The translations under genes were made by a program, and so were the position numbers. From Aphanocapsa sp. GSE-SYN-MK-11-07L (GTDB taxonomy: Bacteria > Cyanobacteriota > Cyanobacteriia > Thermosynechococcales > Thermosynechococcaceae): a DNA stretch of 52,132 bases. The notes under the pieces are model-generated. The model was not told where the DNA came from and made no database searches. It saw nothing but the letters and a program-made list of their open reading frames with translations. Below are positions 1-52,132 of the stretch, one piece after another. Location of the stretch: contig JAHHGS010000090.1 in the NCBI GenBank assembly GCA_019359715.1, forward strand, positions 1 to 52,132. The letters run 5' to 3'. Numbering within the stretch: the first letter of the stretch is position 1; each line of letters begins with the position of its first letter.

Positions 1-2
1 TA

Positions 3-548
3 GTTCATCCGAGAGCGCCTGGATTTAACCCCCCATTTCCTGTCGATTTTCTCCCCTGCCAGGGGTTGCTTTTAAGAGGGTGCCGAAGTTCTGACTCAAG
101 GTGCCGAAGTTCTGTCTTTCAGCAAACAAATTCCGCAACGACGCAACCACAGCCAGAACTTTTTATTGTGGATGATTCTACGCTGCTGATTAAGCAGTTT
201 CAGAACTTAGTCACTCGCTGGGGATATCAAGTCAAATTCTCAAGTGATGCCTTAAACGCAGTGCAATCTCTCTTAGCAGCAGAACCAGCGGTGATTTTCC
301 TAGATATCAACATGCCTGGTGCATCGGGATTTGAGTTGATCAAGCAAATTCGCCGCCAAAATCAGTTGGCGACAATTCCCGTCGTCTTGCTAACGGCCGA
401 AAGAAGTGTTTCTAATCAATGGCGGGCCCAGTGGGCAAGCTGCAAGTTTCTGGCCAAGCCGCGTACCCCGGAAGAAGTTCCTACATTCCGCGCCGAACTG
501 CAGGCTCTGCTGCAAGAGCTTGTGCCAGCCAGCGGCAACTTTGCTTAG
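3..548 (+). CDS. PatA/PixG-like response regulator, C-terminal receiver part (partial)
   Basis: The C-terminal half is a complete CheY-like receiver. It has the acidic pair in IVDD, the phospho-acceptor Asp in FLDINMPG, Thr in VLLT and Lys in FLAKP. As the first gene of a CheY-CheW-MCP-MCP-CheA operon it corresponds to PatA/PixG/HmpA, which normally carry a DUF4388 region before the receiver. The reading frame is open back to the window edge. The only start codons before the receiver are a weak TTG at 66, so the 5' end probably lies upstream. The linker (residues encoded before about 150) is not convincingly protein-like and contains a 21-bp-period repeat. A frameshift or a different junction cannot be excluded. 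Confidence 0.8.
   Translation, partial: VHPRAPGFNPPFPVDFLPCQGLLLRGCRSSDSRCRSSVFQQTNSATTQPQPELFIVDDSTLLIKQFQNLVTRWGYQVKFSSDALNAVQSLLAAEPAVIFLDINMPGASGFELIKQIRRQNQLATIPVVLLTAERSVSNQWRAQWASCKFLAKPRTPEEVPTFRAELQALLQELVPASGNFA
79..114 (+). repeat. Direct repeat, two 15-bp copies at 21-bp period
   Basis: GGTGCCGAAGTTCTG occurs at 79-93 and again at 100-114, separated by ACTCAA. The 21-bp period keeps the reading frame. The repeat lies in the linker just before the receiver domain. Confidence 0.8.
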
Positions 549-590
549 CATTCAAAGCTCAGCGTTCAAACCACCTTAGGAGATCAAGCA

Positions 591-947
591 ATGCGTTTTC
601 TAGTTGTAGATGATAGTTCTGTCGATCGCCATTTGATGGCTTCTCTGTTGGAAGAGTTAGGGCACCAAGTCGAAGCTTGTCCAACCACTGAAGGCGCATT
701 GGACAAAATCTCAACTGGCAACTACGAGGCGGTCTTTCTAGACATTGTGATGCCAGAGCAGGATGGCTACAAGTTTCTGCGGGAATTGCGCTCCAACCAA
801 AAAACAGCCAAACAGCACGTCATCTTCTGCTCTAGCAAGAAGACTCCGATTGAGGTTGATTACGGCATTAAGCGAGCGGGAGCCAATGACTATTTGGTTA
901 AGCCTGTGACTCGCGAAACTCTAACCCAAGTTCTAGAAAAAGTGTAA
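591..947 (+). CDS. CheY-like single-domain response regulator (PixH/PilH type)
   Basis: A 118-residue stand-alone receiver with the full active site: D7/D8 for Mg2+, D51 as phospho-acceptor in FLDIVMPEQDG, S81, and K104 in LVKP. There is no output domain, so it should act by binding a partner such as the motility machinery or by draining phosphate from the hybrid CheA. The ATG at 591 is preceded by AGGAGA at a normal distance. It lies 42 bp after the PatA-like gene and 5 bp before cheW, so the genes are very likely cotranscribed. The order matches pixG-pixH-pixI of the Synechocystis phototaxis locus. The exact role here is inferred. Confidence 0.93.
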   Translation: MRFLVVDDSSVDRHLMASLLEELGHQVEACPTTEGALDKISTGNYEAVFLDIVMPEQDGYKFLRELRSNQKTAKQHVIFCSSKKTPIEVDYGIKRAGANDYLVKPVTRETLTQVLEKV

Positions 948-952
948 TTGCT

Positions 953-1426
953 ATGGTTTCTGACTCGTCCGTTATGATTCCAGAACCTCAAATCCAGCCG
1001 TCAATGGCTGAAATTCAGCCCGATCGGGGGGTGCGCTATATCCTCACGCAAGTCGGAGAGCAGAAGTTAGCCTTCCCGCCAGCCTGGGTGAATGAGGTGA
1101 TGCAGTTTGAACAAGTTCGGATCTTACAGCTACCGTTTTACAGCCCGACAATCTTGGGGGTTGTGCACCATCAGGGAGAGGTTGTGCCCTTAGTCTCTGC
1201 CCAAGCTGCTATATTCGCTGGGCAAACACAGTATATGCCAGAAACGATAACAGCAGTTCGTTTGAGCCAGTCCATTGGAGAATTGGCAGGAACTGGGCTA
1301 GTGGTTGACCGAGTGCTGGGCAGCGTTTCAGCAGAACAGTTATCGGCGACAGGAACTCGACTGATCCAGTTGCAAGATATTTCCAGTCAGCTTTGGCAGC
1401 CCCAGCGCTGGAGTAGTCAAAGCTAA
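953..1426 (+). CDS. CheW-like coupling protein (PixI/PilI type)
   Basis: A 157-residue protein whose residues from about 27 onward fit the CheW fold. LTQVGEQKLAFPPAWVNEV starts the first barrel, and the segment PTILGVVHHQGEVVPLV resembles the usual RGxVxPV strand. It couples the two receptors downstream to the CheA hybrid kinase at the inner membrane. The first 25 residues are a flexible, Pro/Gln-rich extension. The gene starts 5 bp after the CheY-like gene. A 109-bp gap follows before the first receptor, with no strong terminator in it. Confidence 0.92.
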   Translation: MVSDSSVMIPEPQIQPSMAEIQPDRGVRYILTQVGEQKLAFPPAWVNEVMQFEQVRILQLPFYSPTILGVVHHQGEVVPLVSAQAAIFAGQTQYMPETITAVRLSQSIGELAGTGLVVDRVLGSVSAEQLSATGTRLIQLQDISSQLWQPQRWSSQS

Positions 1427-1535
1427 TACTCAAGCATTGCTTCTATTTTGCATACTTTCCGGCTTGTCTGTGCGTGTTCAAGTCGTGCTGCTTTCTTCTG
1501 CCCGTGAACAACTTTAATTTTTTAGGTAACACCCG

Positions 1536-3986
1536 ATGACTTCCACTCCATCTCATTCGCAACCTAATCCAGGTATTTCCGTCACTAATCCGCCTCGCCA
1601 AAAATTTCGCCTCAACTCAATTGGCACCAAGCTGTTTGTGGCGGTGATGGCAGGTGCTTTAGCGGGACTGGGGGGAATTTCTTTCCTGTTCTATCAAACC
1701 CTGGCCCAACAGGCGGAGCGGCAGGTACAAGACGCCCTCAAAACAGAAGTGAACGGGATTGAAAGCCAAATTGCACCTGTATCGCAAACAGCTCAAAACA
1801 TTAGCGTCGCGATTGATTCGCTGAAAGCTGCCAAAGTCACCGATATTGAAGCCTACAAATCGACTGTGCTGGGCTTCTATCACCAGCGCCCCAAACTGGC
1901 GATGGGCACTTACTTTCTGCAAGCCCCTAATGCCATCATCGCCAGTCGGCAGTGGTTTGGGCCTTACTTTTACACCGACCAAAAGTCACCCGATCAGGTG
2001 GGGGTAGCCCTACCAGCTCCCCACCAAGGGGTAATCTACTCCGACTTGTATGTGGATGATAAGTATCCGACTCGTGAATACTACACGCTCCCGGTCAAGG
2101 CAGAGCGCGCCGTGTGGACGGAGCCTTACATCTGGTATGGGATTACCATGACTTCGTTTGTCCGCCCCAACTATGACAGTCAGAATAAACTAACCGCTGT
2201 CACAGGTGTGGATGTCAACGTCTCCTCGTTGAGCAAGAATATTCGCGGCTCCGTGATTAACAATGCAGGCTACTTTACGCTTGTGAGTGCTAAAGGCACT
2301 TTGATGGCCTATCCGCCCGACCCCAGTAAAGCGGCGAAGGTGGAGAGCTATCAGAAAGTGCCCCAACTGAAAGCGATTTGGTCAAAAGTCCAGTCGGGTC
2401 AGTCGGGGCTAATTACGGTTGATGGAAATTTGCTCGCTTATCGTCGAGTGCCCAGCACCAACTGGCTGATGTTGGCGGTGGTGCCGCAGTCAGTGGTGAT
2501 GCTGCCGGTGTTGGGGATTACGCTAGCTGGCACGTTAGTAGCAGGAGCGATTTTGGCGATTGTTGTTGCTTTAGCAGCCCGACAAATTAACCGGCGGTTA
2601 CAACCGATTTTGGCGGAGTGCGATAAGCTCGCTGCCACCGATGCCCAAACCCAGGGCAAATTGCGACAAGAAGATGAAATTGGGCAACTTTCCCTCTCAT
2701 TCTTTAACCTGCTGGACACGTTATCCGCTAACCAAAAGCAAATTCAGGCAGAAGCAGAAGCCCGGTTGGCAGAAACCCAGGAGCGGTTGCGATTGGCAAC
2801 GGAAGCCCAAAAAGAGAGCGAAGCCCTGCAAGTTGAAGTGGGTCACATTCTGGATGTGGTGTCAGCGGTCGAAGACGGCGACTTGACAGTGGAAGCGGAG
2901 GTCAGCGATCGCGCCACCGGGCTAGTCGCAGACACGCTCAACCGGCTGATTGAACAACTCGGTCAAACCCTAACTCAGGTCTTTGCTGCCGCCCAACAGG
3001 TTTCCGAGGGTTCGGCCAATCTGGAAGAACTGGCGAAAATTGTCGCCGCTAACGCTGAAGAACAGGCCCAGGAAGTGGCTCAAGTTCTGGAGCGCACAGA
3101 GCAAGTTAAAGCATCGGCGGTCAGTTCTTTGACCCAAGTTCATAACTCTAACCAAGCCCTACTGAATGTCCGCTCAGTGGTCGAAGCAGGGCAAAGCTCG
3201 ATTGACAGCATGAACCAGGGAATTGGGGTGCTTCAGCAAGGAACCGACCGGATTGTCCAGCGGATGAAAACCCTGGGTGAGTTTGTTGGTCTGGCCGATC
3301 AGTTTGTGCAAGAGCAAAACCAGATTGCTTCTTTGACCCAAGTTCTAGCCCTGAATGCCACCTTGGTTGCAGCCAGAGCGGCTGAGCAGCGCGACCCGCG
3401 CCAGTTTTTGGTGGTGGCACGGGAATTCGAGGCGATCGCGGCTCAGGTGAGTGACCTAGCGCAGCAAACCAACGACGGTCTGAACGGTCTTCAGCAGCGG
3501 ACGACTCAGATTCACTCGGTCGTGTCTGCGATTGATACCGAAGTTCAGGGGTTGGGCAGTTTGGTCAACAGCTTTACAGAGGGAGTGGATCAGTCCAACC
3601 AGGTATTTAGCAGCGTCCAGACGACAACCAGCGATGTGGCCAAGGCGGGGCAGGCGGTTGCTCAGTCCAACCAAAACATTGTCAAATCTGCTCAGGCAAC
3701 TGCCCAGGCAATGCGAGGCATTGCTGATTTGGCAGCCCGAACGGCTCAACTGACTCAAACCACCCAGTCTCAGTCTGAGCAAATGGAAGCCCTATCCAAA
3801 CAGTTGCTAAACAGCATCCAGTTCTTCCGCTTACCTGGCACTGTGCCAACCGTGTCCCAGAGTTCAGAAGCTGCGGCTTGGATCAACCTGGCAAGCGTCG
3901 ATGCCACCACTCTGGATGTTGATGCTGCTCCCGATATTGACGCTCCAGAAGTGACTGTCATTCCGCCCGTCTTGTCTAAGTCGTAG
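1536..3986 (+). CDS. Methyl-accepting chemotaxis protein 1 with periplasmic dCache sensor
   Basis: An 816-residue receptor. It has a cytoplasmic N-tail, TM1 at about 33-53, a periplasmic double-Cache sensor at about 54-315, TM2 at about 322-348, a HAMP domain, a coiled linker, a second HAMP-like module (VEDGDLTVEAEVSD) and a long methyl-accepting helical hairpin. The hairpin tip reads TQVLALNATLVAAR, the diverged form seen in cyanobacterial PilJ/HmpD receptors. No GAF or bilin-binding domain is present, so unlike Synechocystis PixJ1 it is not an evident photoreceptor. dCache domains usually bind small molecules such as amino acids or polyamines. Its sensor is nearly identical to that of the next gene. 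Confidence 0.95.
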   Translation: MTSTPSHSQPNPGISVTNPPRQKFRLNSIGTKLFVAVMAGALAGLGGISFLFYQTLAQQAERQVQDALKTEVNGIESQIAPVSQTAQNISVAIDSLKAAKVTDIEAYKSTVLGFYHQRPKLAMGTYFLQAPNAIIASRQWFGPYFYTDQKSPDQVGVALPAPHQGVIYSDLYVDDKYPTREYYTLPVKAERAVWTEPYIWYGITMTSFVRPNYDSQNKLTAVTGVDVNVSSLSKNIRGSVINNAGYFTLVSAKGTLMAYPPDPSKAAKVESYQKVPQLKAIWSKVQSGQSGLITVDGNLLAYRRVPSTNWLMLAVVPQSVVMLPVLGITLAGTLVAGAILAIVVALAARQINRRLQPILAECDKLAATDAQTQGKLRQEDEIGQLSLSFFNLLDTLSANQKQIQAEAEARLAETQERLRLATEAQKESEALQVEVGHILDVVSAVEDGDLTVEAEVSDRATGLVADTLNRLIEQLGQTLTQVFAAAQQVSEGSANLEELAKIVAANAEEQAQEVAQVLERTEQVKASAVSSLTQVHNSNQALLNVRSVVEAGQSSIDSMNQGIGVLQQGTDRIVQRMKTLGEFVGLADQFVQEQNQIASLTQVLALNATLVAARAAEQRDPRQFLVVAREFEAIAAQVSDLAQQTNDGLNGLQQRTTQIHSVVSAIDTEVQGLGSLVNSFTEGVDQSNQVFSSVQTTTSDVAKAGQAVAQSNQNIVKSAQATAQAMRGIADLAARTAQLTQTTQSQSEQMEALSKQLLNSIQFFRLPGTVPTVSQSSEAAAWINLASVDATTLDVDAAPDIDAPEVTVIPPVLSKS
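1610..2960 (+). repeat. Long direct repeat, copy A (receptor sensor region)
   Basis: From CGCCTCAACTCAATTGGC to the end of the second HAMP-like module, this segment repeats at 4196-5526. The first roughly 190 bp are almost identical at the nucleotide level. Similarity drops within the coiled linker (about 2715-2830), recovers in the HAMP-like module, and is low afterwards. Confidence 0.85.
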
Positions 3987-4087
3987 TAAACAGCGATCGC
4001 AGGTTTTATCAGATCAGCCTGCGATTGCCCATTCGCACTCTTCACGCCCTTCTTTGCTTGTCATACTTTCAGGAATTGCTGACTCCC

Positions 4088-6493
4088 ATGACCTCTGCGC
4101 CATCCCAACCTCAATCGGCCCTTGCTGATGCCTTGCTCACTTCCGCCGCAACTAAGACGCCAAAACCAACCGCTGCCAAGCCTGGCCTCGCTCCCCGCCT
4201 CAACTCAATTGGCACCAAGCTATTTCTGGCGGTGATGGCAGGTGCTTTAGCGGGACTGGGGGGAATTTCTTTCCTGTTCTATCAAACCCTGGCCCAACAG
4301 GCGGAGCGGCAGGTACAAGACGCCCTCAAAACAGAAGTGAACGGGATTGAAAGCCAAATTGCACCTGTATCGCAAACAGCTCAAAACATTAGCGTCGCGA
4401 TCGATTCGCTGAAAGCTGCCAAAGTCACTGATATTGAAGCCTACAAATCGACTGTACTCGGCTTCTATCACCAGCGCCCCAAGTTAGCGATGGGCACTTA
4501 CTTTTTGCAAGCCCCTAATGCCATCATCGCCAGTCGGCAGTGGTTTGGCCCTTACTTTTACACCGACCAAAAATCCCCTGACCAAGTGGGAGTCGCCTTG
4601 CCTCCTCCCAATCAGGGAGTGATCTACTCCGATTTGTACGCGGATGACAAATATCCGACCCGTGAATACTACACGCTGCCGGTTGAGGCGGAGCGGGCTG
4701 TTTGGACGGAGCCTTACATCTGGTATGGGATTACCATGACTTCGTTTGTCCGCCCCAACTATGACAGCCAAAATAAACTAACTGCCGTCACGGGTGTGGA
4801 TGTCAACGTCTCCTCGCTGAGCAAGAATATTCGCGGCTCCGTGATTAACAATGCGGGCTACTTTGGGCTGGTAAGCGCTAAAGGTGCCTTGATGGCCTAT
4901 CCACCCGACCCCAGCAAAGCAGCCAAGGTAGAGAGCTATCAGAAAGTGCCCCAACTGAAAGCGGTCTGGTCTAAACTTCAATCCGGTCAGTCTGGACTGA
5001 TTTTTGCGGATGGTAATCTACTGGCCTATCGACGGGTGCCCAGCACCAACTGGCTGATGTTGGCGGTGGTGCCGCAGTCGGTGGTAACGCTGCCGGTGTT
5101 AGGGATTACGCTGGCTGGTACGTTAGCGGCAGGAGCGATCCTGGCGATCGTGGTCGCCTTAGTGGCTCGACAAATTAACCGTCGCTTACAGCCAATTTTG
5201 GCAGAGTGCGACAAGCTGGCTGCCACCGATGCCCAGACCCAGGGCAAGCTGCAACGAGAAGATGAAATTGGGCAACTTTCTGTTTCTTTCTTTAATCTGC
5301 TTGATCAGCTCACGGTAAAAGAAGAAAAAATTCGCCAAGAGTCAGAACAGCGCTTACAGCTCGCCGCCCAAGCTCAAGCAGAAAACGAAGTCCTCCAGGC
5401 TGATGTGGGTCACATTCTGGATGTGGTGTCGGCGGTGGAAGAGGGCGACTTGACAGTGGAAGCGGAGGTCAGCGATCGCGCCACCGGTCTGGTCGCAGAC
5501 ACGCTCAACCGGCTGATTGAAGAACTCTCCAGAATTATGTCTACCGTGATTGGCACTGCTCAGCAAGTGGCGGGTAGCGCCGATGACCTAGAGCAGCAAG
5601 CCTCGACCGTGGCGCAGCAAGTCCAGCGACAGACTCAGTCTGTGGCCGAAGTGCAGCACTTAATGAGCAATGTCAACGACCTGTCTCAAGACACGGCTGA
5701 GCAGACAGTGATTGCCAATACGGCGGTACAACAGGCCCAAGTTGCGGTTGCTCAGGGTCGAGAAGGCTTAGGACTAATGACCCACGGGATCACCGACTTG
5801 CAGGACGGAGCTGGCCAAATCGTCAGACGGGTGCAAACTCTGACCGACTTCGTTGACCTAGCGGCCCAATTTTCTAAAGACCAAAAGCGGGTGGCGGCCC
5901 TGACCCGCGTGCTAGCGCTCAACGCTTCGATGATTGCGGCTCGTGCTTCTGGACAGCAAGACCCAGAACAGTTTGCCAGCGTTGCCAAGGAGTTCGCCAC
6001 GATCGCCGGCCAGGTGAATGACCTGGCTGTCCAGACCAACCGAGGTTTGCTGCTGTTGCAGCAGCGGACTGACCAAATTCAAACTGAGGTATCTGGGCTA
6101 AACCAAGATGCGGAGGGGATTGATACCTTGGTCGAGCAATTTACCGCCAGCGTTGATCAGTCTCGGCAAGCCTTTGAAAATATTAAAACCGCCACCGAAC
6201 AGGTGGCTCAGGTCGGACAACAGGTGAGCCAATCCAGCCAAGCGATCGCCGCTGCCGCTCAAACCACCCTGGTTTCAATTGAAGACATTGCGGTTGTTAC
6301 CCGCACAACCGAGGGACAATCTCAGTTTACCCAAGAGCAGGCTAATCTGATGGGTCAACTGGTGCAGAGGTTGCTGAATCGAGTTGAATTCTTCCAGTTG
6401 CCGGCAGAGCCAGCTCCTCAACCCGCCGCTCAGGAAGCTGTTGACGTTCAAGAACAGGCGGCCCTTGCCAACGGACATGGTGTGCTGCTGTAA
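4088..6493 (+). CDS. Methyl-accepting chemotaxis protein 2 with near-identical dCache sensor
   Basis: A second receptor of about 801 residues when started at the ATG at 4088. An upstream in-frame TTG at 4025 would add an unlikely 21 residues. The layout matches receptor 1: TM1, double Cache, TM2, HAMP, linker, second HAMP-like module and methyl-accepting hairpin with tip TRVLALNASMIAAR. The sensor differs from receptor 1 by only scattered substitutions, whereas the signalling hairpin is strongly diverged. The linker between the two HAMP-like modules is exactly 7 residues shorter. Tandem receptors at this operon position are also known in the pix locus (pixJ1, pixJ2). The pair probably arose by duplication, with the sensor half homogenised later. 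Confidence 0.95.
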   Translation: MTSAPSQPQSALADALLTSAATKTPKPTAAKPGLAPRLNSIGTKLFLAVMAGALAGLGGISFLFYQTLAQQAERQVQDALKTEVNGIESQIAPVSQTAQNISVAIDSLKAAKVTDIEAYKSTVLGFYHQRPKLAMGTYFLQAPNAIIASRQWFGPYFYTDQKSPDQVGVALPPPNQGVIYSDLYADDKYPTREYYTLPVEAERAVWTEPYIWYGITMTSFVRPNYDSQNKLTAVTGVDVNVSSLSKNIRGSVINNAGYFGLVSAKGALMAYPPDPSKAAKVESYQKVPQLKAVWSKLQSGQSGLIFADGNLLAYRRVPSTNWLMLAVVPQSVVTLPVLGITLAGTLAAGAILAIVVALVARQINRRLQPILAECDKLAATDAQTQGKLQREDEIGQLSVSFFNLLDQLTVKEEKIRQESEQRLQLAAQAQAENEVLQADVGHILDVVSAVEEGDLTVEAEVSDRATGLVADTLNRLIEELSRIMSTVIGTAQQVAGSADDLEQQASTVAQQVQRQTQSVAEVQHLMSNVNDLSQDTAEQTVIANTAVQQAQVAVAQGREGLGLMTHGITDLQDGAGQIVRRVQTLTDFVDLAAQFSKDQKRVAALTRVLALNASMIAARASGQQDPEQFASVAKEFATIAGQVNDLAVQTNRGLLLLQQRTDQIQTEVSGLNQDAEGIDTLVEQFTASVDQSRQAFENIKTATEQVAQVGQQVSQSSQAIAAAAQTTLVSIEDIAVVTRTTEGQSQFTQEQANLMGQLVQRLLNRVEFFQLPAEPAPQPAAQEAVDVQEQAALANGHGVLL
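4196..5526 (+). repeat. Long direct repeat, copy B (receptor sensor region)
   Basis: Partner of the segment at 1610-2960. It encodes TM1, dCache, TM2, HAMP and the second HAMP-like module of receptor 2. Confidence 0.85.
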
Positions 6494-6554
6494 AGCCTCG
6501 CCGCTGCCCTGTACTCAAGCTATATAACTCCATTTACCTCTCCCACCTCAAGCC

Positions 6555-9500
6555 ATGCCTGAAGTTAACACTCATCCCAGCGCTACCTCTCAGGAAGCCC
6601 TCAGTCCAGCAGAACTGGCTGAACTTGAACTGCAACAAGAACTGCGCGGCATGTTCAACGTTGATACTCAAGCGTATCTGCAAACCTACATCAGCTTGGC
6701 TCAGCAGTTGCAACCCCAGTCATGGACAGCCGACATTCAAGAACTGTACCGCTGTATTCACACGATCAAAGGTGGGGCAGTCACGGTCGGAGCAGAGGCA
6801 ATTTTGCACGTTTCTGCTGTTCTAGAAGATTTGCTGTCTGATTTGCGCTATCTCCAAATCGCACCCCCCTTGGCAGATCGGCAACTGTCTCAAATCCTGT
6901 TGGAAGCGGGAGAACTACTGACGGGCAGCTTGCAAATTGCAGCCGTTGGGCAGGCTGCGGTAGAGAGCGTTCAACCGACAGTGGAGCGAATTCTCGCTCT
7001 CCGGACAGTTGTGCAGCAGGCTTATTTGCCAGAGTGGGATGAGCATCAGCAGCTTTTCCAAGAGTTCGCTGAAAATGGCTTTGACCTGGTTGTTCTAGAT
7101 CTGACAATGGCCCTGGAGGCATTACCCACCGCTGGGATTGTCTCGCCAGTCGCCCTCCAAGCGGCCAAGCAAACCCTCCAGCAACTGATCCAAATTGGCC
7201 AAGACTTAGGATTTGAGGCAGGCTGGCTGCAATTGCTCGATCGCGCTCAAGTGTTACTCGATCGCCCAGACAATCAGTTTTGGTGCGACAACTGGCCCAA
7301 CTATTTGCAACTTCTGAAAGACTCTGCCCGCAAGGGTGGGCAGCTTCCAGAAGCTAGTCAATCGGCTGGTCTGGAGGCTCTATTTGCTGAGCCAGAAAGC
7401 GCGATCGGACTAAACCTATCTCATCCAACAGCAGTAGGGGAGCCTGAAACAACATCTCCACTTGTACCAGAGCTTGAGCTTTTTGCGGACACTGACAATG
7501 AACTCTCGTTGGAACTGGATACTTTTGCGGACTTAACCAATGGCAATGAGTTGTCCCTGGAACTTGATACCTTTCCAGACCTGAGCGCTGTTAGTGCACC
7601 GGAACTCGACGCCCTAGTAGACTTGGATGCTGCCAGCGAGTCGTGGCTAGAACTAGATGCGTTTGCAGACTTGAGTGATATCAACGAATCGTCCCTGGAA
7701 CTTGATACCTTTGCCGATTCGAGTCCTAACAGCGAACCTTCGTTAGAGCTGGATGCGTTTGCAGACTTGAGCGCTGAGAGTAAATCTTCACTCGAAGAAG
7801 ATGTCTTAGATTGGACGGCTGAAGCTCCTGAAGCTGCTGTTGCTAGGATGCCAGTCGCTTCAACCTCAGCCGCTAGCGCCCAGATTCCTGTACCTCTAGA
7901 GCGCTTAGATCGCTCCGCTCAAGACTTGGTGGAAACTCTCCTGTCGGCTCGCGCCGTCCAGGGCTTCTACAGCACATTGCAAGCTCAACTATTGCAGATG
8001 GTGACATTGGCCCAAGATAGCGCCAACTACATTACTCGCCTGCGCCAAATTCAAGATGAATATGCCCTGTTGGACAATTTACAGGCTGACGGCACTAATG
8101 CTGGGCCTACCCTAGAACGCTATCGCCAAGGCTATACCATTATCAACCGTCTTCTAGAGTCGAGCTTGCGGCTTTCAGAGCTGGGGGCGGAAGTTTCCAC
8201 CAGTAACCATCAAACGGCAGTCAGCATTCAGCAGCTCGATCGCAATATTCTCAACCTGCAAAAAACAGTTGAAGAAAGTCGGCTGGTTCCGTTTAAGAGC
8301 CTCAGTTTCCGAGCCAGAGGGATTCTGCGAGATCTGACCAACCGCTACGGCAAACCCGCCCAGTTGGTGGTGCAGGGCGAGCAGTTAGAACTTGATGCTG
8401 GCACCGTGCAAGCCCTAGAGCCTGCTCTACTCCACCTGATTCGGAATGCCTACGACCACGGGCTAGAACCGCCAGCCCAGCGGTTAGCCCTGGGTAAACC
8501 GGAGCTGGGAACCCTCACCCTCACCCTGCGGCGGCGCGGCAACACCTACGCCCTTGATTTACAAGACGATGGTCAAGGCATTGATCCAGAAGTGATTCGC
8601 CAAAGCGCGATCAGTAAGGGGTTGCCGAACTGGCAAGTCGATACGCCAGCGGCACTGCTAGCAGTGCTCTGCCAACCCGGCTTCAGTTCGCGAGATCTTG
8701 TCAGCGACATCTCAGGACGCGGGGTTGGCATGGATGTAGTAGCCAACCAAGTCAACGCCTTGGGGGGACGACTCAGCCTAGAGACAGCTTTGGGGCAAGG
8801 CACCACCTTTCATCTAGAGATTCCGGTGCCGCACTTGCTAGTCCGCTGCGTCTTAGTCCAGTCGGGCGATCGCACCCTAGCGATTCCAGCCGATGAAGTG
8901 GTGACTACCACACTGCTCGATAGTTTGTCGGCCACACCGGCCGATCCAAAGCTCAGCTACTCCTGGGTGATTCAAGACGCAGACCAATCTTTACCAGGGC
9001 TGAACTTACTGGAGTATTGGTATCCAGGCCAAGGCGGGCGATCGCTCCCTGAGACAGCCGTTGGTTTACGGGTGCGGGCCGCAGCAGCGAAGGGCACTCA
9101 GGATGCTTGGCTGCTAGCCGATGAATTGCTAGAGCAGGTTGATCTGTTAATTAATCCAATTCCGAATCCGCTCGTGCTTCCGGCTGGATTAATGGGCGTC
9201 AGCCTGCTTACAAATGGCAAACTGGTGCCAGTTTTAGACCCAACCAAGCTGGCAGAACATCTGTTGAGCCATCCGATCAGCAGCGCTGAGGCGACAGGTC
9301 TTGATTCCGTCAGCACCTCAGCGGCCAGCCCAGCTCCGGCAGCTCCCGTGGCTGAGGCAAAAGCGTCTCTGACCTCAACCATTCTGGTTGTCGATGATGC
9401 GGCACTGGTCAGACGTCGGATTGAAGCCAGCTTGACGGCCTATGGCTACACTGTCCAAACCTGTCGGGACGGTCTAGAGGCCTGGAATTGGCTGCAAGCT

Positions 9501-9728
9501 CATCCTACTCCAGCCTTAATGATTAGCGACATTGAAATGCCGGGGATGGACGGCTTTACCTTAATCAACCGCTGTCGGCAAGCGGAAATGACGATGCCTG
9601 TGCTGGTGATTTCTTCCCGCTTATCGGAAGAGTGGGGAACCGAAGCTCGCCGCTTAGGAGCGACTGACTATCTGACCAAAGGATTTACCACGCCTGAACT
9701 GCTGCAAAAGGTAAGCAGCTTTCTCTAG
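6555..9728 (+). CDS. CheA hybrid histidine kinase with C-terminal receiver (PixL/PilL/HmpE type)
   Basis: A 1057-residue kinase closing the operon. An N-terminal Hpt domain carries H69 in CIHTIKGGA. A helical region (about 150-260) is followed by an acidic repeat linker (about 312-420), a dimerisation segment, and an ATPase with the N box HLIRNAYDHG near 630, DDGQGID near 670 and GRGVGMDVV near 720. A CheW-like domain starts near 755. A receiver occupies about 940-1057, with VDD near 945 and the phospho-acceptor D992 in SDIEMPGMDG. It should phosphorylate itself and then the CheY-like, PatA-like and its own receiver domains under control of the two receptors. Its stop codon lies only 3 bp from the convergent TPR gene. 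Confidence 0.96.
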   Translation: MPEVNTHPSATSQEALSPAELAELELQQELRGMFNVDTQAYLQTYISLAQQLQPQSWTADIQELYRCIHTIKGGAVTVGAEAILHVSAVLEDLLSDLRYLQIAPPLADRQLSQILLEAGELLTGSLQIAAVGQAAVESVQPTVERILALRTVVQQAYLPEWDEHQQLFQEFAENGFDLVVLDLTMALEALPTAGIVSPVALQAAKQTLQQLIQIGQDLGFEAGWLQLLDRAQVLLDRPDNQFWCDNWPNYLQLLKDSARKGGQLPEASQSAGLEALFAEPESAIGLNLSHPTAVGEPETTSPLVPELELFADTDNELSLELDTFADLTNGNELSLELDTFPDLSAVSAPELDALVDLDAASESWLELDAFADLSDINESSLELDTFADSSPNSEPSLELDAFADLSAESKSSLEEDVLDWTAEAPEAAVARMPVASTSAASAQIPVPLERLDRSAQDLVETLLSARAVQGFYSTLQAQLLQMVTLAQDSANYITRLRQIQDEYALLDNLQADGTNAGPTLERYRQGYTIINRLLESSLRLSELGAEVSTSNHQTAVSIQQLDRNILNLQKTVEESRLVPFKSLSFRARGILRDLTNRYGKPAQLVVQGEQLELDAGTVQALEPALLHLIRNAYDHGLEPPAQRLALGKPELGTLTLTLRRRGNTYALDLQDDGQGIDPEVIRQSAISKGLPNWQVDTPAALLAVLCQPGFSSRDLVSDISGRGVGMDVVANQVNALGGRLSLETALGQGTTFHLEIPVPHLLVRCVLVQSGDRTLAIPADEVVTTTLLDSLSATPADPKLSYSWVIQDADQSLPGLNLLEYWYPGQGGRSLPETAVGLRVRAAAAKGTQDAWLLADELLEQVDLLINPIPNPLVLPAGLMGVSLLTNGKLVPVLDPTKLAEHLLSHPISSAEATGLDSVSTSAASPAPAAPVAEAKASLTSTILVVDDAALVRRRIEASLTAYGYTVQTCRDGLEAWNWLQAHPTPALMISDIEMPGMDGFTLINRCRQAEMTMPVLVISSRLSEEWGTEARRLGATDYLTKGFTTPELLQKVSSFL
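7486..7812 (+). repeat. Degenerate acidic repeat array inside the CheA linker
   Basis: At least six imperfect units built on LELDxFADL, each 16-22 residues long and separated by short Ser/Asn/Glu spacers. Units read LELDTFADL, LELDTFPDL, LELDAFADL (twice) and LELDTFADS, with a weaker PELDALVDL. The array is strongly acidic and sits between the Hpt part and the dimerisation domain. Confidence 0.85.
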
Positions 9729-9731
9729 AGG

Positions 9732-10910
9732 TTATTTTTTTCGTTTCATGTCAGCCCTTACCTGGGTCACGCCTGCGGCATTGCCTTGAGTTTGATAGAG
9801 GCGAATAGCAGTTTGAAAAGCGGTTTTTGCTTCATCTTTGCGCCCCCGCTCTTTGAGGGCTAGCCCCAACTTATGAAAGGCCAAGGGTTCATTCGGGGCC
9901 AACTGAGTCACCTCACGGTAGACAACGATCGCTTCCAATGGATTTCCGATTTGGATTGAAATATCACCAATCGCCAATTTTGCTTCCAGTAGCTTAGGAT
10001 TAGCCTCGGCTGCCCGTCGATAGGCAATTAATGCCGCCGCCAGATCTTTTTGATTGACCAGAGTATCGCCAATTTTGAGGTTGAGCAACGCATTGCTCGG
10101 ATCGAGCTGACCGGCTTGCTGGAGAGCCGCTACTCCTGCCGCCGTATTTCCCTGGCTCAGCAACGCCAAACCTAAATAAAACTGGACTGTAGAACTGCTG
10201 GGAGCGATCGCCGCCGCTTGCTGGAGAGAGGCGATCGCCTGGGTTGGATTGCCCTGCTCAAATAAAAGTACGCCAATCGCTTCGTGGGCTTGCCAGCTTT
10301 GGGGGTCAAGGGTGATTACCCGCCGATAAACAGTCATCGCTCCGGAGGCGTTACCCTGACGGCTGAGCACGATCCCCAAACCCAACATAGCGGGTACATT
10401 TTTGGGGTTGAGTTGGACGGCCCGCTGGTAGGCGGCGGCCGCCCCCGGATTGTCTCCTGCTTTGCCTAAACTAAACCCCAAGGCGTAGTAAAAATCCGGA
10501 TTGTTTGCTTCTAAGGCGATCGCCTGCTGGTAAGACCGAGCCGCTTCTGGATAGCTGCCAATTTGGGCCTGCAAAAACCCAATTGCTGAGTAAATCCGCG
10601 GATTGCGACTATCGACAGTCGCTGCCTGCTGATAAACCTTGAGCGCTTCCTGGAAGTTGCCAGCATCAATCAGTTGTTTACCTTGCCGCAACAGGGTGAG
10701 CAGTTGTGGACTAGTCTGGGCGATCAACAGCGGCTCACCTACAGCCGCATTTGACGGCACAATTGCACCCAAGCTGCTCAACAAGATCATCCCAACTGCC
10801 CAAAGACCTTGATCCAGTCCTAAACGCAATGAATGCACGACCCAATATTTCTGAGTTTGCAGCACTTTACTTCTAAACAAGGACAACAAGGGAAAGACTC
10901 CTGAACACAA
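9732..10910 (-). CDS. Tetratricopeptide repeat protein, probably exported or membrane-anchored
   Basis: A 392-residue protein with a hydrophobic segment at about 35-55 ending in SNAA, which could be a signal peptide or anchor. About nine consecutive 34-residue TPR units follow, with the typical pattern of small residues, Tyr and a terminal Pro (for example GNFQEALKVYQQAATVDSRN). TPR solenoids mount partner proteins, and no catalytic domain is present. The start at 10910 gives a long polar stretch before the hydrophobic segment, so a later start is possible. It converges on the CheA gene with only 3 bp between stop codons. The function is unknown. Confidence 0.85.
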   Translation of the reverse strand: MCSGVFPLLSLFRSKVLQTQKYWVVHSLRLGLDQGLWAVGMILLSSLGAIVPSNAAVGEPLLIAQTSPQLLTLLRQGKQLIDAGNFQEALKVYQQAATVDSRNPRIYSAIGFLQAQIGSYPEAARSYQQAIALEANNPDFYYALGFSLGKAGDNPGAAAAYQRAVQLNPKNVPAMLGLGIVLSRQGNASGAMTVYRRVITLDPQSWQAHEAIGVLLFEQGNPTQAIASLQQAAAIAPSSSTVQFYLGLALLSQGNTAAGVAALQQAGQLDPSNALLNLKIGDTLVNQKDLAAALIAYRRAAEANPKLLEAKLAIGDISIQIGNPLEAIVVYREVTQLAPNEPLAFHKLGLALKERGRKDEAKTAFQTAIRLYQTQGNAAGVTQVRADMKRKK

Positions 10911-11084
10911 ACAACTAGATTAGTTTACGCTGGCGAACCTTGAGACGAGTGTGCAAGACATAGAGATTTCTAAGCCAAAGCTTAGGTTAAAGCAAACGAA
11001 ATCTGTAACAATTAACAGCGGCTAGAGATAAAGTCGATCGCACCACTGATCCAAATCTCCATCTGTCGATGCAGACAAACACGA

Positions 11085-12206
11085 TCAATTAGCTGCGGAC
11101 TTAGCGCGGGCAACTTTAATGGCCTGCTGCAACTGGTTCATCGCCACCGTCAGTTTGGGGCCAGCATCTACGGGCACCATGCCTTGGGCAGTTCGTTGCA
11201 GAACTTCAAAGTGCAGGTGTGGGCCAGTTGAGTTGCCTGTACTGCCAACCAGCCCAATCACTTCGCCTTGCTTGACCTTTTGACCCGGATTAACCAGCAT
11301 TTCTGACAGGTGGGCGTACAGGGTTTCCTGCTGATGCTGATTGTGGGCCAAAATAACTGAGAAGCCATAGCCGCCCATATAATCAGCCGTCACCACTTCG
11401 CCGGCTTGAACCGCTAAAACTGGCGTTCCGATCGGTGCGGCTAGGTCGGTGCCAGTATGCATCCGCCACAGCCCGCTGACCGGATTTAGCCGCCAGCCAA
11501 AGACTGAAGTAATCTCGGCCGGAATCGCCAGCGGGAAAAATATGTTTTTTCCGTTTAACCCCAACCATCTGAGCGGATTAGACCCCTGATAAAGCTTGCT
11601 GATGTAAGGATTACGACCTGAATTGTAATAAGGAGCCGAAGCTGACCGATAGGAGCCAGCGCTGGCGTCGTAGCCTGAGCGATCCAACTCGGTTGGTTCA
11701 GATTGGCCAACAGAAGGATTTTGTTCAGGGCTTACCGTATAGGCCGTTTGGGCGGGTGGCGTCTGGCAAAGGCTTGTCGGGACGCTTGAGCCTGGCTGTA
11801 AAACCGCCTGACAGCCGCTGGAGCGCTCAGAAATAATTACATCGGGAGAAATTGGGGAATCAGGCTGCTCGCTGAGGCTGAAATCTTGGGGGTTAATGTA
11901 GGTTTGGTTAGAAACCACCTCAGGCTGGTTAGGGGCAGCCGGCTGAGCCTCGATCGCCTCTAGTTCGGCTGCGGCGGCGGCAGGATGAGGTTCAGACTCG
12001 ACAACAACTGGGTCAGGCAGGGTCGCCGGGGCAGGCGCTTCGGTCACAACTGGGTCAGCAGGGGCAATTTCTAGAGGCGCGATCGCTGCTGGTGCAACGT
12101 CTTCAGAGGTGGCAGCTTGGACTGAGATTGGGAGGCTGGTGGCCAAGCTAATCCCTAGCCACTGCACTAGCATCAGCCAACTAGCAGTCTGCGATGATTT
12201 AATCAT
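11085..12206 (-). CDS. M23 family peptidoglycan endopeptidase
   Basis: A 373-residue secreted protein. An N-terminal hydrophobic segment (about 8-31) fits a signal peptide. A long Pro/Ala/Glu-rich and then Ser/Tyr-rich spacer follows, and a LytM/M23 domain fills about 230-345. The zinc ligands are visible as H250 and D254 in HTGTD, and H330/H332 in HLHFE. Such enzymes cut peptide cross-links in the periplasm during growth or division. The ATG at 12206 has GAGGAT about 8 nt upstream, which supports this start. It is followed on the same strand by the TPR gene across 174 bp, in which only a weak 6-bp hairpin (10970-10985) is seen. Confidence 0.94.
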   Translation of the reverse strand: MIKSSQTASWLMLVQWLGISLATSLPISVQAATSEDVAPAAIAPLEIAPADPVVTEAPAPATLPDPVVVESEPHPAAAAAELEAIEAQPAAPNQPEVVSNQTYINPQDFSLSEQPDSPISPDVIISERSSGCQAVLQPGSSVPTSLCQTPPAQTAYTVSPEQNPSVGQSEPTELDRSGYDASAGSYRSASAPYYNSGRNPYISKLYQGSNPLRWLGLNGKNIFFPLAIPAEITSVFGWRLNPVSGLWRMHTGTDLAAPIGTPVLAVQAGEVVTADYMGGYGFSVILAHNQHQQETLYAHLSEMLVNPGQKVKQGEVIGLVGSTGNSTGPHLHFEVLQRTAQGMVPVDAGPKLTVAMNQLQQAIKVARAKSAAN

Positions 12207-12278
12207 GGATGAGCATCCTCACACAGGTAAGTCTTTTGAACGATTGTAGCCGCTAATTTCAGGAGTTCAAACAGATGA

Positions 12279-13982
12279 CTAATCAGTCCGGTCTCTGTCA
12301 AAGCTGGCCAACCACCTTTCAACGCGATCAGCAGCAATGCCCCGACAGCCCAAGCCAAAGGCAAGGGCGATCGCGACGGCAATCGCTCCCAGCAATAATC
12401 CAAATGCCAAATTGACAATGCTGGCGGCAATCCCCATCTGTTGGAGGGCCATTGCAGATACTAAGGCAATGATCGCAATCCGGGCAGTTTGGGCCAAAAT
12501 GCGAGCTTGAGCGCTGCCAGAACTGCTAATCAGGTTAAAGGCTAGGTTGGCTAAATACAGCCCAACCGCAAACACCACCAGCCCTGCCAGGACTTGTCCA
12601 AACACCACCAGCAAGCCACTAATCAGGGCAGTCAGGGCCGGAATATTAAGCACATTGGTGGCGGCTACCGTCGCAAACAGCATGATGCCAACCAGAACGA
12701 CAATCCCAGCAATATCGGAAGGGGTACGGACTGACAGAGGCGCAGACGGCTGAGTCGAAGCGGTTACATCTGGAGCGTCTGGAGATGGCGGCGCGGCAGG
12801 GGTAGACCGTAAGCCAATCCAATCGAAGATGTTGTCGAAGCCAATTCCGGCTAGCAGGTTTTTGACTAGATCAGCCACAAACCGCCCCACAACGTAGCCA
12901 ATCACCAGAATTAGGGCGGCTGTAAAGATTTGCGGAATTGCGCTGAGAATCTGGCTGAGCATCGAGGTTGCCGGTGCAGAAATCGCTGGAATCTGCAAAG
13001 CGTCCAAGGCGGCGATCGCGGTCGGAATTAAAATCAGCACATAGACAAGCGTGCCAATCAGCCAAGAGAGTGACTGACTATTGCTAGTCCGACGGAGCCC
13101 AAATTGCGCCCCGACCCGATCAATGCTCGTTGCCGTCAACAGGTTGGTGACGATTCCCCGCACCACCCGCGCCAGCACCCAACCAATTGCGGCAATGATC
13201 AAGGCTTTCAGAATCCGCGGCAATGCGGCCAGAATGTCATTCAACAAGTTCTGCACGGGTTGAAGTGGCCCCTGCAAATCCAATACTCCCAAAATTAGGG
13301 GCAAAAAGAACAGAAAAATAAACCAGTACAAGACGTTTCCGAGCGTTTCGCTGAGCAGAAACTGGTTCTCGGAAAGCGTGGTTTCGGTCGTTTCAGCAAC
13401 CCGCTGATCCAAATTGAGAGCGCGTGCCGATCGAATGACCAGGGTTTTGGCTAGGGTTGCTAGCACCCAAGCAATCCCCGCCAAAATGGCAGCGACGCCT
13501 AGCTTGGGCAAGAACCCAAACACTTGACTCAGAAATGTATTCAGGGGTTGGGAAACCGTTGTCAGTTTGAGCGCATCCAGAAAAGCAACGATCGCAATCA
13601 GCAGAATCACCCAAAAGACAACCGAGGAGATAAGTTTTTCGACTTTCGGTTCCTGAGTTCCAGTGGTTTGTCCAGTCAATGAACGGGCAATCCGATTGTC
13701 AATATCAGTCCGGTTCAGGAGACGCTTGACTACCCCAGATAGGATCACTGCGGCAATCCAGCCGATCGTCAAAATGACGATCGCCCCGATCAAATTCAGC
13801 AGGGTTGGCCCCAAGGCGCTCAGACCCAGCGCTGTTAGAAATTGGGTCATCGGCGAAAGCAGCACGCTATCGGAGGTGGATCCAGCCGGAGCCATTGTGG
13901 GAGTGGGCGTTTGCGCTAACAGCCCTTGCCATCCGATCGGTGAGCCGATGGTGAGAGCGATTGTTGGCCAGGTTGCGTTCAT
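12279..13982 (-). CDS. CmpX-like membrane protein of the mechanosensitive-channel type (conserved TM-helix repeats)
   Basis: A very hydrophobic protein of about 567 residues from the ATG at 13982. It contains five copies of a TM-helix repeat, each a glycine-rich helix followed by a basic amphipathic stretch (such as LIGAIVILTIGWIAAVIL then KRLLNRTDID). This is the repeat of the CmpX and small-conductance channel-related family. An acidic, Pro/Ala-rich loop separates the fourth and fifth repeats. In-frame ATGs at 14012 and 14066 are possible alternatives; none has a clear ribosome site. The longest form overlaps the SLH gene by 14 bp. Gating function is inferred from the family and not shown. 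Confidence 0.86.
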   Translation of the reverse strand: MNATWPTIALTIGSPIGWQGLLAQTPTPTMAPAGSTSDSVLLSPMTQFLTALGLSALGPTLLNLIGAIVILTIGWIAAVILSGVVKRLLNRTDIDNRIARSLTGQTTGTQEPKVEKLISSVVFWVILLIAIVAFLDALKLTTVSQPLNTFLSQVFGFLPKLGVAAILAGIAWVLATLAKTLVIRSARALNLDQRVAETTETTLSENQFLLSETLGNVLYWFIFLFFLPLILGVLDLQGPLQPVQNLLNDILAALPRILKALIIAAIGWVLARVVRGIVTNLLTATSIDRVGAQFGLRRTSNSQSLSWLIGTLVYVLILIPTAIAALDALQIPAISAPATSMLSQILSAIPQIFTAALILVIGYVVGRFVADLVKNLLAGIGFDNIFDWIGLRSTPAAPPSPDAPDVTASTQPSAPLSVRTPSDIAGIVVLVGIMLFATVAATNVLNIPALTALISGLLVVFGQVLAGLVVFAVGLYLANLAFNLISSSGSAQARILAQTARIAIIALVSAMALQQMGIAASIVNLAFGLLLGAIAVAIALAFGLGCRGIAADRVERWLASFDRDRTD

Positions 13983-14052
13983 GGTTAATTGCTTATATAG
14001 GTTTACAGTCATCAAACAGCGAGACGAAATCGCTCGGAGTGCAGCGGACAAC

Positions 14053-15009
14053 TCAGGGCCGGACAATATAGGCAGAATTCAGCGGATCTACTTTTCCTGA
14101 ATGAGCCAGGGCTTGATAGATCAAAGCAGCCGCATCGGCCCGAGTCATGATCTGCTGCGGGTTTAGAACGGTGTGATCGGGATAGTTGACCACTAGCCCC
14201 GCCGTCGTTGCAGCCGCCACTGGCTTCAGGGCATAGTCAGGAATCTGGTTCGCATCCTGATAGAGGCTGAGGGTATCAGTTGGAGCGGATGGTGCAGGTA
14301 GGTTCAAGCCGTTGGCCAGTGCCGTTAAGGCTTCGATTTTAGGAATAGACTGCTCAGGCCGGAACGTATTGCCGGGATAACCAGCCATGAAATCCATCTG
14401 CACCGCTTCATTAATGGCTGAGTTGGCCCAAAACTCGGCTCCTAAATCGTTGAATTTTAGCGATCGACTGTTTTTCGGTTGCTCAAACCCCTTCTGCAGC
14501 ATCGTGGCAAACTCAGCCCGTGTGACAGGCTGGTTGGGGCGATAGGTGCGATCGGGAAATCCGACCAAAAGATCGCGCCGCGCCAGCTCGGCAATAAAGG
14601 GGCTGGCCCAAAAATTAGGCGGGAGATCGGGAAAAGCGATCGCCTGCGGTGAAGCGGACACCCTCGGCAGAGGCGATCCTGACGGTAAAGCAGTTAACGG
14701 GACAACCGGAATCACCTTTGGCAATTGAGGTGAACCCAAGGGCTGAGGTGAAGCCGGAATCGGCACCGCAGGAGAGGCGATTTGACCTGAAACTGGGGGA
14801 GCAGAACCGCTGGGAGCCGGACTCGCTGCAGGTCGCAGGGCTGGAGCAGTTTCTACTAGAGAGAAATTAAATGCCTGATTGTTCTGAGTAAATGCCCAGA
14901 GCACAACAGCACCCAGACTGATAAAAGCGACAAAGATACCAACAAAATCATCAAATCCTAATGGCTCATGTTTCGGAGGTGGAGGGTTAGGAGGAGGCGA
15001 ATGAGTCAA
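14053..15009 (-). CDS. S-layer homology (SLH) domain protein with one N-terminal membrane helix
   Basis: About 318 residues from a TTG at 15009 that has TGAGGA a suitable distance upstream. The frame extends to 15177, but that part is Cys/Ser-rich, unlike protein, and overlaps pgeF. The protein starts with a proline-rich cytoplasmic tail and has one membrane helix (DDFVGIFVAFISLGAVVLW). A Pro/Ala/Ser-rich spacer and three SLH motifs follow; the first reads FIAELARRDLLVGFPDRTYRPNQPVTRAEFATML. SLH modules bind cell-wall polymers, so this protein probably links the membrane to peptidoglycan. It is divergent from pgeF and precedes the CmpX-like gene with little or no gap. Confidence 0.88.
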   Translation of the reverse strand: MTHSPPPNPPPPKHEPLGFDDFVGIFVAFISLGAVVLWAFTQNNQAFNFSLVETAPALRPAASPAPSGSAPPVSGQIASPAVPIPASPQPLGSPQLPKVIPVVPLTALPSGSPLPRVSASPQAIAFPDLPPNFWASPFIAELARRDLLVGFPDRTYRPNQPVTRAEFATMLQKGFEQPKNSRSLKFNDLGAEFWANSAINEAVQMDFMAGYPGNTFRPEQSIPKIEALTALANGLNLPAPSAPTDTLSLYQDANQIPDYALKPVAAATTAGLVVNYPDHTVLNPQQIMTRADAAALIYQALAHSGKVDPLNSAYIVRP

Positions 15010-15169
15010 AATGCAGTCCTCACATCGTAAATGCACGAATTGTAAACCATGGTTAGTTTGCAAACAACTGTCCATATTGCAGATAATTTGTTGAGCAGAT
15101 GGCGAACTGCACAACCGCCAAGAACCCAGCGATCGCAGGCTAGCATGGGAGTGAATTTCAAACGGGCTT

Positions 15170-15982
15170 ATGCACACTTGGCACTGGCGAACTTGGCAAG
15201 GGTTGCCCTACCTGACCTGTAGCTGGCTAGAAGCCTGGAGTCATGGCTTTTTTACGCAGCAGTTTGCACCTCGCCCCCCAACCCAATTGGTTGAAGTATT
15301 GCACCCGCAAGCTTTGGTCTATCGAGTCAAGCAAGTGCATGGCAATCGGGTGCTAAGTACGGCTGAGATTGAACCACTGGAGCAACCTGTACAGGAGTTG
15401 AGTGAGCAAGAATCACCCTCATTACAACAGGCTGATGGTTTATTCAGTCAGAGATCGCAGCAGTCGGTTTGGGTTTGTAGCGCCGACTGTACTCCTGTAC
15501 TAATTGGAGATCAGCAAACCGGGCAGGTGGCGGCGATTCATGCTGGCTGGCGCGGGACAGCGGCACAAATTGTCCCGGCAGCGATCGCCCGTTTGCAGGC
15601 CGAGGGGAGTCAGCTCAAGCACTTGCGGATTGCTTTGGGGCCAGCGATCGCTGGGCAGGTTTATCAAGTTTCAACTGATGTCGCTGCCAAAGTCGGAGCC
15701 ACGGTTGTTGACCCCACCAAGCCTGATTGGTATGACCACCCAGAAGCCCTGCTATCAGAGCTAGAGCGGCTTCCCGGCTCCCCAATTTTGAGCGACCCTC
15801 AGCCCGGTCATGCTCGGTTAGATGTCCGACAGGTGAATCGTCTCCAGCTAGAGCAATTAGGCATTCGTCCAGAGCAGATCGCGATCTCTGACCACTGCAC
15901 TTACCAGCAGCCAGAGTATTTTTTCTCCTACCGACGCAGCAACCAGAAGCAGATTCAGTGGTCTGGGATTGTCAGCAACTAA
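15170..15982 (+). CDS. pgeF: Peptidoglycan editing factor PgeF (YfiH/laccase-domain, polyphenol oxidase family)
   Basis: A 270-residue protein of the Cu-oxidase_4/YfiH family with the usual landmarks: VKQVHGN, CSADCTPVLI (Cys ligand), AAIHAGWRGTA (His ligand) and a C-terminal SYRR. The family removes wrongly incorporated residues from peptidoglycan precursors; some members act on purine nucleosides or phenols in vitro. Its neighbours, an SLH protein and an M23 peptidase, are also cell-wall related. It is divergent from the SLH gene and convergent with the first solute-binding protein gene. Confidence 0.93.
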   Translation: MHTWHWRTWQGLPYLTCSWLEAWSHGFFTQQFAPRPPTQLVEVLHPQALVYRVKQVHGNRVLSTAEIEPLEQPVQELSEQESPSLQQADGLFSQRSQQSVWVCSADCTPVLIGDQQTGQVAAIHAGWRGTAAQIVPAAIARLQAEGSQLKHLRIALGPAIAGQVYQVSTDVAAKVGATVVDPTKPDWYDHPEALLSELERLPGSPILSDPQPGHARLDVRQVNRLQLEQLGIRPEQIAISDHCTYQQPEYFFSYRRSNQKQIQWSGIVSN

Positions 15983-16033
15983 CGTATTCGGACAGAAGGT
16001 AAGGTCAGATGGCTATTCTTTCGATGAGTTCGA

Positions 16034-17500
16034 TCAAGATTTACTACCTGATGGACTCTGCGGCCACTGCTGAAAAATCTGCTTGATGTTGGCGATCGTC
16101 TCATCCGCTGCCTGTTCAGGCGAGACTTTGTCCTCGACAATTCTACTGACGGCTTTGCCCCAAACCCATTGTTCTGAAACCATGCTGTAGGCAGGATTCT
16201 GGGCATAGGCATAAAGGCGAGTCTGATGCCTATGCAGATTCTTAGCCACTATTGAGCGATGTGGATCGGCTGGGTTTGTCCAGAACGGGTCTTTCCAAAC
16301 TGGAATCAGGATGGGCAGACTGCGCCCGGCTGCTTTCAGATACTTGTTTGAAATGTCTGGTCGCAGGAGATAGCGCAGAAAGGACTTGGCTTGCTCTTGA
16401 TGCCTGGAAGCCTTGAAGATTACCGCCTGACGCACCAGCACAATGTTTCGCATTGGTTGACCGTTGGGTTTGTTCGGATACCCCATAGTGCCCAGCTTAT
16501 TTTTGTAAAGATCGGGATCATCTTTAACCGCAGCCGGAATCGAAAGCGAGTTATTGGGAGTCATCACTACCTGGCGGTTGAGCAGGCTGCGGTTATTGTC
16601 GGGGTTGAGCCAGGTGATCGCCTCTGGGGGCACATAGCCCTGTTTGTAAAACTGGGTATACCAGTCCAACGCCTTGATGATTCTGTGGCGAATTTCAGGA
16701 TTGTCAACCTGCAGTTGCCCGCTCTGATCGAGGATGTGGGCATCGTAGGCCTCCAAAATCGGCTCAAACGTCTCGTAGGTGTCTCTGGCCCTGGCCATCA
16801 TCGGTAAGCCCAAACCGTAAATCTTCAGGTGATGCTTGGTGCGTAAATTGTCCTGCACCTGTTTCCAGAATTGCCAGAATCCGTCCCAATCTTTGGGGAT
16901 ATCCTGCTCAGTTTTGCCTGCCTGCCTAAGTAAATCTCGCCAGTAGAAAATTTGACTGGTGACTTGATTCAGCGGAACGGCATAGTAGCTATGGCGATCG
17001 CCAGCTTGGTTATAAAAATAGGCGCTTTTGAGAGCTGTAGCCGGATAGAGGCTTTTGACGGGATTGATTACCTCCGAGACATCCGCCAGGTGTCCCTGCC
17101 AGGCCAAGCGAGCATTCAAAGATTGCTCTGCCCCCTGGCTCATCATAATGTCAGGAGGGTGCCCAGCCTGGAAAGCGCGCTGGGCTCTCGTCGATAGCTC
17201 ATCAGCATTCACAAAATCGAGTTGAATTTGCTGACCGCTCTGCTTTGACCAGTCTCTAGCGATCTGGCGTAGAACTTCATCTTCCTCCAAAAGATAACCC
17301 TTTTCCCACCAAACAGTGAGAACATCTGGCTGAGTAGGGGTACTAGTCACTGACGTTGAAGCTGTCTCAGGGGCACAGGCCGTCAGGATGAGACCAAGCA
17401 TGAAGCCAGTCCAGGCATAACTGTGTTTTGATCCCATGTTCAGCCTGGTCTGTTCAACTGGCTCTCTGCCATCTTTAAAGCTTGAACAGAGAATCATCAT
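16034..17500 (-). CDS. ABC transporter extracellular solute-binding lipoprotein, copy 1 (family 1, sugar type)
   Basis: A 488-residue solute-binding protein with a lipoprotein signal ending in LTAC, Cys at residue 42, after an unusually long 25-residue N-region. The mature part begins with the family 1 pattern (LTVWWEKGYLLEEDEVL). The ATG at 17500 is chosen because GAGGT lies 9 nt upstream, at exactly the position found in copy 2. The family delivers sugars or similar solutes to an ABC importer, but no permease or ATPase gene is adjacent. It is closely related to the next gene over the full length. The substrate is unknown. Confidence 0.92.
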   Translation of the reverse strand: MMILCSSFKDGREPVEQTRLNMGSKHSYAWTGFMLGLILTACAPETASTSVTSTPTQPDVLTVWWEKGYLLEEDEVLRQIARDWSKQSGQQIQLDFVNADELSTRAQRAFQAGHPPDIMMSQGAEQSLNARLAWQGHLADVSEVINPVKSLYPATALKSAYFYNQAGDRHSYYAVPLNQVTSQIFYWRDLLRQAGKTEQDIPKDWDGFWQFWKQVQDNLRTKHHLKIYGLGLPMMARARDTYETFEPILEAYDAHILDQSGQLQVDNPEIRHRIIKALDWYTQFYKQGYVPPEAITWLNPDNNRSLLNRQVVMTPNNSLSIPAAVKDDPDLYKNKLGTMGYPNKPNGQPMRNIVLVRQAVIFKASRHQEQAKSFLRYLLRPDISNKYLKAAGRSLPILIPVWKDPFWTNPADPHRSIVAKNLHRHQTRLYAYAQNPAYSMVSEQWVWGKAVSRIVEDKVSPEQAADETIANIKQIFQQWPQSPSGSKS

Positions 17501-17629
17501 TGAGTTGATACCTCAGTAGATTTCTTGATCCTGTCTCCTGTGTTAGTGCTGACTATGTTTCCTAAAAGAGAGAAGCTTTGGTTTGTCCTATAATTTTGCT
17601 TTGTACTCAGAAAATTTCTATACATGCAG

Positions 17630-19099
17630 TTAGAGTTTAGCTTCTGACGAATTCCGCGGCCACGCCTGAAAAATTTGCTTGATGTTGGCGATCGCCTCAT
17701 CTGCCGCTTGTTCAGGCGAGACTTTGTCCTCAACAATTCTACTGATGGCTTTTCCCCAGACTCTTTCTGCTGAAACCATGCTGTAGGCAGGATGCTGGTC
17801 ATAGGCGTAGAGGCGAGTTTGATGCAGCAGCAAATTCTTGGCCACCGTTGAGCGGTGCGGATCGGCCGGATTTGTCCAGAACGGATCTCGCCAGACCGGG
17901 ATCAGGATCGGCAGACTGCGGCCAGCCGCTTTCAGATAGCTATCTGAGATTTCTGGCTGAAGCAGATAGCGGAGGAAGGACTTGGCTTGAGCTTGATGTT
18001 TAGAGGTTTGAAAGATCACCGCTTGCCGCACCAGCACAATGTACCGCATCGGTTGCCCATTCGGTTTATTTGGATAGCCAATCGTCCCCAGCTTATTATG
18101 GTAGAGATCGGGGTCATCTCTAACTGCCGCCGGAATCGACAGTGAGTTGTTGGGAGTCATCACCACTTGGCGGTTGAGCAGGCTGCGGTTATTGTCGGGG
18201 TTGAGCCAAGCGATCGCCTCTGGGGGCACATAACCTTGTTTATAAAATTGCGTGTACCAGTCTAAAGCTTTGACAATTCGGCGCCGAACTTCCGGATTAT
18301 CAACTTGCAGTTGTCCATCATTGCCGATGATTTGGGCATCGTAAGCTTCCAGAATTGGCTCAAACGTCTCGTAGGTATCTCTGGCCCTGGCCATCATCGG
18401 TAAGCCCAAACCGTAAATTTTGAGCTGATGCTTGGTGCGTAAACTAACCTGCACCTGTTGCCAGAATTGCCAAAATCCATCCCAATCTTCAGGAATATCT
18501 GCTTCACGCTTTCCGGCTTGCCGAACCAAGTCTCGCCAGTAAAAGATCTGGCTGGTGACTTGATTCAGCGGAACGGCATAGTAGCTATGGCGATCGGTAA
18601 CTTGGTTATAAAAATAGGCACTTTTGAGCACAGTGGCTGGATAAAGACTTTTGACCGGATTGATCACGTCCGAGACATCAGCCAATTGCCCTTGCCAGGC
18701 CAAACGGGCATTCAACGATTGCTCGGCTCCCTGACTCATCATGATATCGGGCGGATGACCTGCCTGCAAGGCCCGTTGGGCTTTTGTCGATAGCTCGTCA
18801 GCCGTAATAAAATCGAGCTGAACCTGTTGACCACTCTGCTTTTCCCAGGTTTTGACCACTTGGCGCAGGACTTCATCTTCTTCTAAGATATAGCCCTTAT
18901 CCCACCAGATTGTTAATTTTTCTGTTGGCGTGGGTTGGCTAGAAGTTGAGATGAAAGCGGTCTCAGAGTCAGAGGTACAGGCAGTCATGGTCAGACTGAT
19001 CATTAGACCAATCCAGGCGTAACTGCGTTTTAAAGGCGGGTTCAGCCTAGTTTGGGCAACTGGCTCTCTGCTGTCTTTAAAGCTTGAACAGAGAATCAT
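17630..19099 (-). CDS. ABC transporter extracellular solute-binding lipoprotein, copy 2 (family 1, sugar type)
   Basis: A 489-residue paralogue of copy 1. Long stretches are identical, such as AEQSLNARLAWQG and LNPDNNRSLLNRQVVMTPNN. The lipobox is MTAC with Cys at residue 41. The ATG at 19099 has GAGGT 9 nt upstream. About 70 bp upstream of both genes are also similar, including CCTCAGTAGATTT, so the duplication carried its 5' region along. It is transcribed towards copy 1 across a 129-bp gap. No transporter membrane subunit is nearby. The copies may differ in affinity or substrate. Confidence 0.92.
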   Translation of the reverse strand: MILCSSFKDSREPVAQTRLNPPLKRSYAWIGLMISLTMTACTSDSETAFISTSSQPTPTEKLTIWWDKGYILEEDEVLRQVVKTWEKQSGQQVQLDFITADELSTKAQRALQAGHPPDIMMSQGAEQSLNARLAWQGQLADVSDVINPVKSLYPATVLKSAYFYNQVTDRHSYYAVPLNQVTSQIFYWRDLVRQAGKREADIPEDWDGFWQFWQQVQVSLRTKHQLKIYGLGLPMMARARDTYETFEPILEAYDAQIIGNDGQLQVDNPEVRRRIVKALDWYTQFYKQGYVPPEAIAWLNPDNNRSLLNRQVVMTPNNSLSIPAAVRDDPDLYHNKLGTIGYPNKPNGQPMRYIVLVRQAVIFQTSKHQAQAKSFLRYLLQPEISDSYLKAAGRSLPILIPVWRDPFWTNPADPHRSTVAKNLLLHQTRLYAYDQHPAYSMVSAERVWGKAISRIVEDKVSPEQAADEAIANIKQIFQAWPRNSSEAKL

Positions 19100-19277
19100 T
19101 CGGTTGACACCTCAGTAGATTTTTTAAAGCCATTTTCTGTATTACAGCTCATTATCTTCCCTGGTTTATCCCGATTGGCGACCATACTGAAAATAACTTA
19201 ACGATAACAATCGCTCAGCAACGTATCAGCTCACCTATTTATATTTTTAGCTCTTGAAATATCAGGAGGTAACATCG

Positions 19278-21008
19278 ATGAAACGAGTCACTACCCCTAC
19301 CCTGGTGCTTTTGGGTTTACTGATTGCTTTTGGGTTGTCTAGCGTTGATTTTAACCGCCCAGCCCCCGTTACCGCCCATACAATGGCCAGCGCTGCAAAC
19401 TCCACCAAACATGATCAGGGGCAGACACCTGCCACAGCCCCTGGCATCCAACCTCTGTTTAAGAATTTAAGCAACCATCAGCATCCAATTTCCACCCAAA
19501 ATCCGCTGGCTCAGCGCTATTTTGATCAAGGTCTCAACCTGGCCTTTGGCTTTAATCATGCTGCTGCCGCGCGATCGTTTAAACAGGCGATCGCCCTCGA
19601 TCCAAACTGCGCGATGTGCCATTGGGGAGTGGCATTGGTGCTGGGCCCCAACATTAACGCGCCCATGAATCAAGATGATTTGCCGGCGGCTTGGCAGCAT
19701 CTTCAGCAGGCGATCGCCCTCAGCAAAGAGGCCAGCCAGCCAGAGCAAGCCTATATCCAAGCCCTCGCCAAGCGCTATCCAGCGCAGAAAATCGACGATC
19801 GCAAACCGTTTGATCTGGCCTATGCAAATGCAATGCGAGACCTCGCCAAACGCTATCCCAATGACCTGGATGCTGCCACCCTGTTTGCCGAAGCCCTCAT
19901 GGATACGACGCCCTGGGACTACTGGCAGGAGAATGGTCAGCCCAAACCAGAAGGCGCGGAAATTATCGCCACGCTAGAGTCAGTCCTAAAACGCAATCCC
20001 AACCATCCTGGCGCCAACCATTTCTACATTCACGCCGTTGAGAAGGAGCGCCCGGAACTGGGAGTTGCTGCCGCTGACCGATTAATGAAACTTGCGCCTG
20101 ATGCCGGTCATCTTGTCCACATGGCCTCCCACATTTATATCCGGGTGGGTCGCTATCAGGAGGCTGTGATTGCTAATCAGCGGGGGATTGCTGCCGACGA
20201 TGCCTACATTGCCCAATGTCATGCGGAGGGGATTTATCCCCTGGCCTACATGCCCCACAACCATCACTTTCTCTGGTTTGCGGCTTTGATGAGTGGGCAG
20301 AGCAACCTAGCTTTGCAGGCGGCGGAGCGAACTGGGCAGACCGATGCTCAACTGATGCGAAACCCTGAACTGGCTGGGATATTACAGCACTTTTATGTGA
20401 TCCCGCTGTTTACCTACACTCGCTTGGGCGAATGGGATAAAATTCTCGCTCTGCCTGCTCCTGATGCAGACCTCAAGTATCCAAGCGGGATTTGGCATTA
20501 CGCACGGGGCATGGCTTGGCTCGGCAAAGGTCAGTCGCAACCAGCCGCCGGAGAGCTAAAGCAGTTGCAGGCAATTGCGGCTGATCCAGCCCTGCAGGAA
20601 CTCAAGGTTTTTGGAATTAATTCCTTTGCGAGCATATTAAACATTGCGGTGGAAGTCTTGTCTGGGCAATTAGCCGCCCAGCAGAAAGATTATCCGCAGG
20701 CGATCGCCCACTTGCAGCAGGCAGTAAAGCTAGAAGATGCTCTCACTTACACCGAACCAGCCGACTGGTATCAACCGACCCGGCAGGCCTTGGCCGGTAT
20801 GCTGCTGAGGACGAATCGGCCGGCAGAAGCAGAGCAAGTTTATCGCGACGACCTGAAGATTTATCCCGAAAATGGCTGGTCGCTGCATGGGCTTGTCCAA
20901 ACCCTCCGTGCCCAAGGCAAAACTCAAGAGGCAGAGGCAGTGCAGAAACGCTTTGCCGCCGCCTGGAAACATGCCGATATTCAACTGGTTGCCTTCGAGT
21001 CTGAGTGA
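19278..21008 (+). CDS. Secreted tetratricopeptide repeat protein with a CXXCH motif
   Basis: A 576-residue protein. The ATG at 19278 is preceded by a near-perfect AGGAGGT, which rules out the in-frame TTG at 19254. An N-terminal hydrophobic segment (VLLGLLIAFGLSSVDF) fits a signal peptide. TPR-like helices run through the whole length, starting with a repeat that holds NCAMCHWGVALVLGPN. CAMCH (codons 19608-19622) matches the c-type haem consensus, though in this family the segment is a conserved structural motif and haem binding is only a possibility. HAVEKERPE and HLVHMASHIY add further conserved histidines. The function is unknown. A strong terminator follows. Confidence 0.88.
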   Translation: MKRVTTPTLVLLGLLIAFGLSSVDFNRPAPVTAHTMASAANSTKHDQGQTPATAPGIQPLFKNLSNHQHPISTQNPLAQRYFDQGLNLAFGFNHAAAARSFKQAIALDPNCAMCHWGVALVLGPNINAPMNQDDLPAAWQHLQQAIALSKEASQPEQAYIQALAKRYPAQKIDDRKPFDLAYANAMRDLAKRYPNDLDAATLFAEALMDTTPWDYWQENGQPKPEGAEIIATLESVLKRNPNHPGANHFYIHAVEKERPELGVAAADRLMKLAPDAGHLVHMASHIYIRVGRYQEAVIANQRGIAADDAYIAQCHAEGIYPLAYMPHNHHFLWFAALMSGQSNLALQAAERTGQTDAQLMRNPELAGILQHFYVIPLFTYTRLGEWDKILALPAPDADLKYPSGIWHYARGMAWLGKGQSQPAAGELKQLQAIAADPALQELKVFGINSFASILNIAVEVLSGQLAAQQKDYPQAIAHLQQAVKLEDALTYTEPADWYQPTRQALAGMLLRTNRPAEAEQVYRDDLKIYPENGWSLHGLVQTLRAQGKTQEAEAVQKRFAAAWKHADIQLVAFESE

Positions 21009-21041
21009 ACGCATTATTAAATCTCTGGCATGACGTCTGGC

Positions 21042-21099
21042 AAAAAGCTGTAGTCTCCCAACTGTTGGGAGACTACAGTTGGGAGACTTCAGCTTTTTT
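21042..21099 (+). terminator. Terminator with two alternative hairpins
   Basis: The arm at 21042-21061 (AAAAAGCTG then TAGTCTCCCAA) can pair over 14 bp with 21065-21078. It can also pair over about 20 bp, with one mismatch, with 21079-21098, which runs into TTTTTT. The second pairing is a typical factor-independent terminator after the TPR gene. The duplicated downstream arm makes the two pairings mutually exclusive. Confidence 0.85.
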
Positions 21100-21254
21100 G
21101 GTGCCTGCTAAATTTGGGGCTAAGGGACGAAAGATTGTTCATCCAAGAAACCATTCAATCAGTTTCGATCGCCTTCCCTAGTCCTTCCCGATTAGTTTCT
21201 AAATTGAGATTAGTTGGCTCAAGCGTCCAACTTAATCAGTGAGGAACAATCATT

Positions 21255-21536
21255 ATGTATAACGAATATCACTGTCCCATCGACTGGCTGTATCCGCTCC
21301 GGCAGTGGCTAGCCGCGATCGAAGTTCATTCTTCCCAACAAGCGCATTTAATTTGTAGGCTAATTCCCTCCCAGTGCCCTTTTGCGCGAGATATTCAGCT
21401 TTGGGGCCGCACGATTCTGCATATTCCTCCCCTCTGCAAACTGAATCCGCTCTACGAGCAAATGGTTGAGCTGCGCTGGCGATCGCTGTGTTACCTAGCA
21501 GATCGCTGTGGGGAAGATATCACAGCCTACTGCTAA
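21255..21536 (+). CDS. Mo-dependent nitrogenase C-terminal-domain protein
   Basis: A 93-residue cyanobacterial protein that is essentially a single Mo-nitro_C domain. Conserved blocks are PLRQWL, ICRLIPSQCPFARDI, RTILHIPPLCKLNPLYEQ and LCYLADRCGEDI, with five conserved-looking Cys residues. The domain is named after a fusion to nitrogenase, but stand-alone copies are widespread in cyanobacteria, including non-fixers, and have no proven function. No nif gene is in the window. The ATG is preceded by GAGGAAC about 10 nt upstream. Confidence 0.9.
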   Translation: MYNEYHCPIDWLYPLRQWLAAIEVHSSQQAHLICRLIPSQCPFARDIQLWGRTILHIPPLCKLNPLYEQMVELRWRSLCYLADRCGEDITAYC

Positions 21537-21605
21537 AAAATCAATATTATTCTATCTATGCATGATATTCACCAGCGTCAAACATTAAGCACTAAGGAAC
21601 AATTT

Positions 21606-21692
21606 ATGCATTCAGAAGCCAAGTCAAGATTGTCTGGATTAACTCTGCTCGTCTCAGGCGCTGACCTGAGCAACCGCTGGCTCGTTGTGTAA
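21606..21692 (+). CDS. Possible 28-residue small ORF
   Basis: An ATG with AAGGAA about 8 nt upstream opens a 28-codon frame (MHSEAKSRLSG to WLVV, TAA at 21690). The ribosome site context resembles that of the gene before it (GAGGAACAAT versus AAGGAACAAT). There is no recognised family. It could be a leader peptide before the methyltransferase gene or chance. Confidence 0.3.
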   Translation: MHSEAKSRLSGLTLLVSGADLSNRWLVV

Positions 21693-21780
21693 TCAGAAAG
21701 ATCAAGCTAACCCTGTTTAAAATTTGAGCGAAATTCTTGATCGGAATCTTACCCGTAGACGATTTGAAATGGAGTCAACA

Positions 21781-22770
21781 ATGGCACACTACAGAAATAA
21801 TTTGCCGCAGCTTTCCTCTAATTTGTTCATCACAGATGGCGGCATTGAAACCACGCTAATTTTTCGGGAAGGCTTTGAATTGTCTGACTTCGCCGCCTTT
21901 GAGCTGTTGAAGTCTGAGCTGGGCTATCAAGCCCTGCAAAAATACTTTCGCACCTATGCCAGCATGGCTAGGGACTATCAGGTTGGCTGTATTCTGGAAA
22001 GCGCGACTTGGCGGGCCAACCCAGATTGGGCGACAAAACTGGGCTATGACCAGCCAGCCCTGGCACAGCTCAATCGGAAGGCGATCGCCCTCCTCCACGA
22101 TATTCGCCAGGAATACGAAACCGCCCAGAGTCCGATCGTAATCAGCGGCTGTATTGGCCCGCGCGGTGATGGCTACATTCCCGCTCATACAATGACTGTG
22201 GATCAGGCAGCCGAGTATCATCACCCCCAGATTGAGGCCTTCCGATCTGCTGATGCCGACCTAGTCACCGCGATTACCGTCAACTACGTCGAAGAAGGGA
22301 TCGGCATTGTTCGGGCGGCTCAAACTGCGGGGATGCCTGTGGTAATTTCGTTTACGGTCGAAACAGATGGCATCCTGCCAACCGGCCAAACCTTGAAAGA
22401 CGCGATCGCTGAAGTCGATGCTGCCACTAATCATGCTCCTGCCTATTACATGATCAACTGTGCTCATCCCAGCCATTTTGCTTCTGTGCTGACGGCTGGT
22501 GGCTCCTGGGTAAACAGAATTCGCGGTATCCGAGCCAATGCTTCCAGCAAAAGCCACGCCGAATTGAACGAGTCGGTAGAGTTGGACGATGGCAACCCGG
22601 AAGAGTTTGGTCAACAGTACCGCGATCTCAAAGCTAGATTGAACAATCTCAATGTCTTCGGCGGCTGTTGTGGCACCGATCACCGCCATATTGAAGCCAT
22701 TTGCAAAGCCTGTGCGCCGCTGTTATGGACACGGCTCTCAAGCCCATTGTGCCTGACTGGGCAGCGTTAG
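21781..22770 (+). CDS. Homocysteine S-methyltransferase family protein
   Basis: About 329 residues from the ATG at 21781, which has GGAG 5-9 nt upstream; the in-frame TTG at 21724 and ATG at 21769 lack better sites. The zinc-binding cysteines of the family are present in MINCAHP and GGCCGTDH. The N-terminal block LFITDGGIETTL is typical. Members transfer a methyl group from S-methylmethionine or a related donor to homocysteine to give methionine in the cytosol. The C-terminus after GGCCGTDHRHIEAIC is slightly unusual and rich in Leu and Ser. It converges with the TldD gene 10 bp away. Confidence 0.93.
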   Translation: MAHYRNNLPQLSSNLFITDGGIETTLIFREGFELSDFAAFELLKSELGYQALQKYFRTYASMARDYQVGCILESATWRANPDWATKLGYDQPALAQLNRKAIALLHDIRQEYETAQSPIVISGCIGPRGDGYIPAHTMTVDQAAEYHHPQIEAFRSADADLVTAITVNYVEEGIGIVRAAQTAGMPVVISFTVETDGILPTGQTLKDAIAEVDAATNHAPAYYMINCAHPSHFASVLTAGGSWVNRIRGIRANASSKSHAELNESVELDDGNPEEFGQQYRDLKARLNNLNVFGGCCGTDHRHIEAICKACAPLLWTRLSSPLCLTGQR

Positions 22771-22780
22771 AGAAACTTGC

Positions 22781-24220
22781 TTACGCCACCCCGCCAAAGA
22801 CTTCGACATTGGCAAACGCACAGACGGGGGAGGCGTGACCGACTCGAATTGCTTGGTTGGGTTCGCCTTTGCCGCAGTAGGGTGTACCGTACATGCCAAC
22901 CGTAGAGCGATCGCCAACTTGGGTTAAGCCGCGCCAGAAGGGGTTGGTAATGCCCCGGTAATTCGGGTTTTTGAGGGTTTTGGTCAGTGTGCCGTTTTCA
23001 ATTAAGCGAGCATACTCACAGCCAAACTGAAACTTGTTTCGGTAGTCGTCAATTGACCAAGAGCGGTTGGATTCCATGTAAACCCCTGACTCAATGCTCT
23101 CAATCATCTCAGCAAAGCTGGTGGCGCCTGGCTCTAGGTTGAGGTTAGCCATTCGATCGATCGCGGCCCGATTCCAGGAGCTAGATCTAAAGTTGGCGAC
23201 TCCTGGCACCTCGGCTCTGGTCTGGCTTTCCAGGCTACCCAAGCCTCGCAGTAACATGCCATCTTTAATTAAATATTCTCGCTGGGCCGGCAGACCGGCA
23301 TCATCAAAGGCATAGCTGGCAAACTCCCCTGCCACCGTCGGGTCAAAGGTAACGTTCATTAAGGGCGACCCGTAAACAAGCTGCCCAAAGTCCGACAGTT
23401 TGACAAAGCTAGAACCTGCGTAATTTCGCTCATCGCCCAAAATCCGATCCAGTTCCAGCGGGTGCCCAATGCTCTCATGAATTTGCAGCATCATTTGGTC
23501 TGGAGCCAACACCAAATGAGTTGTTGTGGTCGGGCAATCTTCGGCGGCCAATAGCTCTAACGACTGCTCACCAATTTGCTTTGCCCTTGCCAAGACCGCT
23601 GCTGGGTCAAGGATTTCCATGCCCGCCTGATAGCAGCGGGCCAACATGCCGTTATCCGTCCGCTTTTGAATCACGCTGCCGTCTTGAGCCGTGGCTTCAA
23701 AATCTGTGCCAACCAGAAAGAAGGTTTGCTCAACATTCGAGCCATTGCTGCTGACAAACTTTTGCTCGGTTTCCACGATCTGAGCGAGGGCAGAGGTTTT
23801 GACAACCCGCTCCGAAGCTTTGAGGGTGTCACAAACTTGCATCAGCAAATGATTCAGATCGCCGACGCTCAAAAAGCTGTAGGGCTTGAGCAACGGGGAA
23901 TGATACTGCCCGACAGCTTGGGGGCGAGCTGAGGCAGTAAAAGCATGCACTGCCCACTTTGAAGCAGCGATCGCCTGTTGGTAAGCCTGTTCGGCCGCTG
24001 CCTGCAAACTAGGCTGATCAAGTCGATTCGTGGCGGCATAGCCAAACTGGCCTTGCGCCAGCACTTCTACCATCACGCCCTGGGTGCGACTGTGCCCATT
24101 CGTTTGCGGCTTGCTATCGCGCGCGTAACGGGTGGTCGTGGTTTCATTCACCTGGCGTAGCCCAATCCAATCCGCCGTCAGCTTCAAATCTTCTAGAGCT
24201 TGGTGTAGGTCAAATTGCAT
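22781..24220 (-). CDS. tldD: TldD/PmbA family metalloprotease (TldD type)
   Basis: A 479-residue protein. The HEXXXH motif is present as H248-E249-x3-H253 in IHESIGHPLELDRILGDE, which marks the catalytic TldD-type subunit rather than the PmbA-type partner. A Cys near the end (GHASPVCAF) matches the family zinc ligand. TldD and PmbA form a heterodimeric cytoplasmic protease that degrades unfolded peptides and processes some modified peptides. No pmbA is adjacent, which is common in cyanobacteria. The symbol is given for the family; more than one paralogue is usual. Confidence 0.92.
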   Translation of the reverse strand: MQFDLHQALEDLKLTADWIGLRQVNETTTTRYARDSKPQTNGHSRTQGVMVEVLAQGQFGYAATNRLDQPSLQAAAEQAYQQAIAASKWAVHAFTASARPQAVGQYHSPLLKPYSFLSVGDLNHLLMQVCDTLKASERVVKTSALAQIVETEQKFVSSNGSNVEQTFFLVGTDFEATAQDGSVIQKRTDNGMLARCYQAGMEILDPAAVLARAKQIGEQSLELLAAEDCPTTTTHLVLAPDQMMLQIHESIGHPLELDRILGDERNYAGSSFVKLSDFGQLVYGSPLMNVTFDPTVAGEFASYAFDDAGLPAQREYLIKDGMLLRGLGSLESQTRAEVPGVANFRSSSWNRAAIDRMANLNLEPGATSFAEMIESIESGVYMESNRSWSIDDYRNKFQFGCEYARLIENGTLTKTLKNPNYRGITNPFWRGLTQVGDRSTVGMYGTPYCGKGEPNQAIRVGHASPVCAFANVEVFGGVA

Positions 24221-24287
24221 AGGACTTGTGAGGGATCTTCAGCTTGAGGGATGTCTGGATTTTAACCTCTCTGCTCTAAATCTGGCT

Positions 24288-24707
24288 TCAAAATGAGGTG
24301 GCTTTCGTCGGAGAAACAGTGGAGTTGGGGCAAATGGCACAGGCGATCGCAGCGCTGCGGGGGTCAACATTGGTGGCTGGGCCAGCCGGTGTGCCATCTC
24401 TGAAAATGTTAGTAAATAACAAGCCATTGACGCAGGATTTGAGGCTGAGCGCTTGGGCCAGTGATTTCACACCCTGACAGGCGATCGCGGCATCATTTGG
24501 AGCTAGATTTGTGCGTGGGCCAGCCGGAGTTCCGTCTTTAAAAATGCTCTGAAACAACAAATTATTGACGCAAACTTTTACCACTAATGCCTGACCGCTG
24601 ACATTTTGAGTCAGAGCAAATTGAGGAACAGCAAAGATTCCACAAATCAGGCCCAAACTGACCAAGCAGATTCGTGAGGGTTTTAGTGACATGACTTTAC
24701 TTCTCAT
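24288..24707 (-). CDS. Small secreted protein with two cysteine-containing repeats
   Basis: A 139-residue protein, or 134 from an internal ATG. An N-terminal signal peptide (ICLVSLGLICGIFAVPQFAL) precedes two copies of a 35-residue unit: CVNNLLFQSIFKDGTPAGP and CVNGLLFTNIFRDGTPAGP, each ending in DAAIAC or SAAIAC. Each unit has one Cys at either end, which suggests one disulfide per repeat in the periplasm. No family was recognised. It lies between tldD and the pseudouridine synthase on the same strand, with 150 bp to the latter. Confidence 0.72.
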   Translation of the reverse strand: MRSKVMSLKPSRICLVSLGLICGIFAVPQFALTQNVSGQALVVKVCVNNLLFQSIFKDGTPAGPRTNLAPNDAAIACQGVKSLAQALSLKSCVNGLLFTNIFRDGTPAGPATNVDPRSAAIACAICPNSTVSPTKATSF

Positions 24708-24857
24708 ATTGGCAATTAACTTTAGCTGTATAACTGATACCTAATTTACGAGTGAGGACTCGAACTGGATGTAATGCGGATTCAATTGGGGGCTTCATAC
24801 CCTTACCAAGCAAACCTTGCCAGTAAAATGGCTAACTGCAATTGCCCGATCGCAATC

Positions 24858-25796
24858 CTATTGATTGCCAGCCCGGCGGCGCAGGAGTTCTAGCAGCTTG
24901 CTTAAGGTTGGCGGTAAAGGAGCGCTAACGGTGAGCAATTCTCCAGACAGGGGGTGCTCTAGGGTTAAGCGCCAGGCATGGAGAGCCTGCCCGGTTAGCT
25001 TTACCCCCAAGGCATGCCCCGAACTGTAAACCGGATCGCCAACAATTGGGTGCCCTTGGTGGGCAATGTGAACGCGAATTTGGTGGGTGCGTCCCGTTTC
25101 AAGCTGAAAGTGCAGCAGGCTATAGTTTCCCAATCGCTCTTTGATTTGCCAGTGGGTGATCGCCGATCGCCCTTTATCTGCTGGCACAATCGCCATTTTT
25201 TTGCGGTCAATCGGATGCCGACCGATCGGGAGGTCAATCGTGCCGGAGTTGAGTTGGGGTGCCCCGTAAACGACGCCTAAATACTCGCGGCAGGCAGTTT
25301 TGGCTTTAATTTGAGCTTGCAGGTGCTGATGAGCCTGATCGGTTTTGGCGATCGCGATCGCTCCACTCGTATCTTTGTCTAAGCGATGGACAATCCCCGG
25401 CCGCTGCACGCCGCCAATGCCGGGCAGTTGCGGGCAGTGGGCCAGCAAGGCATTCACCAAAGTGCCCTCCCAATGCCCCGGAGCCGGATGCACGACTAAT
25501 CCAACCGGCTTGTTGACAATTAACAGCGACTCATCTTCATAGAGAATATCAAGCGGAATATTTTCCGGCAGAACTTGTAGCGTGGTTGGAGCCGGCAAAA
25601 TAATCTGAATCGCGTCCCCTGACTGAAGCACCAGCTTTTTAGAGTCACAGACCTGCTGATTCACCTGCACTTGCCCTTGCTCAATTAGTTTTTGAATCCG
25701 CGATCGCGAGAAATCGCGGAGCTGCTCGGCCAAATAGCGATCAATCCGGCTCCGCTCAGCAGCAAGCGTATCGGGCGTAACCTGCAAATGAATCAT
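24858..25796 (-). CDS. RluD-type 23S rRNA pseudouridine synthase
   Basis: A 312-residue RluA-family enzyme. An S4 RNA-binding domain (about 15-70) precedes the catalytic domain, where D140 in HRLDKDTSG is the nucleophile, and GRTHQIRVH follows. The family isomerises uridines in 23S rRNA helix 69 or similar sites; the exact target here is inferred. It starts 20 bp after the stop of the HDIWGHH protein gene on the same strand, so the two are probably cotranscribed. Confidence 0.94.
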   Translation of the reverse strand: MIHLQVTPDTLAAERSRIDRYLAEQLRDFSRSRIQKLIEQGQVQVNQQVCDSKKLVLQSGDAIQIILPAPTTLQVLPENIPLDILYEDESLLIVNKPVGLVVHPAPGHWEGTLVNALLAHCPQLPGIGGVQRPGIVHRLDKDTSGAIAIAKTDQAHQHLQAQIKAKTACREYLGVVYGAPQLNSGTIDLPIGRHPIDRKKMAIVPADKGRSAITHWQIKERLGNYSLLHFQLETGRTHQIRVHIAHQGHPIVGDPVYSSGHALGVKLTGQALHAWRLTLEHPLSGELLTVSAPLPPTLSKLLELLRRRAGNQ

Positions 25797-25816
25797 GAAG
25801 TCAAGAGATTAATAAA

Positions 25817-27532
25817 TTAACTTGTCTGAGCCCGATGCCAGTCAAACAACCTCTGCCAGCAGGGTAAAAAGTAGGCGGCCAAAACATCATCGATCGCCCA
25901 AAATTCAGCATAGCTATCGCTGGAACAGTAGCAGCCGACAAACAGCAACAGTAAATCCTGAAACGGTAATTCAGCCGCAGCTTCCGCATCAGTGTAAAGC
26001 TGATTGATCGCGTTTTGCAGGTAGAGCAAATTGCTAACCAGTTTGGTAAACAAACCAACATCGCCGGTCAGCGTCGGCAAGTAAGTTGCATTGTATTCTG
26101 CCAGAAAAACTTGATACATCTCAGCCAGGGCTTGCTTGAGGCTGGTGCGAAGTTCCAGGCTGGGCCCACCAGCAGCGGCCCAGTCTGCCAGCAAGTCTGC
26201 TTCTAAAGGGGTTTCGGTCAAGGCCGACAAAGACATCTCTAGCAGCGGGCGTAAAACTTCTAAAAACAGAAAGTCAATGTCCGTCAGACTGAGGTCAAGT
26301 TTAGTCGGAGTATGAGCAAACACAGAGGAGCTTTGGAGTTGGGCAATTTGCTGTGGGTAGTCCCAAGCAAACTTAAATTCGGCCGCGTCAGCCAGCATTT
26401 CGCCAATTAGATGGGTGAACAGTAGCCCCAGCCGCTGCTGAACTTCACCCTGAAAAAATAGCCGCGATCGCTCTTGATCCAAGTACACGCGATCGCCGAC
26501 CACGCTAAAGAGGTTCCGACAGGAGAGCGGCCCCTCAGATGTGTAGGCAGTTTCACCCGCTCGCAGGGCTTCCCCGCAGGTGGCCAGCAGATTGTAATCC
26601 GCCGCAAATTCAGTCAGCAAAAGTTGCCAGTGATGCCCCCAAATATCATGGACTAAAAACGCCTCCGCTTTTTGGCTAGGGATGATGCTGACTGATTGGG
26701 ACAAAACCTGAATCACCTCAGCCCAGGAGCTGCCTGTTTTTTGGGCAATTCGATCGCACCAAGCGTAGTCGATCCGGCTCGGATCACAGGGGCCAAACAC
26801 TGGAAACCGATCAAACTTACCGTAGCTAAACCGTTCCAGTTCAGTCAAAAATTGCTGGAGCTGGTCTCGATCTTCGGGGCTGAGGCGATTCCAAAGCTCA
26901 AAACAGGATTTGCCCTGTTCGTCATCGCTATACAGGCAGCCTTGCGCGTAGTGAATGCAAAAGAAAATTTGCATCTCGGTGGCTACCCAGTTCAAAGCCT
27001 GCGCTGGCATTGGCACTGCTCCAAACAGGTGTTGGAACACTATTGCTGTCTGACCAGGGACTTTCATCTCCTCCAGCACGGCTTGGATCACTCGCCGTCG
27101 GCGCTCAATCCGGCGGTCAACCTTAGCTAATACCTCAGTTAACTCGTCTAGATATGAGTCTGGCAAGTCAAACAGTTGTCCCAGTTGGGCCAGGCTCTCC
27201 TCGGCCAGCAGCGTCGGCGGAATTCGATCAGGCTGGTATTGACTGAGGGTGGGCGATCGCAAACTGCCTTGCCAATTGAGACCCCCCACTTGCGGATAGC
27301 GGCTGAGCAGCAGTGCAGCTTTGACAAAGGTTTGCCGAACTGGCAGCGGAATTGCGGTTAGGTCTAGGCGATCGCGCTGAAGCGGGTGAGCAAACCCTTG
27401 CAGTTTCTGGCCAATGTCGCGCAGCCGCTCTTGCCGCGCTAGTTCTGCCAAGCCCGTCTCTACCTGGCGCGATAGTTGCAGGGCCTCTGCCAATAATTGC
27501 CGCTGTAAACTTTCAGGCGCAGACATACTCAT
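25817..27532 (-). CDS. Uncharacterised conserved protein with HDIWGHH motif
   Basis: A 571-residue soluble protein with no recognised named domain. It has a mostly helical composition without membrane segments or signal. The most striking element is H295-D-I-W-G-H300-H301, followed by E321 and E327. The spacing His-x4-His resembles the iron-binding HxxxGH of aromatic amino acid hydroxylases, but no other part matches that family. Further conserved-looking segments are FGPCDPSRIDYAWCDRIA and LIGEMLADAAEFKFAWDY. The gene begins at the ATG at 27532 and lies just upstream of the RluD-type synthase. A metal-dependent enzymatic role is only a hypothesis. Confidence 0.75.
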   Translation of the reverse strand: MSMSAPESLQRQLLAEALQLSRQVETGLAELARQERLRDIGQKLQGFAHPLQRDRLDLTAIPLPVRQTFVKAALLLSRYPQVGGLNWQGSLRSPTLSQYQPDRIPPTLLAEESLAQLGQLFDLPDSYLDELTEVLAKVDRRIERRRRVIQAVLEEMKVPGQTAIVFQHLFGAVPMPAQALNWVATEMQIFFCIHYAQGCLYSDDEQGKSCFELWNRLSPEDRDQLQQFLTELERFSYGKFDRFPVFGPCDPSRIDYAWCDRIAQKTGSSWAEVIQVLSQSVSIIPSQKAEAFLVHDIWGHHWQLLLTEFAADYNLLATCGEALRAGETAYTSEGPLSCRNLFSVVGDRVYLDQERSRLFFQGEVQQRLGLLFTHLIGEMLADAAEFKFAWDYPQQIAQLQSSSVFAHTPTKLDLSLTDIDFLFLEVLRPLLEMSLSALTETPLEADLLADWAAAGGPSLELRTSLKQALAEMYQVFLAEYNATYLPTLTGDVGLFTKLVSNLLYLQNAINQLYTDAEAAAELPFQDLLLLFVGCYCSSDSYAEFWAIDDVLAAYFLPCWQRLFDWHRAQTS

Positions 27533-27688
27533 TCAAATTAGTGTGTTGCTAGGTTCATTTTCGCAAAGTTGATCGGGAAGCTGCTTTCGCGATCGGGCAC
27601 AGAAATGGCACAAGCTTCTGAGACATCTTGCTGTCCCTGACTTAGAATGATGAGAACCAATCTTAGCGAAGTGAATAGGACAAAAACC

Positions 27689-28048
27689 ATGAGTCTAAAT
27701 CTTGTCAGTCTTGTGGGACGAGTCGGCGGTGAGCCAGACGTCAAGTATTTTGAGTCAGGCAGCGTCAAGTGCCGCTTGACGCTGGCCGTGAATCGGCAAA
27801 CCCGCAACGATGACCAGCCTGACTGGTTCAGCTTAGAACTCTGGGGCAAAACCGCAGAAGTTGCGGCTAACTATGTTCGGAAAGGGAGTTTAATCGGTGT
27901 GACTGGGGCCCTCAAGTTTGACCAATGGCAAGACCGCAATACGGGCGTCGATCGCTCTAGCCCGGTGATTAAAGTCGATCGCCTAGAGTTGCTAGGGTCT
28001 AAACGCGACAACGAAACCAGCACGGGCAGCGCTCCAGACGAGTTTTAG
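27689..28048 (+). CDS. ssb: Single-stranded DNA-binding protein, small cyanobacterial type
   Basis: A 119-residue OB-fold protein. The ATG at 27689 with TAGGA 8 nt upstream gives the conserved start MSLNLVSLVGRVGGEP; the longer frame from 27647 is not needed. The pattern LVGRVGGEPDVKYFESG, then WFSLELWGKTAE and the GSLIGVTGALKFDQW block, is typical of SSB and PriB-like OB folds. It lacks the acidic C-terminal tip of long SSBs except for a weak DEF ending. It binds single-stranded DNA during replication and repair. It is divergent from the HDIWGHH gene. Confidence 0.9.
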   Translation: MSLNLVSLVGRVGGEPDVKYFESGSVKCRLTLAVNRQTRNDDQPDWFSLELWGKTAEVAANYVRKGSLIGVTGALKFDQWQDRNTGVDRSSPVIKVDRLELLGSKRDNETSTGSAPDEF

Positions 28049-28068
28049 AGTCATATTAAGCAACGATT

Positions 28069-29874
28069 ATGGCTTCCCAATTCAATCTAATTCATTTACC
28101 ACCAGAATTAGACGAAAGCAACAATGCGGCCCAATTGATCAGTCATACCCCTGTCAAGGAAAAAACTGAAAAACAACCGACGCCAGAATTGGGTGATCCA
28201 GAGCATGTACTCAGCACCGCAACGTTGCCCGTCCAGCCTGCATCAGTTGGTTTAACCCGAGATCAAAGCCTAAATCTTGCCGTTAACCCCATTGCGTTCC
28301 CAGGCACATCGCCCAGTGGTCGAACCGCCGCTGATTCTGTTGCCTCTGCTACCGTACAACCTCCGGCTCCGCTCCTCACCAGCTATTTCCCCTTAAACTG
28401 TAGCTGTCCGGTCTGTCAAGGTTCAACTCAAGGGTCTTCAGGGAGTTCAACGGCTCAAAACGCTAGCGCCGCTGCTTCAGCGGATCAGCGCATTGATACC
28501 CTTTTAGGGGAATATAAATGGGGTGTAACCAGCCTCACCTACAGTTTTTATGCTGGGGGGCCTTTTTACGGCAGCGAAACTGGTTTGGCGACTGTCAGTG
28601 ATGCAGTTAAAACAAATCTGCGTTTTATCCTCCAAAATGTGGTTTCGCCGCTGATCAACATTGATTTTGTCGAAGTAGCCGACTCGCCCAGCAGTTATGG
28701 ACAAATTCGCTATCTGAATTCGACTAGCCCTAGCTATGCCTATGCTTATTATCCGTATTCAACCGATGCCAACCAGGGCAACAGCAGCGATTTAGCGGGC
28801 GATGTGTTTTTGAACCCTAGCTACGACAATAGCAATGACACCAATGGCTTTCAGGGCGGAATCGGCAACCACGGCTATTTAACGCTGATTCACGAAACCT
28901 TGCATGCGCTTGGCTTGAAGCATCCAGGTGACTATAACGGCAGCGGCAGCGGCGATGGACCGTTCTTACCGTTTAATCAAGACAACTTTGACAACACGAT
29001 AATGACCTATAATTTTACTAGCACGACCGCTGGTAGCCCAATGGCCTACGATGTGTTGGCCTTGCAATCTCTCTACGGAGCCAGGTCGTTCAACCCAGAC
29101 AACACAACCTACAGCTTTAACAGCTTGTTTGGCTACTCGGATGGAACCCGCAGCGTCGGCAGCACTACCACTGAGACTAAACTGACGCTCTGGGATAGCG
29201 GCGGCACTGATACCTTCAATTTCTCTGGGTTAGGGGCTGGTGGCTATTACTTTGACCTCAATCCAGGCGGCTGGCTCACTAACACAGCCACGCTCAATAG
29301 CCAAACCTATACCGCCCGTAGTGATACCAGTGGCATCAACAACACTGTCAATGGTGCAGGTACCCGGATTGGGTTTGGGGTAACAGTTGAAAATGCGATC
29401 GGTACAGCCAGTAACGATACCTTACTTGGCAATGATGCCGATAACAGATTCAGCAGTGGTGGCGGTAATGATTACCTGGTGGGGGGAGGTGGTAACGATA
29501 CTCTAATCGGTGGACTAGGGAATGATGCTTTGACTGGGAATGCAGGCAACGACTTTTTCCTCTATGCAACAGGAGCAGCTTACGCCGCAGGGGCGATCGG
29601 GGTGGATCGCCTCACCGATTTTGGGCGCGCAGCTAACAATACTGACAAAATTGTGCTGAGTCGAACTACTTTTACGGCTGGAACAAGTTTTGACAATGTG
29701 ACCACTGATGCTCTAGCAGCTACGAGTGGAGCGTTTATTACCTTTAGCATTGGCACGGGCAACCTGTTCTATAACCAAAATGGCGCAGAAGCCGGATTTG
29801 GCAGTGGTGGACAATTTGCGGCAGTTGGCAATGTTAGTTCTTTAGTCGAAACTGATTTCACAACCGTCGCTTAA
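28069..29874 (+). CDS. Serralysin-like M10 metalloprotease with RTX repeats
   Basis: A 601-residue protein. The zinc site HExxHxxGxxH is complete (H275, H279, H285 in HETLHALGLKH). The Met-turn M312 lies in IMTYNF. Calcium-binding nonapeptide repeats occupy about 455-490 (GNDADNR, GGGNDYLVGGGGNDTLIGGLGND), and a C-terminal secretion region follows. Type I secretion without a cleaved signal is expected, but no exporter genes are nearby. The first 150 residues are a low-complexity propeptide-like part with the cluster NCSCPVCQG. Such proteases act outside the cell on proteins. The gene ends 7 bp from a convergent hypothetical gene. Confidence 0.93.
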   Translation: MASQFNLIHLPPELDESNNAAQLISHTPVKEKTEKQPTPELGDPEHVLSTATLPVQPASVGLTRDQSLNLAVNPIAFPGTSPSGRTAADSVASATVQPPAPLLTSYFPLNCSCPVCQGSTQGSSGSSTAQNASAAASADQRIDTLLGEYKWGVTSLTYSFYAGGPFYGSETGLATVSDAVKTNLRFILQNVVSPLINIDFVEVADSPSSYGQIRYLNSTSPSYAYAYYPYSTDANQGNSSDLAGDVFLNPSYDNSNDTNGFQGGIGNHGYLTLIHETLHALGLKHPGDYNGSGSGDGPFLPFNQDNFDNTIMTYNFTSTTAGSPMAYDVLALQSLYGARSFNPDNTTYSFNSLFGYSDGTRSVGSTTTETKLTLWDSGGTDTFNFSGLGAGGYYFDLNPGGWLTNTATLNSQTYTARSDTSGINNTVNGAGTRIGFGVTVENAIGTASNDTLLGNDADNRFSSGGGNDYLVGGGGNDTLIGGLGNDALTGNAGNDFFLYATGAAYAAGAIGVDRLTDFGRAANNTDKIVLSRTTFTAGTSFDNVTTDALAATSGAFITFSIGTGNLFYNQNGAEAGFGSGGQFAAVGNVSSLVETDFTTVA

Positions 29875-29881
29875 GTCTCAT

Positions 29882-30409
29882 CTAAAGCGAACCTGTCCGA
29901 CAGTCTTGTAGCCAACTCCGAATTGCTTCCCCCAGGCTACCCTCGCTAGTTTCAAGTGGGGAAGTCGGTGGGCCGCTGGCGGGATAGGGGCCAGTCATTG
30001 AATACATCGTTGCCAGTTGCCAGCCAGTGGGGCTACGGGTCAAAAATAGCTGATGGTACTGCTGGAGGTCAGTCGCTTTGTCATTGACCCAAGTTCGCCC
30101 CAGCGTCGTGATAAACACTTGCTTCAAGTCAGCCGAATCCTCTGAGCCAGTCGGCAGAGGTTCAAATTCTGGTTTAGCCGCCAAGATCATATAGGTCTGA
30201 CGGAGTCCGGCTCGGATGTAAGCCCGATTGGCATAACTGGGCAGACCCTTGATTAAACCAGCAGTCAGATCTTGCAGACCGGCTGGGCAAGAGGCGGCCG
30301 GGGGCGGTGCCACAGGCAGGCGGAGTTTAGGGCGGGCGATCGCGGGCAAACTGCTCAAGCTGCCACAAAGCCCGATCGCGATTCCCAGTTGACGCCATTT
30401 CATCCTCAT
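29882..30409 (-). CDS. Secreted hypothetical protein downstream of pyrF
   Basis: About 175 residues from the ATG at 30409, whose ATGA overlaps the TGA of pyrF. This suggests translational coupling. The sequence starts with a signal peptide ([18 protein letters not shown]), then a Pro-rich stretch and a globular part with Cys residues in ASCPAGL and QDCRTG. The segment [14 protein letters not shown] resembles conserved cyanobacterial proteins of unknown function. A start 24 bp further upstream is possible. No function can be assigned. Confidence 0.78.
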
Positions 30410-31146
30410 AGCACTGCTGCCACCTCCTCGCAAATTTGGGCAAAACTAGCGGCCGGATCAGCCGCTTGGGTAATTGGGCGACCAATCACCAGATAATTGG
30501 CGCCTGCCTGGATGGCAGCGGCTGGCGTCAGCGATCGCTGCTGATCAGCCTGGGTGCTACCAGCGGGACGCACCCCCGGACAGACCAATAAAAACTCTTG
30601 GCCGCAGACTTGGCGCAATTGGGCCGCTTCTTGGGGCGAACAAACAATGCCTGGCAAGCCAGACTCCTGAGCCAGCAAAGCCATTTCTAGCGCGTATTCT
30701 GGCAGTCCGAGCGGAATTTTGAGGTCAAAAGCCAGTTCACGAGCCGAAAAACTGGTCAGTAGCGTAATCGCAATTAAGGCCGGAGCTGGAACGCCTGCTG
30801 CTTCAGCTCCAGTTTGGACGGCTTCTTGAGCGGACTTCAGCGCCGATCGACCCGCACTCGCATGAACCGTCAGCAGATCAACCCCGTAGCTGGCAGCAGC
30901 CTGACAAGCCCCAGCGACCGTATTGGGAATGTCATGAAACTTGAGATCCAGAAAAACTCGTTTCTGTTGCTGTTTAAGGTGCCGCAGCATCTCTGGCCCA
31001 GCGCTCACAAATAATTCCAAGCCAACTTTCCAAAACTTGACTTGAGGGAGTTGCTGGATCAGGGCGATCGCCGCTGCTTCAAAAGGCACATCTAAGGCGA
31101 CAATAATTCGGTCAGCAGCAGATTCAGACACTCCTAAAGACATCAA
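30406..31146 (-). CDS. pyrF: Orotidine 5'-phosphate decarboxylase
   Basis: A 246-residue TIM-barrel enzyme. The catalytic signature is present as [14 protein letters not shown]. It also has VALDVP near the N-terminus and the C-terminal phosphate site VIGRPITQA. It converts OMP to UMP in pyrimidine synthesis in the cytosol. Start choice between the two tandem Met codons (31146 and 31143) is open. It sits 33 bp downstream of nth in a likely rseP-nth-pyrF-hypothetical operon. Confidence 0.96.
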
Positions 31147-31179
31147 TTTGTTTTTCTCCTTGGCGCTCAGCCGTCAAGT

Positions 31180-31878
31180 CTAAGTTAATTCTTTTTTAGA
31201 GAGCCTAACAGAAGATGGCGGGACAAAGGTACCAGCGGAGGGGCACAGATCAGCCAATTCGCAGCGATCGCACTCTGGCTTGCGGGCATTGCAAACCGCC
31301 CGCCCATGATAAATCAGCCGAATCGACCAATTTTCCCAGTCGGGCTGGGGCAGCAGCCGCATTAGCTCGCGCTCAATCTTGATTGGATCAGTCTGTTTGG
31401 TTAGCCCCAATCGGTAGCTGAGCCGCTTGACGTGGGTGTCCACCGTCACGCCCATGTTGATGCCAAATCCATGCGCCAAGACCACATTGGCGGTTTTGCG
31501 AGCGACGCCAGCTAGGCTCAGCAAGTCTTCCATCACCTTCGGCACTTGCCCGCCGTACTCGCTAACAATCCGCTGGCAGGCGGCTTGGATGTTCTTGGCT
31601 TTATTGCGGTAAAACCCCGTCGATCGCACCAAATCTTCCAGCTCAGCCAAGTCGGCCGCCGCCAAAGCAGCGGCATCAGGAAAGCGACGAAACAGTTCTG
31701 GCGTCACCAGGTTGACCCGCTCATCGGTGCATTGGGCCGACAGGATGGTTGCCACTAAAAGCTGAACTGGCGTCTGATAATTGAGACTGCACACGGCGTC
31801 GGGGTAAAGCCGCTTCAGGCGAATCAAAATTTCTAAAGCCCGCTGTTGCTTAGCTGAAAGCTTACGAGTAATGCTCAC
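31180..31878 (-). CDS. nth: Endonuclease III (DNA glycosylase/AP lyase)
   Basis: A 232-residue base-excision repair enzyme. The helix-hairpin-helix LAGVARKTANVVL carries the catalytic Lys, and the catalytic Asp is in VTVDTHV. The 4Fe-4S cluster ligands are in CNARKPECDRCELADLC (C-x6-C-x2-C-x5-C). It removes oxidised pyrimidines and nicks the abasic site. It starts 3 bp after the stop of rseP, so the two genes are very likely cotranscribed. Confidence 0.96.
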   Translation of the reverse strand: MSITRKLSAKQQRALEILIRLKRLYPDAVCSLNYQTPVQLLVATILSAQCTDERVNLVTPELFRRFPDAAALAAADLAELEDLVRSTGFYRNKAKNIQAACQRIVSEYGGQVPKVMEDLLSLAGVARKTANVVLAHGFGINMGVTVDTHVKRLSYRLGLTKQTDPIKIERELMRLLPQPDWENWSIRLIYHGRAVCNARKPECDRCELADLCPSAGTFVPPSSVRLSKKELT

Positions 31879-31881
31879 TGC

Positions 31882-32985
31882 TTATCGACTCAAGAGTTTT
31901 TGAACGCCTTCAAGTTGAGTCGTATCGCGCACAATCAGGAAAATCCCTAAACCCAGCAGCAGCACCAGCCCAGTTTGCATCACGCCATCCTGTAAGCGAC
32001 TGGAGAGGGGCTTGCCGCGCAGTCCTTCCACTAATAAAAAAGCCAACTGGCCGCCATCTAGGGCAGGCAGCGGCAGAATATTAATTACAGCCAGGTTAAC
32101 GCTAATTAAAGCCGCAAATTGCAGCAGCCGGATCGCATCGGAGCGGGCAATGTCTGCCCCCATCGCCACGATCGCCACTGGCCCAGAAACCTGCTTAGCC
32201 GCCTGGTCAAAATGGCTGAACAACTGCTGAAAGCCCTGAATAGTCAGCACGACAATCCGCTCAAATTCCTTGGCGGCAGATTGACCGATCGCCAAAATAT
32301 TCAGCGTTCGCGTCCGCACGACCGTGGCATTCGGAGCCAACTGCACGCCAATCCGCGACTTGCCATCGGCACTTGCTTCGGGAGTAATTGTGAGAGACAC
32401 CTGGTCTTGCTGGCGCTGAATCGCTAACTGGAGCGGTTGACCAGGGCTATCTTGAATCACTTTCATTAAAGTCGTCATCGCCTGCTCAGAAGCTAGCAAG
32501 GGTTGTCCGTCGATCGCCAAAATAATATCGCCGGCTTTAATGCCCGCTTTAGCAGCAGCCGTGCTGGTGTCAGCCGCCAGTTGAGGCACCGCCACGCCTA
32601 GCTTATAGGTAATTTCCGGTACGCCCAAAATCCCGGTTTGCAGCACTAGTAGCAAGTAGGCAAAAACCAAGTTAGCAATTACCCCAGCGCTAATTACGAT
32701 CGCCCGATCCAGCAGCGGGCGGTTGCGGAGCAAATTTGGGTCATCAGCCGGAATTTTGCTGTCTGGGTCATCATCGGGGAAGCCAACGTAGCCGCCGAGC
32801 GGAATTCCCCGCAGCGCATACTCTGTTTCTGACCCCTGATACTTCCAAAGAATCGGGCCAAACCCAATCGAAAACCGATTGACGTGAATGCCTTGGCTGC
32901 GAGCCGCCATAAAATGACCCAACTCATGCACCACAATCAAGACGGCTAAAACGGCGATCGCTGCTAGGACAGATAACAAAGACAT
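31882..32985 (-). CDS. rseP: RseP-type site-2 intramembrane metalloprotease
   Basis: A 367-residue M50 protease. HELGHF (H20, E21, H24) is in the first membrane helix. A PDZ domain fills about 120-205, and the third zinc ligand is the Asp of LPLPALDGG near the C-terminus. Several membrane helices flank these. The family cleaves membrane proteins such as anti-sigma factors within the bilayer; the target here is unknown. It heads the rseP-nth-pyrF group and is separated from the convergent side genes by about 100 bp. Confidence 0.95.
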   Translation of the reverse strand: MSLLSVLAAIAVLAVLIVVHELGHFMAARSQGIHVNRFSIGFGPILWKYQGSETEYALRGIPLGGYVGFPDDDPDSKIPADDPNLLRNRPLLDRAIVISAGVIANLVFAYLLLVLQTGILGVPEITYKLGVAVPQLAADTSTAAAKAGIKAGDIILAIDGQPLLASEQAMTTLMKVIQDSPGQPLQLAIQRQQDQVSLTITPEASADGKSRIGVQLAPNATVVRTRTLNILAIGQSAAKEFERIVVLTIQGFQQLFSHFDQAAKQVSGPVAIVAMGADIARSDAIRLLQFAALISVNLAVINILPLPALDGGQLAFLLVEGLRGKPLSSRLQDGVMQTGLVLLLGLGIFLIVRDTTQLEGVQKLLSR

Positions 32986-33081
32986 GAATGACCCACAACA
33001 GTGTTTAGAGAAGTTTATCTATCCTAACTTTTTTGGTTGTCTCAAACTTGTGATGACTCGTATTCGCTCAACCAACAGTGC

Positions 33082-33795
33082 TCAAAATCCTTGCATCCCC
33101 TCACCGCTTTTTTCAAGCAGCGGCCAGGTGATTCTGGGTGCGGAAATCGCAGTTAACCCTTTCAGTAACTCAGCTTGCAGCCCGGCGGTCAACGCCTGAG
33201 CTGTCTGTTTCGGTTTGGCTTGCTGATAGTCTCGGCTATAGAGGGGTGGGCAAACCTGCAAAATCACTTTGGCTTGAAATTTGGCCGCTGGCTGGTAGTA
33301 AATGGCGATCGGCACAATTGGAATTTGCAGCGGCTGAGGCGCGGTCGTTTCTGCCTGCAAGACTAAGCGAGCCAGCCCTGGCTTTAAGTCTCGGAGCGGG
33401 CGATCTCGGACAATTCCCCCTTCCGGGAAGATCACTAGCTGCTGCCCGGACTGAAGCAGTTGCACCGTGTAGCGCAAACTGGAGAGCTGGGGCTGGTCTA
33501 AATCAACCGGAAATGCCCCAACCCGCTGAATCAACCAGCCCTGCAAGCCGCCAAACTGATTGGCGTTGGTCATGAATCGCAGTGGCTCGTGGTGGCTGAG
33601 CAAGGAGACAATCGGCGGATCCCAGCGGCTAAAGTGCTTGACAGCCAAGACAGCCGGCCCAGCGATCGGTAAATGCTCAGCCCCCTGAATCACAATCTGG
33701 CGAAAATACAGCCGGAACACGAACCGACTGATTTGAAACATTCCCCAGTAAAGGGAGGGCACAACCTGGGAAGTCACATTGGGCTTAGACACCAC
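33082..33795 (-). CDS. Lysophospholipid acyltransferase, PlsC-like
   Basis: A 237-residue protein of the 1-acyl-glycerol-3-phosphate acyltransferase family. The acceptor/catalytic motif HX4D is present in VKHFSRWDPP, and the phosphate-binding block appears as IFPEGGIVRD. Enzymes of this family acylate lysophosphatidic acid at the membrane surface to make phosphatidic acid. Other acyl acceptors occur in the family, so the gene is not named plsC with certainty. It is on the same strand as ndhK, downstream of a hairpin. Confidence 0.9.
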   Translation of the reverse strand: MVSKPNVTSQVVPSLYWGMFQISRFVFRLYFRQIVIQGAEHLPIAGPAVLAVKHFSRWDPPIVSLLSHHEPLRFMTNANQFGGLQGWLIQRVGAFPVDLDQPQLSSLRYTVQLLQSGQQLVIFPEGGIVRDRPLRDLKPGLARLVLQAETTAPQPLQIPIVPIAIYYQPAAKFQAKVILQVCPPLYSRDYQQAKPKQTAQALTAGLQAELLKGLTAISAPRITWPLLEKSGEGMQGF

Positions 33796-33826
33796 TAGAC
33801 TGCTTGCAAATTGAGGTTAAATCAGC

Positions 33827-33857
33827 AGTGAGAGGCGCACCGGGTACGCCTCTCACT
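33827..33857 (-). terminator. Perfect 11-bp hairpin after ndhK
   Basis: AGTGAGAGGCG at 33827-33837 and its exact reverse complement at 33847-33857 are separated by 9 nt. It lies between the end of ndhK and the start of the PlsC-like gene on the same strand. The T-run on the minus strand is weak, so termination is likely but may be partial. Confidence 0.55.
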
Positions 33858-33917
33858 AATTTTGGTCGATTTTGATTGGGCTAGGAGTGGGATGACCTCC
33901 TAGTTATTGGTCAAGTT

Positions 33918-34628
33918 TTAGGCGCGATCGACGGTTTCTTTTTCAGTTGCTTTTAGGGCTGGCAACGGCATTCCCATCGCTTCTGCCAATTCGCGGGGTG
34001 GGGCTTGGCGCGTGGCGGCGGTCAGGTATTCCCCCGTCAAAATTGGCGCAACGGCCTTCATTTCGTGTTTGGCGCTGTAGAAGCGATGGGTTTGCTGGAG
34101 GTTGCCCCGCTCCCGCATGTCTTCGTTGGCCATTTTCTTGCGGAGCTTGACGATCGCATCCATGATCGCTTCTGGACGGGGCGGACAGCCGGGCAGGTAG
34201 ACATCGACCGGAATCAGCTTGTCAACCCCCCGCACGGCTGAGTAAGAATCGGTGCTAAACATGCCACCGGTAATTGTGCAGGCACCCATGGCAATCACAT
34301 ACTTCGGTTCCGGCATTTGCTCGTACAAGCGCACCAAGGCCGGAGCCATTTTCATTGTGATCGTGCCAGCGGTAATCAGCAAATCTGCCTGCCGGGGGCT
34401 AGAGCGGGGCACCAGACCAAAGCGGTCAAAGTCAAACCGAGAGCCAATCATGGCAGCAAACTCAATGAAGCAGCAGGCGGTACCGTACAGCAAGGGCCAG
34501 AGGCTAGACAGCCGGGCCCAGTCGTAAACATCATTCAGAGAAGTCAGAATAATATTTTCGGCCAGTTCCTGTGGGACATCAGGCTTGGCGATCGGGTTGA
34601 TCAACTGTTCCCCAGACAAAGTGTTCAT
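33918..34628 (-). CDS. ndhK: NAD(P)H-quinone oxidoreductase subunit K
   Basis: A 236-residue subunit of NDH-1, homologous to NuoB. All four ligands of cluster N2 are present: C52 and C53 (GTACCFIEF), C117 (GACTITGG) and C148 ([10 protein letters not shown]). It sits in the hydrophilic arm at the thylakoid membrane and passes electrons to plastoquinone in respiration and cyclic flow. The C-terminal tail of about 45 residues is typical for cyanobacteria. No ndhC or ndhJ flanks it, which is unusual. It is divergent from the cysteine desulfurase gene. Confidence 0.97.
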
Positions 34629-34848
34629 AGCGGCAGGGTTGAGAATTTCTTTACTATGGTACCAATATCTTCAAGCTAAGCATCGCACGAAATCCTCATT
34701 GAACTTAATTAAAGAATTTAGGGGTAATTATAGACTGCTGCCTGATTTGAATGCGTAAACCTCAAAGATGGTTGTGGAGAGTGATCTGATGATGAGCGTA
34801 ACTTTCACCCGAAAAGATCGGAATCTTGAACCGTTTTGGGTTTGACTG

Positions 34849-36039
34849 ATGACTTCAACTCCTACCAAGCGACCCATATACTTAGATCATCAAGCGACAA
34901 CGCCGGTTGATCAACGAGTCTTAGCGGCAATGCTGCCTTACTTTACTGACCATCCCGGCAACCCCGCCAGTAATAGCCATCTCTACGGCTGGGAGGCAGA
35001 AGCCGCCGTTAAGCAAGCTCGCACCGCGATCGCCACTGCTATCCAAGCCACGCCCGCAGAGATTTACTTTACCAGCGGGGCCACCGAAGCCAATAATCTA
35101 GCGATCAAGGGCGTGGCGGAAGCCTATATTCAGCGCGGCAAGCACATTATTACTGTCCAAACCGAGCACAATGCCGTCCTGGAACCCTGCCGCTACTTAG
35201 AATCTTTGGGGTTTGATTTGACCTACCTGCCGGTGCAGCCGGATGGCTTAATTGACTTGCAGGAGCTAGAAGCTGCCTTTCGGAGGGATACGATTTTGGT
35301 TTCGGTGATGGCCGCCAATAACGAAATTGGGGTTCTGCAACCGCTAGCGGAAATTGGGGCGCTATGCCGTCGTCACGAAGCCTTATTTCATACCGATGCC
35401 GCCCAGGCGATCGCCAAAATTCCCCTCAACGTCCAAACTATGCAGATTGATCTGATGTCGATCACGGCTCACAAAGTCTACGGGCCAAAGGGAATTGGGG
35501 CACTCTACGTGCGGCGACGACATCCGCGCGTCCAATTGGCAGCTCAACTGCACGGCGGCGGTCAGGAACGAGGGCTGCGATCGGGCACCTTGCCCACACC
35601 GCAGATTGTTGGCTTGGGCAAGGCCGTTGAACTAGGTCTGGCAGAGCAAGCCCTGGAACAGCATCGCCTGAGCGAATCACGCCAACGCCTCTGGCAACAA
35701 ATCAGCACTTTAGAAGGCGTTTATCTAAATGGGCATCCTGAGCAACGGCTAGCGGGTTGCCTCAATGTCAGTTTTGAAGGTGTCGATGGGGCAGCTTTGC
35801 TGTTAGGGCTACAGTCGATCGCCGCTGTTTCCTCCGGCTCTGCCTGTAGCTCAGCGAGAGTGACACCTTCCCATGTCTTGCTGGCCTTGGGGCGATCGCC
35901 CTCTCTAGCCCAAGCATCTATCCGGTTTGGTATTGGTCGCTTCAACACTGCTGCTGAAATCGATCAAGTTGCCCAGCAGGTGATTGCCACGGTGCAGGCT
36001 TTACGATCGAGTAGAGTAGCAGAAACCCTCTACCATTGA
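34849..36039 (+). CDS. Cysteine desulfurase, IscS/NifS type
   Basis: A 396-residue PLP enzyme. K209 in SITAHKVYGPKG binds PLP. C333 in SSGSACSSARVTPSH is the persulfide Cys, and the SSGSAC plus long loop place it in group I. TSGATEANNLA is the N-terminal PLP-phosphate block. It frees sulfur from cysteine for iron-sulfur clusters and tRNA thiolation. No isc or suf genes are adjacent. Its stop overlaps the in-frame TTG of the following gene, whose more likely ATG is 6 bp downstream. Confidence 0.95.
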   Translation: MTSTPTKRPIYLDHQATTPVDQRVLAAMLPYFTDHPGNPASNSHLYGWEAEAAVKQARTAIATAIQATPAEIYFTSGATEANNLAIKGVAEAYIQRGKHIITVQTEHNAVLEPCRYLESLGFDLTYLPVQPDGLIDLQELEAAFRRDTILVSVMAANNEIGVLQPLAEIGALCRRHEALFHTDAAQAIAKIPLNVQTMQIDLMSITAHKVYGPKGIGALYVRRRHPRVQLAAQLHGGGQERGLRSGTLPTPQIVGLGKAVELGLAEQALEQHRLSESRQRLWQQISTLEGVYLNGHPEQRLAGCLNVSFEGVDGAALLLGLQSIAAVSSGSACSSARVTPSHVLLALGRSPSLAQASIRFGIGRFNTAAEIDQVAQQVIATVQALRSSRVAETLYH

Positions 36040-36044
36040 CAGCA

Positions 36045-37652
36045 ATGACAGACTCTTCTGCCAGCGGTTATACCCCAGACTACTGGCGCTATCTGCGAAA
36101 CTTGGGCATCAATTTATCTGCTCCTGAAACAGAAAAGATTACTCAAATTTTGGCGGCAACCAACTGGGAAGAGCCTCAATCTGGCCTAGATTGCAACAAC
36201 TTGGGGGTGCTAGCGCTGATTGGGGCTGAAGAAAGTGAGACTGGGCAGGAGCGAGATGCGTTTTTGGCGATGGCGATCGATATTTTGGAGCAAGGCGCAT
36301 CGGAGCATTCTCTCTGTGCTGCTCACTTAGCACTGATACACAGCATGATTGGTGAAGGTTCTCAGGCAGTCAACTTGTCTCAAATACACTTGCAAGCTGT
36401 GTTACAGCGTCGATATCAACCTGATCTAGATGAACCGCATGGCTTAATATACCTATCTTCGATTACTCAATATTTAAGCGACTATCAGCAAGAAGTGTTG
36501 CATGAACTGTTAATAGCTGCTGATGGTTATGAGCAGACTCTACGACTATTAGTTGAGGTGCTATTGCGATCGCACATGGTTTTCTACAATATCCACACGC
36601 TGCCTTCTCTACACTTAGCAGCCCATGTATGCCCCCAATCAGCCTCAATTAAGCTGCGGCTAGGGCTAGCGTGTTTGGCGAATAACCAGCTTGAAGGTCT
36701 GGTTTATTTACAACAGGCATGGCAAGCTAAACTCTCTGACTACGCAGTTTTGCAATCTTTGCATCTGATTTGTCGAGATATGCGAGATATGACTCAATCG
36801 CAATACTGGCATCAACTTGCTCAGCAGCACTCTATCGATTCTCTGCACTGGCGCTGGACAGAATTGCCTGTCGATAGTTCTTACACTTGGCTTCCCTTTG
36901 ATCACAATATTCTCCTTGCTGTTGAACCCAGCTTGCGGAGCATTGTTACGGATGTGTTACTAGCAGAAGGAGAATGGTTTGAACCGGAGCTGGAGTTTTG
37001 GCGAAATCAAGTGCAGCCGGGCATGGTGGTGATCGATGTGGGGGCGAATGCTGGCATTTATAGCTTTAGTACAGCCGCCAGAGTAGGCGAAACAGGGCGA
37101 GTGGTGGCAGTGGAGCCGTTTCCACAGTGCGTTGACCTGTTGATACAAACGTGCCAGCAAAATCAGTTTACCTGGGTCGATATTTATGCTGGTGCAGCCA
37201 GCGATCGCGAAGGACAAATCTACCTTTCCCTGCATCAAGCGAGTGAGCTGAATGAGGTGGTTGCAGAAGCCTCAACTGAAGATCTGGCGGCGGGTAAAGT
37301 GCAGGCAGTGCCCTGCGCGACTTTGGATAGTTTGTGCGATCGCTACAACTTGCAACGAGTCGATTTGCTCAAAATTGACGCGGAAGGTCACGAGTTGCAA
37401 GTCCTCCAAGGCAGCTTGCAGATCCTGAAAGAGTTTGCTCCGATTATCCTCTACGAAAACATTGCGGGCAGTCGAGGCGGTAATGTACCGGTGGCAGAGT
37501 TTTTACAGGCGCATGGATATCAATTGTTTCGCTACCAGCCCTATCTGCAAAAACTGCTGCCCGTCACCCTGGTGGACGTTCAAAATAGTGCCTACTTGAA
37601 TCTGATCGCTCTGCCTAAAAGTTCCTCGACAGGCGATAAAGGAGGGAACTAA
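36045..37652 (+). CDS. FkbM-family methyltransferase with N-terminal helical (TPR-like) domain
   Basis: About 535 residues from the ATG at 36045 (an overlapping TTG at 36036 would add three). The C-terminal third is a SAM-dependent methyltransferase: VIDVGANAGIYSF is the SAM motif, VVAVEPFPQC motif II, and LLKIDAEGHELQVLQGS the FkbM signature. The N-terminal 300 residues are helical and TPR-like, as in glycan-modifying FkbM proteins. Such enzymes often O-methylate sugars on lipopolysaccharide or exopolysaccharide; the substrate here is unknown. It overlaps the convergent dusB by 4 bp. Confidence 0.88.
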   Translation: MTDSSASGYTPDYWRYLRNLGINLSAPETEKITQILAATNWEEPQSGLDCNNLGVLALIGAEESETGQERDAFLAMAIDILEQGASEHSLCAAHLALIHSMIGEGSQAVNLSQIHLQAVLQRRYQPDLDEPHGLIYLSSITQYLSDYQQEVLHELLIAADGYEQTLRLLVEVLLRSHMVFYNIHTLPSLHLAAHVCPQSASIKLRLGLACLANNQLEGLVYLQQAWQAKLSDYAVLQSLHLICRDMRDMTQSQYWHQLAQQHSIDSLHWRWTELPVDSSYTWLPFDHNILLAVEPSLRSIVTDVLLAEGEWFEPELEFWRNQVQPGMVVIDVGANAGIYSFSTAARVGETGRVVAVEPFPQCVDLLIQTCQQNQFTWVDIYAGAASDREGQIYLSLHQASELNEVVAEASTEDLAAGKVQAVPCATLDSLCDRYNLQRVDLLKIDAEGHELQVLQGSLQILKEFAPIILYENIAGSRGGNVPVAEFLQAHGYQLFRYQPYLQKLLPVTLVDVQNSAYLNLIALPKSSSTGDKGGN

Positions 37653-38710
37653 ACACCTGCTGGGAGGGCGATCTCCTCGCTCAACTCAGACTCCTCTGGT
37701 TGATCCAGTAACTTGGCGATCACTTGGTCAATTAGATCTAAGCCTTGCTGAACGTTTTCAATTAAGCACAACTGTCCGCGCAGGTCGGCTGCGCCTGGAA
37801 AGCCTTTGGCATACCAGGTCATGTGCTTGCGGGCTTGGCGGACGCCGCGATCGCCCTTGTACTCCCAGAGGGCTTGCAGATGTTCTCTGGCGCATTCTAG
37901 GCGCTCAATCACGGTCGGGACTGGCTTGCGATCGCCCGTCTTCAGAAAATAGTCAATTTCCCCCACTAGAAAGGGATAGCCCATCGTGCCTCTGGAGCAC
38001 ATAACGCCATCGGCCCCAGTTTGCTCTAGGCAGCTCACCGCTGCTTCGACGGAAAAAATATCGCCATTCGCAATCACTGGAATCGCCAGAGCCGCTTTCA
38101 CCTGCCGAATCCACTCCCACTTGGCTGGGCCGTTGTAGCCTTGGGCGCGGGTGCGGCCATGCACGGTAATCATCTGCGCTCCGGCATCCTGCATTCGCTG
38201 GGCAAATTCTAGAATGTTGATTTCGTTTTCTGTCCAGCCAATTCGAGTTTTAACGGTCACGGGGACAGGGACAGCCTGCACCACCGCCCGGACGATCGCC
38301 TCGGCAGTGGCTGGTTCGCGCAGCAGAGAGGAACCACCGCCATTTTTGGTGATTTTGTTGACTGGGCAACCCATGTTGATGTCTACGGTGTCGGCCCCTT
38401 CTGCAACTGCTTTTTGGGCCGCTTCGGCCAAAAAGTCAGGGCGACAGTCGAAGAGCTGAATGCTAATTGGACGCTCGTTCGGGTCTACTTCCATGATTTT
38501 GGGCAAGTCCCGCACGTAGTGTAACCCTGTCGCATTCACCATCTCGGTGTACATCATCGAGTCAGGAGCATAGCGACGCACTAGCCGCCGAAATACCATA
38601 TCTGTCACCCCAGACAGGGGTGATTGCAGCACCCGACTGTTGACTTTGAGATTGCCAATTTGGAGCGGTGTGGCTAGACGAGCTTGCAGAGCGGGCGATA
38701 GAGCGGACAT
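37649..38710 (-). CDS. dusB: tRNA-dihydrouridine synthase, DusB type
   Basis: A 353-residue FMN enzyme. The catalytic Cys is C115 in DINMGCPVNKITKNGGGS. FMN contacts appear in LQSPLSGVTD, VKTRIGW, VHGRTR and NGDIFS; CSRGTMGYPFL follows. It reduces uridine to dihydrouridine in tRNA using NADPH. The N-terminus fits the family from the ATG at 38710. It overlaps the end of the FkbM gene by 4 bp on the opposite strand. Confidence 0.95.
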   Translation of the reverse strand: MSALSPALQARLATPLQIGNLKVNSRVLQSPLSGVTDMVFRRLVRRYAPDSMMYTEMVNATGLHYVRDLPKIMEVDPNERPISIQLFDCRPDFLAEAAQKAVAEGADTVDINMGCPVNKITKNGGGSSLLREPATAEAIVRAVVQAVPVPVTVKTRIGWTENEINILEFAQRMQDAGAQMITVHGRTRAQGYNGPAKWEWIRQVKAALAIPVIANGDIFSVEAAVSCLEQTGADGVMCSRGTMGYPFLVGEIDYFLKTGDRKPVPTVIERLECAREHLQALWEYKGDRGVRQARKHMTWYAKGFPGAADLRGQLCLIENVQQGLDLIDQVIAKLLDQPEESELSEEIALPAGV

Positions 38711-38726
38711 GGGGCAATCTGAACTA

Positions 38727-38778
38727 ACGAGAGGGATAGAATCCTCATAGATCCTCTCTCTAGCTTAATCTGACCCCA
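38727..38778 (-). terminator. Possible hairpin between the hydrolase and dusB
   Basis: GAGAGGGAT and ATCCTCTC flank a 13-nt loop within 38729-38762, with one bulged base. The outer sequence is also partly complementary. There is no clear T-run, so this is a weak terminator or a spacer structure. Confidence 0.3.
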
Positions 38779-38781
38779 AAC

Positions 38782-39699
38782 CTAAAATGAGCCTGTGGCA
38801 GAAACTTGCTGCTGCATCCAGCCGTGCAACATCGCATTCACAACTTCGGGGCATTCATCGTGGGGGCAATGACCGGCATCGACTAACTCTAGGGCAGCGC
38901 TTGGGTAGTAATGGCGAAATTTTTCGGCTTTGCCCGCAGTCATCCAGGGATCGGCGGCACCCCAGAGCAGCAGCAGCGGGCGATCGAGGGCTTGCAATAG
39001 CTGATCGAGCTTGCGGCCGGGCGGAGATTTGAATACCGCAGAGAACACGCCTAAAGCCCCTTCGTCGAGGGAGGGCTGATAGATTTCTTCCACTAAGCGG
39101 TCAGTTACGGCGGTGGGGTCTTTGTAGACTTTCAGCAAGGCTTTACGAATCTGCGATCGCTGTCGCATTTGCTGAAACAATACCCAGCTAAAAATTTCAA
39201 TCACGAACGGCAACTGTAAAATCTGGCGTTGCAGAGCAGCGATTTGCTGTTGCCAGGCTGGCTTAACGGTTTGAGTGTCGTCTGAAAAGGGGCCAGCGCA
39301 GTTGACTAAAATCAAACCCCGCACCCAGTCAGGACAATCGACGGCGAAACAAAGGGCCGCGTATCCGCCCAAGGAGTTGCCTGCAACAAACACAGGCGCT
39401 TGAATTACTTCCTGACAAAAGGACTGGAGCTGATCTCGCCAGAGTTCGCCCGTGTAGGTGAGCTGGGGTTTCTGGGAGCGGCCAAATCCTAGTAGGTCGA
39501 TCGCCCAGACTCGGTAGTGCTGCGAAAGTTCGGCGATGTTTTTGCGCCAGTGATCGGTAGAAGCGCCAAACCCATGCACTAAAAGCAGATTCTCCCCTTG
39601 ATCGCCTTTTTGAACATAATGAATTCGCCGCCCTTGCCACTGCCAATACTGAGATTGCAGCTCGATTTCAAAATCAGCCGTCACGGTTTTTCGCTCCAA
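38782..39699 (-). CDS. Alpha/beta-fold hydrolase
   Basis: A 305-residue hydrolase with the complete triad: S109 in GNSLGG, Asp in GAADPWM and His in AGHCPHDE. The oxyanion block is LVHGFGAS. The fold and motifs match the epoxide hydrolase/haloalkane dehalogenase-like superfamily, widespread in cyanobacteria with unproven substrates. No signal peptide is seen, so it is probably cytosolic. It is divergent from the futA-like gene. Confidence 0.92.
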   Translation of the reverse strand: MERKTVTADFEIELQSQYWQWQGRRIHYVQKGDQGENLLLVHGFGASTDHWRKNIAELSQHYRVWAIDLLGFGRSQKPQLTYTGELWRDQLQSFCQEVIQAPVFVAGNSLGGYAALCFAVDCPDWVRGLILVNCAGPFSDDTQTVKPAWQQQIAALQRQILQLPFVIEIFSWVLFQQMRQRSQIRKALLKVYKDPTAVTDRLVEEIYQPSLDEGALGVFSAVFKSPPGRKLDQLLQALDRPLLLLWGAADPWMTAGKAEKFRHYYPSAALELVDAGHCPHDECPEVVNAMLHGWMQQQVSATGSF

Positions 39700-39726
39700 G
39701 ATTTCCTATCTACGATTGTAAAGAAA

Positions 39727-39745
39727 GTTAACGAAGTCAGTTAAC
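39727..39745. promoter_or_regulatory. Two GTTAAC sites 13 bp apart
   Basis: Palindromic GTTAAC occurs at 39727-39732 and 39740-39745, between the divergent hydrolase and futA-like genes. It could be a binding site for a dimeric regulator, but no factor is known for it here. Confidence 0.25.
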
Positions 39746-39785
39746 AGGGCGATCGCCGGCCGAGGCAACAGTCGTCAGACCTATT

Positions 39786-39804
39786 GCAATTATTTTTCAT
39801 TAAT
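39786..39804 (+). promoter_or_regulatory. Weak Fur-box-like sequence upstream of futA
   Basis: GCAATTATTTTTCATTAAT agrees with the 19-bp Fur consensus at about 10 positions. The location, upstream of an iron-uptake gene, fits, but the match is weak. Confidence 0.22.
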
Positions 39805-39924
39805 GGTTTGGTAATAATGTATACCTACTGCCTGATTGCGATCTCCGGCTGCGTTGAGCGGCTGCAATTTGAGGTCAGATGTTTCCTGGCGGTGGATAAG
39901 GAAAGCAAAGGAATAAGTTCAGAT

Positions 39925-40980
39925 ATGGGCATGAAAAGACGGGCACTGCTGGCAACGGGCACGGCGATCGCAGCGGCAGCAATCCATCAGGTCTGGAGTG
40001 CCGAGCCGGGTGTTGCTCAGGCCAATAAAGTCGTTAACCTCTACTCGGCTCGCCACTACGATGCAGACAATAAGGTTTATCAAGCCTTCTTCAAAAAGAC
40101 TGGCATTAAAGTCAATTTAGTCGAAGCCCCTGCCGACAAGCTGATTGAACGGTTAAAAAGTGAAGGAGCTAATAGCCCGGCCGATGTCTTAATCACCGTC
40201 GATGCGGGCAATCTGTGGCGCACCCAGCAAGCGGGGCTGTTTCAGAAAGTCCCGACTTCTAGCTCTTTATATTCCAGAATTCCAGCCAACCTGCGTGACC
40301 CAGACGGATTCTGGTTTGGGTTTACCAAACGGGCGCGGGTAATTATCTACAACAAAACCAAGGTCAAGCCAGGAGAAATTGCCCGCTACGAAGATTTGGC
40401 TGACCCAAAATGGCGCGGCAAGATTTTAATGCGCTCCTCTAGCAATGTTTATAACCAGTCTTTGGTCGGATCGCTGATCGCTGCTCTGGGCGCGGCCAAG
40501 ACGGAAGCTTGGGCGAAGGGGCTGGTGGCCAATTTTGCCCGTCCACCCGAAGGCAACGACGTTTCGCAAATCAAATCCTTAGCGGCGGGGATGGGGTCTT
40601 TGTCAGTGGTTAATACTTACTACCTGGGGCGTTTAGCCAAATCGAGTAAAGCTGAAGACCGCCAAGCGGTGGAGAAAGTCGGCATTATTTTTCCCAACCA
40701 AAAAGATCGGGGCACCCATGTCAACATCAGTGGTGGTGGGATTGCCAAACACTCTCCCAATCGCAAGGCAGCCCAGTTGTATCTGGAATATCTGGCCAGT
40801 CCAGAGGCGCAGAAAATTTTTGCTGGCAATAACTATGAGTATCCCGTCGTGCCAGGAGTGGCGATCGATCCGGTATTGGTCAGCTTTGGCAAATTCAAGG
40901 AAGACAAGCTCAACCCGAAGGTCTTTGGTGGCTGGAACCGCGCCGCTATCCAATTGATGGATCGGGCGGGCTGGAAATAG
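39925..40980 (+). CDS. Fe(3+) ABC transporter substrate-binding protein, FutA/IdiA type
   Basis: About 351 residues from the ATG at 39925; the frame upstream to 39784 does not look coding. The N-terminus has a twin-arginine-like signal (MKRRALLATGTAIAAAAI). The mature part starts with VNLYSARHYDAD, and YYLGR contributes the tyrosine ligands typical of ferric-binding proteins. It binds Fe3+ in the periplasm and delivers it to a FutB/FutC importer, or in some cyanobacteria protects photosystem II. No futB or futC is in the window, which is common because fut genes are scattered. Confidence 0.93.
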   Translation: MGMKRRALLATGTAIAAAAIHQVWSAEPGVAQANKVVNLYSARHYDADNKVYQAFFKKTGIKVNLVEAPADKLIERLKSEGANSPADVLITVDAGNLWRTQQAGLFQKVPTSSSLYSRIPANLRDPDGFWFGFTKRARVIIYNKTKVKPGEIARYEDLADPKWRGKILMRSSSNVYNQSLVGSLIAALGAAKTEAWAKGLVANFARPPEGNDVSQIKSLAAGMGSLSVVNTYYLGRLAKSSKAEDRQAVEKVGIIFPNQKDRGTHVNISGGGIAKHSPNRKAAQLYLEYLASPEAQKIFAGNNYEYPVVPGVAIDPVLVSFGKFKEDKLNPKVFGGWNRAAIQLMDRAGWK

Positions 40981-41051
40981 GGAGTTCATTGCGCCATCTG
41001 CATAATCTTGGATTACTGTCTGGATAGATTTAGCTTAACTCCAAAATTATG

Positions 41052-41109
41052 CCGGGGGACTTCCCCCCGCGCCCCCGCTTTCTGGGGGCCTAACTCCCCC
41101 AGACCCCCC
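41052..41109. terminator. C/G-run inverted repeats between convergent genes
   Basis: Two hairpins sit back to back. CGGGGG (41053-41058) pairs with CCCCCG (41064-41069). CTGGGGG (41082-41088) pairs with CCCCCAG (41096-41102). They lie between the ends of the futA-like gene and shc, and could serve both. Similar C-run intergenic elements are common in cyanobacterial genomes. A T-run is missing. Confidence 0.5.
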
Positions 41110-41112
41110 GAA

Positions 41113-43098
41113 TTAGATAGACACATCCGATCGCGGTTTTGCTAATTCCTGGGCCTTGACTTGCAGGTTGAGCGGAATTTTTAGGGACTGTTGCTGCTGA
41201 ACGATCGCCCCGTACCGCCCTAAAGCCGTCAGCGGAAAGTGCTGCTGGTAGAGGTGATATTTGAGGTAAAAATGCCCTGGAAAGCCGGTGCCGGTAAAGT
41301 GGTCTTCGTCCCATTTGCCGTCGGCTTGCTGGGTGCTAATTAAATACTTGATGCCTTGCTCGATCGCTGTCCAGGCAAACTCGCCAGTTGCTTCGCCCGT
41401 CGCTAATAGGCCAATAATTGCCCAGGCGGTTTGGGAAGCTGTGCTGGGGCCTTGCCCCATTAGTTTGCGATCGCTGTAGCTGCGGCAGGTTTCTCCCCAG
41501 CCGCCATCCGGGTTTTGCTGACTGACCAGCCAGTTTGCTCCCCGTTGCAGGATTGGGTAGTCAGATTTAGGCGCGACTAAGGCCAGGGCAGCTAAGACGC
41601 CGCTGGTGCCATAAATATAGTTAACGCCCCAGCGCCCAAACCAGCAGCCTTCCGGTTCTTGCTCTCGCCGCAGGTAGGCTAAGGCTCGTTCAACGCTGGC
41701 TTCCCCCGTCGTCATGCCACAGCGCCCAATCATTTCTAGCACCCGTGCTGTTACGTCGGCGGTGTTGGGGTCGATCATCGCTTTCAGGTCGCCGTAGGGC
41801 AGTTGGTTCAGCCAGTCTTGGTCATTGTCAATGTCAAAGGCGGCCCAGCCCCCCGGTTTGCACTGCATGGTGGTAATCCAATTCACGCAGCGGACGATCG
41901 CCGCCTTCTTCAAGTCTTCATCTGGAAGCTGGACGGCTTGCAGCGCCATTACCACAACAGCAGAGTCATCGACATCGGGGTAAAACTGGTTTTCAAACTC
42001 AAATGCCCAAGCGCCGGGGGTGCCGGTTTTATTTTTGACTGCCCAATCGCCATAGCTGAGAATTTGCTTGCTGAGCAGCCATTCCCCGGCTTTGACCAAA
42101 TCAGGATTGTCGGCCGGTAAGCCAGAATCAATCAGCGATCGCATCACTAAGGCCGTATCCCAGACTGGCGAAACGCAGGGCTGCACCCAATAGGAATCTT
42201 CCGTTTCGACCGCAAACCGATCCACTGCCGCCATCCCTCGCCGCACGTAGGGGTCGGCTGCGTCGTAGCCCAAGCAGCGCAACGCCAGCAGCGAGTTCAG
42301 CATGGCTGGAATGATGCCTGCCCAGTCGCCAGTCGCCTCTTGCCGCTCTAACACCCAGCGCTCGGCTGCCTTAATCCCTTCTAAGCGCAGGGGAACTAAA
42401 TTAAAGGCTTCTCCCAGCTTAAACAGCCCGTCTAGCTCAACAAATAAATCCGTCCAGTCGCCGTTGCGGGGCAGTTGATCATTCGCCTGCTGCCGCCCAC
42501 CCACGTATAGCTCATCGACAGAAATTCGGGGAGTAGTGTCAAACACAGGCTTGCGATCGATCACAATCAGCAGCGGCACCGTGCTGCCCCTGGCCCAGCT
42601 CGACAGTTCGTAAATGGTGAATGGAAACCAGTCCGGCAACAGCATCACCGCTGGCGGCAGCGAAGGAATCCCCCGCCAGCTAAACGCGCCAATCAGCGCC
42701 AGGTGCAGCTTGGTAAAAATCCGGGTTTTGTTGACGCCGCCTTTGCTGAGAATAAAGTCTTTGGCTTTCAGCAAGGCTGGGTCAGCAGCAGGCACCCCCA
42801 GCAGTTTGAGCGCCATGTAGGTTTCGACTGAGGTGCTGAGGTCGCCGCCATCGCCGTAGAACAACTCCCAGCCGCCGTGCTCTCGCTGCTGCGATCGCAA
42901 ATAGTGCTCGGCCTTCGCCATCGGGCGGCCGCCGTCAGTCCCCCAAATTTTGTGCAGCAGCACCACCTCAGCCGTCATTGTCACATTTGATTCTAAAACC
43001 GCCCACCAGTAGCCGCTGGCATCCTGGGTCGAGAGGAGATGGTTTTGGCTGGCCGCGATCGCGGCTGCTAACTGGGCTGGGGTCACACGCTCTTGCAT
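41113..43098 (-). CDS. shc: Squalene-hopene cyclase
   Basis: A 661-residue terpene cyclase. The proton-donating motif is D375-V-D-D-S-A, with Ser instead of the usual Thr. QW repeats are spread along the chain, for example QQNPDGGWGE and QQADGKWDEDHF. The enzyme folds squalene into hopene at the membrane, the first step towards bacteriohopanepolyols, which stiffen membranes. Length and motif spacing are normal for the family. It is a stand-alone gene between a convergent futA-like gene and the Uma2 locus. Confidence 0.97.
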   Translation of the reverse strand: MQERVTPAQLAAAIAASQNHLLSTQDASGYWWAVLESNVTMTAEVVLLHKIWGTDGGRPMAKAEHYLRSQQREHGGWELFYGDGGDLSTSVETYMALKLLGVPAADPALLKAKDFILSKGGVNKTRIFTKLHLALIGAFSWRGIPSLPPAVMLLPDWFPFTIYELSSWARGSTVPLLIVIDRKPVFDTTPRISVDELYVGGRQQANDQLPRNGDWTDLFVELDGLFKLGEAFNLVPLRLEGIKAAERWVLERQEATGDWAGIIPAMLNSLLALRCLGYDAADPYVRRGMAAVDRFAVETEDSYWVQPCVSPVWDTALVMRSLIDSGLPADNPDLVKAGEWLLSKQILSYGDWAVKNKTGTPGAWAFEFENQFYPDVDDSAVVVMALQAVQLPDEDLKKAAIVRCVNWITTMQCKPGGWAAFDIDNDQDWLNQLPYGDLKAMIDPNTADVTARVLEMIGRCGMTTGEASVERALAYLRREQEPEGCWFGRWGVNYIYGTSGVLAALALVAPKSDYPILQRGANWLVSQQNPDGGWGETCRSYSDRKLMGQGPSTASQTAWAIIGLLATGEATGEFAWTAIEQGIKYLISTQQADGKWDEDHFTGTGFPGHFYLKYHLYQQHFPLTALGRYGAIVQQQQSLKIPLNLQVKAQELAKPRSDVSI

Positions 43099-43251
43099 AT
43101 TCGGGTCGCTAGCTCAAATGGAATCAAAAAATTGCTCAAACTTTCATATATTAATCCAGGCTGTTAATGGAGGGATAGCCACTTCAAAATCTGGCATTGC
43201 GGATTGCGTCGTCTTTGCTCTGACTCAGGGTCTTTTCGCTCCCTGAATTTG

Positions 43252-44054
43252 GGCGATCGCCCCTGTGAAGTTGGAGAGGCGCCAGGGCGATCGCTTACAG
43301 TTGAAATAACCTAAACACTTTTGAGGTTAGGTAATGCTTCAAATCGATCTAAACCAGCTGCCGACCAGCGCCGAATTACCCTGTTCAGACGAGACCCCTG
43401 TGGATAACGAAGACCAGAACTTTGTCCCCAATATTCTGCTATTTTTGCTGGAATATATCTGGAAGAACCGCCAGGACTGGTTCTTTGCCGTCGATATGGG
43501 GGTCTACCACACCACAGGGTTGAATCCGAGAGTGGCGGTGGTTCCCGATGGGTTTTTGAGTTTGGGGGTAGAGCGACGCAAAGGCGGAGGTTCCCGCAGT
43601 AGTTACGTGGTTTGGGAAGAGCAGAATGTCGTGCCCATGCTCACCCTAGAAGTGGTTTCTCAAACGCCCGGCGGTGAGTACGACGATAAATTAGGCATCT
43701 ACGCCAAACTTGGGGTGAAGTATTACGTGATTTACAACCCCAGATTTTGGCAGCGAGACCGGCATTTACCCTTGGAAGTTTATCAATTAGTCGAGGGGGT
43801 TTATCAGTTGCAGATCGGCGAACCCTGCTGGATGCCGGAAATTGGTTTAGGAATTGGGCGATGTGTATTACCCTCCGACCCTTTCGAGCGAGAGGTTTTA
43901 AGTTGGTTTGATCAGAAGGGCGATCGCTATTTGAGCGCAGAAGAGCAAGAACGATTCCGGGCCGAGCAAGAACAGAATCAACGAGAACGGCTGGAGGCGT
44001 TTTTACGATCGCAGGGCTTTGACCCAAACCACCTGCCTGAGTCATAAGGGCGAT
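43252..44054 (+). repeat. Direct repeat, copy A (upstream region plus Uma2 gene)
   Basis: Starts at a HIP1 site (GGCGATCGCCC) and ends after the Uma2 stop at a HIP1-like GGGCGAT. About 345 bp in the middle (about 43497-43840) are identical to copy B, while both ends have diverged. Confidence 0.9.
43334..44047 (+). CDS. Uma2-family (DUF820) endonuclease-like protein, copy A
   Basis: A 237-residue member of the Uma2 restriction-endonuclease-like family, greatly expanded in cyanobacteria. The PD...ExV...K core is visible in VAVVPDGF, LTLEVVSQT and DDKLGIYAKLGVKYY. The C-terminal tail is a charged coil (SAEEQERFRAEQEQNQRERL). The function of Uma2 proteins is unknown; they may be nucleases linked to mobile DNA. 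It is nearly identical to copy B, which carries an 8-residue tandem insertion in the tail. Confidence 0.92.
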   Translation: MLQIDLNQLPTSAELPCSDETPVDNEDQNFVPNILLFLLEYIWKNRQDWFFAVDMGVYHTTGLNPRVAVVPDGFLSLGVERRKGGGSRSSYVVWEEQNVVPMLTLEVVSQTPGGEYDDKLGIYAKLGVKYYVIYNPRFWQRDRHLPLEVYQLVEGVYQLQIGEPCWMPEIGLGIGRCVLPSDPFEREVLSWFDQKGDRYLSAEEQERFRAEQEQNQRERLEAFLRSQGFDPNHLPES

Positions 44055-44128
44055 TCCTTGCGTGATCCCTTGGGCGAATTGGTAAGCTTGAGTCAGCCGC
44101 TAAATTGGATTGAGTAAATCATTGTTCT

Positions 44129-44422
44129 ATGTTGGCCAAACCCCTATCGCGTTACATTACCCGCAACCCTGAAATTTTGAGCGGAGAACCGATTGTTCTA
44201 GGGACTCGGACATCGGTGCGGGCGATCGTTGGTCTGTGGCGGCTGGGTGTAATGCCAGAGGAAATTCTAAACCATTTGCCTCATTTAACCTTGGCTCAAG
44301 TGTTTGATGCCTTGAGCTTTTACCTCGACAATCAGGCAGAAGTCAATGAGTACATTGAACGCAACCAAGTGCCTAATGAGTTGGTGCATAGCTCTGTGCA
44401 GGCTGCTCTAAATGAATCGTGA
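44129..44422 (+). CDS. DUF433 antitoxin-like protein
   Basis: A 97-residue winged-helix protein of the DUF433 family: YITRNPEILSGEPIVLGTRTSVRAIVGLW and LPHLTLAQVFDALSFYLDN are signature blocks. DUF433 proteins typically precede a DUF5615 toxin and act as antitoxin and autoregulator. The stop overlaps the GTG start of the next gene by 4 bp, as expected for a coupled toxin-antitoxin pair. Confidence 0.92.
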   Translation: MLAKPLSRYITRNPEILSGEPIVLGTRTSVRAIVGLWRLGVMPEEILNHLPHLTLAQVFDALSFYLDNQAEVNEYIERNQVPNELVHSSVQAALNES

Positions 44423-44763
44423 AAACTTTTGCGGCGCTTTACACAGACGAGGATATGTCGGCGTTAATTGCCAAACTTTTGCGCTCTCGTGGCTTTGATG
44501 TGACAACCGTGCCTGAACAAGCAGCCCTTGGCAAGACTGACACTGAACAACTGGAATTTGCAGCCTCTCTCGGCAGGTGTCTGCTGACCCATAATCGGGT
44601 TGATTTTGAACGGTTGCATCTTGACTCTGTAAAAAACGGCAGACAGCACTCTGGAATCATAATTGTGCCTCAGAAAAACGCCTATGAAGTCGCGCAGCGA
44701 ATTGGCATTTTGGCCAGTGTACTAGCCGTCGAAGAGTTTGTGAATCAGTTACTGTATGCGTAG
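44419..44763 (+). CDS. DUF5615 PIN-like toxin
   Basis: A 114-residue PIN-like ribonuclease-type protein, started at GTG 44419. Acidic residues of the putative active site occur in LYTDEDMS, with THNRVDFERLH downstream, as in DUF5615/Mut7-C proteins. Together with the DUF433 gene it forms a likely VapBC-like module. The module lies exactly between the two duplicated Uma2 copies. The toxic activity is inferred. Confidence 0.9.
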   Translation: MKTFAALYTDEDMSALIAKLLRSRGFDVTTVPEQAALGKTDTEQLEFAASLGRCLLTHNRVDFERLHLDSVKNGRQHSGIIIVPQKNAYEVAQRIGILASVLAVEEFVNQLLYA

Positions 44764-44771
44764 TTTCGCCA

Positions 44772-45595
44772 GGCGATCGCCCTTGTGAAGTTGGAGAGGC
44801 GCCAGGGCGATCGCTTACAGTTGAGATAACCTAGACACTTTTGAGGTTAGGTGATGCTTCAAATCGATCTAAACCAGCTGCCGACCAGCGCCGAATTAGC
44901 CTGTTCAGACGAGACCCCTGTGGATAACGAAGACCAGAACTTTGTCCCCAATATTCTGCTGTTTTTGCTGGAATATATCTGGAAGAATCGCCAAGACTGG
45001 TTCTTTGCCGTTGACATGGGGGTCTACCACACCACAGGGTTGAATCCGAGAGTGGCGGTGGTTCCCGATGGGTTTTTGAGTTTGGGGGTAGAGCGACGCA
45101 AAGGCGGAGGTTCCCGCAGTAGTTACGTGGTTTGGGAAGAGCAGAATGTCGTGCCCATGCTCACCCTAGAAGTGGTTTCTCAAACGCCCGGCGGTGAGTA
45201 CGACGATAAATTAGGCATCTACGCCAAACTTGGGGTGAAGTATTACGTGATTTACAACCCCAGATTTTGGCAGCGAGACCGGCATTTACCCTTGGAAGTT
45301 TATCAATTAGTCGAGGGGGTTTATCAGTTGCAGATCGGCGAACCCTGCTGGATGCCGGAGATTGGGTTAGGGATTGGGCGGTGTGTCTTGCCATCGGATC
45401 CATTCGAGCGAGAGGTTTTGAGTTGGTTTGACCAGAAGGGCGATCGCCATTTGAGCGCAGAAGAGCAAGAACGATTCCGGGCGGAGCAAGAACGATTTTG
45501 GGCCGAGCAAGAACAGAATCAACGAGAACGGCTGGAGGCGTTTTTACGATCGCAGGGCTTTGACCCAAACCATCTGCCTGAGCCATAAGGGCGAT
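44772..45595 (+). repeat. Direct repeat, copy B (upstream region plus Uma2 gene)
   Basis: Partner of 43252-44054. It begins with the same HIP1 site 9 bp after the toxin stop and ends in a full HIP1 site after the Uma2 stop. Confidence 0.9.
44854..45588 (+). CDS. Uma2-family (DUF820) endonuclease-like protein, copy B
   Basis: About 244 residues from the ATG at 44854, the position equivalent to copy A's start; a GTG 3 bp earlier is not needed. Nearly identical to copy A apart from scattered changes and a duplicated RFRAEQE/RFWAEQE unit in the tail. Catalytic-type residues are intact, so both copies look functional. It is convergent with the pilin operon. Confidence 0.92.
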   Translation: MLQIDLNQLPTSAELACSDETPVDNEDQNFVPNILLFLLEYIWKNRQDWFFAVDMGVYHTTGLNPRVAVVPDGFLSLGVERRKGGGSRSSYVVWEEQNVVPMLTLEVVSQTPGGEYDDKLGIYAKLGVKYYVIYNPRFWQRDRHLPLEVYQLVEGVYQLQIGEPCWMPEIGLGIGRCVLPSDPFEREVLSWFDQKGDRHLSAEEQERFRAEQERFWAEQEQNQRERLEAFLRSQGFDPNHLPEP

Positions 45596-45762
45596 CGCTT
45601 GGTTTTGGCTGACCGCGATCGTGGGCCGCATCAACTGAATGCTGATTGGCTGTTGAATCAGATTGCCTAATTCATCCTAGATTTTGATTTTTCGAGGTTT
45701 TGAAGAATCAACAAACGGAAACCCAGACTAATCCTTGAATGCCGATCTACCAGGGCATCCTA

Positions 45763-48540
45763 CTACTGCCCAAACTGACGAGTAAACACATCTTGCTGCA
45801 AGGCAACAAACCGAGGGGTTAGCGGGGGCAAGTTTGCTGCATCGTTAAACCGCTCATCATAGCCCCAAACCCGCCGAGGTGGATTGTATTCTTGATTGTC
45901 CCATTGCCCGTTCGCTTGGCGAGGAATACCCAGACTTACAAACGAACCATAGTAAAAGTGACCTCTGGTGTTGCCCCAGTTTTCAAAGTACCGGGGGTAA
46001 TTTTGTAAACCACCGCTAAACCCAGCTACGCTGGTCAACGTATCCAAAGCACCAGTAATAGGGTCTTTTTGTGTATCTGTACCTTCCCCTGTGATGTCAG
46101 TTCCGGCTAATAAACCGGCACGGGTGGTCGTATTGCTTGCACCGCCACCTGCACAGTTCTGACCATTACCTGTTTTATTAATGGCTTGATTTGCGCTTAA
46201 GCAAGCATTAGACAGAGAGTTAAACGAATCTGAAATGATCGACGCAGGTTGCCAAACCAAAGTAGTTGGGTAAAGGCCATTAAAGCCAGTATTAGTAATG
46301 TCCGGCAAACTGCCAGGATCATAAGATGAATCGTTAGGGTTAGTTAGGAAGTTATTAAAGTCGCCTTGGGAGTAAATTGCCTGGTCGCTGGCAAAGGTAA
46401 CTCCAGCCGGAGTGAAGCTCGCTCCACCATACCTGGCCCGTCCAAACAACTGTCGAGCGCCAGTAATACCAAATCCGTAAGGGCTTGCGGGAGCTGTATA
46501 GGTAGCAGCAGCCGTTGCACTCAATGTAAAGTGAACCACCATCCCACCATCGCTGCGATCGGCCGCAGCATAGCCAAACTGCTGAAAAGAATCGGCTGGA
46601 GCAGCACTATCAGCCGCAAGTCTCACATAGAGTGCCTGATCTGTGTTGGTAGCGATACCACTTGTTGGGATAGTAGGGGTATCAGTAGAGATGCCGCTGC
46701 CTGCAAACGGAATCCAGGCATTATCTTTATTCCAAATTGCCATGCTAGCCACATTCACTTGTAAGAGGCGAATATTACGATCCTCGCGATCGTTGTCAAA
46801 TACAAGCACTTCTTGCACAGGTGCTGCCACAAAGCAGCTTTCCCCTGCTGCCTTAGCAATCATGTTGAGGGAAGGCAGATTGCCAGTTCCTCTAAGCGCG
46901 GTCAGAATTGCATTAGCTGATGTTGTGTTACCTTGGTTCACCAACGATTGCCTAAAGTCATGAGCGACAAGATTCGGCAACGTACCTGTAACTGCATTTG
47001 GTCTTGTGCCAGGAATAGTGTTTGGCAAATTGGTTGCAAGTTGGCTGAAAGGCACTGGTCGTAACTGAGCAGCCAGTGCCACCCGGAGAGCATTTTGCAC
47101 CTGGGTTTGCTGGGTTGCTGTCAAAGAGGTAGTGCTAAGCCCATTCGTAAAGGTTAGGGTGCCAGCATTACAAACTCCTTGAATTTGCGAATCAGTAGCA
47201 GCTAAATTTTGCCGAGTTGCTGGCACTGAGCCTCTGGTGCCGGGAATTCTGGCTGTGGAAATGCCAGTTGTGGTTTGCGGCACCACTAAGACAGGTTGGC
47301 GCAGGCTGCGTAACTGCCCTACGCTAGGCGTGCTAGCGGTAGGACTTGTCCCCGTTCGATTTGTCGCCAAAACGCTAAAGGGCACCGCAGAAAGCTCTGT
47401 ATCGGTAGGAGTGGTTAGAGCGGTGACAGTTTGTGGATTATAGGTAAAATTGATGTCTGCCCTTGAACAGAAGACAGCCTGATCGTTAGAGGGATCACAG
47501 CGCAAAAAGGTAGTACTAGGAATTGTAACCTCTTGTATTTGGGTCTGGATTTGCGTTCCCCAGTTATTGGTAGCGGGGCTATCCAGGAGAGTCATCGGAT
47601 TAGAGGTTGGACTGGTTGAGCCAGTTCCCCGTTGTAACAAATTCCACCAAGCGGTGTTGGCGGCATTCCGAATTTGTGTGTTCGTATTTGCATTGGTACG
47701 ACTTAAAGTTGTACAACTTCCACCACAGGTATCTTCAACAACAGCATTATAGATTTGTTTAGCAGTTGTCACCTGTCCATTGATCTGAAGCCCGCCTGTG
47801 CCCGCCCAGCCAGCCAGCATCAACCGTCCGTTGGTGTGTACTGGCCCGGTTAGCAACATTCTCGGCCCGGGGCTAATTTCTAGGTCATTCTTATAGAAGG
47901 CAGCGAACTGAAACATCGGAATTAGGCGGCTGCGGAGGGTCATCTGCACGATCGCCTCCGAGGGAGAATCTTGAGTGGTTTGCCCGGAAGTGTCCAGGTT
48001 AACCTTCTTACGGGTAACTGAGTAAAGCTGGTAGGTATACTCCTGCATATTCAGGTTTTGAAAAGAATCACCTGATGGGACTCGACCGATCGTGGGCGCT
48101 CCAGTAGCGGGATCCCTAACGGTGCTATCAACCACATAGGTTGAGACCAGCCGGGACGCAGACCCCGGAGTAGGGGGTGCAAAGTCGTAAGTAATGCAGC
48201 GAAAATCATTCGTGCCATCCGGATCAGTCGATATACAATTGGTTGAACTGGGAGGGGTGCCCGCAGGCTGATTAAAGCCCAAAAACGTTTGCCGGATTGC
48301 CTCTGAACGCAAGTTGATGCCAGCTTCCGCCGCATAAAATCCGCTGGTTGCATCTTTTGTTCCGGTTGCGCTCACACTCTCAGAGCGGGTGGTAATCGCA
48401 TAGGCGGTCAGCAATCCCAACAGAACAACGCCCAAGAATATGGCAACTAACAGGACAAAGCCTTGGTCTTGCTTAGTTTGCGCCTTAGAAAGCTGGGAGA
48501 TTAACAGCAATACAAGTCGGGCATTTTTGAAGTCTTTCAT
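45763..48540 (-). CDS. Very large PilX-like minor pilin protein
   Basis: A 925-residue protein, last gene of the minor-pilin operon. The N-terminus has one hydrophobic helix (GFVLLVAIFLGVVLLGLLTAYAIT), followed by FYAAEAGINLRSEAIRQ, as in PilX-type proteins, which lack the consensus Glu5. Typical PilX proteins are around 200 residues, so the remaining 850 residues are an extension rich in Thr/Asn/Ser/Pro, probably beta-rich. It includes MLLTGPVHTNGRLMLAG. It may form part of a pilus tip or adhesin. This is an inference from the operon. Confidence 0.82.
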   Translation of the reverse strand: MKDFKNARLVLLLISQLSKAQTKQDQGFVLLVAIFLGVVLLGLLTAYAITTRSESVSATGTKDATSGFYAAEAGINLRSEAIRQTFLGFNQPAGTPPSSTNCISTDPDGTNDFRCITYDFAPPTPGSASRLVSTYVVDSTVRDPATGAPTIGRVPSGDSFQNLNMQEYTYQLYSVTRKKVNLDTSGQTTQDSPSEAIVQMTLRSRLIPMFQFAAFYKNDLEISPGPRMLLTGPVHTNGRLMLAGWAGTGGLQINGQVTTAKQIYNAVVEDTCGGSCTTLSRTNANTNTQIRNAANTAWWNLLQRGTGSTSPTSNPMTLLDSPATNNWGTQIQTQIQEVTIPSTTFLRCDPSNDQAVFCSRADINFTYNPQTVTALTTPTDTELSAVPFSVLATNRTGTSPTASTPSVGQLRSLRQPVLVVPQTTTGISTARIPGTRGSVPATRQNLAATDSQIQGVCNAGTLTFTNGLSTTSLTATQQTQVQNALRVALAAQLRPVPFSQLATNLPNTIPGTRPNAVTGTLPNLVAHDFRQSLVNQGNTTSANAILTALRGTGNLPSLNMIAKAAGESCFVAAPVQEVLVFDNDREDRNIRLLQVNVASMAIWNKDNAWIPFAGSGISTDTPTIPTSGIATNTDQALYVRLAADSAAPADSFQQFGYAAADRSDGGMVVHFTLSATAAATYTAPASPYGFGITGARQLFGRARYGGASFTPAGVTFASDQAIYSQGDFNNFLTNPNDSSYDPGSLPDITNTGFNGLYPTTLVWQPASIISDSFNSLSNACLSANQAINKTGNGQNCAGGGASNTTTRAGLLAGTDITGEGTDTQKDPITGALDTLTSVAGFSGGLQNYPRYFENWGNTRGHFYYGSFVSLGIPRQANGQWDNQEYNPPRRVWGYDERFNDAANLPPLTPRFVALQQDVFTRQFGQ

Positions 48541-48579
48541 GGCTGGTTTTATGGCTAGCGAGTAACAACAGTATCGGGT

Positions 48580-49704
48580 TTAGAAATTAAGAACGTTACG
48601 GGGTAAGAATTGCTGAGTTAGGCTACGGGCAGTCGCATCGCGTCTGATCGTAACTTGTTGTGCGCTGCCCCCAGCATCAGCATCTGTATCAATCCCAACC
48701 AAGCTAACTTGGACGGAGCGAATGGTTGTCCAGGCATCATTTACAGAACCGGTGCTTGAAGTTGTAGTGCAGGGAGTCGCTGGATTTGAAGTGTACTGAC
48801 AAAAACTATTCCGAGTCACCAAGGGATTTCCAGCCAAGAAAATCGAAACTTTGAAGCTTGTTAAACCATTCACCAAATTAAGTGGCCGGCCTGGAGCTAT
48901 ATCATCATTGAGTACCATTTGCAAGATTTTTGAGTTAGCATTTGCTGGGTCTGGGATTAGACTGTACCGTCGCTCTTCATATAGCGCCAAGCGACTTTGG
49001 CTATCGGCTAAATAAACCTCTAGACCGTTGAAGCTATCTGCCGTGATTGTTCTTTCACCACCAGGGCCATTGACCGCAGTCACATTTACAAATTGCCCTC
49101 CATTACCGTTGTAAAGGTAGGCTCTGGCTTGCCCACCATTAGCGGTAATGTAGGAAGCCCAGAGCGTCAGTAAGCTGGCGATCGAGCCAGAGGAATCATT
49201 ATTACATCTGGCAACAGTGCTAGCGGAGTCGAAGACTGTAATCTCAGTTACACCCATCGCAGGAGTGCTAGGTGCAGTGCCAAGATCGGCACAGACTGGC
49301 AAAGCACGGTCAAACAAATCTCGTCGAATCGTCAAAATAGAACTACCAGGGTTGGCGGCATCATCACTCAGTTGAATCACTGGCACGGCTGGGTCTTGAC
49401 GGTTAACATACTCACCTGCTTGGCGAATATCAGCCCCTAACAAATCCATTGCAGAGCGCAGATTTTGGTCAACGCTGTTTCTAACTTGGTCTTCTAAGTA
49501 AAGACGACGGTTAAAGGTTGCGCCACCAAAAGCAACGCCAAGCACCATTGAGGCAATAATAGTTGCCACCAAAAGTTCTACCAGAGTTAGCCCACGATTA
49601 GCGTTAGGGCTAACTCGACAGGCTTTGAGCCAGAGAGAAATCCAGCGGCTGGAATTACCGAAGTTGCGTGTAAACAGTTTGCGTTGCATAAATCTGCCGA
49701 CCAT
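48580..49704 (-). CDS. PilW-like prepilin
   Basis: A 374-residue prepilin with a long leader (about 38 residues) before GLTLVELLVATIIASMVLG. The prepilin peptidase site is G|L with Glu at +5. After the helix, a region with DLLGADIRQAGEYVN matches the PilW signature. The start at 49704 overlaps the preceding PilV-like gene by 50 bp; the ATG at 49689 would overlap by 35. It should be a minor pilin helping to prime type IV pili. Confidence 0.88.
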   Translation of the reverse strand: MVGRFMQRKLFTRNFGNSSRWISLWLKACRVSPNANRGLTLVELLVATIIASMVLGVAFGGATFNRRLYLEDQVRNSVDQNLRSAMDLLGADIRQAGEYVNRQDPAVPVIQLSDDAANPGSSILTIRRDLFDRALPVCADLGTAPSTPAMGVTEITVFDSASTVARCNNDSSGSIASLLTLWASYITANGGQARAYLYNGNGGQFVNVTAVNGPGGERTITADSFNGLEVYLADSQSRLALYEERRYSLIPDPANANSKILQMVLNDDIAPGRPLNLVNGLTSFKVSIFLAGNPLVTRNSFCQYTSNPATPCTTTSSTGSVNDAWTTIRSVQVSLVGIDTDADAGGSAQQVTIRRDATARSLTQQFLPRNVLNF

Positions 49705-50164
49705 TAAAACTAATCGTGATATCTAAACATCTAGCTCCAGAGGTAGCACTCGACACAGTTGAGCAAGTGTAGCTGCCATTGGCAGCAGTGCTACTGGTAT
49801 CAACCACCGCAGTCCGAACGTTGGTAGTAATTTGAAAGCTTTTTCCCAGCGGATTGTCAACTGTAAATGCATCGGTCGGCAGGTCGCAAGCAGGGTTAGG
49901 GGAACTGCTCTCTCCCAAAGCAATACTGCTTGGGTCTTGCTGACGCAATTCTTCCATGCAGCGAGTTGCCAAAGAGGTTGCTCCCGTTAGCAAATCGCTA
50001 TCAACATTTTGCTGCCGTTGGTTCATGAACAGTGGCCCCATCAACCCCAAGGTAATGGTGACAACAACTAGGGCAGCCAAAGATTCAACAAAGGTAAATC
50101 CCTGGTTTGGGGCTAAGAAACTAAATTTTAGTAACTTAGGTAGGGTTGGCTTGGGAGTAATCAT
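49655..50164 (-). CDS. PilV-like prepilin
   Basis: A 169-residue prepilin. The cleavage motif and helix are QGFTFVESLAALVVVTITLGLMGP, with Glu at +5, then the RCMEELRQ block typical of PilV. Four Cys residues lie in the globular part. It begins 26 bp after the FimT-like gene stop and overlaps the PilW-like gene at its end. Confidence 0.88.
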   Translation of the reverse strand: MITPKPTLPKLLKFSFLAPNQGFTFVESLAALVVVTITLGLMGPLFMNQRQQNVDSDLLTGATSLATRCMEELRQQDPSSIALGESSSPNPACDLPTDAFTVDNPLGKSFQITTNVRTAVVDTSSTAANGSYTCSTVSSATSGARCLDITISFNGRQIYATQTVYTQLR

Positions 50165-50190
50165 AGATTTAAGATTTACTGTTCGCTGAA

Positions 50191-51135
50191 TTACTCATTA
50201 ATGCGGGCTGGAGACGAAAAAGTTACACCATTATCAGAGCTAGCAGCAGTTGAGACTGCTCCCCCTCGAAAAATCGTAACTTGGGCAACAGTGTCACTCG
50301 CAGCAGTACTATCGATATAGCGCCGAATCGGCAAAGCTAAGTTGCCTTCAATAACTGCCCCACCGTTGGTATTAGACAAAGTTGTCAAACCTCGGCTGTC
50401 AAAGCACAGTGTCCAGCGAGTTGGATTACCATTGATCATCACTGATTCAGGTACTGCAACAGACTCGTCAATTCCTTGCTGCGCCAATCCAAACGGGCTT
50501 CTAGGCTGCGGTAAGGTGCGATCGTCTTGGGTAAAACTGGTAATTAGATCAGCCCCTCGCCATCGGTCTATTGCTTGAACTCGCGTATCAATTGGTTTAG
50601 CAGAGTCCAAACCTGTGCCAGCAGGGCTTCCAGAGCGATTAACTGTTAAAGTTCCAGCGGAAGGATCGACAGCGAGAATTTCATAGGTAGTGGTGGCAGT
50701 AGTAGAGGTAGTAGAAGAGGTATCAACACTAATCCGATCTGAGACTCTAAACCCAGTGGTTGAGACAACTCGTAGCACAGTATCGCCAGATGCTGCTGGA
50801 GCACTTAAGACGGTATCAGCCCCGCAGCTAGCTGAGGTAGCAGCCTCAACGATAAAGCGGGTTGCGTTAGTTGTTGTTGGTGAAAAAGTTTCATCATCGA
50901 CCCGAATACGATAGGCACTCGTTGTAGAGATTGCTCGTATGCGTGCTCGTTTAAAGATGGCGGCCGTCTGATCGGTTGCACTCTTAAGTGGTTTGTGCGC
51001 AAAGAAAAGGCTAGGTGCCGTTGCTGCTCCCAAAATACCAATGATGACAACAACGACTAAAAGCTCCACCAAGGTTAAACCTTGAGATGGTCTAGTTAAG
51101 TGTCGCTTGTGCCTAATTTTGAAATATGTACTCAT
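50191..51135 (-). CDS. FimT/GspH-like prepilin with an inserted module
   Basis: A 314-residue prepilin, first gene of the operon. QGLTLVELLVVVVIIGILGAATAPS gives the peptidase site, Glu +5 and the helix; SATDQTAAIFKRARIRAIS follows as in GspH/FimT. It is longer than usual (about 170-200) because of an approximately 70-residue insertion (about 107-178) with VVSTTGFRVSDRI, a Thr/Ser run and AGTLTVNRS. The strand pattern later resumes. A pilus role is inferred from the operon. Confidence 0.88.
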   Translation of the reverse strand: MSTYFKIRHKRHLTRPSQGLTLVELLVVVVIIGILGAATAPSLFFAHKPLKSATDQTAAIFKRARIRAISTTSAYRIRVDDETFSPTTTNATRFIVEAATSASCGADTVLSAPAASGDTVLRVVSTTGFRVSDRISVDTSSTTSTTATTTYEILAVDPSAGTLTVNRSGSPAGTGLDSAKPIDTRVQAIDRWRGADLITSFTQDDRTLPQPRSPFGLAQQGIDESVAVPESVMINGNPTRWTLCFDSRGLTTLSNTNGGAVIEGNLALPIRRYIDSTAASDTVAQVTIFRGGAVSTAASSDNGVTFSSPARINE

Positions 51136-51618
51136 AGTAAAAATGATTTAACTAAGTCGATCGACAAAAATACAGCCAACTGGTCGAAACAATGGAGCAA
51201 ATGCCCTGAAGTTAGCGCTTTTGTACAAAGAGTCAATAGTATGGGAGTAAAGCTGCTGCTGTCTAAAATTTGACTAAAAAGCTTTTACAGTTACCCGCAC
51301 CCCGCTAGACATATGATATTGCAGCTTTTCTTTCAGCGGCAATCCGTATTTCCCCGGAAATTTAGCAAGCTCAAATCTCTCAAGTTTGTGAAACTTTGAG
51401 CTGGTTCGCAGAGTGGGAGTGCCTCTTTATTGAGTGGCTGTGTCGCCTTAGGCAGCCTGGGCTAAGGTAATTCCTCTGGGCAAAGTGCTTCAAAATTCTG
51501 GCATCTTGCGACTGAGATATGGCAGGTTTGGTCTAAAACAATCAGACCTCTAACCTCCGCCAAATTTTTATGCGTTTGCCCTGGTGAGCGAAGCCTGCCG
51601 TCTGACAAAACTAACTGC
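51136..51618. other. Non-coding region upstream of the minor-pilin operon
   Basis: No convincing gene was found in this stretch of nearly 0.5 kb. It should contain the promoter of the minor-pilin operon on the minus strand, but no clear -10/-35 pair was assigned. A weak inverted repeat (AAAGCT...AGCTTT) lies near 51249-51288. A 60-codon frame on the minus strand at 51462-51644 runs across the IS end and is probably chance. Confidence 0.5.
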
Positions 51619-51678
51619 TGATCTTGCCCCGAAAAAGTGGACAATTCCCAAGAGTCGTCAACTCAGGAGTATGTTCAC

Positions 51679-52032
51679 ATGACACAAAAACCCCGCAGGC
51701 TATTTACAGACGAGCAGAAAGCGGAGGCCGTCCGCATCGTCAATCAATCGGGCAAACCCGTGAGTCAGGTTGCCAAAGAAATGGGGCTGAGTGAAAGTGC
51801 CCTCCGCAACTGGGTCAATCAAGCCCGGATTGACCGTCAGCCAGATCCTCAAGGGCAACTGACCTCTGCTGAACGCAAAGAATTGATCACCTTACGCCGC
51901 GACCTGAAACGGGTTCAAAGGTCGCGAGATTTTCTAAAAAAGGCGGCCACCTTCTTGAGGCAGAGCGTTGGGCGGCTTTGCCGACTTGAAGCTACTGCCG
52001 TTGCTCAGGAAAGCTCAGACCCTTTGAGCTAA
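51679..52032 (+). CDS. IS3-family transposase OrfA
   Basis: 117 residues from the ATG at 51679, with AGGAG about 10 nt upstream; the frame reaches back to 51637. It starts with MTQKPRRLFTDEQKAEAVRIV and has a helix-turn-helix (VAKEMGLSESALRNWV) and a coiled helix (KRVQRSRDFLKKAATF). Normal OrfA proteins end shortly after KKAATF. Here a 15-residue segment follows before AQESSDPLS, which suggests a short in-frame insertion. OrfA binds the element's ends. Confidence 0.92.
   Translation: MTQKPRRLFTDEQKAEAVRIVNQSGKPVSQVAKEMGLSESALRNWVNQARIDRQPDPQGQLTSAERKELITLRRDLKRVQRSRDFLKKAATFLRQSVGRLCRLEATAVAQESSDPLS
51936..51942 (+). promoter_or_regulatory. A6G slippery site for -1 frameshifting
   Basis: AAAAAAG read as A-AAA-AAG in the orfA frame is the standard slippery heptamer by which IS3-type elements make the OrfAB fusion. 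In this copy the -1 frame meets TGA at 51987. Confidence 0.6.
51957..52001 (+). repeat. Putative 45-bp inserted small dispersed repeat in orfA
   Basis: Removing these 45 bp restores an expected OrfA end (KKAATFFAQESS) and an open -1 frame into orfB. The segment has a small palindrome, CGGCTTTGCCG (51973-51983), and resembles short cyanobacterial dispersed repeats. The boundaries are inferred. Confidence 0.5.
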
Positions 52033-52132
52033 TTCAGGCAGAGAAGGAAAACTTCCCGATTGGCTTGATGTGCCGAGTCCTAAAGCTGTCCAGGAGTGGC
52101 TACTACGCCTGGTGCAACCGCAAACCCTCCCC
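52023..52132 (+). CDS. IS3-family transposase OrfB (N-terminal fragment, runs off window)
   Basis: The frame from about 51990 to the window end encodes FELIQAEKENFPIGLMCRVL and SRSGYYAWCNRKPS, the typical OrfB N-terminus with the HTH_21 region. The DDE catalytic domain must lie beyond the window. No strong start codon is seen, as expected for a frameshift product. Confidence 0.8.

Follow-up and report, generated by a model that had tools for sequence, protein, structure and literature searches.

Two adjacent chemoreceptor genes near the start of a cyanobacterial contig encode proteins whose sensors are almost the same and whose signalling halves are very different. The locus thus raises two questions: how the halves of one receptor pair came to have different histories, and whether one stimulus may be read out in two ways. 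The first-pass annotation had offered both ideas, i.e. a single ligand input with two signalling outputs, or homogenisation of the sensors by gene conversion.

Organization of the locus and architecture of the receptors

The window, by which we refer to the whole stretch of 52,132 nt that was analysed, is contig C90 from base 1 and belongs to a 5.1-Mb draft genome of 159 contigs. Both receptor genes, R1 and R2, are intact and lie within a gene order of the type RR-CheY-CheW-MCP(-MCP)-CheA-REC, the first gene being cut by the contig end (Table 1). Judged from its predicted products, RR-CheY-CheW-R1-R2-CheA is an operon of the cyanobacterial Tax/Pix-type chemosensory kind, and it holds one CheW and one CheA. 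A genome search yielded no separate CheR or CheB gene; both domains occur fused as CheB-CheR in a single open frame of 1423 aa. Between its Hpt and kinase parts, the CheA hybrid contains a tandem repeat with a degenerate 48-nt (16-residue) unit (LELDAFADLS..., 7647-7771 of the window). The nearest relatives of this CheA are found in the genomes G106 and G047 and not in most members of its own family, and a family clade was weakly rejected in a quick tree (p-AU 0.016). As the CheA groups with other families than its own, the operon may have been transferred, which leaves the conflict between sensors and hairpins described below unaffected. The same genome encodes a second tandem receptor pair on contig C139 (L029:9236-14247), which has canonical hairpin tips, is 45% identical overall and is not homogenised.

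Table 1. Features of the chemosensory locus, with positions in the window
Feature	Positions	Strand	Basis or remark
Response-regulator gene, REC part only	3..548	+	truncated by contig start; orthologues ~390-440 aa
CheY-like single-domain response regulator	591..947	+	neighbour kept in nearly all related loci
CheW adaptor	953..1426	+	Pfam PF01584
Receptor 1 (R1), 816 aa	1536..3986	+	ORF, Pfam; R1 orthologues across the class
R1 homogenised sensor block TM1-dCache-TM2-HAMP1	1608..2717	+	1608-1907 97% identical to R2
R1 connector HAMP1-HAMP2	2718..2828	+	7 additional residues near 2760-2780; two direct copies of CGGTTG at 21-nt spacing
R1 HAMP2-like module	2829..2960	+	nucleotide identity to R2 0.85-1.00; putative separate conversion patch
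R1 kinase-control hairpin, R1-type	2961..3845	+	hairpin tree; abrupt identity drop at residue 475/476
Receptor 2 (R2), 822 aa from TTG	4025..6493	+	ORF, Pfam; probable start ATG 4088
R2 homogenised sensor block	4196..5305	+	repeat of R1 sensor block
R2 connector, 7 residues shorter	5306..5395	+	alignment to R1
R2 HAMP2-like module	5396..5527	+	sequence match to R1 module
R2 kinase-control hairpin, R2-type	5528..6406	+	100/100 clade in tree
CheA-REC hybrid kinase (Hpt, HATPase, CheW, REC), same operon	6555..9728	+	Pfam

For R2, translation probably starts at ATG 4088 rather than at TTG 4025, since the sequence MTSAPSQ... encoded there matches MTSTPSH... of R1. In both sensors PF22673 scored above the Pfam cut-off and dCache_1 matches remained below it; both receptors are accordingly of the dCache type, with a double PDC periplasmic sensor. 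HAMP1 of R2 scores just below the Pfam cut-off. Matches to MCPsignal (PF00015; cut-off 34.6 bits) are weak or borderline, at 27.4 bits for R1 alone and 34.5 bits for R2, and the R1 score is 39.9 with the neighbours in frame. The tips of both receptors align to solved MCP tips. An AlphaFold prediction on R1 and R2 alone, with a mean pLDDT of 39.7, suggested that the connector is helical and that the chain turns near residues 616-620.

Near-identical sensors are joined to diverged hairpins

From TM1 through the linker, R1 and R2 are about 91% identical at the residue level, compared to about 41% in the hairpin. Onward from TM1, some 130 aligned residues contain a single change. A direct-repeat search returned a sensor repeat of 300 nt (1608-1907 and 4196-4495, 97% identical) and a HAMP2 repeat of 179 nt (2782-2960 and 5349-5527, 85% identical), which bears out the earlier description of a near-identical TM1-dCache-TM2-HAMP block and a second HAMP-like module in both proteins. 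In codon-aligned windows of 20 residues, identity is 0.93-1.00 over the first ~140 residues from TM1 and 0.75-1.00 from there through HAMP1; beyond HAMP1 it drops to low values across the connector, returns to high ones in the HAMP2-like module and ranges mostly from 0.2 to 0.75 along the hairpin. HAMP2 thus forms a high-identity patch (0.85-1.00 at the nucleotide level in 27-nt steps) that is set off from the sensor by the divergent connector. Where HAMP2 ends, at R1 residue 475/476, nucleotide identity falls from 0.96 to 0.37 between adjoining steps of nine codons. The hairpins that follow align gap-free over ~300 residues at ~41% identity and are therefore, as had been noted, matched in length and strongly diverged.

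Sensor trees follow the genome, hairpin trees the receptor

Under gene conversion, sensors had been predicted to group by genome of origin and hairpins by receptor type, and this is the pattern obtained. Two further cyanobacterial genomes, G047 and G009, have twin dCache receptors at the corresponding locus. In the sensor tree, R1 and R2 pair by genome in the window, G047 and G009, each pair with 100/100 support. Forcing the R1 sensors together was rejected for all three genomes (p-AU 1e-60) and for pairs of them (1e-10 and 4e-8). In the hairpin tree, the R2 hairpins form one clade (100/100), and joining the R1 and R2 hairpins of the window was rejected (p-AU 3.5e-4). Identities follow the same division: sensors are 91% identical within the window, 92% within G047 and 77% within G009, versus 47-50%, 47-50% and 47-49% between genomes, respectively. 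For hairpins of the window and G047 the values are 65% for R1-R1 and 57% for R2-R2, versus 41% for R1-R2 inside the window; overall, hairpins are 40-56% identical within genomes and 51-65% between same receptors. A search for hairpin residues diagnostic of R1 or R2 yielded no more than a single site with 85% fixation in each group. A tree built from full-length receptors of this kind blends two histories.

Patchy synonymous identity points to repeated conversion

The longest identical runs between R1 and R2 measure 175 nt in the window and 395 and 304 nt in G047. Among codons for the same residue, synonymous changes affect 26% in the sensor and 56% in the hairpin of the window, and 16% and 57%, respectively, in G047. 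These changes are clustered beyond shuffles (p=1.5e-4 in the window, 5e-5 in G047), identity at third positions fluctuates along the sensor, and tracts of synonymous identity with sharp ends are present in both genomes. No identical run of at least 60 nt was found between R1 and R2 of G009, where homogenisation is, as far as these sequences tell, old. Because identical nucleotide runs and patchy synonymous identity occur together, the data point to repeated conversion rather than to one copying event plus selection. Homogenisation by gene conversion, as the first-pass annotation had considered, is thus strongly supported by the predicted conflict between sensor and hairpin trees.

Could one recent copying of the sensor cassette from one receptor to the other, by partial duplication or domain swap and without later conversion, account for the same pattern? 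Either scaffold can carry the sensor, as related dCache sensors are borne by R2 in several genomes and by R1 in others, so the second scaffold must have acquired its sensor through at least one copying event. However, such an event followed by uniform divergence would leave the patchiness unexplained: identical tracts lie beside half-saturated ones, at the p values given above, and HAMP2 is a separate patch of high identity beyond a divergent linker. These features argue against a single copying as the sole event, and we consider it improbable. Still less can be said for a history that involves no recombination at all, with purifying selection holding the sensors alike while the hairpins drift. 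Amino-acid identity does exceed synonymous identity in parts of the sensor, so that constraint acts too, but synonymous sites are conserved in tracts as well, sensors evolve faster between genomes than hairpins of the same receptor (~48% versus 57-65% identity for the window and G047), and the two trees conflict. We rejected this explanation, which is very unlikely given identical tracts and sensors that pair by genome. A collapse of paralogue reads in the repeated sensor deserves mention for a draft of 159 contigs, in which an identical tract of 175 nt is hard for short reads; yet ~100 synonymous differences separate the copies within the sensor region, neither frame is interrupted, and the same pattern is seen in two other genomes, making an assembly artefact equally hard to credit.

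Based on these results, we propose that R1 and R2 are ancient tandem partners in an operon of the cyanobacterial Tax/Pix type. Their signalling hairpins would have separated earlier than the cyanobacterial families sampled and have been held apart ever since. The two receptors share one dCache sensor in this lineage, and their sensor-HAMP halves would have been overwritten repeatedly by conversion between the adjacent genes, with high-identity tracts that, in the sequence, end where the hairpin starts. We assign this evolutionary reading a probability of roughly 0.8.

The seven-residue difference in the connector is private to this genome

Counted from the DEIG of HAMP1 to HAMP2, the connector has 52 residues in R1 and 45 in R2, the difference being a single gap of 7 residues at R1 residues 409-415. 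That the difference is real follows from the direct-repeat search, in which the spacing of the repeated tracts drops by 21 nt, from 2588 to 2567, between the two repeat blocks. The claim that the linker is exactly 7 residues shorter in R2 therefore holds, and coiled-coil phase is preserved within this genome. The emphasis on the heptad did not extend further, as orthologous pairs have equal or near-equal connectors. By pattern count, 51 residues were obtained for both G047 receptors, the second receptor of G117 and R1 of G009; R2 of G009 has 49, so that this pair differs by 2. Hand counts, from printed sequences, of several other dCache-type orthologues also gave 51 residues, for R2 of G159, G189, G088 and G201 and for R1 of G194, G223 and G259; 51 is the length in most dCache-type orthologues, in R1 as in R2. 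With 51/51 in G047, 51/49 in G009 and equal lengths in most other relatives, the heptad was rejected as a conserved feature, and the 7-residue difference is, within the sequences compared, private to this genome. The simplest connector history would be a shared gain of one residue and a later private loss of seven in R2. R1 carries two copies of CGGTTG 21 nt apart at the indel site, an arrangement from which slippage could have deleted 21 nt. The difference would then be a phase-preserving indel, probably a slippage deletion in R2, that left the signalling geometry tolerable.

Distribution of the receptor pair and of its sensor

A family search identified receptors of this pair in 12 other genomes, among which only G009 has dCache on both. 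In the remaining members both receptors carry a shorter sensor without a Pfam name; at L015-L027 the tandem receptors share this unnamed sensor (LDEVLTMSARMAASTGD..W motif) in place of dCache, and in these loci both receptors seem to have changed sensor type jointly. With the exception of G013, the shorter sensors of these other family members group mostly by receptor, so that conversion is not universal and homogenisation is no general rule of the locus.

Across the class, a query with the HAMP2-hairpin part of R1 matched in 57 of 291 genomes, mostly twice per genome, and 33 regions around these matches were fetched. The order regulator-CheY-CheW-R1-R2-CheA is kept in most fetched loci of family and class, and in many class-wide loci the R1 and R2 sensors are unrelated or only distantly related. 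Both receptors of G047 bear the same dCache sensor as those of the window, and three receptors of G106 share another dCache-type sensor. In all, only three dCache-type twin pairs were found (window, G047 and G009), one of them in a draft with a frameshifted R2. Searches for more such pairs in the phylum and near G047 and G106 contributed no further pair to the analysis; the phylum search was not exhaustive, as scoring was confined to the best candidates of each genome and G047 is absent from its results. A plasmid search gave distant receptors only, and a contig scan with R1 gave only unrelated ones.

Several of these loci depart from the common form. In G009, a frameshift splits R2 into two overlapping ORFs (L014:3932-6318). 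R1 orthologues of genus g33 reach ~1800-2090 aa (L054:5841-11630, L059, L060, L062 and L066), with a tail of ~1100 residues after the hairpin that has no convincing Pfam match. Of the three tandem receptors in G106 (L037:6929-14776), the last two are ~90% identical in HAMP-linker-HAMP2, ~55% in the sensors and ~30% in the hairpins, and their HAMP-linker-HAMP2 forms another conversion-like patch. Relatives of the same dCache sensor are found on histidine kinases of G013 (L021:6748-9438), ~25 kb from its receptor pair, and of G009 (L028:1002-3455); the sensor therefore also occurs on kinase scaffolds.

One input and two outputs as a functional reading

Near-identical sensors, anciently separate hairpins and a single CheW and CheA in the operon fit a system with one input and two outputs. 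Both receptors would most likely sense the same periplasmic ligand and feed into one CheW/CheA array, while the two hairpins would couple to the kinase differently, e.g. in gain, sign or set-point. To this best functional reading we give about even odds. The candidate pocket residues R180, Y182, Y183, Y198 and D226 are identical in the twins, their equivalence to PctA positions being judged by eye; transfer of an amino-acid or amine ligand from sequence motifs was judged unsafe.

It is possible, although less likely, that homogenisation has no signalling meaning and is a by-product of adjacent repeats, with one receptor redundant or decaying. Adjacent direct repeats convert readily, and broken or atypical second receptors exist elsewhere (the frameshift in G009; R2 of 486 aa in G223 and G259). 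Very divergent hairpins could mean that one receptor is decaying, though both ORFs are intact here; against a mere by-product stand the conservation of both hairpin types across many genera and the fact that converted tracts end at the hairpin in each case. Rather more doubtful is the proposal that R1 and R2 assemble within a shared array as heterodimers or mixed trimers and that selection for this reason keeps the sensor halves interchangeable; two hairpins that differ in their kinase-control settings would then read a single stimulus. Such an arrangement could be a two-gain or push-pull device that replaces CheR/CheB methylation adaptation, with conversion as its maintenance. As a natural pair with one sensor and two outputs, R1 and R2 would allow differences in kinase control to be studied at constant input.

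Comparison with known chemosensory systems

Literature searches returned no precedent for gene conversion or homogenisation of chemoreceptor sensors, which is not proof of absence. The known kind to which the locus belongs is that of tandem chemoreceptors, and the twin pair is a variant of it. The Synechocystis loci tax1 (pixGHIJL), tax2 and tax3 have the same components, namely CheY-like regulators, CheW, one or more MCP-type receptors and a CheA-REC hybrid (PMC5812497). The receptors of tax2 and tax3 are devoid of a photosensory (cyanobacteriochrome) domain, as are R1 and R2, and their stimuli are uncharacterised (PMC5812497). This likeness is one of component kind, and we found no description of sensor homogenisation for tax1-tax3.

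The closest solved sensor domains by sequence are the dCache structures 7k5n and 3lib, with E-values of only ~1e-12 to 1e-9, and their ligands cannot be transferred. Canonical MCP hairpins (3g67/4jpb and the C139 pair of the same genome) align with R1 and R2 at the LALNA..AAR tip and the hairpin signature. Compared to these tips, both receptors carry an insertion (AEQRDPRQF and SGQQDPEQF against GEAGKGF) that amounts to two residues in the PDB alignment, its placement being uncertain as MAFFT prefers a longer gap.

In the usual chemoreceptor families the sensor is diversified and the signalling tip conserved; here this is reversed, and the reversal recurs in three cyanobacterial lineages. Tlp2, Tlp3 and Tlp4 of Campylobacter jejuni have identical signalling domains and sensors that are ~30% identical (PMC9769880). 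Like R1 and R2 they are paralogous dCache chemoreceptors of which one half is kept identical while the other diverges, but they are the mirror image of the present pair, in which it is the sensors that stay alike and the signalling halves that differ.
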